Below are positions 1 through 64,000 of a stretch of DNA of 64,000 bases, piece after piece. Within the stretch, counting starts at the first letter, position 1; each line of letters opens with the position of its first letter. The notes under the pieces are model-generated. The model ran no database searches, was not told the origin of the DNA, and saw nothing but the letters and a program-made list of their open reading frames with translations. The DNA comes from Peltaster fructicola. Taxonomy: Eukaryota; Ascomycota; Dothideomycetes. The stretch is taken from the NCBI GenBank assembly GCA_001592805.2, contig CP051141.1:1178001-1242000 (forward strand). Direction: 5' to 3'. A program made the position numbers and the translations under genes.

Positions 1-1181
1 CCAAGCTTGGCTACGAGGTGAATAAGCATGAAGATCTGGACATTCCTGAGCTTCAAGATGCCATACATGACCTTGTACACTGCCAAAATGCTGTCCTTCT
101 CCTTGGTGCGATCCTCACGCTTGAAGATAGCCAGTCCGATGGTCACCACAATATATGCCCATCCCCAGAAGGTCAGATACGAGTCGAGTGTGAAAACGCC
201 AACGTCCAAGGGCACTTTTCTGAAGTACTTATTGGCAAAGTCCGGGCTGCTCAGCGCCAGGAAGACCGTATAGCTCAGAAACTGCCCAGCCGTCAAGCCA
301 ACAGTCTGCGCAGTTGACGCGTAAGACAAGTTCGTCGGAGAGATCAACGTCAACGCCCATCCATCGACCGCAATGTCCTGCGTTGCACACATGAAGACGA
401 GTGCAAACCACCAGCCTGTGAAATTCCAGATACCAGCGCCGTTAGCCTTGCCTGCCTCGACCATCATTTGTTGCGCTCCGGAACCTAGCCAGATCATTCC
501 GAACCCACTCAGCATCTGTATAGGCAAGATCCAGCTCTTTCGACGACCAACTCTCGAACTCCACACAGCATCCACGATAGGACTCCATAGTAGCTTCAGA
601 CTGTATGGATAGGACGCCAGACTGTACACTCCGATCTGACCATAGCTGAGGTAGTTCTTCAGCAGGAAAGGTACACTGCCACCCGCTAGTCCCATAGGTA
701 TGCCTTGCAGGAAGTACAACAGCACTAGCAGAAAGAAGTTCCGTCGATCTTGCTCCGGCAGCTCAAACAGCCCCTTGCTACTGGGCTCATATGGCGTCGT
801 CGGCGATCGTAATGCAGGTTCATTGTTGAGACTGAATGTGTTGTGTCCCATCAACCGTGCGGTCTGCGCTGCCGTGTCCTCGGGGATATCTAGCGAGACG
901 GCAGGTTTGCGCCGCTCGTGCATGTTCATATCTGTGCTGCCATTCGTAGACGACGTCGAGCTATTCGGCTTCGTTCGACTGCGTGGATTGGGTGACTTGG
1001 ACGCGCGACGTGACATGGACTGTCGAGGAGAGGTGTCAGGAAAGATGAATTCCTGAGCGTGGTGATCTCGTGTCTCTCCCGCGGCCTTGCCTTCAGCGAC
1101 TTCTTGTAGTTCGTAGGTAGGCAACAACGGCGACGACGGCGTTGTGATATGAGGATTCGATTGTCGAAAGGAGTCGTCCAT
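1..1181 (-). CDS. Acetyl-CoA transporter, SLC33A1/AT-1 family (3' part cut by window edge)
   Basis: Multipass membrane protein expected to carry acetyl-CoA into the ER/Golgi lumen for acetylation of secretory cargo. The ATG is at 1181 on the minus strand and the frame stays open for 393 codons to the window edge, so the C-terminal transmembrane half is missing. The first ~145 residues are Ser/Pro/Thr-rich and look cytosolic. The family signature follows: LLYFLQGIPMGLAGGSVPF, then KLLWSPIVDAVW and GRRKSWILP, typical of the MFS-like Acatn fold, and later CATQDIAVDGWAL. No intron is needed in the visible part. It is divergent from the ING/PHD gene across ~720 bp. The family call is from recognised motifs; the substrate is inferred from the family. 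Confidence 0.85.
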   Translation of the reverse strand, partial: MDDSFRQSNPHITTPSSPLLPTYELQEVAEGKAAGETRDHHAQEFIFPDTSPRQSMSRRASKSPNPRSRTKPNSSTSSTNGSTDMNMHERRKPAVSLDIPEDTAAQTARLMGHNTFSLNNEPALRSPTTPYEPSSKGLFELPEQDRRNFFLLVLLYFLQGIPMGLAGGSVPFLLKNYLSYGQIGVYSLASYPYSLKLLWSPIVDAVWSSRVGRRKSWILPIQMLSGFGMIWLGSGAQQMMVEAGKANGAGIWNFTGWWFALVFMCATQDIAVDGWALTLISPTNLSYASTAQTVGLTAGQFLSYTVFLALSSPDFANKYFRKVPLDVGVFTLDSYLTFWGWAYIVVTIGLAIFKREDRTKEKDSILAVYKVMYGILKLRNVQIFMLIHLVAKL

Positions 1182-1904
1182 CAACAAAGAGGGGCGATTT
1201 CTTGAAGACTAGACTCTTGGTCGCTAATACAAAGGTGGCATCTTTTCCACAACAACATTTGGCGCGACTATTGCAGATTCGCTAGTGGATTCCATGCAGG
1301 TACATACCCGTGTGGCTGCTGATGAATCACTCGAGGTACAGAACAGATGGTAGGAGGTTCCTATGACCTACATGGCTTCGGTGCGTTGACCTGTTGCTTC
1401 GCCGCGCCAGATGGTGTACGTTTCACACAATACATTTGTGTATGTGTGTCCCGAAGACCCTGCCAATGAGCTGTCTTCATATCGATTCTTGGCAAATACC
1501 GATGGAGAAGACCGCGATTTCGAGGCGTGAACGCTCAACAAGAGATTTACAATAGATTCTGATCTCTAGTGATATGAGTACAGTTTGTGATGAGCTCGAC
1601 GAGAATAAAGCACATGTACAGTTCTTGCACACCCAGGTAACATGACGTAAAACGGAATGGTTCCGACTCACAAGGGATCTGAGAGACGCTAGACGGAAAG
1701 TGAGGGTGAGTAGCTCTGATGATGTGCAACTCAGCCTTCGCACGTTCACCAGCACCATCCATAGCAAGACGACCACCGAGGCTCTTCGTCAACCTGGTCC
1801 CCCAAAGCACCACGATGCTCGGTTGTCGTTGAGCCTTGACAACTCCAGCGAGAGCTTTTTCATCCACCAGCAAGCACTTTCGACGCGTACAGTAGCATTT
1901 CACC
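1182..1904. other. Intergenic, probable divergent promoter region
   Basis: It separates two divergently transcribed genes. Short open frames on both strands lack coherent protein-like sequence or splice signals. I see no RNA gene or repeat. Confidence 0.5.
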
Positions 1905-4271
1905 ATGCCTCCATACGCCGGCGTGCGAAAGGCATCGCTCATATCTAACACGCCATCACTGGCGAACGGCAGCAATGAGCCACGACGTACGAACTCAGGC
2001 CGAGCTGTTCGTGCCAGTACCACAAGACCTGCGAACTACTACGCCCGTCCTTTCGCGCTGCACGCTCCAGACGAGAATGAAGAGCTCGTAGCACCCATCG
2101 GCTTCTTTCCAGCTGTCACCTTCTTCACCGATGCCATCACTGCGCTACCTCGAGAAGTTGTGCGACAGTTCACGCTGATGAAAGAGGTGCAAGCGAAGAT
2201 TCATGGACCAGCTGAGCAGCTCGGAGCCATGTGCGATGAGCTCATGAAGCTACCTGTACCTACAAGACGGGAAGGTCAGCTACAATCAGCTCTGATAATG
2301 TCGTTCACTGCACCGAACAGTGCTGCTGGTAGTACAAACGCAAGCTTGATCAACGGTGTAGCGCCCAATACACGACCTGGTCAGGAGAGTGCTGCAGGCT
2401 CGGTGACAGGTGAAGAGCTGGGTCAAGAGACAGAGGAGAGTATGCTGAGAAGACGAAAATATGCCGAGCTGCGAGCACTGGCGCATTCGATGTTGCCGAA
2501 CCTGGACGAGAAGAACGTGGTGTTGACAGAAGCCATCCGCGTGATGAACGCTCAACTGTCTCGAATCGACGGTGTTATGCCACATGTCGACGCTGAAATA
2601 CCAGAGGAAGCACGTCTTGGCAGTATGACACACTGGGCTTACAGCGACAACCGCATCAAGACGAAGGCAGCAGCGCAGGCTAGCAGACGCGATGTCGTCG
2701 CGACGCACAACCTTGCAGCTGCAGCACATGTGGTGCACGAAACGGAGATTGCTCAGACAAGGCGTGATGCAGGCAAAGAAGCAAGAGCAGAGAAGAATGG
2801 CAAGGGTAGAACCCGTGAGCACGTCGATTCCGAATTCGAGGAGAAGCCCCGTAAGATGGCAAAGACTGCTAAAGGCAGAATGAGTGCTGTCACTGGCCTT
2901 GGCATTACTACCACAGAAGAGCCGGTCAAACGACGAAAGGTCGAAAAGACTGCTGTGCCGGCAATGGAGAGACAGGTCAGCGGCATGGGACGAAGTGCAA
3001 AGGTCAGAGAAACAGCTAGGAGCACACCTGCTGAGGAAAAGAAGACGAAACCCAAGTCAGCACCCGCACCACTCAAGCGAAGAGGTCTCAACTCAGCACA
3101 AGCCAGTCCTGCACTCGCTAGCAGTCCATTGCAGACTCAAATGCCGCAGAGTGCCATGGAGCCACCAGGCACTCGTCCACAGAGTGCACGACTTCGACAA
3201 AACAGTACTGCGAGCAACCTACGACATGAGCGCCTTGCAGACGAGGGCAGTAGGCCAAGCACAGCTACAGCCAAGACCGACAAGAACACCAGAAAGCGAC
3301 CACGAGAGGAAGTGGAAGAATCTGCACATGTCGAGACGATTGAGCAGTCTACAGAAGATGTTGAGCCCAGATCAGAGGAGATCATACGACCAGGACCATC
3401 ACGGAGCGATTCGAACAAGACTCCGTCAGGAGGAGCGAGCAAAGTTGGCACACCACGATCGGAGAACTTCGCCACTGAAGCAATGACGCGAACACGATCC
3501 ACGCGTTCTGCACGAGGGAAAGATGAGCCTGCAGTCTCAGAACCACCAGCTCAGAAAGGACACAAGCGTAATGTCGGTGCCATCGGCAGTATGTCAGGTC
3601 TCATGAAACAAATCGCTCCATTCAACAAGAGTCCAGACCTTGACAGACACAGGAGTCGAGGTGACAGCGACGACAGCGATGAAGAGGACGATGGCAGGAA
3701 GCACGAGCGACGGAAGAGTGTTCAGACGAGCAGACCTGTCAGTCGTCGTGCTTCTAGTGGAGAGCGCGACAGTCCAGCAGAGGCAGGGCCAGATGAACAG
3801 CTCGAAGACGAGCAAGAAGAGGTCGAAGCCCAAGAGGCTGTAGTCGATCAAGAAATGCGCGATGTATCTGAACCACCAGCGCTAATTCCTGATGCTGGCG
3901 ACGAAGACGAGCCTGAATCACCGTCGCCTTCACTCACGCCAGTAAGGGCATCCTACGATGAACCGGTGGAGGAACCAGCCGACGATGTCGATGAGGCTGT
4001 CGATGAGGTTGACGATGTCGAAGAGCAGGAAGAAGGTGACGAGCCAGATCCTGATGATCCGAACGAGCCAAAGTACTGTTACTGTCAACGCGGCAGCTAC
4101 GGCGATATGGTAGGGTGTGACAATGACGATTGTCCTCGGGAGTGGTTCCACTTGGGGTGTACAGGCCTGAAGAGGATGCCCACAGAGGAGGAGAGCTGGT
4201 ACTGCGACTATTGCAAGCCCATTCTAGCAAACAGAAGGAGAGGCGGCGCAAGAGGAAGAGGGCGAGCATGA
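1905..4271 (+). CDS. pho23: ING-family PHD-finger protein, Pho23-like (Rpd3L histone deacetylase subunit)
   Basis: 788-residue intronless protein. Residues ~50-235 form an ING-type N-terminal domain: FPAVTFFTDAITALPREVV followed by a helical stretch with HSMLPNLDEKNVVLTEAI and IPEEARLG, which align best with yeast Pho23 among the ING proteins. A long, charged, disordered middle (Lys/Arg and Ser/Glu-rich, with SDDSDEEDD acidic runs) leads to a C-terminal PHD finger at ~725-770 with the C4HC3 ligands (YCYC, GCDNDDC, WFHLGC, WYCDYC), expected to read H3K4me3. The tail is Arg/Gly-rich (RRRGGARGRGRA). The protein is over twice the length of yeast Pho23, as is usual in filamentous fungi. Which complex it joins (Rpd3L rather than NuA3/NuA4) is inferred from the N-domain resemblance. 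Confidence 0.85.
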   Translation: MPPYAGVRKASLISNTPSLANGSNEPRRTNSGRAVRASTTRPANYYARPFALHAPDENEELVAPIGFFPAVTFFTDAITALPREVVRQFTLMKEVQAKIHGPAEQLGAMCDELMKLPVPTRREGQLQSALIMSFTAPNSAAGSTNASLINGVAPNTRPGQESAAGSVTGEELGQETEESMLRRRKYAELRALAHSMLPNLDEKNVVLTEAIRVMNAQLSRIDGVMPHVDAEIPEEARLGSMTHWAYSDNRIKTKAAAQASRRDVVATHNLAAAAHVVHETEIAQTRRDAGKEARAEKNGKGRTREHVDSEFEEKPRKMAKTAKGRMSAVTGLGITTTEEPVKRRKVEKTAVPAMERQVSGMGRSAKVRETARSTPAEEKKTKPKSAPAPLKRRGLNSAQASPALASSPLQTQMPQSAMEPPGTRPQSARLRQNSTASNLRHERLADEGSRPSTATAKTDKNTRKRPREEVEESAHVETIEQSTEDVEPRSEEIIRPGPSRSDSNKTPSGGASKVGTPRSENFATEAMTRTRSTRSARGKDEPAVSEPPAQKGHKRNVGAIGSMSGLMKQIAPFNKSPDLDRHRSRGDSDDSDEEDDGRKHERRKSVQTSRPVSRRASSGERDSPAEAGPDEQLEDEQEEVEAQEAVVDQEMRDVSEPPALIPDAGDEDEPESPSPSLTPVRASYDEPVEEPADDVDEAVDEVDDVEEQEEGDEPDPDDPNEPKYCYCQRGSYGDMVGCDNDDCPREWFHLGCTGLKRMPTEEESWYCDYCKPILANRRRGGARGRGRA

Positions 4272-4896
4272 TCAGGCTATGTCGAAGGGGAGCGCTCTGC
4301 TGCTGATCTCTCCAAGTCTATCTGCCCAACTACCACCGTCGCTCCTATTGTCCCTCACGGTTGCACAACAAGGGTCTCGACGTTTGTCTGACACCTTGTC
4401 CTACAGCATCCACCAGGAAAATGAGATTACTCCTTCATTCCAAAGCTAGATAGCAACGGTGTATGCATTCGAAGATACGGATGTACCTATCGCGGTGCAG
4501 ATCGCCTGAAGTATACCTTGAATATGCGTTTGAGTTTGCGCCTCGTCTTCGGCAATGCGAGTAGCGCGATAAGGCTTTTGATTGTCCGTGGATATGGCCT
4601 GGGAGAGAGATCATAACATTGTTCGGCGGTAAGAACTAGCGAAAAGCTGGCCATTATAGCGTATGTCACTGTGTGGTGGCTGGTCCTTCCGATGGAGTGG
4701 TCGCGTGCATTAACCCAGCACTTTTACGACATGTCGGATACATTAGTGACCTGCTAGAACTCATGTTGGCCTTACACTACCTGCCAACAAATACCTCACC
4801 CATCTGACGACATGGAACGCGTCCGCAGCATCAGCAGCCTTTCGTGATGCAGCGTTCATCATTGCCGTGGGTACCAAAATAATCTGGACTAGGACC
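4272..4896. other. Intergenic: 3' flank and promoter, nothing recognised
   Basis: It lies between two genes on the plus strand. I see no gene, RNA or repeat. Confidence 0.5.
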
Positions 4897-7821
4897 ATGG
4901 AATACGTACCGGCGCACGAGATGATTGGCTCAGCACGCCGTACATCTGTGGCGGCTTCATCAACAGTAAGCGTGCCAACACCCTCACGAGACCTGTCCTT
5001 CCGAAGAGGAGCCTATACGAAGAATATTGCGCGGCTCGAGCAGAGTGCGGAAGAGATGAGTGCCGGAGGCAGTGATATTGGCGAGGAGATTCGTCGCATG
5101 AACGAGGCAGAGCGACGCAGTCGACAGAATAGTATTCAGAGCGAAGCAGAACGAACAGGACTGGGTCGAGCAAACAGTTCTGCCAACTCCATTGTCGATC
5201 TCAACAGCGTTGCTAGAGCAGGAGGCTTCTCCCCTGGCGCCTTCGTTACCAGCCCTGTGGGATCAGTACATTCTCGGACGTCAATACACCGGCAGATCTC
5301 AACAGATTCGAAGTCTTCCAGATTGGCAGACATGTGGGAGACGGACTTTGAGGACAGACCTCTAGAGTTGGCTTTGGGCACGCACGATTTCTCGCGGGAT
5401 GACGGCCGAAGACAGAGCACACAATTGAAGATGAAGCCGGCAATAGACACACCCATTTCTGCCGTCCTTGTCAACCATGCGGACGCGATGTCAGAGGATG
5501 AAACACGTGAGCGAGGATATGCGGCCGCGATGCAAGAGGATGAAAGACAAGAACGTGGATACACGGGGAGTCCGCCACCACGACCCAGTTCAACAGACAC
5601 ATACCAACAGGCACAGACTGCCTTCATGGACTTTGATGGTGTGCACTGCTCGTCAGATATGGAAGAGTATATCCAGCTTGATCAAGACGGAAACGAGGTA
5701 CGCAGGATATCTGGGCGATCCTCAACGGGCACGGCGATGATACCATCCATGCCTCTACCAGCTCAAGTACCTCTCGGAGCACCACCACCTGACGATGGCA
5801 TGGTGTTCTACCCTGCACCCGTCCCACGCATGCTGAACCTACCTAAGCGGCTATCTCAGCTTCCCGCGGCGAGTGTGCAAGCCAAGAGAAGGACTCAAGC
5901 GATGAGCCAGATGTATGCTCCGACCAGGAACTCAGCAGCATGGCTATCTCAAGGCATCAGTCCAGCAGACAACGGGCAACCTCGCCTTGAAAATCCACGT
6001 GGTCAACTGAACGAGCGACTGAGTGTTGCGAACTTCTCGAATGTCCCTCCACAACTCCGAGCAAGCGTCTTCTTCGAGCACCAGACGGTCGTGCATGATG
6101 TTGATGTCAAATCGGAATCTGCCGTTGCAACACTGGACAGCATCCTTGCGGCCTCAGCAACTGCACCAGTAAGTGCTTTCACAGACCATCCATATGCCGG
6201 CGACATCAGCAAGACCGCCTATGCGCCTGAACGCAACCGACGAAGTACTGCGAATGACCTTCGAATGTCCACGGCAGGCCCGAATCGCAAATCTAATCTC
6301 AGTATGCTTAAGCGAGCAAGTCCTGCAAGTGCACTAGGAACGACTAACAGCACATACACGTTGCTCGATGCGGACGGCAGAAAGAGTCAGATGAGCCTGG
6401 GAGCCGGCGATGATAGTAAGAGGTTGACTAGAATGCCATTGTCTGGCGACATCCTCGAAGAGCCCGAAGATGAGGAAGAACCGGATATTCAACTGGAAGG
6501 TCCTGTTCTGGAGGAGGACGATGAAGAAGCCAACGAGCTCCGGGAGATCGATCAATTCGACGACGACGAGGACATTGATCCAGACTTTGTACAACCGACG
6601 ACACTGCTTGCTGAGCTCCAAGTTCGCAAAGCACAGCTGAAATCACGAAATCGTACAGCAGCAACAGCTTTCCCAAACGGCATGCACAGCACCTTACTTG
6701 AGCTCGATGCCGTTGCAGCGATCAACAAGAAGAAACGATCGAATCAGCGTGTTGCTCTTGCCTGGGAGGATCCTAATCTCAAGCAAGACGACGCCGACCC
6801 TGATGCGGAGAACGAAGACGTACCACTAGGGATGCTGTTCCCAGGCAAGAACGGTCTTATGCATCGCAAGATGGGCGATACTGGTGATTGGGATAGACCT
6901 CTGGGACTCATGGAGAAACGACAAATGGAAGACGAAGAGCCACTGAGTTCACGCAGGAGCAGACTACGTGGAGAACCGATACGACCGCGTCCAACACAAC
7001 CTTTTGCTCATATGGATATGCGACAAGCATCGGGACAATCGGAAGTCGAAGGCGAAGATGGTCAGGTACTCGACGAGGAGGCTCTCAAGGATCGACTGAG
7101 ACGTATCAGCACTAAAGAGGCTCTCGATGGTGCTATTCAAGACGTCGTGCCACAGGACGGCAGCAGGCCGCTGAGTACTTTTGCTGACGATGTGATCAGC
7201 CAACTCAACATTGGAGATGGCAAGAAAACACCTGCCGCGCCAGAGGACATCGAAAATGAAACACTCGGTCAGCGAAGAGCACGCCTACAGCGTGAGAAAG
7301 ATGTTGCAGCTCGAGCGAGCATGTCGAACTTGCTTGCTGCGAATCCCGTTGGACAGCGACAGACATCACGAGAGCATGTATCGACACGAGGCACCTTGCT
7401 TTTCGCCAACGAGCAGGCTCAAGCAGAGCACAAACGTAACATGCTGGCGTCAAACATGCGAACAGCGAGCTTTGGAGCTCCTCGTCCTCCTCTGGCTCAT
7501 GCTCAGAGTGCTGTGAACATGATGCCTCTGGCATACAATGGCTACGGCATGCAGTCCAGCGTCAGCACACCAATGTTCGGCATGCAGCCGAATGCCATGT
7601 ATGGTATGCAAAGTCCTGGGTACTTCACTCAGCAGCCTATGGCTGGCTATGGCATGCGGCAAGGCATGATGAATCCGTATGCATATAACATGCTCGCTGG
7701 GCAGCCACAGGTGTATGGCATGCAGCAAGGAGTCTATCCTATGGGATACAATCACGTGCAGGTTCCGACCTTGCAACAGAGGAGTGCTATTGATCAGTGG
7801 AGGTCGAATATTGCACAGTAA
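4897..7821 (+). CDS. Uncharacterised 974-residue disordered protein with Met/Gly/Tyr/Gln-rich C-terminus
   Basis: I do not recognise the family. The first ATG is at 4897; the open frame extends upstream only through non-ATG codons. The protein is mostly low-complexity and charged. Visible parts are a Ser/Thr-rich N-terminus (MEYVPAHEMIGSARRTS), an acidic patch near residues 515-565 (EEPEDEEEPDIQLEGP, DDDEDIDPDF), two basic 'RRxRL' segments (SSRRSRLRGEP and LGQRRARLQREK), and a last ~100 residues rich in YGMQ/GMQ repeats (GYGMQSS, MYGMQSPGYF, QVYGMQQGVY) ending in RSAIDQWRSNIAQ. No signal peptide or membrane helix is apparent. The tail resembles prion-like or condensate-forming segments. A scaffold role is only a guess. 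The stop at 7819 is clear and no intron is needed. Confidence 0.8.
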   Translation: MEYVPAHEMIGSARRTSVAASSTVSVPTPSRDLSFRRGAYTKNIARLEQSAEEMSAGGSDIGEEIRRMNEAERRSRQNSIQSEAERTGLGRANSSANSIVDLNSVARAGGFSPGAFVTSPVGSVHSRTSIHRQISTDSKSSRLADMWETDFEDRPLELALGTHDFSRDDGRRQSTQLKMKPAIDTPISAVLVNHADAMSEDETRERGYAAAMQEDERQERGYTGSPPPRPSSTDTYQQAQTAFMDFDGVHCSSDMEEYIQLDQDGNEVRRISGRSSTGTAMIPSMPLPAQVPLGAPPPDDGMVFYPAPVPRMLNLPKRLSQLPAASVQAKRRTQAMSQMYAPTRNSAAWLSQGISPADNGQPRLENPRGQLNERLSVANFSNVPPQLRASVFFEHQTVVHDVDVKSESAVATLDSILAASATAPVSAFTDHPYAGDISKTAYAPERNRRSTANDLRMSTAGPNRKSNLSMLKRASPASALGTTNSTYTLLDADGRKSQMSLGAGDDSKRLTRMPLSGDILEEPEDEEEPDIQLEGPVLEEDDEEANELREIDQFDDDEDIDPDFVQPTTLLAELQVRKAQLKSRNRTAATAFPNGMHSTLLELDAVAAINKKKRSNQRVALAWEDPNLKQDDADPDAENEDVPLGMLFPGKNGLMHRKMGDTGDWDRPLGLMEKRQMEDEEPLSSRRSRLRGEPIRPRPTQPFAHMDMRQASGQSEVEGEDGQVLDEEALKDRLRRISTKEALDGAIQDVVPQDGSRPLSTFADDVISQLNIGDGKKTPAAPEDIENETLGQRRARLQREKDVAARASMSNLLAANPVGQRQTSREHVSTRGTLLFANEQAQAEHKRNMLASNMRTASFGAPRPPLAHAQSAVNMMPLAYNGYGMQSSVSTPMFGMQPNAMYGMQSPGYFTQQPMAGYGMRQGMMNPYAYNMLAGQPQVYGMQQGVYPMGYNHVQVPTLQQRSAIDQWRSNIAQ

Positions 7822-7909
7822 TGTATGTGCTACTAATGTAACATATGTAATGCACGAAACGACTTTGACACGGTGGTATGTTTCGTGACCACACAGTATC
7901 TTCCACGCA

Positions 7910-8613
7910 TCACTGGCGTTTCCGCTTCGAAGTAGTCTTCGGACCACCGTTACCAGTGAGTCCTCTCGGTTCGTGCTCCTGACGCACAGGCTGATCTGGA
8001 ATGCTGTCCATTGGCTCGAAGTCCTTCTCGCCTGTGAAGTAGTACTTGTGTTTGCGTTTTCCCTGGGGCATCCAGCCGTACTTGTCCAGTCCTTCGGCAG
8101 CGGCATCAGCGACTGCTGGGTTGCCGCGATGAATACGGTGGCTGCGAAGGCCGCCTTTGCCTCCGAAGTCGTGGCTCCAGTGGCGAGTCATCTTCTGCTT
8201 TGAGATATCTGAAGCGTAGACTTGATATGCTGCTTTGTCGTCGAGCACTACGTACCTTGGAGGCTCAGATACACCGGGCTGAATGGTGTCGAGTGTACTC
8301 TTTCGATATGTCAACACTGATCGGATTGAGTCGCCCATCCATGACCTACCAGATACAAACGCCATCTCTTCTCGAGAGGTGCCACAGGACCAGGTTTGTC
8401 AAAGTAGTCCGCGCTTGGTTCACCGTCTCCGTCACCTTGAAAGTGTCAGTAGCAGTCCGGTGCTTAGGCAGCATTGGGATGCATGCTAGACCTACCAGGC
8501 TGCCATATCTCTCGCAAGATTCGAGTGGCAGGGTCGCGCCAATATTGGCGAGTTTGGGAGGTGGTCTCTGCCTTGATTTCGATAGACGGCTGTTGAGCGT
8601 CTTGTTTGCTCAT
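7910..8613 (-). CDS. Uncharacterised 197-residue basic protein, three exons
   Basis: Exons on the minus strand are 8613-8496, 8435-8350 and 8299-7910. Introns are 60 and 50 nt with GTAGGT donors and a TACTGAC branch in the first, and all phases agree. The product starts MSKQDAQQPSIEIKAETT, continues with YWRDPATRILREIWQPGDG and ends in a Lys/Arg-rich tail (KTTSKRKRQ). The middle (HWSHDFGGKGGLRSH and KYGWMPQGKRKHKYYFTG) is rich in His, Lys and aromatics. There is no signal peptide, membrane segment or known motif. The exon structure is well supported by splice signals and continuous reading. Function unknown. Confidence 0.65.
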
Positions 8614-8699
8614 TTCTCAACGTAGATAATGGAGACAGGTTTTTGTAGGAAGAAGAAGCATTGATGAAAGTGACGAAGTGACAGACTTGGCCGCACGAG

Positions 8700-9900
8700 C
8701 GGTTTGTTCGCGTGCGTATCACATGCTCGCCCCAGTGACTCTTGATTTTCTCATGAGAGAACATTTACGAGGACCCGCACTAACATCACCAATCTTGTCG
8801 AAAAGACCTTGAGAGTACCTACTGCCTTTGCCTTCTCCGGGACGATCTACACCCGGTAACCTGTTTACTGCTTCGTATAACATCTCAAGCACGGAGGCTG
8901 GCCGAATGATATTGCCGCTACTGCTCTGATAAGGTGGTAGGACGGGGAATGCCACAAGTGTCTGCCGAAACTGTATCGTTGGCTTAGCTGTCTTAGTGAT
9001 CGGCTATGGCACATGCACCGGATATGGCACATCACCAGGGAAATGGTGAAAGCCCAACGGTACGTGCGACGTTGTCTAGTATCGCAGAGTCTCTCAAAGC
9101 TTGCGTGAGAGATCAAGGACAAGCTCAACCCCAAAGTCCTTGAGGCTCATGATCGGTGAGTGCTGGCTGTTGACGTGGTATTGCTGACAGCCAAGACACC
9201 GTAGGAGCAACAGATTGTGCAGCAAGAGGAGAATGAGTGCTGAATGGATCAGCAGGCAAAGTCGGGCCAGGAACCACCCATGAGTGATGTCCATGGAGGA
9301 CTCATGGAACAACTTGAGGACCATTTGACAGCGACAGTATCTATCGATATTCTGTCAGCCAACTTCTCGAACACAGTTCAGACCCAGTATGCCACAACAT
9401 GAATCGTAGGTTGACCGGCTGGCGTTTCCACAACCATCGCAGAACGATTCAACCATACGGCATCCGTGAACTTGTCGTGTGTGACGACATAGCGTCAATC
9501 ACTTCTCCTCTGGAGCGTCCATTGTTCACCGTGACTGGCTACTTCACCTCAGACTGGCTGAACTGTCGTACGTCCTGCCTCGAGCAACCATAGCGGCGTA
9601 CGAAGCTTCGTCGTACGATGTGGTCAACATCCCTCGTGATAGTTCGCAAGATGGTCATTACATCTTGTACGACATTCAATAGACTTGTCTTGATGCAGAT
9701 ACTCGTGGTAGAGCTGCATGAACGAAGTGTTGATTGTGAAGGACAAGTTGGGGATGTATGGCTATTGCCGAGATCTCGGGCGAGATTCGCCGAAGGTAAT
9801 AATCGGTGGCCTCAGATTGGCTCGAGAGATGTAGCTTCTGCTGGCACAGGGTCGAAGTCTCAAGCATCATAGATCGTTTTCTCATCCATTCCTTGCTTGA
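8700..9900 (-). other. Unresolved coding-like stretch, possible multi-exon gene or decayed gene
   Basis: The minus strand shows protein-like stretches in different frames without one clean ORF. Around 8955-8790 it reads VLPPYQSSSGNIIRPASV, then LEMLYEAVNRLPGVDRPGEG and SQGLFDKIGD, followed by a GTTAGT donor. Around 9290-9130 it reads VVPGPTLPADPFSTHSPL and AIPRQQPALTDHEPQGLW. A Cys-rich stretch (ESFCDGCGNASRSTYDSCC) lies near 9420. These could be exons of one gene with short introns, or remnants. I could not find a start or a phase-consistent join. Confidence 0.3.
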
Positions 9901-9984
9901 CACGGCCGATATCATCAAGCAGGGCTGCTAGGCGACGAAGCCGACATCTACCAGATCACACCAAGTGCATTGGCGCGTGCAGCA

Positions 9985-11564
9985 ATGTTGTCAGCTCCCG
10001 CAACAAAGACTGCTCTGCGCTCTGCAGCAGTTGCCACGAACAGCGTCAGTCGAAATGCAGCACGAACAATCACAACCAGCGCTGCATCACCAATCTCGCG
10101 AGATGCACAGCAGAAGCGCGGTATGGCTACCGTGCAGGATGCACCACCAGTCTCACACTCGAGGAGTTTGAAAGATGAGGATCGTATCTTCCAGAACCTG
10201 TACGGCCACCATGGCACTGATCTGAAGAGCGCGATGAAGTATGGTGACTGGTACAAGACGAAGGAGATCCTCTTGAAAGGTCACGACTGGATCATCAGCG
10301 AGATCAAGACATCTGGACTGCGAGGAAGAGGTGGTGCTGGTTTTCCAAGTGGTATGAAGTGGTCCTTCATGAACTTCAAGGACTGGGAGAAGGACACCAA
10401 GCCTCGATACCTTGTCGTGAACGCAGATGAGGGCGAGCCAGGTACCTGCAAGGACCGTGAGATCATGCGAAAGGATCCACACAAGCTTATTGAGGGTTGT
10501 CTTGTCGCTGGACGTGCTATGAACGTGAGTACCCTGATCTGATTGCACTGCCTCGCTGACACATATAGTGCACTGCCGCATACATATACATCCGTGGCGA
10601 GTTCTACCATGAGGCTACTGTCCTCCAGCGAGCCATTCAGGAAGCATACCAAGCAGGTCTGATCGGTAAGAATGCTTGCGGTTCTGGTTACGACTTCGAC
10701 GTGTACATCCACCGAGGAATGGGTGCATACGTCTGTGGTGAGGAGACCTCATTGATCGAGTCCCTCGAGGGTAAGCCAGGAAAGCCACGTCTGAAGCCAC
10801 CATTTCCAGCAGCTGTCGGTCTCTTCGGATGCCCATCTACTGTGGCCAATGTCGAGACAATTGCTGTGGCACCAACGATCGTCCGACGTGGTGGTGCATG
10901 GTTTAACTCATTCGGACGAGAGCGAAACTCAGGCACAAAGCTCTTCTGTATCTCTGGTCACGTTAACAATCCCACAACCGTCGAAGAGGAGATGTCCATT
11001 CCCCTGCGAGAGCTCATCGATAAGCACTGCGGTGGTGTTCGTGGTGGTTGGGATAACCTCCTTGCTGTCATTCCAGGAGGCTCTTCCACTCCAATCCTGC
11101 CAAAGAAGATCTGTGACGATCAGCTCATGGACTTTGATGCACTGAAGGACTCCCAATCAGGTCTCGGCACGGCAGCAGTCATCGTAATGGACAAGTCGAC
11201 AGATGTTGTCCGAGCTATTGCACGATTGAGCAAGTTCTACCACCACGAGTCTTGCGGCCAGTGTACACCATGCCGAGAGGGTAGCAAGTGGACAGAGCAG
11301 ATCATGCAGCGATTCGAGACGGGCACTGCCCGCGCGCGAGAAATTGACATGATGCAGGAGCTCACTAAGCAAGTCGAGGGACACACAATCTGCGCCTTGG
11401 GTGAGGCATTCGCTTGGCCCATCCAAGGTTTGATCAGACATTTCCGACCAGAGCTTGAGGCACGAATCCAAGACAACGCAAGGAAGTCTGGTGGAGAGGC
11501 TCTTGCTGGAGGATGGCAGCATGATGCTGTCAAGCGCGGTATGCTTATTTCGCCTGGTCAATAG
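9985..11564 (+). CDS. nuo51: NADH:ubiquinone oxidoreductase 51-kDa subunit (NDUFV1/NuoF), mitochondrial
   Basis: FMN- and NADH-binding subunit of respiratory complex I, in the matrix arm. Two exons, 9985-10524 and 10569-11564, are joined across a 44-nt intron (GTGAGT, CTGAC, TAG) in the middle of [13 protein letters not shown], giving 511 residues. The frame is open upstream from 9970, but the first ATG is at 9985. The N-terminus ([20 protein letters not shown], Arg/Ser/Ala-rich) is a mitochondrial presequence. Motifs are the glycine-rich [13 protein letters not shown] near residue 113 (NADH/FMN site), [40 protein letters not shown], and the N3 [4Fe-4S] cysteines [14 protein letters not shown] near 408-415 with TICALGEAF near 455. 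Length matches fungal orthologues. Confidence 0.96.
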
Positions 11565-11933
11565 ACCTGGGCATTGCCATGACTAGTTGCGTCTGTATAT
11601 ATCGATCAAAGCGACCTTGAGAAGTGCAGATCGTCTTGCTTCTATCATCCTAGCAATCCTGATGGCCTGAAGCGTCGAGATGATGCCTTGATGTGGTGCA
11701 TCAACATGCATTGCTCGACGCATGTGGCAATACAGTTAAAACATGACTATTGATTCTCGACAACCTTGATCGCTCATGTGTATCGTGATTCGCCGCTTGG
11801 TGGCGGGCGCCAGAGGCTGTCTGCAGACACTGAACTATTGGATGAAGTACCGAGGATCATTACTCTCAAATGCTTCAGCCTGATCTCACCTTACCATCGT
11901 GTTGGTGCAACGATCGATGCATTTGGTCTGTTG
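11565..11933. other. Intergenic between convergent 3' ends
   Basis: Tail-to-tail gap between nuo51 and the minus-strand gene ending at 11934. I recognise nothing in it. Confidence 0.4.
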
Positions 11934-12603
11934 TCAAAGGTTGTCGATCGTGTCATCCAGCTTGCTGGCGATTGCCTCTGTAGGCTCTGCCGGCCGTAGG
12001 ATTGCAACTCGATCGCTGTCGAGGATAGATGCGGGTCCGAGAGACATGTAGTTGTCATCATATACCCTGCAATAACCTATTAGGCCGGAGTGTGTGTCTC
12101 CGCAGAGGTACGACAACTAAGTCGCTTACCACGGCCAGATGATGCTCTCATCGGGATGAAAGGGAGAGAAAATCTGTTCGAACCAACATGTGAACATCAG
12201 ATGGTGTACTCTCTCACATCTGAGGCGACCAACATGATTATCTAGGATGATGAACGCAGAGGCATTCCTTGAAGGTAAGAAGCGAAATACCAGTGTTCAC
12301 CTCTTGCATCAAGAGGTTGAGTCATTCAAGCTGGTGGACAACTGTATGGACATGATGCTCGTAGCCATCGTCGTGGTTTGCCTGAGATCCTTGAAAGGAT
12401 GTCATCGACCGTAAAATGCTGCAGATGTACAATATGCATTTGACGATGAGATGATGTTCTCGACTCCAGAACTTGAGGCCGATCAGTCTGTCGTGATTGT
12501 TCACTTGGTCCTTCGCATCGTTTACGACATAAAGTCTTCCATCATGGTTGGAAGAAGGAGTGGCTACAGGTAGAGCATCCTCGATCTGGAGTAGTCGCAT
12601 GAG
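11934..12603 (-). CDS. Uncharacterised multi-exon protein (exon joins partly resolved)
   Basis: The minus strand reads as protein through a well-supported splice. An exon of at least 12266-12130 (FIILDNHVGRLRCERV then SPFHPDESIIWPW) ends in GTAAGC. A 63-nt intron (12067-12129) follows, then the last exon 12066-11934 (VYDDNYMSLGPASILDSD to SKLDDTIDNL, stop). An upstream open frame starts at an ATG at 12603 (MRLLQIEDALPVATPSSN, then LIGLKFWSREHHLIVK) and runs to ~12322, but I could not find the junction joining it to the later exons. The family is not recognised. It is convergent with nuo51 and divergent from cdc31, only ~150 bp from its ATG. Confidence 0.4.
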
Positions 12604-12755
12604 TGTCGTATGTCTTCGTGAAGGGCAGCTCTGACAGACCGCTGATCGACGCGTAACTTGGCGCGTGAAGCTATCATAGCAACCATCAACATTGACAGAC
12701 ATTTTACAGCACAAGCATCTTCTCCTCTGCTATACACCACTCGGTATCAGACACA

Positions 12756-13442
12756 ATGGCGAATACAGGCACACACGCTGCCTTCAACACACGACAATAC
12801 ACAACCAATGTTCCTCGTCAGCAAAACCAGTATAACACAGGCGCATACCACCCAGGCGCGCAGTTCCAAGCACCACAACAGCCACAGCAAGCATACAATA
12901 CCTCTACACAGCCACAGCACGCTCGGCATGCTCCTGAAAGACTTGACACCACCGCGCTCGAGGGCTTAACAGACGAGCAACGCGAGGAAATCAACGAGGC
13001 TTTTGCACTTTTCGATTTGGACAAGGATCATCGCATTGACTATCACGAGATGAAGGTCGCACTGAAGGCACTTGGATTCGAGCTCTCGAAGCCAGATCTG
13101 GCGAACATAATGCAGACATATGGCACATCCGCAAATGGGAAGCCTACGCCAGTGCCGACGTTCACAGGTCCGTCGAGGCTGGTGCTCTCACAAGCAGCAT
13201 TTCAAGCAGAGGCAGCACGACGAATAGCGGATAGGGATCCTGTCGAAGAGATCAATCGAGCATTCGAGCTTTTCGACCAGGACGGTAAAGGCAGGATTGA
13301 ATACGATGATCTCAAACGCGTTGCACAAGAGCTAGGCGAGGGTCTGCAAGAAGAAGAGCTGAGAGCAATGATTGAGGAATTTGATATACGTGGTGAAGGT
13401 GGCATCAGTCGAGAAGAGTTTCTTGGGATATGCTTGGGATAG
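12756..13442 (+). CDS. cdc31: Centrin (Cdc31-like EF-hand protein)
   Basis: Calcium-binding EF-hand protein of the spindle pole body. In yeast, Cdc31 also acts in mRNA export and nucleotide excision repair. 228 residues, no intron. An unusual ~65-residue Gln/Pro/Thr/Tyr-rich N-terminal extension ([20 protein letters not shown]) precedes the centrin core, which begins [21 protein letters not shown]-hand 1 ([12 protein letters not shown]) and EF-hand 3 ([12 protein letters not shown]) are intact. EF-hand 2 lacks the acidic pattern and carries a Pro/Thr insertion ([13 protein letters not shown]). EF-hand 4 ([12 protein letters not shown]) is weakened. The conserved [13 protein letters not shown] linker is centrin-like rather than calmodulin-like. 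Confidence 0.9.
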
Positions 13443-13565
13443 CAAGTCAAGAGGACCAGTTCAGACGAGAAATGATGCATCAACTATGTAAGGCGTCTGG
13501 AGGATATTCTCTGTAGCATAATTAGCATTGATTCGAGCAACGATAATGCTTTGCGAAGTGTATGG

Positions 13566-13656
13566 AGTGTCAGTTATGCAAGGTCCGGTCAAGGACCATT
13601 CTCATCAATGCGAGTGCTATGTCGACCGTCGTGAGTAATATAAGATCATCTTGGTA
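13566..13656 (-). ncRNA. Candidate C/D-box snoRNA 6 (25S domain V guide)
   Basis: Within host intron 6. C-like box AGATGAT (13651-13645), TTGATGAG as C', D box CTGA (13573-13570). CTCACGACGGTC (13635-13624) is a 12-nt perfect antisense to 25S GACCGTCGTGAG, near the peptidyl-transferase region, followed by TCGA as a poor D' box. Confidence 0.6.
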
Positions 13657-13787
13657 GGGGTGTGCGTGGTGTAGGACTTACCTGTGTAGTGTACTCATCG
13701 GAGCTGACGATTATGAGGCGTGCTGTTGGCATCTGAAGGTGGTCAGCTAAGTCCATCTCTATCAGATTGTGATGTGCAGGAACAGAA

Positions 13788-13874
13788 TCTGTCAGTCCAA
13801 ACATTATCGTCAACGCCGACCGGTCAAGGTAGCTTGGACATATGCTTGTCAATGTTTATGGTATCATCCTGAGA
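13788..13874 (-). ncRNA. Candidate C/D-box snoRNA 5 (18S 5'-domain guide)
   Basis: Within host intron 5. C-like box GGATGAT (13869-13863) and D box CTGA (13795-13792). GACAAGCATATG (13850-13839) is a 12-nt perfect antisense to the conserved 18S 5' segment CATATGCTTGTC. No clear D' box follows it. Confidence 0.55.
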
Positions 13875-14046
13875 TGAAGATGTTTCCAAGCAGTAGACTA
13901 ACCTTGTCGCAAGTGTATGTATATGAGACTGCCCTTTTATGACGATCTCTTCTTAAGCGTACGCAGAGCAGCGGCTCATTCTAGGTTCGCTACAGAATGT
14001 CAGCTGTAGCTCAAGAGAAGGTCGAGGTAATGACAAAAGCATCAGG

Positions 14047-14124
14047 TTGATCAGATAAGGCATGAATGGTAAATAGAAGTTGTGTCTGCATCAACAATGT
14101 TGGATCAGACTCGTCATCAAGGAC
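14047..14124 (-). ncRNA. Candidate C/D-box snoRNA 4 (25S rRNA guide)
   Basis: Within host intron 4. C box TGATGAC (14119-14113), an internal CTGA, TTGATGC as C' and a D box CTGA (14054-14051). CCATTCATGC (14069-14060) is a 10-nt antisense to 25S GCATGAATGG and lies five nt before the D box. A second TGATGAG just upstream (about 14131-14125) could serve as an alternative C box. Confidence 0.5.
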
Positions 14125-14267
14125 TCATCAAGTGAAGGGAGCAAGGAAGGACATCGCGGACTCACATTTCCCATTTCGTGATATGGCCCATGCTAGCTAC
14201 TAGAGGCCTATTGTCTGGAGGTTGTCAGCATTGCTTCCTTCATGCTTAGACTCGTCTCGAAGGTCGA

Positions 14268-14362
14268 AGTATTCAGTGGACGAGGTTTTCTAGGCCTGTC
14301 ACAAAGTGGCTTGTCTGCTCAGTTGAAATATGTCGGAGCCCAGTGCCAATGCATCATTATAG
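14268..14362 (-). ncRNA. Candidate C/D-box snoRNA 3 (target not recognised)
   Basis: Within host intron 3. C box ATGATGC (14357-14351), an internal CTGA as D' (14322-14319), GTGACA as a weak C', and a terminal CTGA as D (14276-14273). I did not recognise a rRNA match in either guide segment. Called mainly by position and boxes. Confidence 0.45.
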
Positions 14363-14496
14363 ATGGCAGAGTAGTGTCGTGCTTACCTTTTGTGGGTAGA
14401 CTCCATGCTCACAAAGATAGCCATGGCAGCCATCTTACTTCATCTGTGAATGTCAGCACGAGTCTGACGATGTTGATAGCATCAGGAGTGAGATAG

Positions 14497-14586
14497 GTGA
14501 TCAGTCAAGCCTAGTTATCGCCAGCGGCTTCCGCCTCGGCCGGTAATTCCAATAATAGCGTATGTGTCAAAATGTTCATCGTGTAC
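14497..14586 (-). ncRNA. Candidate C/D-box snoRNA 2 (18S rRNA guide)
   Basis: Within host intron 2. C-like box CGATGAA (14581-14575) and D box CTGA (14504-14501). Two adjacent antisense blocks, ATACGCTATT and TGGAATTACCG (14563-14541), pair with the universal 18S segment around GGTAATTCC and AATAGCGTAT. The 5-nt GCTCC between the rRNA blocks faces only 2 nt here. In yeast this 18S region is, as I recall, served by snR77, so orthology is possible but unproven. Confidence 0.6.
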
Positions 14587-14725
14587 AGAGGGTGTTGTTG
14601 GAGGGGATGGCTCACCTGATGTCGTCCTCAAAGGACAGAAGGCCTGCGCTCAGCCCATGGTACCGTCTAATTTTGATGTCAGCAATGTCCAGACTGTGCC
14701 GTCGTGTGATGAAGAGATCGTGAGA

Positions 14726-14812
14726 CTGATCAGACTGACGTAGCAGTTACAGTTTCATTCCCGGAGGTCAAAGACTCTAGTTTGATTGCGGTTTTGCAGT
14801 TTCATCCTCGAA
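14726..14812 (-). ncRNA. Candidate C/D-box snoRNA 1 (25S rRNA guide)
   Basis: Within host intron 1. C-like box GGATGAA (14807-14801), internal GAATGAA as C', D box CTGA (14733-14730). The minus strand at 14785-14773 reads TCAAACTAGAGTC, a 13-nt perfect antisense to the 25S rRNA segment GACTCTAGTTTGA (recalled from yeast), followed closely by TTTGA as a possible D' box. No strong terminal stem was seen. Confidence 0.6.
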
Positions 14813-14950
14813 AGGTGTGATAGTAAGTGTGCTGTACTTACCGACGGGCGTGATACGCAAAGCGTCGCAAATATGGTGGTTGTAGTGAGGTTGTGTTGAA
14901 TGCACGAGAAGCTCGAAAGTCTCAAGATTTCGCCGGCTAGCGAATGGCTT

Positions 14951-15642
14951 GGCATCACCGAGCCGCAGCACGCTATTCTAAGAAGAGATGGCTCACATGA
15001 CTCGCGAGGTACGCCATGGCATAACTCATTGAGCCTGGATCATCTCCTAGCAGCAGTGGCTCGACTTTCGTTGATATGCAATGCCATCGAACGAAGACAA
15101 CCCTTGTCTGACGGCTTCGAGATCGTGAGCTATTGACGAGCAGGATCGACGAGATCATCCATGACTTTGGTCCCCTCCATATGCGAGATGAGCAATGCAT
15201 ACTCCTGTAGCCACAAGTAAAGGAGTTCAAGACTCATCAACGGGACTACTGGGTGTGTGGCAATGAATGAGAGTATAGCTTGATATGGAAGGTCTGTACT
15301 GTGTACTTTGTACTGTGCTTGTAGCTGTGCTTGCACAGTTCATGGATGTCTAACGTCCGCTATAATGGCTTCTCTAGTGCTCTTTCGAACCCTCACGAGT
15401 CAGGAAGCGTTCGTGGCCGCAGCCAGGATAGTCGCACGCAATGCTTCCGCGGTCTTGTTTTGATAGATGCGTCTTCTTGTGTCTTTTCGGAGGATCTTAC
15501 ATGACGAACTTCTGGCCACAACCTTCAAGGTCTTAGAAGAATGTCTTTGTCTCTTCCTGGTGGACTCCTCCGTGTGACTTGAGCTTAGACTTCCTGTCAA
15601 AGACCATATTGCAACCCTTCATGCGAGCACTTGTCGGGCGAG
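14951..15642. other. Upstream region of the snoRNA host, possible 5' exon(s)
   Basis: It holds minus-strand open stretches (for example LLYLWLQEYALLISH near 15230-15180) and a GTGAGC donor near 14996. There is no D box on the minus strand between about 15000 and 15360, so no further snoRNA is supported. It probably contains the host promoter and first exon. Confidence 0.3.
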
Positions 15643-17496
15643 TCATTTGGAATGCTCCATTTGCCGCTGGATGTCCGACTCGTCGAGTAGTCCATTCATA
15701 TGCTGCTCGGTGTGCACCTCCAACTCCCGTAGAGTCGTGAACTCACAGGGACATCCATGCATCTCACACTGCATCCGAGTGAGATCTGGCCGCGTAAGTG
15801 ACAGCTTCGAGTCAAACCCCGAGGTGATTCCACTTGGGTAACTTAGGAAGGAGAACGGTGCCTCGGAGCCCAACGAACGCCCATCCGATGCTAAGGTATG
15901 ATGTTGAGCAGTTTCAGTTGCAGTAGACTCATCGACAGCTCGAGACACCAAACCCGTAGCGGAGTTTGACAGCAGTGGTCTAACAATTGCTGGAAGTGGC
16001 TGTTCACCTAAGCAGGGACCAGGACATCGCAGTAGAATCTCACCAGGTTTCTGTCGGATCAGCTCCTGGGGACCTGAATAATGACAAAGATTGCAGCGCC
16101 TAGAAACACCAGCGCATCGTCGTGCCGATTGCATGCGTGAATGGGCACGGGAGATGAAGTCTGCAGCTGCTATGTTGATGTGGATCGCGAGTCGTCTATG
16201 TGTCACACTCATCCGATGCCCGCGCTCGTACGATGGAATTAGAGAGGCGAGGAAGAGACAGGCGTCAGTGTAGTTCTTGAGGAGAGCCAGTATGATGAGG
16301 AAGTTGGAGTGGCTGATAAGACGATTCGGTAACCAGCCATGTCGGATCGCACTTGCGTCGGTGCTCAGATCGGCAAGAAGGCGAACATCGAAGTGATGCC
16401 AGTCAACCTTGAGGGTTGAATCGTATCGACCTCGCGGCCAAAGCAGATCTCGATCCCGATCGATAGCTAGGGTCATGCAAAATTCGATGAATGGATGTCG
16501 CTCTGGCAGTAACCGCCAAAAGGACGGATTCGTTCCTAGGCAGTCAAAGCCACTGCCAACGAGTACTACGCGAGGCTCCCGTCCGTTTGCTTGACATACT
16601 TGTTGTATCCTTGAGAGTATCTGATGCATTTGCTCACTCTCGAGGCACTCTTCGTCCGAATGATATGTCGACCAGTATGGCAGATCCAGGGTTGGATCGA
16701 TTTCGTCTGCAGATGCAATGACTCGTACACTGTTGGCAGCTTTGACAGACATGAAACGAGCGCAATACACTTTTGCCATGCGCACTTGGTCTAGTCCAGC
16801 TTTGTGACTGTCCATCCGAGGGCCTCTCCGAACTACTGAAAGGTACAGGTCGTACTGCTGACTGAGATCATCGTAGTTGTCGTTGGTCAAAGCAGCTTCG
16901 GGAGGTTGAGGCTTTGGCCAGGGCACGGCTGTGGAACTCAAGTTCCATAGCTCGCTGCCGCTCTCGATGATAGTACAAAAGAGAAGACTCGAGCTGAGCA
17001 TCATGTTGACCAAACCGCAACGGTGGTCTTTGTTGGCCAGTACCTCAGACAAGATAGGACACTTTTGTTCAACATACTCTTGAACTTGCTCCAATGTCCT
17101 TGCGCCATGGCCTTGGAAGTATTGCACCACCGTCATCAGCAAGTTGCCCGATGGCTCGAGGCTGTAGATGGAGGTAGGTTCATTACGAAAACGAATGCGA
17201 ATGATGCGATCATCTGCAGGCTTGTTGTACAGCTCTGCCAGAGGTCGTGTCAGTTCGGCAGATAGAGCGTCCGCGACTGCGAAATCTGCGACAGACTCGC
17301 TCGAGCTTGCTATTGGTATCTCCTCGAGTATCTCATCTTCGTCAAGCGCAAGCGCAAGCTCTTTGACAGGCTCCTTGGATCCCTTTGGCTCTGCAGTGGG
17401 CGTCTGTTCGGTGTTGGTGGCCTGATGAGGTCTAAGTGCGATGCTGGTCTTCTTATCTGCTCCAGGCTTCCTCGACTTTCCAGTGGATGACTTCAT
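15643..17496 (-). CDS. Uncharacterised 617-residue protein with a possible C-terminal zinc-binding segment
   Basis: Long intact frame. The first ATG is at 17496 (MKSSTGKSRKPGADKKTS), but the frame stays open upstream without an ATG, so an earlier exon is possible. N-terminal ~75 residues are Lys/Thr/Glu-rich and disordered. The middle (residues ~90-400) looks globular: IIRIRFRNEPTSIYSLEP, RTLEQVQEYVEQKCPILSEV, REPRVVLVGSGFDCLG, DVRLLADLSTDASAIRHGW. Two Cys/His clusters follow: SRRCNLCHYSG with CPGPCLG, and near the C-terminus MQCEMHGCPCEF followed by ELEVHTEQH, resembling an irregular C2H2 finger. No membrane helix. I do not recognise the family; it looks lineage-specific. Confidence 0.75.
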   Translation of the reverse strand: MKSSTGKSRKPGADKKTSIALRPHQATNTEQTPTAEPKGSKEPVKELALALDEDEILEEIPIASSSESVADFAVADALSAELTRPLAELYNKPADDRIIRIRFRNEPTSIYSLEPSGNLLMTVVQYFQGHGARTLEQVQEYVEQKCPILSEVLANKDHRCGLVNMMLSSSLLFCTIIESGSELWNLSSTAVPWPKPQPPEAALTNDNYDDLSQQYDLYLSVVRRGPRMDSHKAGLDQVRMAKVYCARFMSVKAANSVRVIASADEIDPTLDLPYWSTYHSDEECLESEQMHQILSRIQQVCQANGREPRVVLVGSGFDCLGTNPSFWRLLPERHPFIEFCMTLAIDRDRDLLWPRGRYDSTLKVDWHHFDVRLLADLSTDASAIRHGWLPNRLISHSNFLIILALLKNYTDACLFLASLIPSYERGHRMSVTHRRLAIHINIAAADFISRAHSRMQSARRCAGVSRRCNLCHYSGPQELIRQKPGEILLRCPGPCLGEQPLPAIVRPLLSNSATGLVSRAVDESTATETAQHHTLASDGRSLGSEAPFSFLSYPSGITSGFDSKLSLTRPDLTRMQCEMHGCPCEFTTLRELEVHTEQHMNGLLDESDIQRQMEHSK

Positions 17497-18762
17497 GACT
17501 GTGGCGAGCTCGCGATGTGGCAAGCCTATGGTGGTCTTCTCGAGTGTGCCGAAGTCCCCAGGTGCAGGTGTCGTGCGCGACTTCGCGCGAGTGCCAGCTT
17601 CGCTCGTGTTACTTTCACAGCTGTTCCTCGTCCAACTCAGGTTGTGGGGCTATTGGGCAGCCACAGATCCGTCTTCTTGATGGTACCGCTGATCGAGATG
17701 ATCCTTGACGACGAAGAGAGTGCTGGCCGAAAAGTTTGTGTCTACCTTCTGATAAACAAACTGAAATGGCGTAGACATAAGCGAAGGGTCGAAGCGTCGC
17801 CTGTGTGGGGCAGCTCGCAGTCAATGGTTGCAAAGTAGTGTATGAGCTGCCATCCGCGAGAGTTGGGCATTGCCCTGCGCTTCGCACTTCATGCTTCGCA
17901 CAAGTCGAGATATCAGTATCACCATCGTCTTGCTGCAGCTATTACTGCTTCACGGTCTGCCACTGCAGCTTTTCTCAAGCTGCTCGTAGGGTATGGTCCA
18001 ATTGTATAGGTGCGATAAAAGACAGATGACGGTCACGATATGGAGACTGTCTGGCGCTCATTGTACGACACCTCTGAAGTGCTCATGTCAGGTTCGCTCT
18101 TCCACAGGATATACGCAGTTCGAACGGGCGTGGTGATCGTGAGGGAGACTGATTGCATCTGCGCTTATAGGTCATCGCTGAAAGTCATCGACGCCGCCCG
18201 TGCAAGGCCTACCGTATACAGCAGCTTCCAATCTGCCTTATCGACTGGCTGCTCGTACATCGCGGTGTGGCAGTGTCAGCTCGCTAACTTGCAATCTTCA
18301 ATCGGTCCAGGCTGTGATTCATCGTTGTGTGCAGTCGCAAGCCCCTGCTGCGACCAAGCAATTCGGCGGAACAGACATGGAACAGAAAGCGCTCAACTCT
18401 TGTATAATTTGGGTTCAGCCTGCTGATGGAGGTGGCGTCGATAGCCTCGATCACGAGGAAAGAAAGATGAGATGATACAGTGAACACATATGAGGTGGAT
18501 GAGCGTGACGTTGCTGATGCTGCGAGCGATCAACATCTTGGCAGCGGCTTAGCGGCACTACCCACATGCACAGCATCTACCATACCAGCACACTCTGTAG
18601 CAGGCTTCCCTGTTGATATCGCGAGGCTTGATCTTGTCGCATTTAGGCGATGTCTGCTACAAATAGACTCAAAGCAAGGAGTGCGGAACACCGTTTGTAC
18701 TATCCCAGCTCTTAGATCTTCCATCTTTGTGTCTCGCGAAGCACAAAACGATTGACCCGTCT
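17497..18762. other. Intergenic ~1.3 kb, no convincing gene
   Basis: Several open frames up to 128 codons exist on the plus strand (e.g. 18040-18426), but they have no protein-like continuity or splice-linked neighbours that I could identify. Confidence 0.35.
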
Positions 18763-19554
18763 TCATTCAACCACCAGGAACCTCTGCGATTGCTTGGGGC
18801 ATGGTAGACCATCAGTGAGCGTCTCAAGACACAGTTGAGAGGTCAGAATTCGAGAGGAAGTACCATCGTCCAGCACGATAGAAGTCATGATGGGAGGCTT
18901 CATCTCTGGTCGATGCGACATATCTTGTCGGGCTTTCGATTGTTGCTCATTCCTGACGCCCAGCAACCCGAGGATCGCGACATGTTTACAGCCGTAGTCA
19001 CAAGTAGATGTGTGATAGTGCCCGGATCTCTTATGCTCCTGATTGTTGGCAAGCTTTGGTTGATCTGAAGCATGTTTGTTCTTGGTCGCCTGTGATAGCA
19101 TAGCTATAATCTGTGGCTCTGTTGTCACTGGCACAATGTCTAAGGCAATCCAAGGCCACGAACACCGGTGATGGCAACGTAGGTCGTCGATGAAGTGATC
19201 AGCCATTATAGAGTCTACTGCTTGTGTGGCTTGAGCGCTTTGTTGACATCTCAACACTACTTTAGGAAGGCACGCACATTCAACACCATCTCGTCTCTGC
19301 GAAACATGAAAACCGCAGATCCTGCTGGAAGACTGCTTACCTTGCTTCTTGGGAATGCCACAAGCATCATCTTACTGCCATGATCTACCTCGACCTCGTC
19401 GATACTTCCGCGGACTGCCCTTCCTCTCGATTGAGATGCAGTAACGCCACTGCGATATACCTTGCCCGCAGCGTGTTTGGGATGATCGCTCAAGGGTTCC
19501 ACCAGCCGTAAGATGGACTTCAAGAGAAGGCGTCCGATCAAGCGTCAGGGGCAT
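18763..19554 (-). CDS. Uncharacterised 236-residue protein, three exons
   Basis: Reconstructed on the minus strand: exon 1 19554-19461 (MPLTLDRTPSLEVHLTAGG), exon 2 19423-19341 (AVRGSIDEVEVDHGSKMM), exon 3 19296-18763 (178 codons with stop, including EMKPPIMTSIVLDDGTSS and TSQLCLETLTDGLPC). Donors are GTATAT and GTAAGC; acceptors GAGAG and GCAG. Introns are 37 and 44 nt and all phases agree. The first intron is very short with an unusual acceptor, so exon 1 is the weaker part. Exon 3 alone is a long open frame with balanced composition. No domain recognised. Confidence 0.45.
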
Positions 19555-19910
19555 GAGTGAAGTCCACTCGGCTTGCCGGAGCGGCTGTCAGAGCAGACAC
19601 ACGCTGCATGCGTCTTGTTGAGCTCACCAGCAGATGCGAAGACTCTCATCGTGCTGCACGATTATCAAGCAAAAGAAAGTGCTCCAACTGTGGCGAGCGA
19701 ACGTTTGCGAGACCAAACAATCCGCACCAACATCAGACAGAAAGACATTGGCATTCGCTTCGGTCCCTATTGCTCGTCAACCGAACAGTCTCGACATATG
19801 CTTGCGTTCAACACCTAGCGTAAAGACCATCAGGCTTCCTTCAGAGCAGCTTGCAGTGCTCGGCCGATGATTCCATTGCTGACTATGCAAAGCTTCGCGA
19901 CACGGCCAAT

Positions 19911-19953
19911 GTCGATCAACATCAACATCGACATCAACGTCAACGTCAACGCC
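19911..19953 (+). repeat. Short hexanucleotide-like tract (AACATC/AACGTC units)
   Basis: About seven imperfect six-base units (variants of CAACAT, CGACAT, CAACGT) in tandem in intergenic DNA. Confidence 0.7.
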
Positions 19954-20110
19954 GCATACGCAGCTCAGATGCTCTTGACCACCGCTCCCAGGAGAGAGCA
20001 CTGTGGCCGGGTCTGCCGAGGCCGGATGAGCCTTGTTCGTCTCTCACAGGACTCCAAGCTTGCTTGACTGCAAGCTATAGTTTCTTAAGCGGCTTTTTGT
20101 CTTATTCTCC

Positions 20111-20300
20111 GCCGACGTGGTCTAGGGGTATGAGTGAGTGATTCTCTCTTACGGATGGGCTCCCACTGACTGTGTTATCCAGTTCTTGCTTAGGGAAAAC
20201 TCATTCAGAATTCAGATGACCAAGCAAAATTGGCATTTATCTTCTCTGATTGCTCTATCACTGATGCAAGAGGTCTCCGGTTCGAATCCGGACGTGGGCC
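20111..20300 (+). tRNA. tRNA-Pro (anticodon AGG) with two introns
   Basis: Mature exons are 20111-20133, 20183-20195 and 20265-20300 (72 nt). The 5' acceptor strand GCCGACG faces CGTGGGC (six of seven pairs, one G-G mismatch). TGGTCTAGGGGTATGA is the D-arm and A box of eukaryotic tRNA-Pro, CTTGC-TTAGGG the anticodon stem/loop with AGG at 20192-20194, GCAAG the 3' stem, and TCCGG-TTCGAAT-CCGGA the T arm and B box, with discriminator C. A 69-nt intron (20196-20264) lies at the canonical 37/38 site. A further 49 nt (20134-20182) interrupts the D-stem between nucleotides 24 and 25. Removing both restores a normal cloverleaf. A T5 run follows at 20305-20309. The mismatch leaves open that it is a pseudo-tRNA. 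Confidence 0.8.
20134..20182 (+). other. Ectopic 49-nt intron in the tRNA D-stem with spliceosomal signals
   Basis: It begins GTGAGTG, has CTGAC 12 nt before its end and finishes TTATCCAG, the same signals and length as the mRNA introns nearby. The flanking tRNA bases join exactly to the tRNA-Pro consensus (GTATGA then TTCTTGC). tRNA introns in fungi are otherwise expected only at 37/38. Confidence 0.7.
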
Positions 20301-20304
20301 TTCG

Positions 20305-20309
20305 TTTTT
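20305..20309 (+). terminator. Pol III T5 terminator of the tRNA gene
   Basis: Run of five T on the coding strand, 4 nt after the discriminator base. Confidence 0.75.
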
Positions 20310-21206
20310 GGGGCTTTCAAACGATCTCGGTGTCGCCCAGATCGAGTGGATATTGACCTCAGGACAGTTTCCGGAAGATAATTCTTTTGTTTGCGTCTGG
20401 ACGGACCAATTTTGACGCAATCAAGGTGCGCATAGGCTCAGATCATGCGCGAGAGCTCGCTCTACGATACTGTCTACCCAGAATTGTCACGAAGTGATCG
20501 GGGTGATCACAACAGCCTTTGAAGGGTAGTGCTTTCTGCACGATCCAATTTTGTCCGATCTCCGTCAAATACACCTTTGCGGGGCTATCCTCGATTACTG
20601 ACATGCGTCCTGTAGCTTCATGCTGGTCTCGAGGCAGGTTGAGCGGCGTGTGAGTGACCATTCGTCGTGCAAGACTCTCACTGGATTTTCGTCTGATCTT
20701 TCTTGAGATTACATTGCACAATGCGTAAACATCGATCACAACCAGGCGGACAGTGCTTAAGCCAGCATGCAGATGGTGCAACGACAATGCGAAGGCGACC
20801 TTGAGCAACAGTGCTATCTAGATATGCATATCTCATCCCACAGGATGACGGCCATCGCTATGCGGGTATATGCAATCGCTAAGGACAATGAATATCTGGT
20901 GAATGACACCCACGAGTTAGAGTGCTAACAACGGCAACTCAGGTGCGACTATGCACGAGAGCTCGCATCGGCCCATGGCATGCAGGGATGCCACACGGCT
21001 GCTCCAGACACACCTCCTCCCAGTGAGCTCAGCGTAGGCACAGCCAGATGTACCTTGTCACATCGGGCCAATGCTGTGCCAGATGCTGTACTCCACGAAC
21101 TACGTCTACGATTCGGGAAACTGCTCGTTGTGAGGCTATATGAAGCTGGCCTTGCACGGAGAGACGCCGACTCAGGTGCCTGTCCTCTATTCACAGCATA
21201 ACCAAC
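20310..21206. other. Region between tRNA and P450; weak minus-strand ORF at 20443-20661
   Basis: A minus-strand frame from an ATG at 20661 to a stop at 20443 gives 72 residues (LPRDQHEATGRMSVIEDS, then KVYLTEIGQNWIVQKALP) and stays open further upstream without ATG. It could be a last exon or a chance frame. The rest, including the ~270 bp before the P450, shows nothing firm. Confidence 0.25.
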
Positions 21207-22846
21207 ATGTACTTCGAGGGCTCGTTCAGCACACACTGGCAGTACGCTGTGCCTGTTATCTGTATCCTTACCATCGTCGGAGCAGCAGCCAGCATATGGC
21301 GACAGTATCAGCGCTTATCTCACATCAAAGGACCGTTACTCGCCTCTTGCAGTCCACTGTGGCTGTTCTACCACACTTGCAAAGGAGATGTCTACCTTGC
21401 ATGTGAAGAGAATCTCAAGAGATATGGTGAGCACACTGACTTGTCCACAAGCTATCACTAACGAACAGGCTCACCTCTCAGACTGGCACCAAATGTGATC
21501 ACCATTGATGACCCTCAAAGCTATCGTATCATGACAGCTCCTAAATCAGTCTGGACTCGTGGAGATTGGTTCAAGGGAGTCAAGTTCGATCTTCGTGTTG
21601 ACAACATCCTTTCGATGACCAACGAGAAGCAGCACGCAGAGATGAGACTCAAGCTGACACCTGGAGTATGTGCTGACCTTGGTAGATACCGTACTAACGA
21701 TGTGCAGTACTCTGGCAACGATGTGCCGACTCTCGAGCAAGACATCGACGGCCGCATTGTCGAACTCAAGGAGCTTATAGCCGGCAACTTCATCAGCAAG
21801 GGCAACTCGTTCGACTTCGCTCATGTAGCACACCTATTCACACTGGATGTCTTGACACAGATCGGGTTTGGCAAAGCTCTCGGCTTCTTGACCAAGAATG
21901 AAGACATCTTCTGCCTTATACAAAACACCAAACAGGCTCTGCCAGTCTTAGAGCTAGCATGTCACCACCCTACTATCCGCAGGCTGTTGCATCACCCGCT
22001 CCTTGCATCACTTCAGCCAAAGGCGACGGACAAGACCGGGCTTGGTGCTGTACTTGGCCACGCCCAACAGACTGTCAACGATAGATTGGATGGAACAGAC
22101 ACCTACAAAGACATGCTTGGCTCCTTTATGAAGCATGGGTTGTCAAGAGTCGAGATGCAGTCCGAGTCGGTGCTCCTGATGATTGCAGGTGCAGACTCAA
22201 CCGCAACGGCTCTGCGAAACACCATACTCTATACTATCAGCAACCCAATTGTGTACTCGAGGCTAATCAAGGAGATCGACGAGACTGTTGCAGCTGGTAA
22301 GGCGTCAACACCGGTAATCACTTTGGCGGAAGCGCAAGATCTACCATATCTCAGAGCTGTGGTCATGGAAGGCTTACGGATGTTCATGCCTCTCGTCGGT
22401 CTAGCTGGACGACAATCACCAAAAGGCGGCGCCACGCTCAACGGCGTCTATATCCCAGAAGGCACTCAGGTTGGACTGTCTACTTATGCAATGTTGAGAC
22501 GTGAGGCTCTCTTCGGCCACGATGCTGATACCTTCAGGCCAGAAAGATGGCTTGACGGTGACCCAGACTTCATTCAGAGCATGGAGAAGAATCACAGTCT
22601 GATATTTGGCTCCGGTCGTACATCCTGTCTTGGAAAGAACATAGCGATGATGGAGCTTCGGAAGGCTGTCTTCGAGGTAAGGCTGTGAAGCAAAGAGAAC
22701 CAGGCTGACTCTCACAGATCTTCCGCTCATATGACATGGTGCGTGTGAACCCTCTCGACTCGATAACCATCCGTGTCAATGGTGCAGCCGTTCAGAAGAA
22801 CATGTTTGTGCGTGCGTATCATAGGGAAGCTGATGTCGCACCATAG
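21207..22846 (+). CDS. Cytochrome P450 monooxygenase
   Basis: Four exons: 21207-21426, 21469-21665, 21708-22676 and 22718-22846, giving 504 residues. Introns are 42, 42 and 41 nt with GTGAGC/GTATGT/GTAAGG donors and ACTAAC or CTGAC branches. The second intron is also open in frame. N-terminal anchor AVPVICILTIVGAAASIW places it in the ER membrane. Motifs are the I-helix AGADSTATA near 299, ExxR in VMEGLRM near 358, FRPERWLDG, and the heme loop FGSGRTSCLGKNIAMMEL with the Cys ligand near 445. It looks like the CYP65/pisatin-demethylase type of secondary-metabolism P450s, but no clustered biosynthetic gene is visible, so the substrate is unknown. Confidence 0.92.
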
Positions 22847-23002
22847 ATGATCGAGGATGGTAAAGATATAGGCGTCGTATGGACCATAGCCCTGTGCATA
22901 AGACCTGCCTGAGAGAAGTACTGTCTCACCTGTGTTGCACTGCAAAGGTACGGAACGATCTGTTGCTGGGCCCGATCACAATAGAGAGCGGGACTACGCA
23001 TA

Positions 23003-23188
23003 CGCTTCCACCATCGACCTCTGCAGAGAGCAGGATCACGAACACACTGCCACCATCGACCTCTGCAGAGGTTCGGACCATGACCATGTCTCCATTATCG
23101 ACCTCCACAGAGGTTCAGACCATGAACACGCCTCTACTATCGACCTCTGCAGAGCGCCGGACCATGATCACGCCTCATCATCGACCAG
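23003..23188 (+). repeat. 42-bp minisatellite, about four and a half copies
   Basis: ATCG anchors recur at 23013, 23055, 23097, 23139 and 23180. Each unit contains CGACCTCTGCAGAG and GGACCATGAACACG-like halves. The period is 14 codons, so a plus-strand frame reads a repeated TIDLCRGSDHDHA-type peptide, but that frame has no ATG. Confidence 0.85.
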
Positions 23189-23243
23189 AAGTCGAGTCAA
23201 GCACATGACTCTTCACTCCCAGCACTCAAGGATGACATATTGC

Positions 23244-23310
23244 CTCAGTCTCGGATTCCACATCGCCCCAGTCTCGGATTCCATATCGCTGCAGTCTCGG
23301 ATTCCACCAC
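23244..23310 (+). repeat. 23-bp tandem repeat, three copies
   Basis: CAGTCTCGGATTCCA recurs at 23246, 23269 and 23292, just downstream of the 42-bp array and unrelated to it in sequence. Confidence 0.8.
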
Positions 23311-23630
23311 CACAAGACCACCATCGGACTTCACAATACAGGCTGACTGCCACGAGGTCACGCGACTGGACACCCACATCTGCTGTGCTACACCGGTCTG
23401 CTCGTGCGGAGGGTATACCCAGTAAAGGTCAGGGCTGCGCTGACAATGCCACGTAGGTGCATGAGATCTTCCCGGAAGATGTATATCTGATATGAGATCA
23501 GCCTCGTGCAGACCACACCACCAAGAGTGACGTACATACTTTGGAAACATTGGCAGCCGCTGGACAAACAAGACTTTCTCCGACCTATCATCAATGTCTA
23601 AGACAGACTCTAACTCTAATCTCAACGGTC

Positions 23631-24011
23631 ATGGCGTCTGGGATGCTCGGCATCCTTCAAAATGAGGATGTTCGCAGCCATGCTCTCATCACAATGAAGC
23701 ACAAGACCATTTTCTTCGTAGGAACACGTCCGACAAAGCTGATCAGCACGCTGGATATGCTTCCTCAAGATCAGCGTGGGCCTGACTGAGGCGTATACCA
23801 CCATCGTATCTTTGACTAATTACAGACAGGCGACGTCATGCTCATCCCGGAACACGAGGGTTCATCCTGGGAAGATCTGCGTCAATGCATGTCTAGTGCT
23901 CGAGACCTTGCTTGTCATGCATGCCAGTGTGTTCAGCTTGTGCTTCCAGATCCATACCAGACGTGGTATGTTTTCGATGCTGTAGCTGTCCATGTCTGTA
24001 CATCTCGGTAG
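23631..24011 (+). CDS. Small uncharacterised protein, 108 residues, two exons
   Basis: Exons are 23631-23775 and 23830-24011, with a 54-nt intron (GTGGGC donor, GACTAAT branch, AG acceptor). Phase agrees, reading through MLPQDQR into DVMLIPEHEGSSWEDLRQ. Other visible parts are HKTIFFVGTRPTKLIS and a C-terminal Cys-rich stretch (RDLACHACQCVQLVLP, YQTWYVFDAVAVHVC). No known motif. A donor of this type is uncommon and supporting context is limited. Confidence 0.45.
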
Positions 24012-24238
24012 CATGTGGTGGTTGTGGTTCAGCATAGCACAAGCTCGATGGTGGCTTTAACCTCCACCTGACGCTAGAGACGCCGCTATCGATAAATCTT
24101 CTGCAACCTCATCTCCCTTTTCGGCTCTCCTCTCGTAACGGCCGAGCGCTACTCTTGACGACGCCGCTCTCTGCGAATCGATCGTCGCCAAAGTATTCTT
24201 AGAGTTCGCCTCAACGGACTCGTCTAGCAAGACTCAAG

Positions 24239-24487
24239 ATGTCAGTCTACGCAAATCAGGGGTGGGTGCCGCTGGCTAGGAAGCAATCAGGACGAGGAGA
24301 CAGATCGCGTGAGCCGCCGAGAGGTGAGCAGCACAAGGTAAAACCACACGGGAGCCCTTCTCTACGTGGACCATCCTCACCTACTGCATGCTGTACATCC
24401 ACCTACGCCCCATCTTTATCCCTGCGCAATCGTGCCTCACATCTTTGTACTACCTTAATACCTTTCCTTTCTAATGTCTCAACGTAA
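24239..24487 (+). promoter_or_regulatory. Possible uORF in the leader of the MFS gene
   Basis: An ATG at 24239 opens an 82-codon frame (MSVYANQGWVPLARKQSG) that overlaps the main ATG at 24474 out of frame. If transcribed in the leader it would lower translation of the transporter. It could instead be a spliced leader exon, since GTGAGC occurs at its 28th codon, but I found no join in phase with the main frame. Confidence 0.3.
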
Positions 24488-26522
24488 CAACACATACAGT
24501 CCTACGCGACCTCCCAGCACTTGGCACAGTGCACTCGACTCACGATCGTTGACACCAGAGATCTATTCCATGCAAGACGCACCTAGTGCGCGCTCTTTAT
24601 CACAGATGGAACAAGCACGATTACGGCCTATGTCTGTGGAGAGCTTCCCAGTCTACTCACAGGAAGTCGATAGCGAGAAGCCAGAGTTCGCTCCTATCAG
24701 GACAGCATCAACACGAAAGGCTCCAGCATGGTTCAACGAGGCCAAAGATGTCGAGAGTGGCAACCTGCAACCGAATGCAATGCGTAGACACCATTCGACA
24801 CGATCCGCTCGCTCTGCACGCTCCGCACGATCCTTTCGCGATAGTGACGTCGACCTACATCTTATCGTTTCCGACCTCGACTTCTACGCCGGTGCAGTCC
24901 ACGATCTCGACGAAGACGAGTACTCCGATGAGTGGTATTCAGACGAAGAATATGATGAAGAGGACGAAGATGACTCTGGCAAGTCAGGAGATTGGCCGTT
25001 GCCTGAAGGAGGAGATGGTAGCACATATGGCGAGATCTCTATTGTCAGGAACAAATCTGGCAAGTCAGGCAAATCGCTCAAGCGTGGCCCTTCCCAAAGA
25101 TCACGACGATCAGAGAAAGACGTCAACCTTGTAACATGGGAAGGCCCAGACGATCCAGAGAATCCGAAGAACTGGTCTAGAAGGAAGAAGTGGGCAGCAA
25201 CAGCCATCGTGTCTCTCTTCACATTCATCTCGCCAGTTTCCAGTTCTATGATCGCTCCAGCATTGCTGCAGATCCAGCAGGACTTCGACATCACCAGCCC
25301 AACACAAGCGGCACTCTCTCTTTCAGTATTCATTCTTGCTTTTGCAGTAGGGCCACTCTTCATTGGTCCATTGTCAGAACTGTACGGTCGATCGATCGTG
25401 CTACAGACTTGCAACGTCTTCTATTTCGTTTTTAATCTTGCTTGCGGTTTCTCGACAAGCTCAGGACAGCTCATTGCGTTCCGATTTCTCTCTGGTCTCG
25501 GCGGTAGTGCACCTCTCGGTATTGGTGGTGGTATTCTCGGTGACATCTGGTTGCCACAGGAGCGTGGAAAGGCTATGGCTTACTACTCGCTCATGCCTCT
25601 ACTCGGTCCAGCTGTGGGTCCTATCGCTGGTGGTTTCATCGCACAATACACGACATGGCGATGGGTCTTCTACTCGACTTGTATTGCTGCTGGCCTGATC
25701 GGAATTGCTGGTATATTCCTCGTCAAGGAGACCTACGCCGCAGAGATCCTGCGCAGGAAAAAGGTCAGACTTATCAAGCTGACTGGCAACGTCGAGCTAC
25801 ACACCGAGTTCGAGACACCAAACCGCAAGTTCTCGACCCATATCAGGACAGCCTTTGAGCGACCATTCCGCATGCTTTTTACTCAACCTATCGTCCAGAT
25901 TCTCGCTCTCTACATTGGATACGTCTACGGAGTCATGTATCTTGTGCTCGCATCGTTCCCTGCTCTGTGGGAGAACGTTTACGGCGAGGCTACTGACATC
26001 GCTGGATTGAACTACATTTCTCTTGGTCTTGGTTTCTGGCTTGGAACACAAATTGCAGCCAAATCAGCAGATCGCATCTACAAGGGACTCAAGGCTAAGA
26101 ACAACGGAGTCGCTCGCAGTGAGTTCCGTGTGCCTTTGATGATACCTGGTGCTGCTCTGGTACCGATCGGACTCTTCGTCTATGGCTGGTCCGCACAGGC
26201 GAAGACTCACTGGATCGTTCCCAACATTGGCACAGCAATCTTCGCGGCAGGCAACCAAATGGTCTTCCAGTGCTGTCAGACGTATATCGTCGACGCCTAC
26301 ACACGATTTGCAGCATCTGCTATTGCAGCTACGACTGTCCTTCGATCTCTTGGAGGTTTCGCCTTCCCACTTTTCGCCCAAGCCATGTACAACTCTCTCG
26401 GATATGGCTGGGGTAATAGCGTATTGGCCTTTGCTGGTATCGCTATTGGATTTCCTGCACCTATTTTGCTCTGGTTCTATGGCGCTCAGTTGCGTAAGAA
26501 GAGCAGCTTCGCCGCCGGCTAA
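24474..26522 (+). CDS. MFS drug:H+ antiporter (DHA1 family exporter)
   Basis: 682 residues, no intron. A ~215-residue cytosolic N-terminal region is Ser/Arg-rich (STRSARSARSARSFRDSD) with an acidic cluster (DEDEYSDEWYSDEEYDEEDE). The usual lead-in WEGPDDPENPKNWSRRKKWA then precedes 12 membrane helices. Signatures are FIGPLSELYGRS (loop 2-3), LGIGGGILGDIW, and LMPLLGPAVGPIAGGFIAQY (antiporter motif C region, helix 5). The last helix ends in FYGAQLRKKS. The family exports toxic compounds and polyamines across the plasma membrane. The extended N-terminus suggests regulation but no specific site is clear. It is not adjacent to the P450: a small gene and repeats lie between. Confidence 0.93.
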   Translation: MSQRNNTYSPTRPPSTWHSALDSRSLTPEIYSMQDAPSARSLSQMEQARLRPMSVESFPVYSQEVDSEKPEFAPIRTASTRKAPAWFNEAKDVESGNLQPNAMRRHHSTRSARSARSARSFRDSDVDLHLIVSDLDFYAGAVHDLDEDEYSDEWYSDEEYDEEDEDDSGKSGDWPLPEGGDGSTYGEISIVRNKSGKSGKSLKRGPSQRSRRSEKDVNLVTWEGPDDPENPKNWSRRKKWAATAIVSLFTFISPVSSSMIAPALLQIQQDFDITSPTQAALSLSVFILAFAVGPLFIGPLSELYGRSIVLQTCNVFYFVFNLACGFSTSSGQLIAFRFLSGLGGSAPLGIGGGILGDIWLPQERGKAMAYYSLMPLLGPAVGPIAGGFIAQYTTWRWVFYSTCIAAGLIGIAGIFLVKETYAAEILRRKKVRLIKLTGNVELHTEFETPNRKFSTHIRTAFERPFRMLFTQPIVQILALYIGYVYGVMYLVLASFPALWENVYGEATDIAGLNYISLGLGFWLGTQIAAKSADRIYKGLKAKNNGVARSEFRVPLMIPGAALVPIGLFVYGWSAQAKTHWIVPNIGTAIFAAGNQMVFQCCQTYIVDAYTRFAASAIAATTVLRSLGGFAFPLFAQAMYNSLGYGWGNSVLAFAGIAIGFPAPILLWFYGAQLRKKSSFAAG

Positions 26523-26781
26523 GCATTACTATCATTCAATTTCATTCTCAGTGTACAGACATGGTGGAAGGACGAAGTCTATTGATTTAGCGATGGAGCT
26601 ATGGCATAATGTTTCAATGTCCTGTTCATACTTGAATCAAATGAACATAATACAAGCGACTTCAGGGTGTGTTGGTAGTGTCATGACATCCTCAGTGTCT
26701 CCATCTCATCATGACGTCCGTGCTTCAATTGGACATGACATTTCTGTAGCTTTGCGCCTGCATCAATCAAACAACCACAAC

Positions 26782-27728
26782 ATGTCTGGCACTCATCCCA
26801 CGATCGCTTTGGCGATCAGAGAGCATCTGCCAACGCTGTCTCTCGTCAGGCAAGGTCGCATCACGCTTCGCAGGAGCAAGTCGTCAATATGCTCGCCCGT
26901 CCTTCACAGCACAGCAAACCGTGAAGCGATCGACTGCGCCTGCAACAGCTAGGACGTACAAGACAGTAGAGGAGGCGAAATCACGATACAGATCTGGAGT
27001 ACGTTAACCACGATGGGAACACAAACTCTTACTGATCAGTCAGCCATTCTCATGGCAAGCAGGTCTTCTCTTCCTTGCCGCAGGAGTCGGCCTCACATTC
27101 TACTTCCGCTATGAGAAGGCAAGAATGGCAAGAGCACGTATAGCAGAGGCAAATAAGGGCATTGGCAGACCGTTGATAGGAGGAAAATTCCATCTCGTCG
27201 ATCACAACGGCAAGGACTTCACAGAGGAGAGTTTGAAGGGCAAATACAGTCTGGTATACTTCGGCTTCACGCATTGCCCGGATATTTGTCCCGAGGAGCT
27301 TGATAAGATGGCTGGTATGATCGACAGAGTCAAGGACAAGCATGGAAATGTGATGCGACCAGTTTTTATCAGCTGCGATCCTGCGAGAGACACACCTGAG
27401 GTCATCAAGGTCTACCTCAAGGAGTTTCACGACGATATCTTGGGCATGACAGGTACATGGCAAGAAGTCAAGGATGTCTGCAAGGCGTACCGTGTATATT
27501 TCTCGACACCACCAGATGTCAAGCCTGGTCAGGACTATCTGGTCGACCACAGCATATACTTCTACCTAATGGGTAAGCCGAATGAACAGTCACAAGACCA
27601 CACTGACAGATGTAGACCCTGATGGCGACTTTGTGGAAGCCATTGGCAGGAATTTCACAGTTGATGCAGCAGCAAAGGTGATCAACGACCACATTGCGGA
27701 TTGGAAGAGTCCTATCGACAGGACGTAG
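26782..27728 (+). CDS. sco1: Mitochondrial copper chaperone Sco1/Sco2-like (5' end unresolved)
   Basis: Delivers copper to the CuA site of cytochrome c oxidase from the inner membrane. Coding exons end at 26998, run 27044-27572 and 27616-27728, with introns of 45 and 43 nt. Exon 1 reads ARPSFTAQQTVKRST and KTVEEAKSRYRSG, a basic presequence, then exon 2 PFSWQAGLLFLAAGVGLTFY (membrane helix). The copper site is THCPDICPEELDKM (CxxxC), with the distal His in YLVDHSIYFYLM; exon 3 reads DPDGDFVEAIGRNFT. The presequence frame has no ATG after an in-frame TAG at ~26746-26748; the nearest ATG (26782) is in another frame. Either an upstream exon, a non-ATG start or a sequence error explains this. Confidence 0.88.
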
Positions 27729-28044
27729 CGTACACAAGGGCATTGCCAAGTGGAGGAACCCATGCGGGAGTGGATGACGACCACACTGATCCTGCAGAAA
27801 GGGCATAAGATGTAGTATATGTACGATGTGGATATAACGTGTGGATGCAGTCTAATGGTGCAGTATGTGGCTGCAGTATATGGATGCACGACGCAGAAGG
27901 CTGGATCTGAGGGTGAGACGTGAACGCAATACGAGATCCAGCATATGAGTGTTCTTTCATTCATTGAAGTTACGTCGGAGCCTAATGCCACACCTGTAGC
28001 GCAATGCACAGAACGCCATGCAAACCTAACAGGATGTCGAGCAT

Positions 28045-28975
28045 TTACTCCTCCTCAGCCTCCTCCTCTCCGTCCTCCTTGGACTCAGCTGCCTTGGCCT
28101 TCTTTCTTCGGACACGTCCTGGTCGTCCACCTCCAAATGGTGATGTGAGGGCGAAGTCGATGTGCTTCTGGGAGTCAAGTCGGACGATGAAGGATGGAAC
28201 GTTAACGATCTGCTTGCCGACACTGTACTGTGTTAGATAGCGCCAATGCTAGGACTACAACAACTCACCGGATGTGACGCTGGCGGATGAGAACACGAGC
28301 GTGGTGGATAGACTTGGCGAGACCGAGCTTGTAGACACAAGTCTGGAGACGACGCTCCAAGAAGTCCTCAACCTTGAGGGCCAGCACGTAATCGAGTCTC
28401 ATGCGGTTCTCATCGAGCACACCGACACGAACCAGACGACGGATGAGGGCGTTTCCTTCGAAGAGACGCTTTGGGTCCTTCTCGTCCATGGTCAAGAGCT
28501 GACTTTGAAGATTGTTAGTGGCATCCTTCCCAACGAGCAATACACATACCGAGCAGCACGACGAATCTTGGAAAGAGTGAGGGAGACACGCCACACCTCA
28601 CGCTTGTTGCGGAGACCGTACTCGCCGACGGTCTTCAATTCGCCATCGCTGGAGCAATGTTAGATACCATAGACATAAGCGGAGCAAGCTCGCGCTCAGT
28701 GGTCTTGTACGTACAGACGAGCCGACTCGAATGGACGACGTGGGACCTTGTAGGTCTTGGAGTATGATCGACTGCAAGGTGTCAGTGTGTGGATCGCAAT
28801 ACAGCTACCTCAGCAGTACTGCCGCAATGTCGAGAGTGGTTGTCGGGAATGTCATTGTTGTATGCTAATTCCATGCTCTTGCTTTCTGCATCCAGTACAA
28901 CTCCTTCCGTCCTCCCTCGACAATGCAGCATGCGATCTGCTGAGATGTTGTAGTGGTGTAGACTTACGGCGCCAT
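28045..28975 (-). CDS. rps9: 40S ribosomal protein S9 (uS4)
   Basis: Small-subunit protein near the mRNA entry site. Five exons on the minus strand: 28975-28968, 28771-28715, 28648-28550, 28502-28269 and 28222-28045, giving 191 residues. Introns are 196, 66, 47 and 46 nt. Joined protein begins [20 protein letters not shown] and includes [39 protein letters not shown] and [18 protein letters not shown], ending in an acidic tail. The 8-nt first exon and long first intron are typical of ribosomal protein genes. The first intron could host a small RNA, but I see no clear C/D box pair in it. Confidence 0.96.
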
Positions 28976-29290
28976 GTTGTGTGTTGATGGTGATCACGAC
29001 GAAGACCTGATCAATCTTGAAGTTCGCGCGACATGAATTCTGAAGTTCTTGGTGTGGGTCTGTGCACTCGATTCTTGGCGCTGCCACTCTAACATTTCGA
29101 GAATGTGCGCGCTTGTCAGTGGACGTCGAAGAGATCGCAATACTGCAAAACGTGAGTACAGCGCACAAACGCATACATTGACATTGACGCTGACATACAC
29201 AAAGTAATTACGCCACAAGACGTACGTCGCAGATCAGACCGCGAACACTTCAATCGCTTACACACAACAGCCAACACAAACTCTCTCATC
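28976..29290. promoter_or_regulatory. Shared divergent promoter of rps9 and rpl21
   Basis: 315 bp separates the two start codons, so both ribosomal protein genes must be driven from here. No TATA box or known factor site was identified with confidence. Confidence 0.6.
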
Positions 29291-29916
29291 ATGGGTCACG
29301 CTGCAGGTCTCAGAGCTGGTACTCGCTATGGTCAGTCAATCCTTGGAACAGCGTGCGAAGAGGTGGTTGCGATCATGGAATCAAGAGTCGGCGCAGGGAT
29401 GAGTAAACACTGACATGCGGACAGCCTTCTCTCGTGGTTTCAAGCAGCGAGGTATGATCGCTTTGTCGACATACCTCAAGCAGTACAAGGTCGGAGATAT
29501 CGTCGATGTTGTCGCAAACGGTGCCGTGCAGAAGGGCATGCGTAAGTGCATCCCACAGTCTCTCACCGTCAATCCACTGATCATACCAAGCATACAAGGT
29601 CTACCACGGAAAGACTGGCGTTGTCTACGATGTCACCAAGTCAGCAGTCGGCGTCATGCTCTACCGACAAGTCGGCAACCGATACATCCAGAAGCGTCTT
29701 CATGTGCGTGTCGAGCATGTCCGTCACAGCCGATCTCGTGAGGAGTTCTTGAACCGTGTGAAGGAGAACGCAGCCAAGAAGCGAAAGGCAAAGGAGGATG
29801 GATCACACTCTTTCCTCAAGCGACAGCCAGTCAAGCCACGAGAGGCACGAACAGTCAAGGCCTCCGACAACAAGCCAGAGAGCATCACACCAATACCATA
29901 CGAGACGACTATCTAA
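29291..29916 (+). CDS. rpl21: 60S ribosomal protein L21 (eL21)
   Basis: Large-subunit protein. Exons are 29291-29330, 29425-29541 and 29591-29916 with introns of 94 and 49 nt (GTCAGT and GTAAGT donors), giving 160 residues. It starts MGHAAGLRAGTRYAFSRGFK and includes YLKQYKVGDIVDVVANGAVQ, KVYHGKTGVVYDVTKSAVG and GNRYIQKRLHVRVEHVRHSR. The whole length matches fungal eL21. Divergent from rps9, which suggests coordinated expression. Confidence 0.96.
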
Positions 29917-30178
29917 GCATTTGTGGTCTGCTGGGAGTATGAAATGGGAACGGTCTGACTTCATCATAAGCGAAAGGCTGGTCACTGTTGTAAGGACGAT
30001 GGTGACCTACGCCTCTGTACGTGAAAGATCTTGATAGTGCATCAAGCAGTTTTCAAAAGAATCATGCCATTAGACGTGTGTCACATGACTGAAGCTGAGC
30101 TACTTTGACCTCACCTCTTCACAACGCAACCATCATCTTGATCATGCTACAGCCCAACGCTGTATTCCCACTGAAAGC

Positions 30179-31483
30179 ATGTCCAGCCCTGCATTTCTTG
30201 AGACATCTGGTCAGCGACCGCCTCATACTCGCACAGGTTCAACACAAGATCGCTCGAAGATACAAGCTAGATCATCGCCTACACCGCCTGCAGGATACAC
30301 TGTATTCATACGACTTCCATTTCCGCGCAATGACTTCGTGGATCCAGCACCTGTCGAGTGGGATACTGTCAAAGACAAGGCATTATGGAAGATCATCTCT
30401 AAAGGTTCAGACTCGCGCGGCATCGACTGGGAGGACACTGCCAATAGATTTGATGTCAGTCTCCAATTCCTGATGAAGCAGGCTGCGTGGCTCTATGAAA
30501 GACACTTCGCAGGTGTGCGGAAACAAATGCAGCGCCTTGCAACCACAACTCCTAGTGCTGGCAGAGAAGGTACAGATAGTAACAGACTACCACCTTTGAG
30601 CACAAATACGAGCTTGCTCAAACGTACGGGCAGCAAGAACTCATCGCATGCAGCATCACCACGACCTAGAGACTCACCAGTACCTGGAGATGAGCAATCT
30701 CTCACGCCGCGGCACGGCGCACCACCATTCTCGCGAACACCATCCACTGCAACGATCACCCAAAGCAAGCTGTTCACGTCTTCTCGAGGTATCTTGCAGC
30801 GGCAGCCTAGGGTATCGGCACCTCAAGTGAGAGCTTCAATGTCGCCTAAGCAGCGCAATCTAGAGCTTTCAGGCAGTATCGATAGATCTTCAGAGGACTC
30901 AGACGAAGAGCCACTTATGGCACAAAGCCAGGCATTTCGCAGACCACCTCTGAGTTCGAAGCCTACCTTAGGTGCACTGAGCTCAGAAGGCGATGTCGAG
31001 GATGTCGATGATGATGACGATGAGGACGAGAGTTCCTCTGCCGGCTTCCTCCCGTTCGCGACCAGCACACGTCAAGATCCTGGTGCGACTCTGCGAGGAG
31101 AGACTCGAAAGCCACAACCTGGCGTGTCGAGCAAAGGTAAGCAGAAGAAGGAAGTAGCGTCATCTTCAGCATCATCTGCAAGCTCGATGCCGCCTCCATT
31201 ATCAGGCATGAGTGACAGCAGAGAGCTCTTGGCAGGACCAAAGCCAGGACCATTGAGCCCCAAACATCGTGCACAGCTCAAGCAGCTCTCACCACGCAGC
31301 AACAGCAAAGATGTCGGCAGTGATGGTACTCCTAGCATGGGTAGCAGTTTCAGCGACCTCGATGATGCCGGAATCTCTGCGTCAGCGATTGAAGATGCTG
31401 TCCTGAGCACTATGCAAGCTGGAGGTGGCAGTATCGCAAGTAGAGTGAGCGGGTTGAGTCAGGCATTTCGCAGCCAGCGGTGA
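30179..31483 (+). CDS. atg29: Autophagy-related protein 29
   Basis: Scaffold subunit of the Atg17-Atg29-Atg31 complex that nucleates autophagosome formation at the pre-autophagosomal structure. 434 residues, no intron in the reading. The conserved N-terminal domain (~38-118) reads YTVFIRLPFPRNDFVDPAPV, EWDTVKDKALWKIISKGS, WEDTANRFDVSLQFLMKQ and AAWLYERHFAGVRKQM. The remainder is disordered, Ser/Pro-rich, with an acidic run (DVDDDDDEDESSS) and many potential phosphorylation sites, as in yeast. The stop sits inside a CGGTGAGT context, so a short extra terminal exon cannot be excluded. Confidence 0.9.
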   Translation: MSSPAFLETSGQRPPHTRTGSTQDRSKIQARSSPTPPAGYTVFIRLPFPRNDFVDPAPVEWDTVKDKALWKIISKGSDSRGIDWEDTANRFDVSLQFLMKQAAWLYERHFAGVRKQMQRLATTTPSAGREGTDSNRLPPLSTNTSLLKRTGSKNSSHAASPRPRDSPVPGDEQSLTPRHGAPPFSRTPSTATITQSKLFTSSRGILQRQPRVSAPQVRASMSPKQRNLELSGSIDRSSEDSDEEPLMAQSQAFRRPPLSSKPTLGALSSEGDVEDVDDDDDEDESSSAGFLPFATSTRQDPGATLRGETRKPQPGVSSKGKQKKEVASSSASSASSMPPPLSGMSDSRELLAGPKPGPLSPKHRAQLKQLSPRSNSKDVGSDGTPSMGSSFSDLDDAGISASAIEDAVLSTMQAGGGSIASRVSGLSQAFRSQR

Positions 31484-31859
31484 GTATCAGCAGAGGGCAA
31501 GAGAGCTTGTGTGGCACGAGTACATTGCTGGTGTAGATAGTTTTGTATAGTCCAAGCTCTCGACCACCAGTATCACAGCATCTTGAGGTCCCGGGTAGCT
31601 GTGGTCCTCACGACATCAGAGCAGTCTGTAAGTACGTACTACAAGACCACACTAAGATAGCCATGGTCTTCACGTCATTAGGACAGCCTGCAAGTATGGT
31701 CATGAACGTACTATTCGACCACACTGCACTCATCAGAGGAAATGAACCTTTGAGTTCAACTTTACATTGGCTAAACTATGCTATGTGTATCGAGTTGGTC
31801 AGAGGGTTATGCTATGTGCTAATACACAGTTCTGTCTCATTGAGACCTTTTCCCTTCCC
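31484..31859. other. Intergenic between convergent 3' ends
   Basis: Gap between atg29 and the glucosidase gene. No gene or repeat seen. Confidence 0.4.
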
Positions 31860-34800
31860 TTAGAAAGTGATGTCGACCTGACCAGTCAAGGGGATAGCAT
31901 CTGTGTGGGTCATTGGGTAGTCGCCAAGCACTGTCACATTCTTCACCACAACACCAGCGTCGTAGTTGAAGGTGCCGTAGATGCACAGCTTGTTGCCGCT
32001 GTAGGTGAACTGAATGTAGCTGGTCTGTGGCTGAACAATGCTATCACCATCGTCAAGGTATAGGTCTCCAGAAGCATTGCCGTTGTCGTCAGGTGCAACA
32101 ACAAGCACAAAGTCCTGTTTGCGCAGCTCGGTAGTTGTGTTTGCTGATGCAGCACGTAGAGCAACGATACTACCACCCTTGTAGTAGAGTGGAATAGTAG
32201 TGTAAGGAACATCTGGCAACACAATGGTTTCACCAGTGCCTCGGACAACTTCATGAGTGTAGAAGTCGTAGAAGATGTCGTTTGGCAGATAGACCGAGCC
32301 AACAGTACTGTTCTCCACAATGACTGGTGCGACCAAGATGCTAGGGCCGTAGAAGTACTGATATTGCAGAGAGTTGGTGTTTCCATCCGAAGGATACTGG
32401 AAGAACATTGGCTGTACTACTGGAGTGCCAGTCTGGTTCTGGTTGTAAAGTGCTGTGTAGATGTAGTCGATCAGCTGGTAACGAGTGGCAATAGCGTTTC
32501 GAGCTGCTGCTGCAGCGGTAGGGTAGCGATAGAACTCATGCGGTGGAGAACCTTGCTCACCGTGATTACGGTAGAAGACGCTGAAAGCACCAAGAGTTGC
32601 CCATCGAGCACAGAGCAGATCGTTCGAACCACCAGCATAGCCACAGACGTCCGAGCCAACCATTGGCACCTGGAAGAGAGCACCAAACTGAAGCAGTCCG
32701 GCAACAGAGAAGAGATAATGCTCCCAATCAGCTACATTGTCACCTAGCCATTTGCCGACCTGTCGACCAGATCCAGCAAAGGTAGATCGAGTGATGATGA
32801 GTGGTCGACGAGTAGGTCTACGCGAGAGCATAGCAATTCGAGATGCCTCCGACATCATGGCGCCGTAGAGGTCGTGTGTATCGTATTCAACCAGGCCATT
32901 GGCATGTACCAGGTCTGTGTTGAGAGTCTTCTCACTGAGACCACCAGCAGCATTCTGAATCTGATATGCTGGGAAGAGGAGATTTCGGCCTGGTAGACCT
33001 TGTTGAGGAGCGGACTGTCGAGATTGAAGCTTCTGGACAGGCACATCAATATCACGTCGCTTGAGCTTGTGTGGTGGAGAGGCAGTGGTGATAGTGTCGT
33101 TCAGCATGATGTATGAGTCGCATGTGCCCGTCGTGATCGTGCGATTCTGATTTTCGTAAAGGAAGCTGCCATCTGGCTGACCACGAAGGTATTGGTAGGT
33201 GATTGTGGAGTTGGCATATGCCTCGAGTGAAGCCTGCCATAGCGGCCAGTTGGCTGAACTGAGGATAACAGCACTCGATGGATCATTGCCGCCCAGTGTG
33301 CTTGCACTGCCCAACACATAGATGTTCTCACCAAAGAAGGTTGTAGCATTGACACTGAATTTGATGGTTGCTTGGCAGGGAGGCTGGAACTCTGGCCCAA
33401 AGCCAGCAATAGGACGTGGACTTCCAAGACGGACTGGTGGTGGACGTGGAGGATCACCCATAGACCGAGCTTGACCTTCTGGATCAGAGCATGGATAGTC
33501 GCAGAAGTTGCTTGCCTCGTTCATGTCGATCCACAGAGCATCGATGTCGACACCGCTATCAGGGTTGAAGAAGTCTTGGAATTGATAGTTCCAGTAGCTC
33601 TGAGTGCCTGGTGCGAACCAGTCCGGGAATGCTGTCACACCAGGCCAGACAACGCCCTTGTACACAGAGCCATTGGCAACCTTGAGGAAGGCGTTCTGGC
33701 TGACTCCATCGTTGAAGGGTGGGTAGTCCTGATAAGCCACGGCTGGATCAACCATGACAATGTAATGTTGCTGACGATCGTGCAGAGTGCTGACTAGATC
33801 ACGTACAAGCTGTAGTGGGAAGCGTAGAGGATCGAGTGAGAAGACTCGGCGGAGGTACATGTAGTCGACTGAGAAGATTAGTAGTTGTTAAGAGCCAACA
33901 AACGACAACTTACTGTCTGTCCACATAGTCTCGAGTGGAATGTCTGCAGCAGAGTAGTTGGCAACAACCTCTGCAACCTCGAAGACATCCTGCATGCCAT
34001 AACGACACTGATGGAAACCTAGGCCCCAGTATGGCATCATTGCGCTCTTGCCAACGACTTCGGAGTACTGTTGAGCCACTTGAACAGGAGTGGAGCCTGC
34101 AAGAAAGTATAGATCGAAGACTCCACCATTGCCGTTGTACTCAAGGTGCTGACCGCCGGTAGTGTCGATTTTAATGTCCATACCATCCGAGTTGAGTAGG
34201 AATACTCCATGAGTTCCATTAGCACGATGGTCGAAGTAAACGCGATGATCACCGTAGAGATTGGTGCCGGGCGGGACTGTATATGCATCTCGATTCCAGA
34301 AGGTGCGAGTGTAGTTGACAGTCTTCAACATGCTGTGAATGGTCAGAAGATGCACTCAAAACCAAAAGCGTGAGACTCACAATGGGTCAGTGCTCTCACC
34401 AAGACCATATAGGCTTGGACTATCAGGCAGCTTCGTACGCAGACGAATGTATTGATCCTCAAAGATGAGGCTGGCGGCTGAAGAGTCGAAGAGAACCTCG
34501 CCATCGTTTCGAGAGACTGTGAAGCTGAACGGCTCTGCAGTGTAGTTGAATTGAAGGTTGCTGGAGCTCACAGAGGAAGCAGATGGACGATCGAAGACCG
34601 AGTCTGGTACTTGGTAGACCTGATTGGCTTGGTCCTGGATCTTGACATGAAGGCGATCGTCTAGAGGTGTCAGCTTGGTTTGTCGAGTCTTCTCTGTGAC
34701 TTACCACTCTGGTACTCTACAGTGAGAGTGAGGTCTGTGAGATCAGTGCCATAGACGTTACAGGCAGTTCCAGCAAGGGTGAGATCGGCAGTGAGACCAC

Positions 34801-34927
34801 TGTCCGACTGCTGGACATTCGAGGCCTTGTAGCCGGGACAGGAGTCGATGCTGGCTTGACGAGGAAGGACGCTGGCAACTGTAGCAGTTGCTAGCAAGGC
34901 AACGCCTCCAATCGATCGGTGATGCAT
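31860..34927 (-). CDS. Secreted alpha-glucosidase, glycoside hydrolase family 31
   Basis: Hydrolyses terminal alpha-1,4 (and often 1,6) glucosyl residues of maltose and starch outside the cell. Exons on the minus strand are 34927-34705, 34660-34381, 34332-33914 and 33868-31860, with introns of 44, 48 and 45 nt, giving 976 residues. Signal peptide [20 protein letters not shown] with a likely dibasic-type processing site (LPRQ). Catalytic nucleophile Asp near 422 in [13 protein letters not shown], acid/base Asp near 714 in [12 protein letters not shown]. The trefoil/N-terminal region has [10 protein letters not shown] and [17 protein letters not shown]. An insertion between the two catalytic blocks resembles a CBM20-like stretch ([20 protein letters not shown]). 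Many NxS/T sites. A TATA-like element may lie near 34980 (TTAAATACAA, minus strand). Confidence 0.95.
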
Positions 34928-35824
34928 GCTGGGTTGAGGTATGAAGACAGAATGAAGTGGAATGAGTTCTCAAGAGCTTGTATTTAACTTATGCATCAAC
35001 ACTTACTCTTCCAAGCTATGCCGCAAGGGAGCGGGCCATTGACACAAGTAGGTAGCGAAGGTATGATCACGAGGCCCGCGTGACTATGAGATCTGTGCCA
35101 GCCGCAAAGTGAACGAACGTCATGGTCAATTCACTCTCTAGAATGTGTGCTGAGCCGCGGGGAGGCGATCGACATAAGCAGTTGACGACTCATGGAGTTA
35201 CATCCACAGCAGAACATGAGCTGCATTGGCGTGATAGCTTGATTGGTGTTGAGCCTGGAGGAGAGACCTGGAGTGCATATTCACGAACCGGTGTGGATAC
35301 CCGGGGCATGCAGCATTGGTCCAGTATGGCTCTTCGCCGCCTTCTCCTCATCGAGAGCGTTCATGCCTGCGGCAATGTCTTGCTCGCGAGCATCATTTGT
35401 GTAATATTGACTCGATCTGACTTCACTTGATAAAATCTCCGTAAGACCGTTCTCGTGTCAATGCGGTGAGCCGAAAGGCATGTGACTTGGAAGAGATCGA
35501 GTGTCATTGCGTATAGTGTCGTGTAACAAGAATCGCAAGAGTCGGACCGAGTGGATGGAGTCATGCTACAGCAGCAGCACAGCATATGGCATGTGATCCG
35601 CGTGGATGGAGTTAATCCCTGTGGAATGCAGTGATGGAGGAGAAAGTGTGGATCTCGGAGCCTTAGGCAACAATGATCGTCATTGCTGCAGCTAATGTTT
35701 GTTTGGATTGTCGCGCGTACATCCTTCACCTCATCAGCATCATTATCTCGTCGACGATACGTCTACATCATCATATATGTCGGTATACTGGACACGGTAA
35801 CAATGAACGACATCTTTCGCGATT
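34928..35824. other. Divergent promoter region, glucosidase and rev3
   Basis: Short frames on both strands without protein-like character; no RNA gene or repeat seen. Confidence 0.45.
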
Positions 35825-38800
35825 ATGGCTAAGGACGTTGAAGTCTTCCGCGTCAGGCTCAACTGCGTGGACCATTACCAGGGCAATCCTGGCCCTTTAG
35901 ATCCGCCCATATGGGGAGCGAGATCACTTTCTGCAACTCAGCGGCCTGAGCTGCCATCAGTACCTATCATACGTGTCTTTGGATCAACTCAGACTGGTCA
36001 GAAGGTTTGCGCCCACATACACGGAGCGTTTCCATACCTTTTCATTCCATATACAGAATCATTAGAGACAGAGCATCTCGAGCATTACATCTCACAACTT
36101 CGGCAGGCTATAGACCACGCCCTCGCACTCTCCTACCGCAGGAACCCTTACGATAATCCTCGAAGCTCCACGTTCGTTGCATATATCAGTCTTGTCAAGG
36201 GAGTTCCTTTCTTTGGTTATAATGTTGGCTACCGCTACTATCTCAAGATCTATCTGCTCAATCCACTACACATGACCAGATTTGCAGATCTCCTGCAGCA
36301 GGGAGCCATCCTCAAGCGCGCGTTTCAACCGTACGAAGCCCACCTCCAATACCTTCTCCAATGGATGTGCGACTTCAATCTGTTCGGTTGCGCATATATC
36401 GAGACCAACAAGCCCAAATTTCGCCTTCCTCTACCAGTGTGCGACGATTTGGAAACGCCGTCACATCTGTGGCATGATCATAGTGTAAGAGAAGACCAAA
36501 CACTATCGGAGACACTATTCCCCCGACAGAGCCATTGTCAGATTGAGCTGGACATTCGTGTGGAGGACATTCTGAATCGCCTGGAGATCACACAGCGATC
36601 CCTCCATCACAACTTTGTGGAGAGACTGAGCCAACTAGACGACTTGCCTGCGGCAGAGAAATGGGTGCACTCAATGGCTGGCTTGTGGAAAGACGAGACA
36701 AAAAGACGAAAGAGACGAATGGGCTTGGCAGATACATCCTCATCGCCTTTTCCTCCAGAAGTGCTCGTCAGTATGAGCGCAGACCCCAGAAACGATAGCA
36801 AAGGTGGTTGGATACATGAAGATGAATTTCGCGAGATGGTTGAAGAACTAGCCAAGCAAGAGAAGCAGATGCGTGGAGGCGACGACATCACTTTCGACAG
36901 CTTCGTGGCACAAGCGACAGACGATGACAACGTGCAGACCATTTTTGCTAGTGTTGGCGAGCTCTTTCAGGACAAGCTGATGGAAGCGTTCACTACTGCA
37001 GACCCTGCCGATGATACAGGTCTCTATGGAACGCAAGCTCCTAAGGTTAAGCTCGAGGCAGATCAACTAGTTGACATTGGCAGGATAACTCAGGTTGTCA
37101 ATGACCAGGAGGCCGGTGAGATTGATGAAGAAGCTGTTAGGATCCGTGCAATCGTCCAACGCAAGAAGCTACGCGCTCAAGAAGCAAAGGAGATTGCGAA
37201 GCTGCAGAACGGGTTGGGGGAGACGGATGAAGCGCAGAGCTCGGATGCCAGTGCTCACAACACACCCCGAAAACGTCGGAACGATGGTGCTGTGCAGAGC
37301 ACGCCAAAGCGGTTCCGGTTTGCCGATGAGACTTCGCCGAGTCCAACCAAGCGTGTCGCATTCAAGGTCCAGGATATCACGTCAAATACCTCAGCACCAC
37401 TACGCAAAGAAGCCCATGTGGTCGAAGAGCTGAACATGCCACCATCAGGACAACCGCCACAACCCTCGCAACATTCTTCACAGGCTTCGCAGAATGGTCG
37501 ATTGAACTTCGTACTGGTTAAGAACCCCCATGACCCTGCGACAATAGCTCGACTCAGTCAGCAGAATGGCTCTAAGAAGTCCGGTCAGAAGGACAAGCTG
37601 AGCGAGCAGGAATCTGATATGTCTTTGCAGGTACCTTCAAAAAGCTCAAACACTTCAGCAGACACCACAGGCACGAAATCCACAGACCCGAAAAGACTGC
37701 AGGTACCCACTGCGCTGATCAAAAACTATGCTCGTGCATTCAAACCACCTCATGATGCCAATGTGTTCCTGTTTGGCGATGCGCCTCCAACCCTCGAAGT
37801 TGTACAAACCACTGTTAGTCCTTCGGTCATCTACCAGGACGCATATTACAGTGACGAGACTGACGTCCCTGAGCGACCACGTGAGTACGCTGGACAAGAA
37901 TTCCGCCTGGAGAGCACCACTTTACCATATCTACCTAACTTTGACCAGCACGGAGGACAAGAAGTACGAAAGATTGTACAACCAGACAGAGCAACACAAG
38001 ATCTGCTCGACCAGAGACGGCAGCGTCAGTGTTCGCTCATACATTGGGAAATCATGAAGCCACCACCAACGTGGAACGATGTCAACGCATGGCTTGCTCA
38101 AGAGCACAAAACTCAGCAAGATGACCTGGAGAACTTCGACGTCGAGGGCGCTGCTCCGTCGTCACAGTTTAAGCGCAAGCGCCGTCCGAACGAGGAGCTG
38201 TCGCAGATCGAAGGACCAACTCAGAAGCACAAGCACGGGTTCAAGTACTCTCAACGCAAAGCAAGTACAAGTGTGCAGCACGAGACTGGCTACATGTCAA
38301 CGATGAGTTTGGAGGTTCACGTCAATTCTCGAGCAGATCTTGCTCCCGACCCTGAGCGTGACGAGGTGAATATGGTCGTATGGTGCATTCGAGACGAACA
38401 AATGGAAGGTGACGGCCAGGTTGGTGCAGTCGTGCTGAGCGATTCGGACGATCCACAACTCTTCGACCGGGTCAAACATGCTATTGGGCCGCACGTCCAA
38501 GTTGAACAGGAGGACAACGAGCTTGACCTCATCAATCACATGGTTGATACTGTCAGAGCCTATGATCCAGATGTTCTCACTGGTTATGAGGTCCACAACG
38601 GCAGCTGGGGTTATCTCATTGAACGCGCTCGATTGCACTACGAGTTCGATCTACCCAATGAGTTCTCACGGATGAAGTCACAGTCTCATGGTCGTTTTGG
38701 TAAGGATGCTGATCGATGGGGCTTCAACCAAACCTCCACAGTGCGCATCACTGGTCGACACACTATCAACATATGGCGTGCCATGCGTTCGGAGCTCAAT

Positions 38801-40843
38801 CTGCTGCAGTATACCATGGAGAACGTGGTGTTCCACCTCCTGCACAAACGCATACCACATTATGCATTCTCAACACTCACAAAGTGGTACCGAAGCAAGA
38901 AACCGCGGGATCTGACCAAAGTGCTGGACTACTTCGTCTCACGGACTCAGCTAGATCTAGAGATCTTGGATGCCAATGAACTCATCCCGAGGACATCTGA
39001 GCAAGCACGTCTGCTTGGAGTTGACTTTTTCTCAGTCTTTAGCAGAGGATCGCAGTTCAAGGTCGAATCTCTAATGTTCCGCATTGCAAAGCCAGAGTCT
39101 TTCGTTCTAGTCTCGCCGTCTCGAAAGCAGGTCGGGGCACAGAATGCTCTCGAGTGTTTGCCGCTGGTTATGGAGCCACAATCCGCCTTCTACAACAGTC
39201 CTCTGCTGGTCTTGGACTTTCAGAGCTTATATCCCAGCGTGATGATCGCGTATAACTACTGCTATTCGACCTGCTTAGGCCGCATCACTAATTGGCGAGG
39301 CACGAACAAGATGGGTTTTGCTGACTTCAAGAGGACGCCTGGACTGCTAGAGCTGGTCAAGGACAAGCTCAACCTAGCACCAAACGGCATGATGTATGTC
39401 AAGCCTGAGATGCGCAAATCACTGCTGGCAAAGATGTTGGGCGAGATCCTCGAGACTCGTGTCATGGTCAAGAGCGGCATGAAGGTCGACAAAGATGACA
39501 AGACATTGCAGCAATTGCTCAACAACAGACAATTGGCACTCAAGCTCATTGCCAACGTTACTTATGGTTACACCTCGGCTAGTTTCTCTGGACGTATGCC
39601 ATGCTCAGAGATAGCAGACTCGATAGTACAGACCGGACGAGAGACACTCGAAAAGACTATCGCCTTCATCCACTCGGTCGAGAAGTGGGGTGCTGAGGTC
39701 GTCTATGGCGACACAGATAGTCTGTTTGTGTACCTCAAGGGTCGATCACGAGATGAGGCATTCAAGATTGGAGACGAGATCGCCAAGGAGGTCACCAACA
39801 TGAACCCACGGCCCATAAAGCTCAAATTCGAGAAAGTCTACCATCCATGTGTGCTGTTAGCGAAGAAGCGTTACGTTGGCTACAAGTACGAGTCGCCCAA
39901 GCAGAAAGTGCCGGACTTTGACGCAAAAGGCATTGAGACTGTCCGACGAGACGGCACACCAGCTGAGCAGAAGATCGAAGAGAAAGCATTGAAGCTTTTG
40001 TTTCGCACCTCCGACCTCAGCGAGGTTAAAGACTACTTCCAGAAGCAATGCGCCAAGATTATGGCTGGCAGATTCTCCGTTCAGGACTTCTGCTTTGCAA
40101 AAGAGGTGAAGCTTGGCACTTACGCTGACAAAGGTCCGCCACCACCTGGGGCTCTGATCGCCACGAAGCGAATGCTGCGAGACCCTCGTCTAGAGCCACA
40201 ATATGGCGAAAGAGTGCCGTATATTGTCATTGCAGGAGCACCAGGAGCACGACTCTTTGAGAGGTGCGTCGAACCTGAGAGATTGTTGTATGACGAGCAT
40301 GCAGAACTCGATGCTGAGTACTACATCTCGAAGAATATCATTCCGCCGCTGGAACGAATCTTCAATCTGGTCGGAGCCAACGTCAGACAGTGGTTCGATG
40401 AGATGCCCAAGGTTCAGCGCATCAGATTACTGGGAGGACCCAAGGAAGGTGAGATTGTTAAGGGCAAAAAGACAATGGAAAGCTTCATGGGCAGCTCTCT
40501 CTGTATTGTCTGCCGGGACAAGCTGCCTCCGGTAAGACCACAAGCTGATGTCTTGCCGCTACCGCTGTGTGCGACCTGCAGATATGAGCACACCCAGCAG
40601 AGTTTATTGGAGCTACAGAAGAAAATGCAGACGGTCGAGAAGAGAGCATCAGATCTGCGCACCGTATGCCGCAGCTGTGCTGACTTGGCGTTTGGAGATG
40701 AAGTCAAGTGCGACAGTAGAGACTGTCCTGTGTTCTATACAAGGATCAAAGCTGAGACGCATCTGAATGTCGCTCAGTCTGGAATCAGAAGAGTGCTCCA
40801 AGAGCTGGAGCAGGAGGCTAATTTGGATGCATTGGTTTGGTAG
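35825..40843 (+). CDS. rev3: DNA polymerase zeta catalytic subunit Rev3
   Basis: B-family translesion polymerase that extends past lesions and underlies much induced mutagenesis. 1672 residues, one exon. N-terminal domain reads VFRVRLNCVDHYQGNPGPLD and FVAYISLVKGVPFFGYNVG. A long disordered middle (residues ~430-660) follows, then the polymerase core: motif A DFQSLYPSVMIAYNYCYS near 1130, motif B NVTYGYTSASFSGRMPCSE near 1243, motif C YGDTDSLFVYLKG near 1293. C-terminal CysA (CIVCRDKL with CATC, from ~1559) and CysB (CRSC with KCDSRDC, ~1614-1635, expected [4Fe-4S] ligands). The exonuclease region lacks the usual catalytic acidic set, as expected for Rev3. Complete. Confidence 0.97.
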   Translation: MAKDVEVFRVRLNCVDHYQGNPGPLDPPIWGARSLSATQRPELPSVPIIRVFGSTQTGQKVCAHIHGAFPYLFIPYTESLETEHLEHYISQLRQAIDHALALSYRRNPYDNPRSSTFVAYISLVKGVPFFGYNVGYRYYLKIYLLNPLHMTRFADLLQQGAILKRAFQPYEAHLQYLLQWMCDFNLFGCAYIETNKPKFRLPLPVCDDLETPSHLWHDHSVREDQTLSETLFPRQSHCQIELDIRVEDILNRLEITQRSLHHNFVERLSQLDDLPAAEKWVHSMAGLWKDETKRRKRRMGLADTSSSPFPPEVLVSMSADPRNDSKGGWIHEDEFREMVEELAKQEKQMRGGDDITFDSFVAQATDDDNVQTIFASVGELFQDKLMEAFTTADPADDTGLYGTQAPKVKLEADQLVDIGRITQVVNDQEAGEIDEEAVRIRAIVQRKKLRAQEAKEIAKLQNGLGETDEAQSSDASAHNTPRKRRNDGAVQSTPKRFRFADETSPSPTKRVAFKVQDITSNTSAPLRKEAHVVEELNMPPSGQPPQPSQHSSQASQNGRLNFVLVKNPHDPATIARLSQQNGSKKSGQKDKLSEQESDMSLQVPSKSSNTSADTTGTKSTDPKRLQVPTALIKNYARAFKPPHDANVFLFGDAPPTLEVVQTTVSPSVIYQDAYYSDETDVPERPREYAGQEFRLESTTLPYLPNFDQHGGQEVRKIVQPDRATQDLLDQRRQRQCSLIHWEIMKPPPTWNDVNAWLAQEHKTQQDDLENFDVEGAAPSSQFKRKRRPNEELSQIEGPTQKHKHGFKYSQRKASTSVQHETGYMSTMSLEVHVNSRADLAPDPERDEVNMVVWCIRDEQMEGDGQVGAVVLSDSDDPQLFDRVKHAIGPHVQVEQEDNELDLINHMVDTVRAYDPDVLTGYEVHNGSWGYLIERARLHYEFDLPNEFSRMKSQSHGRFGKDADRWGFNQTSTVRITGRHTINIWRAMRSELNLLQYTMENVVFHLLHKRIPHYAFSTLTKWYRSKKPRDLTKVLDYFVSRTQLDLEILDANELIPRTSEQARLLGVDFFSVFSRGSQFKVESLMFRIAKPESFVLVSPSRKQVGAQNALECLPLVMEPQSAFYNSPLLVLDFQSLYPSVMIAYNYCYSTCLGRITNWRGTNKMGFADFKRTPGLLELVKDKLNLAPNGMMYVKPEMRKSLLAKMLGEILETRVMVKSGMKVDKDDKTLQQLLNNRQLALKLIANVTYGYTSASFSGRMPCSEIADSIVQTGRETLEKTIAFIHSVEKWGAEVVYGDTDSLFVYLKGRSRDEAFKIGDEIAKEVTNMNPRPIKLKFEKVYHPCVLLAKKRYVGYKYESPKQKVPDFDAKGIETVRRDGTPAEQKIEEKALKLLFRTSDLSEVKDYFQKQCAKIMAGRFSVQDFCFAKEVKLGTYADKGPPPPGALIATKRMLRDPRLEPQYGERVPYIVIAGAPGARLFERCVEPERLLYDEHAELDAEYYISKNIIPPLERIFNLVGANVRQWFDEMPKVQRIRLLGGPKEGEIVKGKKTMESFMGSSLCIVCRDKLPPVRPQADVLPLPLCATCRYEHTQQSLLELQKKMQTVEKRASDLRTVCRSCADLAFGDEVKCDSRDCPVFYTRIKAETHLNVAQSGIRRVLQELEQEANLDALVW

Positions 40844-41109
40844 CATAGAGCTGTATGCCTCGCGGCAATGTACTATATTGAGATCGCCAGTAGTATCTGT
40901 ACTGGTGGTCTGCCAAACGACCTCTATGGTCTTGACTTGATGTGACATATTGCTTGTGCAGTACTGCTCAGTATTATGAGCATCTTAGATGCGAGGAGCC
41001 ACCTCACATCTGACGAGCTCATTCTTGACATACCTCATGTACTAGACCAACTCGTGGTCGCGGCATGCTCGCTCGCAGAAGAGGATATTCACGACTTTCC
41101 GCCATTCTT

Positions 41110-41960
41110 TCAAGTGTGATCCATTGCATCGAGAGATACTCCCGGAGGTAGTCTGCCCTCGTTGAGACACTTCTCCAACTGTTGCACCTCTGCCAGGGTC
41201 TTTGCGCTCCGAATCAACGTTTCGATACTCTTCTTCTCTTGATCTGTGAGCTTCAGCTGTGACTGCTTGGCTGAGCCATTGAGTCTTGGTGCAAAGCTGC
41301 CAGCGTTCTTTGAGCGCGATGCTAAAATGCTGCGTGCTTGTTCGTTTGGCTCCTTTGCTGTACCGAAGAGCTCTGTTGCACGTTTGCGCTCAACGTCCTT
41401 GACTTTTTGGAAATCGAGGAAGCGAATCTGTGGTGCGAGATGGAGAATCCAGTAGCGATAGTTCTGCAGGTGGTCAGCGCATATCGAAAGCCAATCATGA
41501 AGAACTCACTTCTCTTCCTGTGACTGGATTGTCTACCAAGGACACATGTGTGAGTCTTGCGAAGTCACGAAGAGACTCGAGTTCTGCCAGTTCGGAGATG
41601 TTGTTCTGCGCAAGGACAAGAGTTGTGACATTGGGCAGGCTCTTTGCGAGGTTTGATTGTATGCTTCGTATCCTGTTGCGCGAGCATAGGAGTGTGTGTA
41701 GCCTCGGGCTCAGAGGAAAATTTCCGAGTGTGTCGATGTCGTTGTCCGTGAAGTCGATGCTCTCATGGTCGCGAGCTGAACCCAAGTTCTCGACTGCTGG
41801 GATCTTGTGACCTTGAAGACTATGTATCAACTAGCTCTTTGCGAGTATCTGTCCTTCTAAGGACGGTGAGGGTTAGCATACCTCGTAGATCAAGCTCGCG
41901 CTCCTTCAGTGGGTTCGTGTAGGACAGCGAGTTTGCGATGAGTTCTGTCGTGAGCAACAT
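41110..41960 (-). CDS. lea1: U2 snRNP A' protein (Lea1)
   Basis: Leucine-rich-repeat protein that with U2B'' binds stem-loop IV of U2 snRNA. Minus-strand exons are 41960-41882, 41811-41510 and 41463-41110, introns 70 and 46 nt, total 244 residues. It starts MLLTTELIANSLSYTNPLKE, then RELDLRGHKIPAVENLG (typical U2A' start). LRR units include DFTDNDIDTLGNFPL, LCSRNRIRSI and LAQNNISELAELESL, and the LRR cap is VDNPVTGRENYRYWILHLAP followed by RFLDFQKVKDVER. Convergent with rev3 (266 bp between stops). Confidence 0.93.
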
Positions 41961-42561
41961 CGTTGCCGATCACGTATGGCGATTACGCGTCAGTGACAGG
42001 AATAGTCGACGTGTCGGTCAATGGCAGAGAGGTGAAGTGGTAGGCACGTGCTGTCAGGAAAGTTTTGTGACATCGAAGTTCTCACGTCACTTCACACTCA
42101 GGAAGTCTGTGTCAACGACCACGCAATACATCACGCTCACATCAACATTGTACAGCACAGCTGCAATAGCAGCGCTCCGTACATGGACGCTGCTACCAAT
42201 CCACGTTCTTGGGAGCAGTGATCTCGGAAATGCTAACCCGCGCTGCGCCACAATGGCGACAGATTGGAATACGATTGTCTGCTCTATCCTGTCGTACAAC
42301 TCATGGCTTGGATCAGATTGTGATGGCAACCTTTACAACAACCTACAGCCTGACAGTCTTCGCACCGTCTGCATTGGCATCGACCCTTCCCTTCTACAGT
42401 CCTCGTTGTAATGAAGCTTAAGGACCTCAGCAGACTCGACAACCACAACTTAGGTAAACGTGAAAGGAACAGAAAGACCTGCAGGACTTACTTCGCTACG
42501 TCCTAGATACGACACTAGCCTTACCAGCACTGATCTCGCTTCCACAAGTGATGAGATTTGC
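41961..42561. other. Intergenic ~600 bp
   Basis: A plus-strand 157-codon frame (41938-42411) begins inside the lea1 first exon region, lacks a recognised domain and overlaps the lea1 promoter. I do not call it a gene. Confidence 0.35.
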
Positions 42562-43326
42562 CTAGTCTTCCATGGCTATACCCTCGTTCGGTCTCACATA
42601 CACAGTGTCCCACTCGCTGAATGTGGCGGACAGGAGTCTCCAGAACTCCAGATGAAGATCAATCAGTCTGAATTTCATCCAGCCAACATCATGGCGTCGA
42701 GAACCTTCAATTTCCTCTTCCCCTTCATCGTAAGGCGTTTCTTTGGTATCATCTCCCGAGTGCTGTGACCAGTCGAATGTGTCAAAGTCTGGCAAGCCAG
42801 CTTCGTACCACTCGTCCTCAGCTCTGATGATGTTGACATACGTGTCAGACTCTAGCATGGCTCTCCCCCCGAATACATCCATTGGATCCGCTAGAATAGA
42901 GTCCATACTCTCCCTATCAATGGCGATGCAGTATGAGAACCGAGGAATGCGGCCTTTGATGAGAGCCTGGACAGCTGGCTCTGTCGAGGGGTATTCTGCT
43001 CTGCCAGCCGTGTCTGCCCATTGCCTGAACTTTCGTCGAACAGCATCCTTGCTCGCGCCGTCCAGAGCTGGGTCCTCCTGTACACTCCAGTCATGTCGTG
43101 CCAGTACCTGTACATCAATCTCGTCATCCCTTTCAAAGCATTGCTGTATAACCACTTCGAGACGTCTCATGACCTCAGTCCAGGCTTCGTCGTCGCCGTA
43201 TGTGCAGCGCATCACTACGAATCCCCACTTCGGCATTTGGAACGTGTTCAGCTGATACCATATGTCGTGGGAGGCTTTACGAGTGACACCATCGAAGGCT
43301 TGCATTGGATCCCATGGTTCGTCCAT
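42562..43326 (-). CDS. Uncharacterised 254-residue protein
   Basis: Intact single-exon frame. First ATG at 43326 (MDEPWDPMQAFDGVTRKASH); the frame extends a few codons further without ATG. Sequence is globular in look: WYQLNTFQMPKWGFVVMRC, YGDDEAWTEVMRRLEVVIQ, RFSYCIAIDRESMDSILA, YVNIIRAEDEWYEAGLPDF, and a C-terminal HDVGWMKFRLIDLHLEFW. Acidic overall, no signal peptide, no membrane helix. Such short proteins appear in many-copy families in Pezizomycotina, but I cannot name this one. Divergent from dib1. Confidence 0.75.
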   Translation of the reverse strand: MDEPWDPMQAFDGVTRKASHDIWYQLNTFQMPKWGFVVMRCTYGDDEAWTEVMRRLEVVIQQCFERDDEIDVQVLARHDWSVQEDPALDGASKDAVRRKFRQWADTAGRAEYPSTEPAVQALIKGRIPRFSYCIAIDRESMDSILADPMDVFGGRAMLESDTYVNIIRAEDEWYEAGLPDFDTFDWSQHSGDDTKETPYDEGEEEIEGSRRHDVGWMKFRLIDLHLEFWRLLSATFSEWDTVYVRPNEGIAMED

Positions 43327-43742
43327 CGCTGCTTTCGTCACACCTGGTGGCTAGTGAGAACGAGCGGTGCGTGAGAAGGTGTCTGCTGTTCCGAAGTCGT
43401 GGGACTTTCCTTTGTTGAGCCGCCAAGAAGACATGATTCTCGTGAACGAGCTGCCAGACTTCGTTATGTAAAGCTTGATGGGCGCCAGTGGGTGACGTCG
43501 AGTTCTGAACGACGGGGAGAGCGTGCACGCACTTGACTGAAGGTATCAGGCATGATGAGGAAGTTGAGGAGGAAGGCGCGCAGGGAAGGAGATGCTTTAC
43601 AGACGACCGTCGTTTCCTGACGCGGAACAACCGACACACATTTCACGGCCTAGACTACTACAAACCACCAGCTATCCTATCACCTCTCTGACCACACGCG
43701 CCACCTCACTTCTACCACACACTCGCCGAAGCTTGACGCAAC
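43327..43742. promoter_or_regulatory. Divergent promoter region upstream of dib1
   Basis: 416 bp between divergent start codons. The part near dib1 is CA/CT-rich (leader-like). No specific element identified. Confidence 0.4.
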
Positions 43743-44174
43743 ATGGGTTCAGTCGTCATTCCGCATCTAGTCAGTGCCTGGCATGTCGACCAGGCCATCA
43801 TGTCGGAGGAGGACCGCCTAGTCGTCATTCGCTTCGGTCGCGACGCAGATACCGAGTGCATGATGCAGGACGAAGTGCTCTACAAGGTCGCAGATCGAGT
43901 CAGGAACTTTGCCGCCATTTACGTCTGCGATCTCGACCAGGTACCAGACTTCAAGCAAATGTACGAGCTCTACGATACCTGCACGATCATGTTCTTCTTT
44001 CGCAACAAGCACATGATGTGTGATTTCGGTACCGGTAACAACAACAAGCTCAACTGGGTGTTGGAAGACAAGCAAGAGCTGATAGACATCATCGAGACGA
44101 TTTACAAGGGTGCTAAAAAGGGCAGAGGTCTTGTGGTCAGCCCGAAGGACTACTCCACTCGATACAGGTATTGA
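43743..44174 (+). CDS. dib1: U5 snRNP protein Dib1 (DIM1/TXNL4A)
   Basis: Thioredoxin-fold component of the U4/U6.U5 tri-snRNP that must leave before spliceosome activation. 143 residues, exactly the family length, no intron. It starts GSVVIPHLVSAWHVDQAIM and continues with EDRLVVIRFGRDADTECMMQ, CDLDQVPDFKQMYELYD, TIMFFFRNKHMMCDFGTGN and ends AKKGRGLVVSPKDYSTRYRY. Near-identical to orthologues across eukaryotes. The second spliceosome gene within 2 kb. Confidence 0.97.
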   Translation: MGSVVIPHLVSAWHVDQAIMSEEDRLVVIRFGRDADTECMMQDEVLYKVADRVRNFAAIYVCDLDQVPDFKQMYELYDTCTIMFFFRNKHMMCDFGTGNNNKLNWVLEDKQELIDIIETIYKGAKKGRGLVVSPKDYSTRYRY

Positions 44175-44684
44175 GGACTGTGCCTGAGTGCTTCGAAGTA
44201 CAACCATAGTGCTGCAACTTGCTGCACAGTATTGTCATGGCAAAGCTTAGCAGAGGTATCGACACGACAATGCCTTGTACCATTCTGCGGTCCCAAATGG
44301 GATCATGATAGCGATGAAAGAAGTACGACGAACCGGTTTGTCTCTCTTGCAGATCTATACCTCAGAACCACTTGCTGATCACTTAGACTATCCGCCACAT
44401 CCAGAACGTCTGTAAGTACTGCACGCGTAACGTCTCCAGGCATTGATTCAAGATGCTGGTGCCCATGTCTTGAAAGCAGTCGCTCCCATGACCCTTGCTA
44501 TCTGGAATCGAAACGCATTCCTGCGATATGGCTTAATACCGTCACGCTGTATGACACCACAAATGTGCCTAAAACCGGTCACAATCGGTTCATAATACAC
44601 TGCATCTGCTTGCACTGCGCACAGGCACTCTATCACAAGTTGGTCATAAGTCTGCTAGTCCCGCCAGCTTTGTCGTCTTCCACT
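44175..44684. other. Intergenic between convergent genes
   Basis: No gene, RNA or repeat recognised. Confidence 0.4.
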
Positions 44685-45315
44685 TCAGAATCTGTTCCTA
44701 GCCATCTTCTCCTCCTCGCTTCCTGCTACTGAAAACGACTCTGAGCTCAGCTTGGCAGGACTGAGAGTGTTGAAGATATCATAGCCCATCAACGGGTTCA
44801 ACTCAGGCGAGGAGTCCTCATGATCGATGAGGTTGAAGCCCAGAGGGCCCAGAGGTTTCGTCAAGGCATCAGAGATCTTGCGTGAGTGTGCTCTCACTCG
44901 GTCCAGCCGAGATTCTCTACTTGTTCTTCTGATATCGCCGCCGCCCACTGACAGAGCTGGGCTTCTGGGACTTGATGTTGGTTTCGCCGATGCGTACTCT
45001 TCGTATGGTGGTAATGGTCGGTCTGTGAATGTGGAACTGGGCGACGAGCGAAGTGGTTGTAAGCCTTCGTACATGTGCTTGGCATCCTCTTTAGCAACTT
45101 CTCGGATGAAGGTTTGTTGCATTTCAGTAAGTCCAGGGATAGATACATCTTCTCTTCGGAAGTCTGTCGGTGCACTCTGCACATTGCTGTTAGTCTAATG
45201 ATCTGTGCGATCTAGAGATGCTTACGATATGTAAGGTCGATCTCTCATCGTCATCTCTGTCACAGATTGATAGCAGACGACGGACGAGCTCGCCCATTCT
45301 TTCTGAGAACTTCAT
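44685..45315 (-). CDS. Uncharacterised 193-residue protein, two exons
   Basis: Minus-strand exons are 45315-45226 (MKFSERMGELVRRLLSICDR) and 45176-44685, joined across a 49-nt intron (GTAAGC donor, GACTAAC branch, GCAG acceptor) in phase. Exon 2 reads FRREDVSIPGLTEMQQTFI, REVAKEDAKHMYEGLQPL and a Ser/Pro-rich remainder with RLDRVRAHSRKISDALTKPL and DHEDSSPELNPLMGYDIF. Disordered, with possible phosphorylation sites, no membrane segment. Family not recognised. ATG choice: an upstream in-frame extension contains only a TTG. Confidence 0.6.
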
Positions 45316-46118
45316 TGCTGAGTTGTGTGTGGGAAATAAGAGAGTGATGGACGCTGGAAAGAACGAGGGATTGATAAACGCTTTCAAGACAAATGAATGA
45401 CTGAAGAGCGAAGGACAGAAGGTCGGTTGATTGAATCACAGTCTCATCGAAGAGCCAGGTGGTTGCCCTTAGATACGAAGAGGAGTCTCAGAGCCGTGTC
45501 ATGGGAATTATCGTTGCCTTGCTCAAAGAGCATTGACGACTGTGTCAGCCAAGACTCGTGGCAGTGATTGACTGTCCTTGCTTTTGATTGCCGAACATAC
45601 ATTCCTCGCGAACTTAGTGCTTTCCATTGAGCTGGAATGTGTTGGACACTGAGACAAGACCCTGATATTTGTTCCTCACCTGTTGCGAAGAAGACTCAGG
45701 CTCTGCAAGACGACGAGCAGCACGATCGTTACTCACGAGCAGACGATACTATCAGCTCACAGTATAGGTGATAAGCTGTTCGTCGAGTGTGTCGTTAGCA
45801 ACGTGATCTCAACGAGGGAGTCAAAGGCACGTCGGTACCACATTCCACTGAGCTCAATGCCGCACACGGCGATTACCGTTTCATATTCCAGCCCATTGTG
45901 CTCACCAAATTGGACCATTACGCGTGTACTAGATCTGCATTCGTAGGAACGGACAGCCGTCAGCTTGCGATTGTCTTAGGGAATGAAGTGCGACGCTTCG
46001 CGCCGCCGCAAGGTTCGCCGACATTGTGGCACACGGGCGCGTTCGAATGGACGCGTCTTTAGTTCCTACACTCGTCATATCTATCATTACATCTGCACAG
46101 TGGGCAGCTACCAACACT
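45316..46118. other. Intergenic ~800 bp
   Basis: Promoter of the minus-strand gene ending at 44685 and the 3' flank of vps15. Nothing recognised. Confidence 0.4.
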
Positions 46119-49100
46119 CTACTGGTGGATGAAGATCTGTCCTGCTCGATTTGAGCTTACGATCATCCCGAATGGTCGCTCCAGCAAGGCAATGTCTGTA
46201 ATGCTGTCCAGATGACCGTTCAGCAAATGCTGTGCTGACAGTCTAATTTGGTCGTATCGAGAGGTCTTTGAATTGCTCTGACCACGCCTTGCAGAAGTAC
46301 TTGCTCCGACCTTATTGGATTCAATAGCTCCTGCAGGAGGCTGAGGCGAGTCAGCAGGCTTCTCACTGATAATTTTCGTATCCAGGTTCAGTGTGCTGAT
46401 GGTGTACGATGGCTTGGGATCAGTACCACTTCCACCAACCACTTTGCAGGCTTCGAGATGATCTGGATCCCAGAAGCGCACCTTGTTGTCTGGCCCGCCT
46501 GTAATCAGGAACGGCAGCTGAGTCTCGGAGTCCTTGGGGGACGGTTGTTGTGCAAGCAGTGCCGCCATGTACGACGACAGCGTGCCTGTGTCTACTCGAT
46601 CGACTGTATCTCCCGCTCTGGTCAGGAGAGCGTCACTCCGGCCGTCCTCTAAGTTGCGAAGCTCGTAATCACGCAGATTGATCTTGTCTCCTGCTGCAGG
46701 GACAACCGCGCGATACACCTCGATACAGATCACCTTCTCGATATCCCACACAGACACTTCGCCCAGATTGCTTCCGCCAGCGACACATACCCTGTTGCGT
46801 CTCGCAGCTTTCCTACTCGGATGAAGCTGCAGCCTTGTGATGCAAGCTGCAGCCGGGAAGGCCCACGAGCGCAGCTTCAGCCGGAATCGTATGTCCCACA
46901 GGTCAAGCACTCCATGGGTTGTACCAATCAGTAGCCAGTCGTGCTTTCTGCCAATGCAGAATGTCGTGATAGAGCCATGTTGAGCAGGGTTCCGGAACTC
47001 GAACACCACGTTCATCCTCCTGAGATCGACTGCAAGCACACGATTTGTGTTTGTCGCCAGCACAACTATATTGGTAGCATCTCGTCTCATGTGCTCCATG
47101 TGCACTGCATATTCGAGTGCCGACTCCGAGCGTGGGATCTGCCATTCTCTGAGCACCTTCAACTTGCCATACTTTGCTGACTGAGTCGACTCTGGACCAG
47201 CTTCGGTCACATCGACCTTCACGACCTGAAGTCTGCCATCATTACCAGCACATATGAAGGTATGTGTCGAGTCAACGAAGCAGAGGCTTGTCAGCCTGAC
47301 TCCTGCCGCCAGTCGATGGGTGGCTCGTGATCTATGGCTGACGTTTCTCTCTAATCGCTCGCTGTCCCACACCTTTACTGTTCCGTCGTCTGACGCTGAT
47401 AGGAAGAAGGCATGGTCCGGTGAGACGACCAACTGTGAGATCTTGCTAGTATGCTCATTCAGAACAGCCACCGTCCTGCCTTGAGGTCGCCAAAGTCCTG
47501 GGTTCTGCTGGCCGCCACTGCTTGGGATGTCTCCTCGCTTATTGGACTGGATGATTGGACCAAACTCGGCGACATCAACAGGAAAGCTGTCGACATACAC
47601 GTTGTCGAGCAGCTTGAGAACGTTCGGGTCACTGCCATCGTAGTTGTGTATGCTGCGGGAGCTTGCAATCTGAGTCAATGTGCTAGGTCGCTTAGGTGCT
47701 TGGTCTGAAGCAGATTCAGCAGGTCTCTGGAGCTGTCCGGTCGCTTGTAGGTCAGTAGTCGCAACCTCAGCAGCCGCTTTACCCAGGAGTATTGTAGCGC
47801 GGCTCTCTCGGTGCCGAAGAGCTCGGTCGACTTCCTTCGACAGCTGTTCTCCGCCTGGGCTAGGTGACGACGAAAGACTGTCAGAAGGTCGTTTGCTCAG
47901 TGTTCCGACTGTGAGCTTGCCGTTCTGCAAGCCCAATGGCGCTGAGCTTTTAGGCTGCAACGATGGTGAAGCATTATCTGCGTCTGATGGTGCTTCTACT
48001 AGCTGCTGTGCTGCAGCAGCAGCTTGGACATGCCGACCATATGATGTCGGATCGTTGTCAAAAAGTACAGTATGCGGCCTAATCTTGAGCTTAGCAATGC
48101 TCACGACATCGTCGTAGATGTCCTTGGCATCGTGTTCATCATCAGTATTTCTACGATGGGACACTCGCCAGATGTACTCGCGGAATGCCAAGAACTTGAA
48201 CTCATCCTCGCTGTGCATCCCAGCACTGCGAAGACGTCCAATGTATTGCTCGTCCTCATCGTTCTTCGGCACACGTGCTAGTGACTTTGCATTGGTGAGA
48301 TCGGCCACGGACGATTGTGGTGGGACCTGGCCTGTGCCGTGATATGAAAGCCTTCTTGAGTCCTTAGCCGACTTCCAGAAGACTCCTCTATCGACTCGCG
48401 TGGCCCAGGACATGGCAAGGTCCAGCACTGTCCTGGGTAGCGGCTTCCGTAGAGAGTCTAGAATCTCACTTTCCGACAGCGTGGCAACCGGAGTCTTCAG
48501 ATATGGTGCAATTAGAGGCGTTACCAGTACTCTGATATCCGCTACCGATAGAAATATTATGGCAGCAGCCACGAAATGAGCAGCTGCTTCCCGGATCCAT
48601 AGGTTCGGATGCATAGTGAACCGAGCCACGGTATCTATGAGCTCCCAAGTTTTTGGTCTCTGCAACAAGCCAAGCTCTGCCATGCTGGCCAGGGACCGTA
48701 ATGCTTGCTCGACAACAAAGTCTTGTGGATCGGTGAGTGCTTGCAGCATGAGAGGCAGTATGAAGTCTTCGATGCTGGCGCCTCCGACATATACTGATAT
48801 GCCGACTATCGTCTTGAAGAAGTCACATTTCAACTGCCAGTTCGGGTCGTTGAGATATGTGTTCAGATGGCTGAGTATGACATCTGCAGCTTTTGCTTCT
48901 CCAAAGAAGACACACAGACTTGTCACTGACGATAGAAATGCTCGACGAACAGCAGTGTTGTTGTCTGTGAGAAAGACTTTGGTCTGTGCTTCGAACTCAT
49001 TGACGAGATCTGCTCTCGTGGCGTCGTAAGAGTCGAATGGCGTAAGTCCTGTGCTATCGTCATCAACAGCAGTCTGTGCGGGTAAAGAGCCATCGGCTCG

Positions 49101-50663
49101 TAATGCTTGAATCATGCCAAGGAAGCGAGATGCTGTCTCTGCTAGAGTTGCAAGGCATGCAGCGTAAGTTGCTCTCACAACAGGGTAGTTCTTGAATTGC
49201 TTCGTGTGGACCAGGACCAGTAGGCGTGGGAATATGTATTGTGTGAAGAGGAACGAGTTCACCGGCGATGTGACTGTAACAAGAGCCAGTAGTTGTGTCA
49301 TTGTCCTTAAGGCTGTCACTAGAACCATCTCGTCGTTGTCCTCGAGTAGTGGCATGATGTATGGCAGCACTCGATCGAGTTTTGCTTCGTCGGGTAACCT
49401 TGCAGCGAACGCCAGAAGCAGCTCGCATGCATGTATCTTTGAGGTAGCTCGTGCCACATTGCGGACGGAGGAGGTGACCACGTTCAGAAGTATGAGTGTG
49501 CCATTGTCGCCTGAAAGTGCCAGTGCCGCTGCTGCTAGGTGTCTGGCATTTGGAAGATCGATCTGTAGTGGGAACAATCCATACTGATCTCGAGCTGGCT
49601 GATCAGCAGAGGTGTTATAGCCCAAGGATACGGATAACATTTCGAAGTCGGCATATATACGTTCGATGCGGTCGTCTGCAATGGCATTGTTGGTCTCTCT
49701 AACAACGACAGGAGTCCGTCCAGAGCTAGGATCCGTTACCTCCTGCATCAGTGTATGCAAGTGTTGATAAAAGTACAGAGGGAATGCCTTGTTCTTGTAT
49801 TCGTCGAGATAGTCTTGGGCATGCCATCGCTCGCCGGGGTCCAGCCGTAGCATGCTCGCAATGAGTGCTCGGATATGCTCATCGTCGATCTTGCTCAACA
49901 GTGGTACGATCGGATCGTACTCGCCTTTCCTATACTTGAAGAGTTGAGTAAGGGTAAAGGTTGGCGCCTCGGTGAAGAGCTCGGCGATGACACAGCCCAA
50001 GCTGAAGATGTCCATGTTCCATTGTACAGTATCATCTTCGCCCGGCTTTCGCGGTTCAGCCAAGAACCGCTCTGGTGCGAGATAGCATGTTCGTCTGGCT
50101 GCCGTATCGAAATAGAAGGAGAAATCGGCAGGGTTGTCCTCAGGCAAGTACACTGGTTTGAAGGCCGAGGAGAAGTCGGTGAGATACACCCAACCCCATG
50201 ATGTGATCAAAACGTTTTCTGATTTGATATCACCATGGAAGATGCCTCTGGAGTGACAATCCCGGACAGCACAGATGAGCTGGAAAGCGATCCACTTCTT
50301 CTCGACTGCCTCTAGGAATGGTCTTATGCTGATGCGATCATAGAGCGAATTGTGTATGAACTGTCGTACAAGGATACCGTAATTGCCAGTCTCCAGTATT
50401 CGCTGGTATGTGAGGACATTCGGCACATCCGAAAGTGCTGTACGCTCTGCCTTGAGGATGCGAGCGTACTTCTTGAACGACACTGCCGCGCTCGACTTCA
50501 TGCAAACTTTGACCACAACAACGCCGTTCTTGTGCTTGGCACGCACAGTTCGTAGGAATCTCGCGCCTCCGAGTACCTTCTCGAAGGTCAGATCGATCAG
50601 TTCTGGGGCCTCGATGGCGCTGGGTCCTGCTGGTATTGTCGTCGCTGAGTATCCTTGACCCAT
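46119..50663 (-). CDS. vps15: Vps15 / PIK3R4 regulatory kinase of the Vps34 complex
   Basis: Scaffold kinase of class III PI3-kinase complexes I (autophagy) and II (endosomal sorting). 1514 residues, single exon. N-terminal MGQGYS is an N-myristoylation signal. The kinase domain (~25-310) has VVVKVCMKSS, catalytic loop FHGDIKSENVLITSWGWV and DFSSAF in place of DFG, the usual Vps15 departure. HEAT repeats (~375-760) include PLLEDNDEMVLVTALRTMTQ and DFVVEQALRSLASMAELGLL. After a disordered linker, a C-terminal WD40 propeller (~1085-1514) reads HTSKISQLVVSPDHAFFLSA, DDGTVKVWDSERLER, LLIGTTHGVLDLWDIRFRL and FLITGGPDNKVRFWDP. Full length and intact. Confidence 0.96.
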   Translation of the reverse strand: MGQGYSATTIPAGPSAIEAPELIDLTFEKVLGGARFLRTVRAKHKNGVVVVKVCMKSSAAVSFKKYARILKAERTALSDVPNVLTYQRILETGNYGILVRQFIHNSLYDRISIRPFLEAVEKKWIAFQLICAVRDCHSRGIFHGDIKSENVLITSWGWVYLTDFSSAFKPVYLPEDNPADFSFYFDTAARRTCYLAPERFLAEPRKPGEDDTVQWNMDIFSLGCVIAELFTEAPTFTLTQLFKYRKGEYDPIVPLLSKIDDEHIRALIASMLRLDPGERWHAQDYLDEYKNKAFPLYFYQHLHTLMQEVTDPSSGRTPVVVRETNNAIADDRIERIYADFEMLSVSLGYNTSADQPARDQYGLFPLQIDLPNARHLAAAALALSGDNGTLILLNVVTSSVRNVARATSKIHACELLLAFAARLPDEAKLDRVLPYIMPLLEDNDEMVLVTALRTMTQLLALVTVTSPVNSFLFTQYIFPRLLVLVHTKQFKNYPVVRATYAACLATLAETASRFLGMIQALRADGSLPAQTAVDDDSTGLTPFDSYDATRADLVNEFEAQTKVFLTDNNTAVRRAFLSSVTSLCVFFGEAKAADVILSHLNTYLNDPNWQLKCDFFKTIVGISVYVGGASIEDFILPLMLQALTDPQDFVVEQALRSLASMAELGLLQRPKTWELIDTVARFTMHPNLWIREAAAHFVAAAIIFLSVADIRVLVTPLIAPYLKTPVATLSESEILDSLRKPLPRTVLDLAMSWATRVDRGVFWKSAKDSRRLSYHGTGQVPPQSSVADLTNAKSLARVPKNDEDEQYIGRLRSAGMHSEDEFKFLAFREYIWRVSHRRNTDDEHDAKDIYDDVVSIAKLKIRPHTVLFDNDPTSYGRHVQAAAAAQQLVEAPSDADNASPSLQPKSSAPLGLQNGKLTVGTLSKRPSDSLSSSPSPGGEQLSKEVDRALRHRESRATILLGKAAAEVATTDLQATGQLQRPAESASDQAPKRPSTLTQIASSRSIHNYDGSDPNVLKLLDNVYVDSFPVDVAEFGPIIQSNKRGDIPSSGGQQNPGLWRPQGRTVAVLNEHTSKISQLVVSPDHAFFLSASDDGTVKVWDSERLERNVSHRSRATHRLAAGVRLTSLCFVDSTHTFICAGNDGRLQVVKVDVTEAGPESTQSAKYGKLKVLREWQIPRSESALEYAVHMEHMRRDATNIVVLATNTNRVLAVDLRRMNVVFEFRNPAQHGSITTFCIGRKHDWLLIGTTHGVLDLWDIRFRLKLRSWAFPAAACITRLQLHPSRKAARRNRVCVAGGSNLGEVSVWDIEKVICIEVYRAVVPAAGDKINLRDYELRNLEDGRSDALLTRAGDTVDRVDTGTLSSYMAALLAQQPSPKDSETQLPFLITGGPDNKVRFWDPDHLEACKVVGGSGTDPKPSYTISTLNLDTKIISEKPADSPQPPAGAIESNKVGASTSARRGQSNSKTSRYDQIRLSAQHLLNGHLDSITDIALLERPFGMIVSSNRAGQIFIHQ

Positions 50664-51002
50664 GATGGGAGGAGAACGAGGTTTATCGCTTGGTTCTGCA
50701 CGTTGTCATCCCCATCGCGCATGTCACAAACGCTCTGCGACCGCTCAAGAGTGAAGGTGATTGCTGCTTTGTGACTGTGTGACTGCGACTAGGCATCGTG
50801 CACCTGCTCAAGTCATATGCGGCTGTAACACCAGCCACAACGCCACGATATGTGGCTGTTGCAGTGTGTCCCTGCGCCGATCGTCGGGAAGCCCCTCTAA
50901 GATTTTGAGTCACTCCAAGATGAGCTCAATGGCATTCTCATCTTTCCACCATCTCACAAGATAGGCGACGGCTGTAAGCTCGCCCTGACATCCTCAGATA
51001 CG
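50664..51002. promoter_or_regulatory. Divergent promoter of vps15 and thr4
   Basis: 339 bp between start codons of two divergent genes. No specific element identified. Confidence 0.5.
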
Positions 51003-52774
51003 ATGTCGGCAGTTAATGCTCCGCACAATCCATCACAGCGCTACCTCAGCACCAGGGGAGGCTCATATGATGTAGGTACAGCATCGTCGTGCTAGGACTG
51101 AAGTTAAGCAGCGGTACAGTTCTCTTTCGAGGATGTGGTCCTGAAAGGCCTTGCATCTGACGGCGGTCTGTTCATTCCTGAAGAGATCCCAACATTACCT
51201 TCGGACTGGCAGAACAAATGGCGCGACTACTCCTTCCAGGATCTTGCATTCGAGGTCATGTCTTTGTACATCTCGAGGATGGAGATCCCTGAGCATGACC
51301 TCAAGGAGATCATCCATCGAAGTTACAGCACTTTCCGCGCTCAAAATATCACACCCATTATCACACTTGATCAGCAGAAACACCTCCACCTTCTCGAGCT
51401 CTTCCATGGTCCGACATTCGCTTTCAAAGATGTGGCACTGCAGTTCCTTGGCAACCTGTTCGAGTATTTCTTGGTACGGAGGAACAAGGGCAAGGAAGAG
51501 GCAGGACGAGAACACTTGACGGTTGTTGGAGCTACGAGTGGTGATACAGGCTCGGCAGCCATCTATGGACTACGGGGCAAGAAGGATGTCAGTGTATTCA
51601 TCATGCACCCCAAGGGTAAGGTCAGTCCGATACAAGAAGCACAGATGACGACGGTCTTGGATGCCAACGTACACAACCTCGCCGTCGAGGGCACATTCGA
51701 CGATTGTCAGGTATGAGAGCAGCTTACGAGAACCAGAAGAGAACTGACGATGACCAGGACATCGTAAAATTGCTGTTCGCAGACCCAGAGATCAATCAAA
51801 CACATCGCCTCGCAGCTGTCAACAGCATCAACTGGGCACGTATTCTCGCACAGATCACCTACTACTTCCACTCCTACTTCACTCTCGCTCGCCAAACTGG
51901 CAACTCCTTTCCCAAGATCAACTTCGTTGTGCCCACAGGCAACTTTGGCGACATATTAGCAGGCTACTTCGCGACCCGCATGGGCCTGCCGACAGAGCGG
52001 CTCGTCATCGCGACCAACGAGAACGATATCCTGCATCGCTTCTGGAGGTCCGGATACTACGAGAAGAAGCCAGTACACGGTGTTGAGGCAGAGGGTGGAT
52101 TCGAAGAGGATGGTGTTAAGGCTCACTCTGAGGGCGTCAAGGAGACACTAGCGCCGGCAATGGATATTCTTGTCTCGTCGAACTTTGAGCGGTTACTCTG
52201 GTACTTGGCTTATCAGAATAGCACTGCTGAAGAGACGAACCACCGCCGCATGATGGCTGGCGAGCAGGTCAAGCAATGGCTGAATGATCTCAAGACCGCT
52301 GGTGGCTTTGGTGTTGGGAAGGAGATTCTCGCAGCTGCAAGGGAGCAATTCAGCAGTGAGAGAGTCAGTGACAAGCAGACGCTGGACACCATCAAGTCGG
52401 TGTACGATCAAACGTTACCAGCAGATGCTCAATCAGCTGGATCCAAAGCCACCACTGGTACTCTAAACCATGGCCACTACATCCTTGACCCACACTCTGC
52501 CATTGGTATTGCAGCATCTCTTCGCTCCATCGCTACCGCCGGAAAGGACGTCGAGCACATCTCCTTAGCAACAGCACATCCTGCCAAGTTCTCACACGCG
52601 GTGGAACAAGCATTGAAGGAGGTCTCAGATTTCAGCTTCGAGACAGTCTTGCCGGAACAGTTCGTCGGTCTCGAGGAGCAGCAGCGCAGGGTCACGGAAT
52701 GCAAGGCCGACTGGAAGGCGGTGCGAGAAATCGTCGTGAAAGAGGTTGAACAAGAATTGAAAGGTGTACGGTAA
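51003..52774 (+). CDS. thr4: Threonine synthase
   Basis: PLP enzyme converting O-phosphohomoserine to threonine, last step of threonine synthesis. Exons are 51003-51071, 51120-51710 and 51758-52774, introns 48 and 47 nt, giving 558 residues. It starts MSAVNAPHNPSQRYLSTRGG (substrate-side RGG motif), then KGLASDGGLFIPEEIP. The PLP lysine lies in HGPTFAFKDVALQFLGNLFE; the phosphate loop is VVGATSGDTGSAAIYGLRGK. Also NFVVPTGNFGDILAGYFATR and ILVSSNFERLLWYL. Matches the yeast-type (class II) enzyme over the full length. Confidence 0.96.
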
Positions 52775-53451
52775 TCATACAGTTGCGTCGTCGTTAGCAC
52801 CAACACAGCGGATCAAATCAAAAGCGGGAAAGCGCACGACTCTGGGAGATCATCAACGCGACATGTCTCTCTTCTCTTCGTTTCTGCACGTCCTTGCATC
52901 AACATGGAAGTCATGCCGTCGTTCGTCAGGTCTTGACTCGAAGTATGCTGTGCGACATAATGCGCTAAGGTCGACCAGTATCATAAAATCGCCGCCATTC
53001 ACATCTTATCTTCGACAAGCCCCTCCCAATCTTGACCAAGACAGGCAGGTCTTAGACGACATGGTTCTGTACACCAACCCCTACCCATCGTCGTGCAGAA
53101 TTGCGGCGTCATGGAAGCGATGATACGGGTTCCCGTCATTGTAGCCTTCGCGCAATCTCCAATGTCGCTATCTCATCCATTCAGCATCGCGCAGCTCGCG
53201 TGTGATACGAGACATACTCTCGAGGCACTACACTAAGAGGAGGCCATGCGTTTGAAGGTCAATGGGCCACACTAAAAGGTAGGATACTAATCATGTTGTC
53301 GGCGGCATGAAAACTCCCCTCCCACGTTGATGCCACTGGAATGCTTAGTTCGAGACATCTGACGTAGAAGGAAAGGATATAAGAGGTAGTGGTATGTCTC
53401 TGTTCAACTCGGCAAGATTGTGGCTTTCTCAGCTTTCATTACTTGCGCAGT
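52775..53451. other. Intergenic; holds a TATA-like element at 53378-53383
   Basis: Nothing gene-like. TATAAG lies 74 bp before the sedolisin ATG in a good position for a core promoter. Confidence 0.45.
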
Positions 53452-55452
53452 ATGAGGCTTTCTATTATTCCAATATGCTGTCTCGCAGTTGTAGCATACG
53501 CCGCACCATTCAAGCGTAGCGGATATGCTGTCAAGAATGCCCATCCAGTGCCTCAGAAGTGGCAGCGTGTAGGCAAAGCGCCTGAAGTAAGGTTGCGACA
53601 AGGTTGAGAAGCTCAGGCTGACGTTTGTAGTCTCACACCATTGCTCTCCGCATAGCATTGAAGCAGCAGTCCTTTGACGAGCTAGAGAGTCGTCTGTACG
53701 AGGTATCTGATCCCGATTCTGCAACATACGGCGAATGGCTAGACACACCTGAAATTCACACCTTGATCGCTCCTCACGAGACCACAAAGGATGCTGTCCA
53801 TGCTTGGCTGGCCGATAATGGGATCGAAAGCTTTGCTGCTTCACCAGCAGGAGACTGGCTCTACATTCCCATGTCTGTCAAGGAGGCCGAACGCCTGTTA
53901 GACACCGAATATCACGTCTACAAGCATGTTGACAATGGCAATGAGCTTGTTCGCACGCCAGAGTACAGTCTGCCAGCGCACCTGCACCAGCACATCGATG
54001 TTGTGGCTCCAACAACCTACTTCGGCGACACAGAAGCCATGCGCACCTCACTGAAGTTTGCTGAGGTCTACGGCAAGCCAGGTTGCGGTCCTGAGAGTAC
54101 TCCTCCATGGCATGGTCATGGTGGTGTTCCAGGAAGTCAGCCAACCTCAGTGCTGTCTGCAACGCTACCGCCGTCACCAGCGAATGTCTGCGTACGCTGT
54201 ACAACACCATCGACTACGTGCCAAAGGTGCCACAGAAGAACCTGGTCTCGATGACTGCATACCTCGAAGAGTCTGCCAACATCTCTGATTTCCATATCTT
54301 CCTTTCTCAGCAGCGCAAAGACGCCTCTCCGGACTATACCTTCAGCGTGGACTCTATCAATGGTGGCATCAATATGCAAGATCCAGAGCCACCACAATAC
54401 TACCGTGTCCGTGATCTCGAGGCCAACTTGGACTCGCAAACTATCGGAGGGTTCATCTATCCTACTCAGTTCGTGGTATACTCAACAGGTGGATCTCCTC
54501 CATTTGTTCCAGACCTGAACACGCCAACGGACACAAATGAGCCATATCTCGACTGGGTGCAGAATCTGCTTGCTCAGGATCGCTCAGCCCTGCCGAATGT
54601 CGTATCAACATCTTATGGAGACGACGAGCAGTCTGTGCCGAATGATTACGCCACTCGTGTCTGTCAAGAGTTCGCCCAGTTGACGGGTAGAGGTATAACA
54701 CTGGTCTTCTCCTCTGGCGATAACGGAGTGGGCACCAACGGCACATGTGTCAGCAACGACGGATCTAACAGAGCGACCTTCCTGCCAGCATTCCCAGCTA
54801 CGTGCCCTTTTGTGACTGTCGTCGGCGGTACTCGCAACTTCCAGCCTGAGATAGTTGCATACGATACTCGCAACGGATATGTCAGTGGATCTGGTATCTC
54901 AAACTACTTTTCGAGACCAAAGTGGCAAGATGCTGCGGTATCTGCATACCAGAATGAGATTGGCGATCTGCACTCTGGACTATACAACACCACTGGTCGG
55001 GCGTACCCAGATATCTCAGCTCAAGGCTTCCACTACGTCGTTGTCTATGCTGGCGTCAATATCCTGCTTGATGGTACGAGTTGTTCGGCTCCAACGGCCT
55101 CTTCTGTCCTGGCACTCGTCAATGATGCCTTGATCGCTGCTGGCAAACCTACCCTGGGCTTCATCAACCCTTGGCTCTACAAGTTCGGCCACTATGCATT
55201 CAACGACATCCTCGATGGTAGCACTTGGGGTTGCGATACGTAAGTGGTGGTGCTCTACTCGAACACTAGGCTGACATCTTGAACAGATCTGGATTCCCTG
55301 CCAAGAAAGGATGGGTAAGCATGACTGCTGGACTGCCGAGCTATAGCTGACAAGTAGCACAGGATCTCGCATCTGGCTGGGGCACACCAGACTTCCAGAA
55401 GATCTCCCAATTCGCCGTTTGGGGTCCGCCAGTGGCATCAATCTCGTCCTGA
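53452..55452 (+). CDS. Secreted sedolisin (S53 serine-carboxyl peptidase, tripeptidyl-peptidase type)
   Basis: Acid-active extracellular protease. Signal peptide MRLSIIPICCLAVVAYA, then a pro-domain (FDELESRLYEVSDPDSATYG, WLDTPEIHTLIAPHETTKD). Exons are 53452-53586, 53631-~54081, ~54141-55239, 55287-55314 and 55363-55452; three introns of 44, 47 and 48 nt have clear GTAAG donors. Catalytic Glu and Asp are in RDLEANLDSQTIGG, oxyanion Asp in STSYGDDEQS, Ser in DGTSCSAPTASS. The calcium-site Asp is in FNDILDGSTWGC; the last exon ends with ASGWGTPDFQKI. Between 54060 and 54140 the frame shifts: removing 54082-54140 (GTTGCG donor) or 54097-54140 (GTACTC donor) restores it, both weak donors. About 600 residues. 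Confidence 0.88.
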
Positions 55453-55729
55453 TGTAGTGCAAGGGCTACGGGTATTGCTATGGGACATTGGAAGGCCGGC
55501 ACGCAATCTTCGGACGGAACAGAACATGCTCTGTATTGGAGAAAATTCTGATAGCTTTGAAGTAGCCATCAGCGGTATACAAGTCGCCTTGTGCTGTTAA
55601 AGATCACAAGCATGCTCGTAATACGTCCATCATGATATATCGGCTTGCCACTACCGCAAGCGTAGCACTTCCACTTGGACAATATCGAGTAGGAGGACTC
55701 AGTTTGTCGGCCCGTCTTATTCTGTCTGT

Positions 55730-57295
55730 CTACAATCGAGGCCTTGGACAGAGGTGGAACCATGAACCAGCATTGGGCCTTGCTGGCAGGTACCTCTCAA
55801 GCTCGACCATATTGAGATACGATGTATCTCCTCGCACGGAGTTCAGGTCTGAGATACCACACAACCGCATAGCTGTTTCTAGCTCATCTTGCACGACTGC
55901 ACACTGGTTAGCGAGGAAATGACATCTATGCAGCAAACTTACTCCCAGCACAATGCTCAACACCCTCTCTACCATATGCAATAGCACACTGGAACGGTCG
56001 ACCCACACCGACAGCGCTTGCACCAAGCAGTATGGCCTTCAATATGTCTGAACCACGTCTCACGCCGCCATCGACAAGCACGTCCATCTTGTCAAAGACT
56101 TCAGGACAATCTCTCCGGAGCTCCAGAAGCACAAGGATAGTCGCCGGTGATCCGTCTAGAGCTCTACCGCCATGATTACTCACCACAATGCCTGCACAGC
56201 CCAGGTTCAATGCCGTCTTTGCGTCAGCAGCTGACTGGATACCCTTCACAAGCACGGGCAGTCGAGTGTGCTTCTTGATCCAGGCTATATCATCCCAGCA
56301 GAGCGCAGGGTCAATGAAAGAGCCTGTACTTCTTGCCAGTCCTGCACCTTTCTTGTCGATACCAGACTTCTTACTATCCTGGTATGCTGAGCTGACTTCC
56401 TGCGTTCTCACACGCTCGTCAGCTTCACGCTTCGACACGACTGCGAGGTCAGCAGTGACCATTAAGGCCTTGACCTGCGGCATTTGATCAAGGTTGCGTA
56501 GTAGTGCCTCGGTCTTTCGTCGTTGCTTGTCCACATATAGCTGGAAGAAGAATGGATGTCCTTTGCCAGATGCTAAGATCTCTTCTGTTAAGAGCGATGA
56601 AGATGTCGAGACGCAGTGTACGATGTTTGTCGCAGCAGCACCAGCACCGAGAGCGGTCTCAGCTTCAGGCCCGGACGTCTTCGCCATACCCATCGGGCAG
56701 ATCCATACTGGCATGCTGCAATCGACACCTAGAACCTTCGACTTGGTGTTGACAGAGCTGACGTTACGCATCACTCGAGGACGGAACCATAGCTTCTGCC
56801 AGTATGATTTGTTGGCATTGAGCGTGAGTAAATCATTCGAGGCACCAGATAGGTAAGCATTCGCTTTCTGTGAGGCCGACTTGGCAAATGCTTGCTCGAA
56901 GTCATCAAGATTGATGATAGATGACAACGGCGGCCTTTCATTTGGAGCGGCTTGTGATACTGTCTCGGTTCGCTGTGCTTTCAGCCATGTCTCCGTAATG
57001 GTAGACTCGTCGAAGTCGCCTTTCTGCTCCTCGGGCGACAGAGTCTTCTCAATGAGGTCTGCACCATGATACTCATTGTATGTCTTTGTACCGTCCTTGC
57101 CAGCATACTTGTATATCACTGCGTGGTCAGCACTTTCGACATTCCTCTGACTGGCTCAAACCTACTGTCGGGACCACCAGGATGCTCTGGAGCGAAGCGA
57201 CTGAGGTCGTATACTTTGCCATTGACAAGAATCCAGCAGTCTTCTGGAGTGGCATGCTTTGTCAGTTCTGCTACTGAGATCTTCTGGTCCGACAT
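55730..57295 (-). CDS. cyb2: L-lactate dehydrogenase (cytochrome b2 type, heme b5 + FMN)
   Basis: Oxidises L-lactate to pyruvate, passing electrons from FMN through a b5 heme. Minus-strand exons are 57295-57166, 57118-55943 and 55896-55730; introns 47 and 46 nt; 490 residues. Residues 1-80 are a cytochrome b5 domain (MSDQKISVAELTKHATPEDC, CWILVNGKVYDLSRFAPEHP with the HPGG heme ligand). The FMN barrel has SMPVWICPMGMAKTSGPEAE, HCVSTSSSLLTEEI, ALMVTADLAVVSKREAD, LVKGIQSAADAK, the catalytic His in GIVVSNHGGRALDGSPA, and VLVDGGVRRGSDILKA. The protein begins directly at the b5 domain with no presequence, unlike yeast Cyb2, so a cytosolic location is possible. Confidence 0.92.
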
Positions 57296-58200
57296 TTTCG
57301 AGTGTATCAGACAGGACATGGCACTCGAATGAAACATGGTATATGGTGGTCCCAGTGGAGGAGCCGATGTCCCCGGAACACATGCCGAACATCCGCTGGT
57401 CCTCCTCAGTCCAAATGCCGATGGTGGACAACGCAGATACATAGACAGAATTATCGTGTGAATACTCATTTGTATTTAGCAAGAGTACGCGTGAAACTTC
57501 GTCAGCTGAATCGTTGAGGAACCCGTTACTCAACGGCAGTGTTGTGAAGCTGGCGAACCTCATATCGGCAACACGCTGTTAGCCGTCTGGAAGCATTGCC
57601 AACGTAAGTATCGTATAGCTACCTTTCTCCGTCCTAACAGCGGGTTATCACAAGGTTCGTTATAGCGTTGATGCATGCAGTGGTCAAGCAAATCACCATA
57701 CAACTGCTTGTGTCCATATCGACAGTGATCTGCCAGCAAGCTCACCTTCTAGAGGGCGCCCAAGCCTCGACATCTTTGACGCATACCACATTGTTTAGAG
57801 ACTGTCTGCAGGCTCGTTTCAACCTTGCCTCGAGATGTGTTCAACGACGCTGTATCATCAATGCTGCAGCTCGACATCGACGAAACGATTCTGAGCAAGC
57901 TTATTATCAAAATCTGTGATGTCTCATCTCAAGTGCTGTCTTTCTTGAGATCAATCCCATGTCGACAAAGGACAATATCCAAGCTCGTTGCGTAAATCCT
58001 GCGAGTAATGGCTGTCAAGATAGCGATCTTATACTTGTTCACAACTAGCTAAGCACTCTCGAGAAGCTCATTGAAGAAATTGGTGTGTAATGTGTGCCTA
58101 GCTCCTCGCTCCCGGGTCGAGCGTGAAGTCGGTTCTCCAGTCTCGGCAATATACCTTTACCTTACATCAACCATCAGCAACATGCAAGGCCGCCCAGTCG
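57296..58200. other. Divergent promoter region, cyb2 and gpi2
   Basis: No gene, RNA or repeat recognised. The gpi2 frame stays open from ~58123 but has no ATG until 58201. Confidence 0.4.
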
Positions 58201-59556
58201 ATGTCGTCCTCGCAAGCTACCACAAGCATCGTAGCTTCGCGAGAACCCTCTTCGAAAAAGGCTGACGACCTGCGCATACAACACATCAACAGCCTACGTC
58301 TGCGTCCTGAAGACGCTTACCTCAAATCGCCGCCTCTAGTCTCGAGATCACGAAGCCCTCTTGCGCGCAGCGACACAGTAACGACAGCCTCAGCTGGACT
58401 CAGTGAAGCCAGAAAGAGAAGAGATCGCCGTCGAGGGAGGAGCAGTAGTCGGAAAGGCACGCGTCCATGGAAGAAACTGTTATGGGTCAAACAAAGCTAT
58501 CCCGACAACTACACAGATGAAGAGACCTTCTTAGACCACCTACAGATCAATCAGCGTCTACGGCCATACGAGTTCTGGCCACTCGTCGCCGACAGTACGA
58601 TCATTGTCCAGCATGTGTGCTCGGTGGTCATCTTCGTCTGCTGCTTTGTTGCCATCTTCCAGGAGCGTGTCAGTCCTACAACTGTGGTAGGCTGGGCTAC
58701 ATTCGGCACAGTGGCATCATGGGTATCGCGCGACTACTGGCAGAGCCATGAGCACGAGGAGAATGAGCCTCCGACCAGGTCATCAGCAGAATCGCCGGTG
58801 GACAGCGATAACGCCTTACGCATCATGTCTCTGCCACGCAATGCATCACCACCAAGAGGTAGCCTCGGATCGAGGCCTCATTCGCGAGCACCCAGCCTGA
58901 CCTCTTCCATTCCACGTCCAGTCATCACTGAGCCAATCACTACACCATATGAAGTCACATCAGCACTGTCGCCTCGAATGCTTGAACGACTAACGACTGC
59001 TAAGTCTGCCATCCTCATCTACTTCTCCCTGCTCGGACTCTCGCCTATTCTGAAGTCCTTAACCAAATCGACCAGCAGTGACAGTATCTGGGCATTGAGC
59101 ACTTGGCTGATGTGCATCAACGTGTTCACCTTTGACTACGGTGCTGGACCAGAAGCCAAGTTTCCAGCATCGCTATCGACGAACGCAGCGCTGATGGCGA
59201 GCACTGTCCTGGCATCACGTCTCCCAAGCACGACTCATGTGTTTAGCTTGACGCTGTTTAGCATCGAAGTCTTTGGACTGTTCCCAGTCTTCCGACGTCA
59301 TCTCAAGCACCATTCCTGGATGCTGCATCTCTGGCTGACAGTCTTCTTGGTTGTGCTTGCGTCAGGAGGGCTCAGTATGATCATCTCCGGTGGTGGCTGG
59401 GGATATGCTGTGCTTGGAGTCGTCCTCGGAGGCCTGGGTACCTGTCTAAGCATGGGTATGACGAGTTGGTGGTTGATTGGGCTGCAGAGGTACAAGAATG
59501 AGATCCATGGTCCATGGGACCCTGCTAGGCCTGTCATCCGTCGACATTGGGACTAA
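58201..59556 (+). CDS. gpi2: GPI-GlcNAc transferase subunit Gpi2 (PIG-C)
   Basis: Subunit of the ER complex that transfers GlcNAc to phosphatidylinositol, first step of GPI-anchor synthesis. The first ATG is at 58201, giving 451 residues, no intron. The cytosolic N-terminus is Ser/Arg-rich. The family block RPWKKLLWVKQSYPDNYTDE then HLQINQRLRPYEFWPLVADS precedes the first membrane helices (IIVQHVCSVVIFVCCFVAIF). A poorly conserved Ser/Pro loop (residues ~190-260) is followed by further helices: LIYFSLLGLSPILKSL, WALSTWLMCINVFTFDYG, MLHLWLTVFLVVLASGG and GYAVLGVVLGGLGTCL. Ends HGPWDPARPVIRRHWD, typical of PIG-C. Its stop is 38 bp from that of the convergent HET gene. Confidence 0.94.
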   Translation: MSSSQATTSIVASREPSSKKADDLRIQHINSLRLRPEDAYLKSPPLVSRSRSPLARSDTVTTASAGLSEARKRRDRRRGRSSSRKGTRPWKKLLWVKQSYPDNYTDEETFLDHLQINQRLRPYEFWPLVADSTIIVQHVCSVVIFVCCFVAIFQERVSPTTVVGWATFGTVASWVSRDYWQSHEHEENEPPTRSSAESPVDSDNALRIMSLPRNASPPRGSLGSRPHSRAPSLTSSIPRPVITEPITTPYEVTSALSPRMLERLTTAKSAILIYFSLLGLSPILKSLTKSTSSDSIWALSTWLMCINVFTFDYGAGPEAKFPASLSTNAALMASTVLASRLPSTTHVFSLTLFSIEVFGLFPVFRRHLKHHSWMLHLWLTVFLVVLASGGLSMIISGGGWGYAVLGVVLGGLGTCLSMGMTSWWLIGLQRYKNEIHGPWDPARPVIRRHWD

Positions 59557-59594
59557 TATATGCTGTATCACACATATGTGTTCAAGTATTAAAG

Positions 59595-60776
59595 TTATGT
59601 CGGTGTCGGAAGGACAGTTCCTCTGAGTGCAATGCGAAAGTGCTGCATTGACCTAGCTGTTCTGACACACTTGTCCGGCTCGACACAAGTATAGTCATGA
59701 AATGTACGGCCTGAGACTCGGTATTGTGTCCAGGAGTCTCGAAGCTTCATGATCAGCAGGTCGTTGTCACTTTTGATCAGAGGCAGGACGAAGAACTCCG
59801 CAGATCGATGCACGCTCGGGACTTCCAAAGCATACGCGTGACCATGTAGGCTTATTTCTTGTCCCATTATGCTGATGATGGGGGACTCGATGTCGAGTTC
59901 TCGACTCCTCTGATGTAATGTACCTCGCTTCGCGAAGGCTTTTGCACTGCTTGCTAGCATGCCTTGCGTGTAGAAGCACGTTTGTTCCGCAAGATTGCAG
60001 GTAGTCTCTTCGTCCCAGTCGAAAATCGAATCGTCAACATGGCGTTTGAGAAGTTTCCTCTGCAGGCGGCTGAATGCATGGTCGCCCTCGCCGTACTGCA
60101 CGGTCATGTTGATGCCAAAAAGACCCATCAGGCTATATGCCTTGTCCTCTGGCCGTGTTGTGTCTCGATCGCTTGCCCAGAACATGATTTCGCTTATGCC
60201 AGGTCGATTGAGCGCCTGTTGAGACCACGATTGAGTGAGTCGGTTGAGACTGACTCGACTTGCTCTGGCAATGACTTGCAATGCTGGGTCCACATTAGGA
60301 GCATGGCTTGGCTGCCTTTGTTTAGACAGTACGTAGAAGCAATTCCAGTCCTTGTCCACGAAATCGAGCTTGTTTGGTGCGATGAGCTCTTGTAAGGTAA
60401 AGCCACGGTTGAACCACTTGCTCTGCGGTAGGCATGAGACTGGCTCCGACCCATCCACATCCTTGAGATACACCACGCAAAGCGATGAGTTCTGGTACCA
60501 CTTGAACATCGCATTCAGAGATTCGAAGAACTCTGTAGACGATGATTTGTCGATGCAACATGTATCGATCCAGCACCACTGCAGGCCTCTGGCGTGTGCA
60601 TACCTGCAAAGGGCAAAAATTTTGTCGAAGCCAGCACCTGTAATGTGCCGGCAGTCCAAGAAATTCTGATATGAGACTTCGTCATCTCCCCATACATGTG
60701 ACAAGATGGCGTAAGGTGGTGCCTCGTCTATGGAGAAGTCGCAGTAACGAGATGTTGATGTGTTCAGGAGCCGCAT
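59595..60776 (-). CDS. HET-domain protein
   Basis: Family linked to fungal vegetative incompatibility, though most members have no tested role. First ATG at 60776, 393 residues, one exon. The HET domain occupies roughly the first 130 residues: MRLLNTSTSRYCDFSIDEAP, PPYAILSHVWGDDEVSYQNF, GLQWCWIDTCCIDKSSSTEF, NAMFKWYQNSSLCVVYLKDV and KWFNRGFTLQELIAPNKLDF. Then ASDRDTTRPEDKAYSLMGLFGIN with QYGEGDHAFSRLQRKLLK, the usual post-HET block. No NACHT, WD40 or TPR region follows; the C-terminal ~180 residues are unassigned. The frame is intact. Single-exon HET genes are usually members of large, fast-evolving families. Confidence 0.9.
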   Translation of the reverse strand: MRLLNTSTSRYCDFSIDEAPPYAILSHVWGDDEVSYQNFLDCRHITGAGFDKIFALCRYAHARGLQWCWIDTCCIDKSSSTEFFESLNAMFKWYQNSSLCVVYLKDVDGSEPVSCLPQSKWFNRGFTLQELIAPNKLDFVDKDWNCFYVLSKQRQPSHAPNVDPALQVIARASRVSLNRLTQSWSQQALNRPGISEIMFWASDRDTTRPEDKAYSLMGLFGINMTVQYGEGDHAFSRLQRKLLKRHVDDSIFDWDEETTCNLAEQTCFYTQGMLASSAKAFAKRGTLHQRSRELDIESPIISIMGQEISLHGHAYALEVPSVHRSAEFFVLPLIKSDNDLLIMKLRDSWTQYRVSGRTFHDYTCVEPDKCVRTARSMQHFRIALRGTVLPTPT

Positions 60777-62178
60777 GGCCAAATCTTTGGGTTGAAGGAT
60801 GCAGAACTGAAGGTAGGAGAATCGCAGGAACTCACATTGAGGTCGGGCGTGCTTTCAAGACAGCGAGTACTCTTATGATGCTCGAAGATCTTACCGCCGA
60901 CAACGTCTCGCTTTGAATCGCTGCAAGCAGACCAAGAACCGTAAGAGCTTGCCGCCAGTTAGCCGCCGTAGTACTGTGGCTGTGAGCTATTGCAGCCATT
61001 GATTAAGCGACAGGATCTCTTATTCGCAGACTGGCGCTCGCATGATCGCCGTGCTGGAAACATTCTCCATGCCATGCTGAATAGCAGGACGAAGCGCATG
61101 GATATCGCAAGGCAGGTGTGCCAAGTGACATGCGGACATCGGCGATAGTCGTGCAGCAGCCCGAGGCTCATGCATGACAATCTGGGCTGCAACATGAAAG
61201 CTGGCTGTAAAGGCAAGGGGCGAGCATTGTCTGGTTCTGATCCACAATCAAATAGCATGCTGCCGATCCAGATTTGCTAGTCGAACCCTTGTTGAGGCCC
61301 GAAGGACGTTGCGACGATTCCGGTACGAGATTGCTTGTCAGGCTGCAGAGCAAGCGCCGGACTGCTAGCAATAGTGAGGCATCAATAAAGTGTGTCGCAG
61401 GAAGCTGTCCTGCATGCTGGCAGCAGGCCGGAGTTTCACAGTCGAAGCTAAGCGATGTCGCATTCGAAGTGAGAGATCAATGGCCACCTGACACGTTGTT
61501 TCACAAGCATAGCTCATGCGGGTCAAGCATGAGAGCATCAGATAGCCGGCACTGGATTAATGTATCGGTCGGTGGTCTCGTGCCTGATCCTGATAGCCTG
61601 GAACTCGATATGTGAAAGTGAACCGTAAGATGAAACGCGGCCGTGTTGTTCATGCACAGCCTCGTCTTCAGCACTTACATCAGCCAGAACGACGTCGAGC
61701 TACCATATGTGCTCGCCTAGCATTACAAGCTCTCTCAAGAAGACTTGCGACGGCGAACAAAAGCATCTGAATCGATCAGCTCTTCACAAGTGGTTGAACT
61801 CAACTCTCCATCGAAAAGGAAGTCAAGAAAAGGAACCCCCCACCTTTGTTTGGAAAGGCAGCCACGGCAGCCACCCAAAGACAACGCTAAGCAAGGTAGG
61901 CGGTGAAATATCGCGCCTTCTCGACCAGTTACCGCCTCCACTTGGCTCGAAGCCTTTTGGACACACCTTTCTCTCCTCACGTTACAACCACCAACAACAA
62001 ACACCTTCCGACGACACTTTACGACCCTCACAACGCACCTCGCAATACCTGTGTGGCAGGACACACACGGTAGACCTCATTCGACGGCGTCGCTTGTCTC
62101 TGACAGCCAGCACACAATCTCCTGTGCCGCCACGTTTCTGCAGCCTCACTCATCAGCTCGGCTGAGCACACCGCAAAC
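60777..62178. other. Intergenic ~1.4 kb including the probable long leader of casein kinase 1
   Basis: Open frames (e.g. 61274-61615) lack coherent protein features. The last ~400 bp is CA/CT-rich and leader-like. No RNA gene or repeat recognised. Confidence 0.35.
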
Positions 62179-63150
62179 ATGACGACAATGGTATGTCCTT
62201 ATGCACACATGGCGAGCTACAGCAGTCTGGACTGTCTGCTCCGTCGATGGCATTTGTACTCTTGCTGACGACAAACAGGACCTCAGAGTCGGTAATAAAT
62301 ACCGCATCGGCCGCAAGATTGGAAGTGGAAGTTTCGGAGACATCTACTTGGGTGCGTACACATGCATGCACATCGTGATAGCAAGGCTGACTTATCGTAG
62401 GCACAAACATCATCTCTGGCGAGGAGATCGCCATCAAGCTTGAAAGCGTCAAGGCCAAGCACCCACAACTCGAATACGAAGCGCGAGTCTACAAGTCCCT
62501 TGCTGGTGGAGTGGGCATCCCATTCGTACGCTGGTTCGGAACAGAATGTGATTACAACGCCATGGTGCTCGACCTTCTGGGTCCATCGCTTGAGGATCTC
62601 TTCAACTTCTGCAACCGCAAGTTCTCCTTGAAGACCGTCCTTCTCCTTGCCGATCAGCTCATCAGCCGTATCGAGTACATCCACGCCAAGAGCTTCATCC
62701 ACCGCGATATCAAGCCAGACAACTTCCTTATGGGCATTGGAAAGAGAGGAAACCAGGTCAATGTGATTGACTTTGGTCTGGCAAAGAAATACAGAGACCC
62801 GAAGACACACTTCCACATTCCATACCGTGAGAACAAGAACTTGACCGGTACTGCCCGTTACGCATCGATCAATACTCACCTGGGAGTTGGTAAGTGATAG
62901 AGTACGACAGTAGACTTCCAGGCACTAATACGGCATAGAACAATCACGACGTGACGACATGGAATCTCTTGGCTATGTCATGCTATACTTCTGCCGCGGC
63001 AGTCTGCCTTGGCAAGGTCTGAAGGCTGCTACTAAGAAGCAGAAGTACGACCGCATCATGGAGAAGAAGATGACAACTCCCACAGAGGTACTATGCCGTG
63101 GATTCCCGAACGAATTCGCCATCTACCTGAACTACACCAGGTCTCTGCGT

Positions 63151-63182
<32 letters not shown>

Positions 63183-63635
63183 TAAGATCTTCCGTGACCT
63201 GTTTGTTCGCGAGGGTTTCCAATACGACTACGTCTTCGACTGGACTGTTTACAAGTACCAGAAGAACGCTCAAGCCATCGCTGCATCCAACCAGACTCAA
63301 GGCCAGGCCGCCGAGGAGCCAAGCGAGGACAAGAGCGGTGCTCGTCGTGCAACTGCAGCAGCAACAGCTGGACAATCTGGCAGCGGTCTCAACGACAAAC
63401 GACGTGGCCCGGTCACCCAGAGAGTCGAGGGTACTGGAATGTGAGTGTGACAACAATTTCGACACATCACCATGCCCTTTCTCCTGTAAGACTCCTCTCC
63501 TCTGCGTTTACAAAGAAAAGAGTCTGCTTCACGCATGCGAGAGGGAAAGGAAGACTTTGGCTGACTTGTATTTCTCACAGGCAACTCAGATCCAGCAAGC
63601 GTGGTACCGAGCAAGGTGGTTACAGTGGCTACTGA
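62179..63635 (+). CDS. hrr25: Casein kinase 1, Hrr25/HHP (delta/epsilon) class
   Basis: Ser/Thr kinase acting in DNA repair, ribosome maturation, vesicle traffic and (in Neurospora, as CK-1a) the circadian clock. Exons are 62179-62190, 62279-62351, 62401-62889, 62939-63440 and 63581-63635, introns 88, 49, 49 and 140 nt; 376 residues. The first exon is four codons (MTTM). Motifs: [80 protein letters not shown] and [17 protein letters not shown]. The C-terminal tail is short, Ala/Gln/Ser-rich. If the last intron is retained the protein ends at GTGM (361 residues), so two C-termini are possible. Confidence 0.95.
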
Positions 63636-64000
63636 ATGAGCTCCCGATGAGCTTGAACGATGCTCGACTCAACATTCGACTTCGTTCGTTATCACACATC
63701 TTGCAAGGCATAATCGCGCCTGCTGTTTCGGCTGGTGGTGTCGTACAACCACGACAACTATATCGATAACCGATCATTCGCTCGAAGGATCAAGAAGTCT
63801 GCACGAAGCTTTGTCATCTGTCGAAGGACACACTCCCTCACGACAACTCTTGGCCCGCAGCAGACAATCTCCTAAACCCAGCAACAACTTGTCACTGTCA
63901 CACGGCAGGCTACACAATCTGGGTATGCCTGCAGGTTACAATCGACCACCACTCCGACACTGCCTTTTCGAGTTTCATTGAGCGACACTCTTGATTCTAG
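63636..64000. other. 3' flank of casein kinase 1
   Basis: No gene or RNA recognised before the window end. Confidence 0.4.

Follow-up and report, generated by a model that had tools for sequence, protein, structure and literature searches.

A probable spliceosomal intron in the tRNA-Pro(AGG) gene of Peltaster fructicola and similar introns in ten further nuclear tRNA genes

The window analysed here is a stretch of 64,000 nucleotides from the fungus Peltaster fructicola, and the positions of the locus are counted from its first letter. At 20111-20300 the window encodes a tRNA-Pro(AGG), whose sequence was read directly. The gene has two interruptions, namely a 49-nt GT..AG insert at 24/25 and a 69-nt intron at 37/38, and its parts and flanking elements are as follows.

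20076..20080, plus strand: TATA-like element TATAG, at -35 to -31 of the mature 5' end
20111..20133, plus strand: tRNA-Pro(AGG) exon 1, nucleotides 1-24, with the A box at 20118-20128
20134..20182, plus strand: 49-nt spliceosomal-type intron at 24/25, GTGAGT..CTGAC..CAG, unique best of 3,151 deletions
20166..20170, plus strand: putative branch-point motif CTGAC, branch A at 20169, 12 nt before the insert end
20183..20195, plus strand: exon 2, nucleotides 25-37, anticodon AGG
20196..20264, plus strand: 37/38 tRNA intron, 69 nt, given by ARAGORN on the joined exons as (agg)i(38,69)
20265..20300, plus strand: exon 3, nucleotides 38-73, with the B box at 20279-20289
20305..20309, plus strand: T5 run, Pol III terminator-like, from the sequence

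A previous sequence-only reading of this DNA had described the insert with its GTGAGT start, its CTGAC 12 nt before the end and its CAG end, all of which agree with the sequence, and had considered the A box, the B box and the T5 terminator to be intact, which they are, at the coordinates now assigned to them. Its statement that the insert is present in addition to a 37/38 intron was also correct, as ARAGORN places the 69-nt intron at 37/38 once the exons are joined; this second intron is presumed to be a substrate of the tRNA-splicing endonuclease. In the window, no tRNA is detected by ARAGORN as set in the tool used or by Rfam at the gathering score. The joined exons are called tRNA-Pro(AGG) by ARAGORN, and the unjoined gene, with introns allowed, is wrongly called Ser(GCT). 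A different reading of the Pro gene, with an anticodon ACG inside the insert, was considered and dropped: by eye, its anticodon stem is unpaired with the 3' strand.

The borders of the insert were also sought from tRNA structure alone, by a deletion scan that ranks the products with our own cloverleaf score (stem pairs plus conserved bases) and from which splice signals are excluded. For Pro(AGG), the scan covered 3,151 deletions of 40-62 nt within the 190-nt gene, and the single best one was the 49-nt GT..AG deletion at 24/25 (score 62 versus 54 unspliced). The clean rejoining claimed by the sequence-only reading is therefore upheld insofar as the exact deletion alone comes out on top, but the joined tRNA carries one blemish that had gone unmentioned, a single acceptor-stem mismatch (G4.G69). 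Within the insert, 14 of the 17 positions of the stretch 20139-20155 agree with nucleotides 22-37 of the gene's own tRNA together with one intron base. A likeness of this degree was equalled in 2 of 300 shuffles, and the corresponding counts for the other ten introns range from 55 to 299 of 300. It is only a hint that the intron may have arisen by partial tandem duplication of its own tRNA, because eleven introns were tested.

The Pro(AGG) insert is a member of a genome-wide set that extends beyond the single gene noticed first. The genome comprises 18,987,130 bases in 5 contigs, in which 44 tRNA genes were recovered, 33 of them uninterrupted and 11 interrupted away from 37/38. Each anticodon was found once among the 44 genes, except for CAT, which was found twice (initiator and elongator Met). 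A canonical 37/38 intron of 7-69 nt is present in 34 of the 44, a high share, and also in 9 of the 11 interrupted genes. The published assembly is described as telomere-to-telomere, with 18.99 Mb in five chromosomes and an N50 of 3.68 Mb, and 44 tRNA genes were reported for it by tRNAscan-SE, which may not be the same 44 as here (PMC7181583).

Our census combined an Rfam tRNA search (29 matches at E<=10, from 63 of 380 candidates scored) with pattern searches, and the retrieved sequences were checked with scripts or by eye. One A-box pattern matched at 5 places and a second one at 6, the 3' part of Pro(AGG) at 1 place, and segment 18-36, with up to 3 mismatches, at 15 places, among which only Pro(TGG) lies inside a tRNA. 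The pattern AGGYC plus T loop matched at 17 places, and T loop plus TTTTG at 77, of which all 50 not already known were retrieved. Two T-arm patterns completed the search: GG..CC matched at 66 places, with 45 new ones retrieved, and 100 of the 132 matches to AG..CT were examined (12 known and 88 new). The Rfam and pattern searches yielded neither His(GTG) nor Val(AAC), so the census is incomplete and hidden second copies are possible. Yeast tRNA-His, -Asn and -Val query sequences gave no match in a search that also missed the existing Asn gene of this genome. Within this incomplete census, no second copy of any of the 11 interrupted isoacceptors occurs among the 44 genes, and the count of other Pro(AGG) genes is accordingly zero for the searches made.

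Besides these genes, a tRNA-like locus (L104, C2:2905674-2905970, minus strand) has an A box, a B box and a fully paired acceptor stem and shows no credible anticodon loop. No T-run lies in the few downstream bases examined and deletion scans gave no solution; it is perhaps a pseudogene or an oddly interrupted gene.

The ten further interrupted genes were recognised by their tRNA parts. Common to all eleven are inserts of 48-54 nt with GT..AG borders and a branch-like YTRAY near the 3' end, and the sites span the acceptor stem, D arm, anticodon stem, variable arm and T arm:

Pro(AGG): 24/25, 49 nt
Ile(AAT): D loop, 50 nt
Leu(AAG): D loop, 49 nt
Asn(GTT): 26/27, 49 nt
Glu(CTC): 5' anticodon strand, 51 nt
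Ser(CGA) (L255, C1:1823960-1824300, minus strand): 3' anticodon strand, 48 + 49 nt around a single C
Ser(GCT): variable-arm border, 54 nt
Gln(TTG): T stem, 51 nt
Arg(TCT): T stem, 53 nt
Arg(TCG): T loop, 51 nt
Pro(CGG): acceptor stem after nucleotide 4, 49 nt

L104 aside, no tRNA with an extra insert other than GT..AG was met in the census. The Ser(CGA) gene may hold two tandem spliceosomal introns around a one-nucleotide exon, or one ectopic intron. Its cloverleaf score is 64 with two introns and a 1-nt exon, 60 with only the second intron removed, 59 with a single 98-nt intron and 56 with only the first removed. The best reading of the whole set is therefore given as 11-12 spliceosomal-type introns in 11 of the 44 recovered tRNA genes.

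The structural scan fixes the GT..AG borders independently of the splice signals in seven genes, namely Pro(AGG), Glu, Asn, Gln, Arg(TCT), Arg(TCG) and Pro(CGG). For Glu(CTC) the GT..AG deletion is the unique best of 1,840, and for Pro(CGG) it outscores all others among 52,003 deletion/start combinations (score 58, next 55). It yields the sole top product in Asn, Gln and Arg(TCT) and ties with one other product in Arg(TCG). The tied placements in the seven genes number 1, 1, 2, 2, 4, 4 and 1, and by our own after-the-fact arithmetic with uniform bases, random borders would show GT..AG in all seven with a probability of about 1e-15. Structure leaves the borders loose in the other four. Because loop lengths vary, Ile and Leu each have 23 deletions, counting the chosen one, with a score at least as high as that of the chosen one. 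In Ser(GCT), 110 deletions score at least as high as the chosen one (65, the best being 66), which ranks second among the GT..AG deletions of that gene, and in Ser(CGA) the corresponding numbers are 9 and 4. A further scan, starting from T arms, examined 47 of them, of which 38 scored 50 or more; the four interrupted genes whose T arm is broken or unusual lay outside it. Here, a deletion with GT..AG and YTRAY gained more than 3 score units in 7 interrupted genes, in none of 30 uninterrupted ones and not in L104.

In their 5' splice site, branch motif, 3' spacing and length, the tRNA inserts fit the mRNA introns of the same genome. The A of the last YTRAY lies 7-14 nt from the end in the 11 inserts measured; the Gln insert has, in addition, a CTGAT five nt upstream of its last YTRAY. 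A weaker point is the Glu insert, which begins with GTTAGT. For the mRNA side, a motif search of 238 kb that imposed the 5' site, CTRAY, YAG and a length of 42-70 nt gave 28 frame-opening introns versus 4 in the reversed control, with a mean of 48 nt. The published median intron is 50 bp (PMC7181583). The mRNA-type introns end in CAG (17), TAG (12), AAG (3) and GAG (2), with 1, 2, 0 and 1 in the reversed control. An AAG 3' end is found in 5 of the 12 tRNA introns versus 3 of the 34 mRNA-type ones, an excess in the tRNA set that counts as a second weaker point. The P450 gene that adjoins the tRNA (AMS68_004323) provides local examples: the window encodes its protein exactly after removal of three introns of 41-42 nt (GTGAGC..CTAAC..CAG, GTATGT..CTAAC..CAG and GTAAGG..CTGAC..CAG). 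A family shared by the 12 tRNA introns was not found, their interior similarity having an observed mean of 5.08 versus 4.67 in shuffled sequences.

Once joined, the exons form a cloverleaf with the expected anticodon, as would be expected of working genes, which are presumably expressed and charged. Mismatches among 20 stem pairs average 0.18 in the 11 joined genes versus 0.48 in the 33 uninterrupted ones, with one acceptor mismatch each in Pro(AGG) and Pro(CGG). ARAGORN recognises a tRNA in each of the 11 joined genes and gives the assigned anticodon in 9 of them, the exceptions being Leu(AAG), read as TAA, and Pro(CGG), read as Ser(CGA). The stem-based assignment gives AAG and CGG for these two, with full anticodon stems, and Pro(CGG) also has an unusual T arm. 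Unjoined, only 5 of the 11 are called at all, 4 of them wrongly. The P450 coding sequence has 504 codons, for 129 of which the cognate tRNA is one of the 11 interrupted ones; 28 of these (GAG, CCG, TCG and CGA) may be wobble-read by other tRNAs, which leaves 101.

Of the 20 TATA-like starts that precede 43 of the tRNA genes, 11 lie in the -40..-31 bin (a count given without a significance test), and the A+T content peaks at -35 to -31 (0.62 versus 0.40-0.45 at -80 to -56). Fission yeast tRNA genes likewise have an upstream TATA, which is a parallel to the -40..-31 element here. In Pro(CGG), the intron lies between the 5' end and the A box and adds 49 nt to their distance, and a TTATATT stands at -36 to -30 of the 4-nt first exon, which suggests that transcription starts before the intron. 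Judged by eye, Ile is the only gene in which the ectopic intron reaches the A box, whose edge it changes, and Arg(TCG) is the only one in which it splits the B box; the B box of Arg(TCT) is completed by the last G of its intron. A TTTT, which could weaken Pol III read-through, is present in the intron of Arg(TCT) and in the precursors of Arg(TCG) and Gln(TTG).

Exon and intron anatomy, splice signals, copy number as searched and the structural soundness of the joined tRNAs are direct observations. From these we infer Pol III transcription, spliceosomal splicing, the order of steps and essentiality. Very probably, this tRNA-Pro(AGG) gene is a working nuclear gene, apparently present as a single copy, and its 49-nt insert is a spliceosomal intron of the U2 type. 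The sequence-only reading had left a choice between a spliceosome acting on a Pol III tRNA precursor and a newly inactivated gene. The sequence evidence favors the former, because the incomplete census turned up no further Pro(AGG) gene, the stems of the joined tRNA are intact bar one mismatch and ten other tRNA genes carry inserts with matching size and signals. Eleven tRNAs seem to need the spliceosome besides the usual tRNA-splicing enzymes. We hold it to be quite probable that about a quarter of the nuclear tRNA genes are spliceosome-dependent, that the introns were gained in Pol III genes and that single precursors need both splicing systems. The same reading, held with the same confidence, implies that translation capacity would be tied to the spliceosome, as the set includes the sole genes recovered for Asn, Ile(AAT) and Pro(AGG).

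In the proposed path, Pol III would make the precursor by means of the upstream TATA-like element, the A and B boxes and the T-run. The major spliceosome would then remove the ectopic intron, as a lariat. This step is placed first because RNase P, tRNase Z and the tRNA-splicing endonuclease need a folded tRNA body, which cannot form until the ectopic intron is gone; in Pro(CGG) this applies even to the acceptor stem. RNase P and tRNase Z would trim the ends of the precursor, and the tRNA-splicing endonuclease and a ligase would remove the separate 37/38 intron.

Other machineries could in principle account for the same genes. Since spliceosomal splicing is normally linked to Pol II, the interrupted tRNAs might be derived from mRNA-like or noncoding Pol II transcripts that are spliced in the ordinary way and then trimmed, with Pol III uninvolved, and the displacement of the Pro(CGG) A box by 49 nt would fit such an origin. 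We consider this unlikely in view of the A and B boxes, the T5 run and the TATA-like element near -35 in Pro(AGG) and the TTATATT at -36 to -30 in Pro(CGG). A very unlikely explanation is that the ectopic introns are cut by the tRNA-splicing endonuclease through a bulge-helix-bulge (BHB), as in Cyanidioschyzon and many archaea. Non-canonical introns are known at comparable tRNA positions in red algae, nucleomorphs and archaea (PMC4090602, PMC3978253), many Guillardia nucleomorph introns lack a defined BHB (PMC3978253) and the interrupted genes of P. fructicola mostly hold 37/38 introns as well. The ectopic introns, however, sit off 37/38 (at 24/25 in Pro(AGG) and at other sites elsewhere), and a simple register test, run without a positive control, found all 4 bp of the central BHB helix, in the register expected for it, in none of the 12 introns. 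Between 0 and 3 of the 4 central pairs form (3 of 4 in five introns), with relaxed BHB forms outside the test. A BHB would moreover leave the GT..AG borders, the 3' YTRAY and the tight size range of 48-54 nt unexplained.

That the interrupted genes are instead newly inactivated pseudogenes, with random insertions in redundant copies, strikes us as highly improbable. The single stem mismatches in Pro(AGG) and Pro(CGG) would agree with decay, but the joined stems are no worse than those of the uninterrupted set, the inserts are bounded by GT..AG and the incomplete census holds no redundant copy for any of the 11 isoacceptors. An assembly or sequencing artefact has a negligible probability: the assembly is based on long nanopore reads, but it was polished twice with Pilon using ~256x Illumina reads (PMC7181583), and eleven separate inserts that bear splice signals are unlike read errors.

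We know of no spliceosomal intron in a nuclear tRNA gene. None was met in the best-matching open-licence literature, a search with subscription papers and preprints outside its scope. In ascomycetes, spliceosomal introns occur in nuclear rRNA genes, which are transcribed by Pol I and present in many copies, and the title of a paper from 1993 names an mRNA intron in 18S rDNA. Like the tRNA inserts, these are mRNA-type introns in a fungal structural RNA gene; here, in contrast, the RNA is a tRNA with one copy found per isoacceptor. The U6 snRNA gene carries an mRNA-type intron in fission yeast and also in some other fungi. The fission yeast case resembles the present one in that a U2-type intron, there taken out by splicing, interrupts a short noncoding Pol III gene (PMC10484740). 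It differs in that a single RNA is affected, which is itself part of the spliceosome and for which an origin by reverse splicing has been proposed (PMC10484740), whereas many tRNAs are affected here. The U6 search of the P. fructicola genome gave one match, of full length and without an intron (47 of 1,201 candidates scored).

Canonical tRNA introns have the fixed site 37/38, are removed by endonuclease and ligase and carry no sequence signals, while the ectopic ones lie elsewhere and carry spliceosomal signals. According to one source, eukaryotic tRNA genes are limited to one intron (PMC8450103). The review by Yoshihisa describes non-canonical eukaryotic tRNA introns as rare and names nucleomorphs and Cyanidioschyzon; by word count, the word spliceosome is absent from it (PMC4090602). 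Another study links non-canonical tRNA intron genes to BHB motifs (PMC3978253). Red algae and nucleomorphs share with P. fructicola the non-canonical sites in the D, anticodon and T arms, and some of their genes have 2-3 introns, which are linked to a BHB and the endonuclease or, in Guillardia, are 3-24 nt long with splicing unknown (PMC4090602). Unlike these, the ectopic introns of P. fructicola are 48-54 nt long, have GT..AG borders and show no full BHB helix in the simple test.

If the ectopic introns are spliced as proposed, the two nuclear splicing systems would not be strictly divided between RNA classes, the Pol III transcripts that the spliceosome can process would extend far beyond U6 and spliceosomal introns would tolerate exons down to 4 nt and strong internal structure. 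The idea is directly testable since there is one gene per isoacceptor, and the study of intron gain is helped by the fact that tRNA structure fixes many of the exon borders. On the practical side, programs that search for tRNAs may overlook these genes or give them a wrong name, as happened here with ARAGORN.

Elsewhere in the window, two neighbouring box C/D snoRNA genes lie on the minus strand at 14049-14133 and 14271-14361 (snR75, 66 bits, and Afu_513, 69.3 bits), and a glycoside hydrolase family 31 gene occupies 31863-33887, also on the minus strand, with a starch-binding CBM_20 match inside the span of its GH31 domain.
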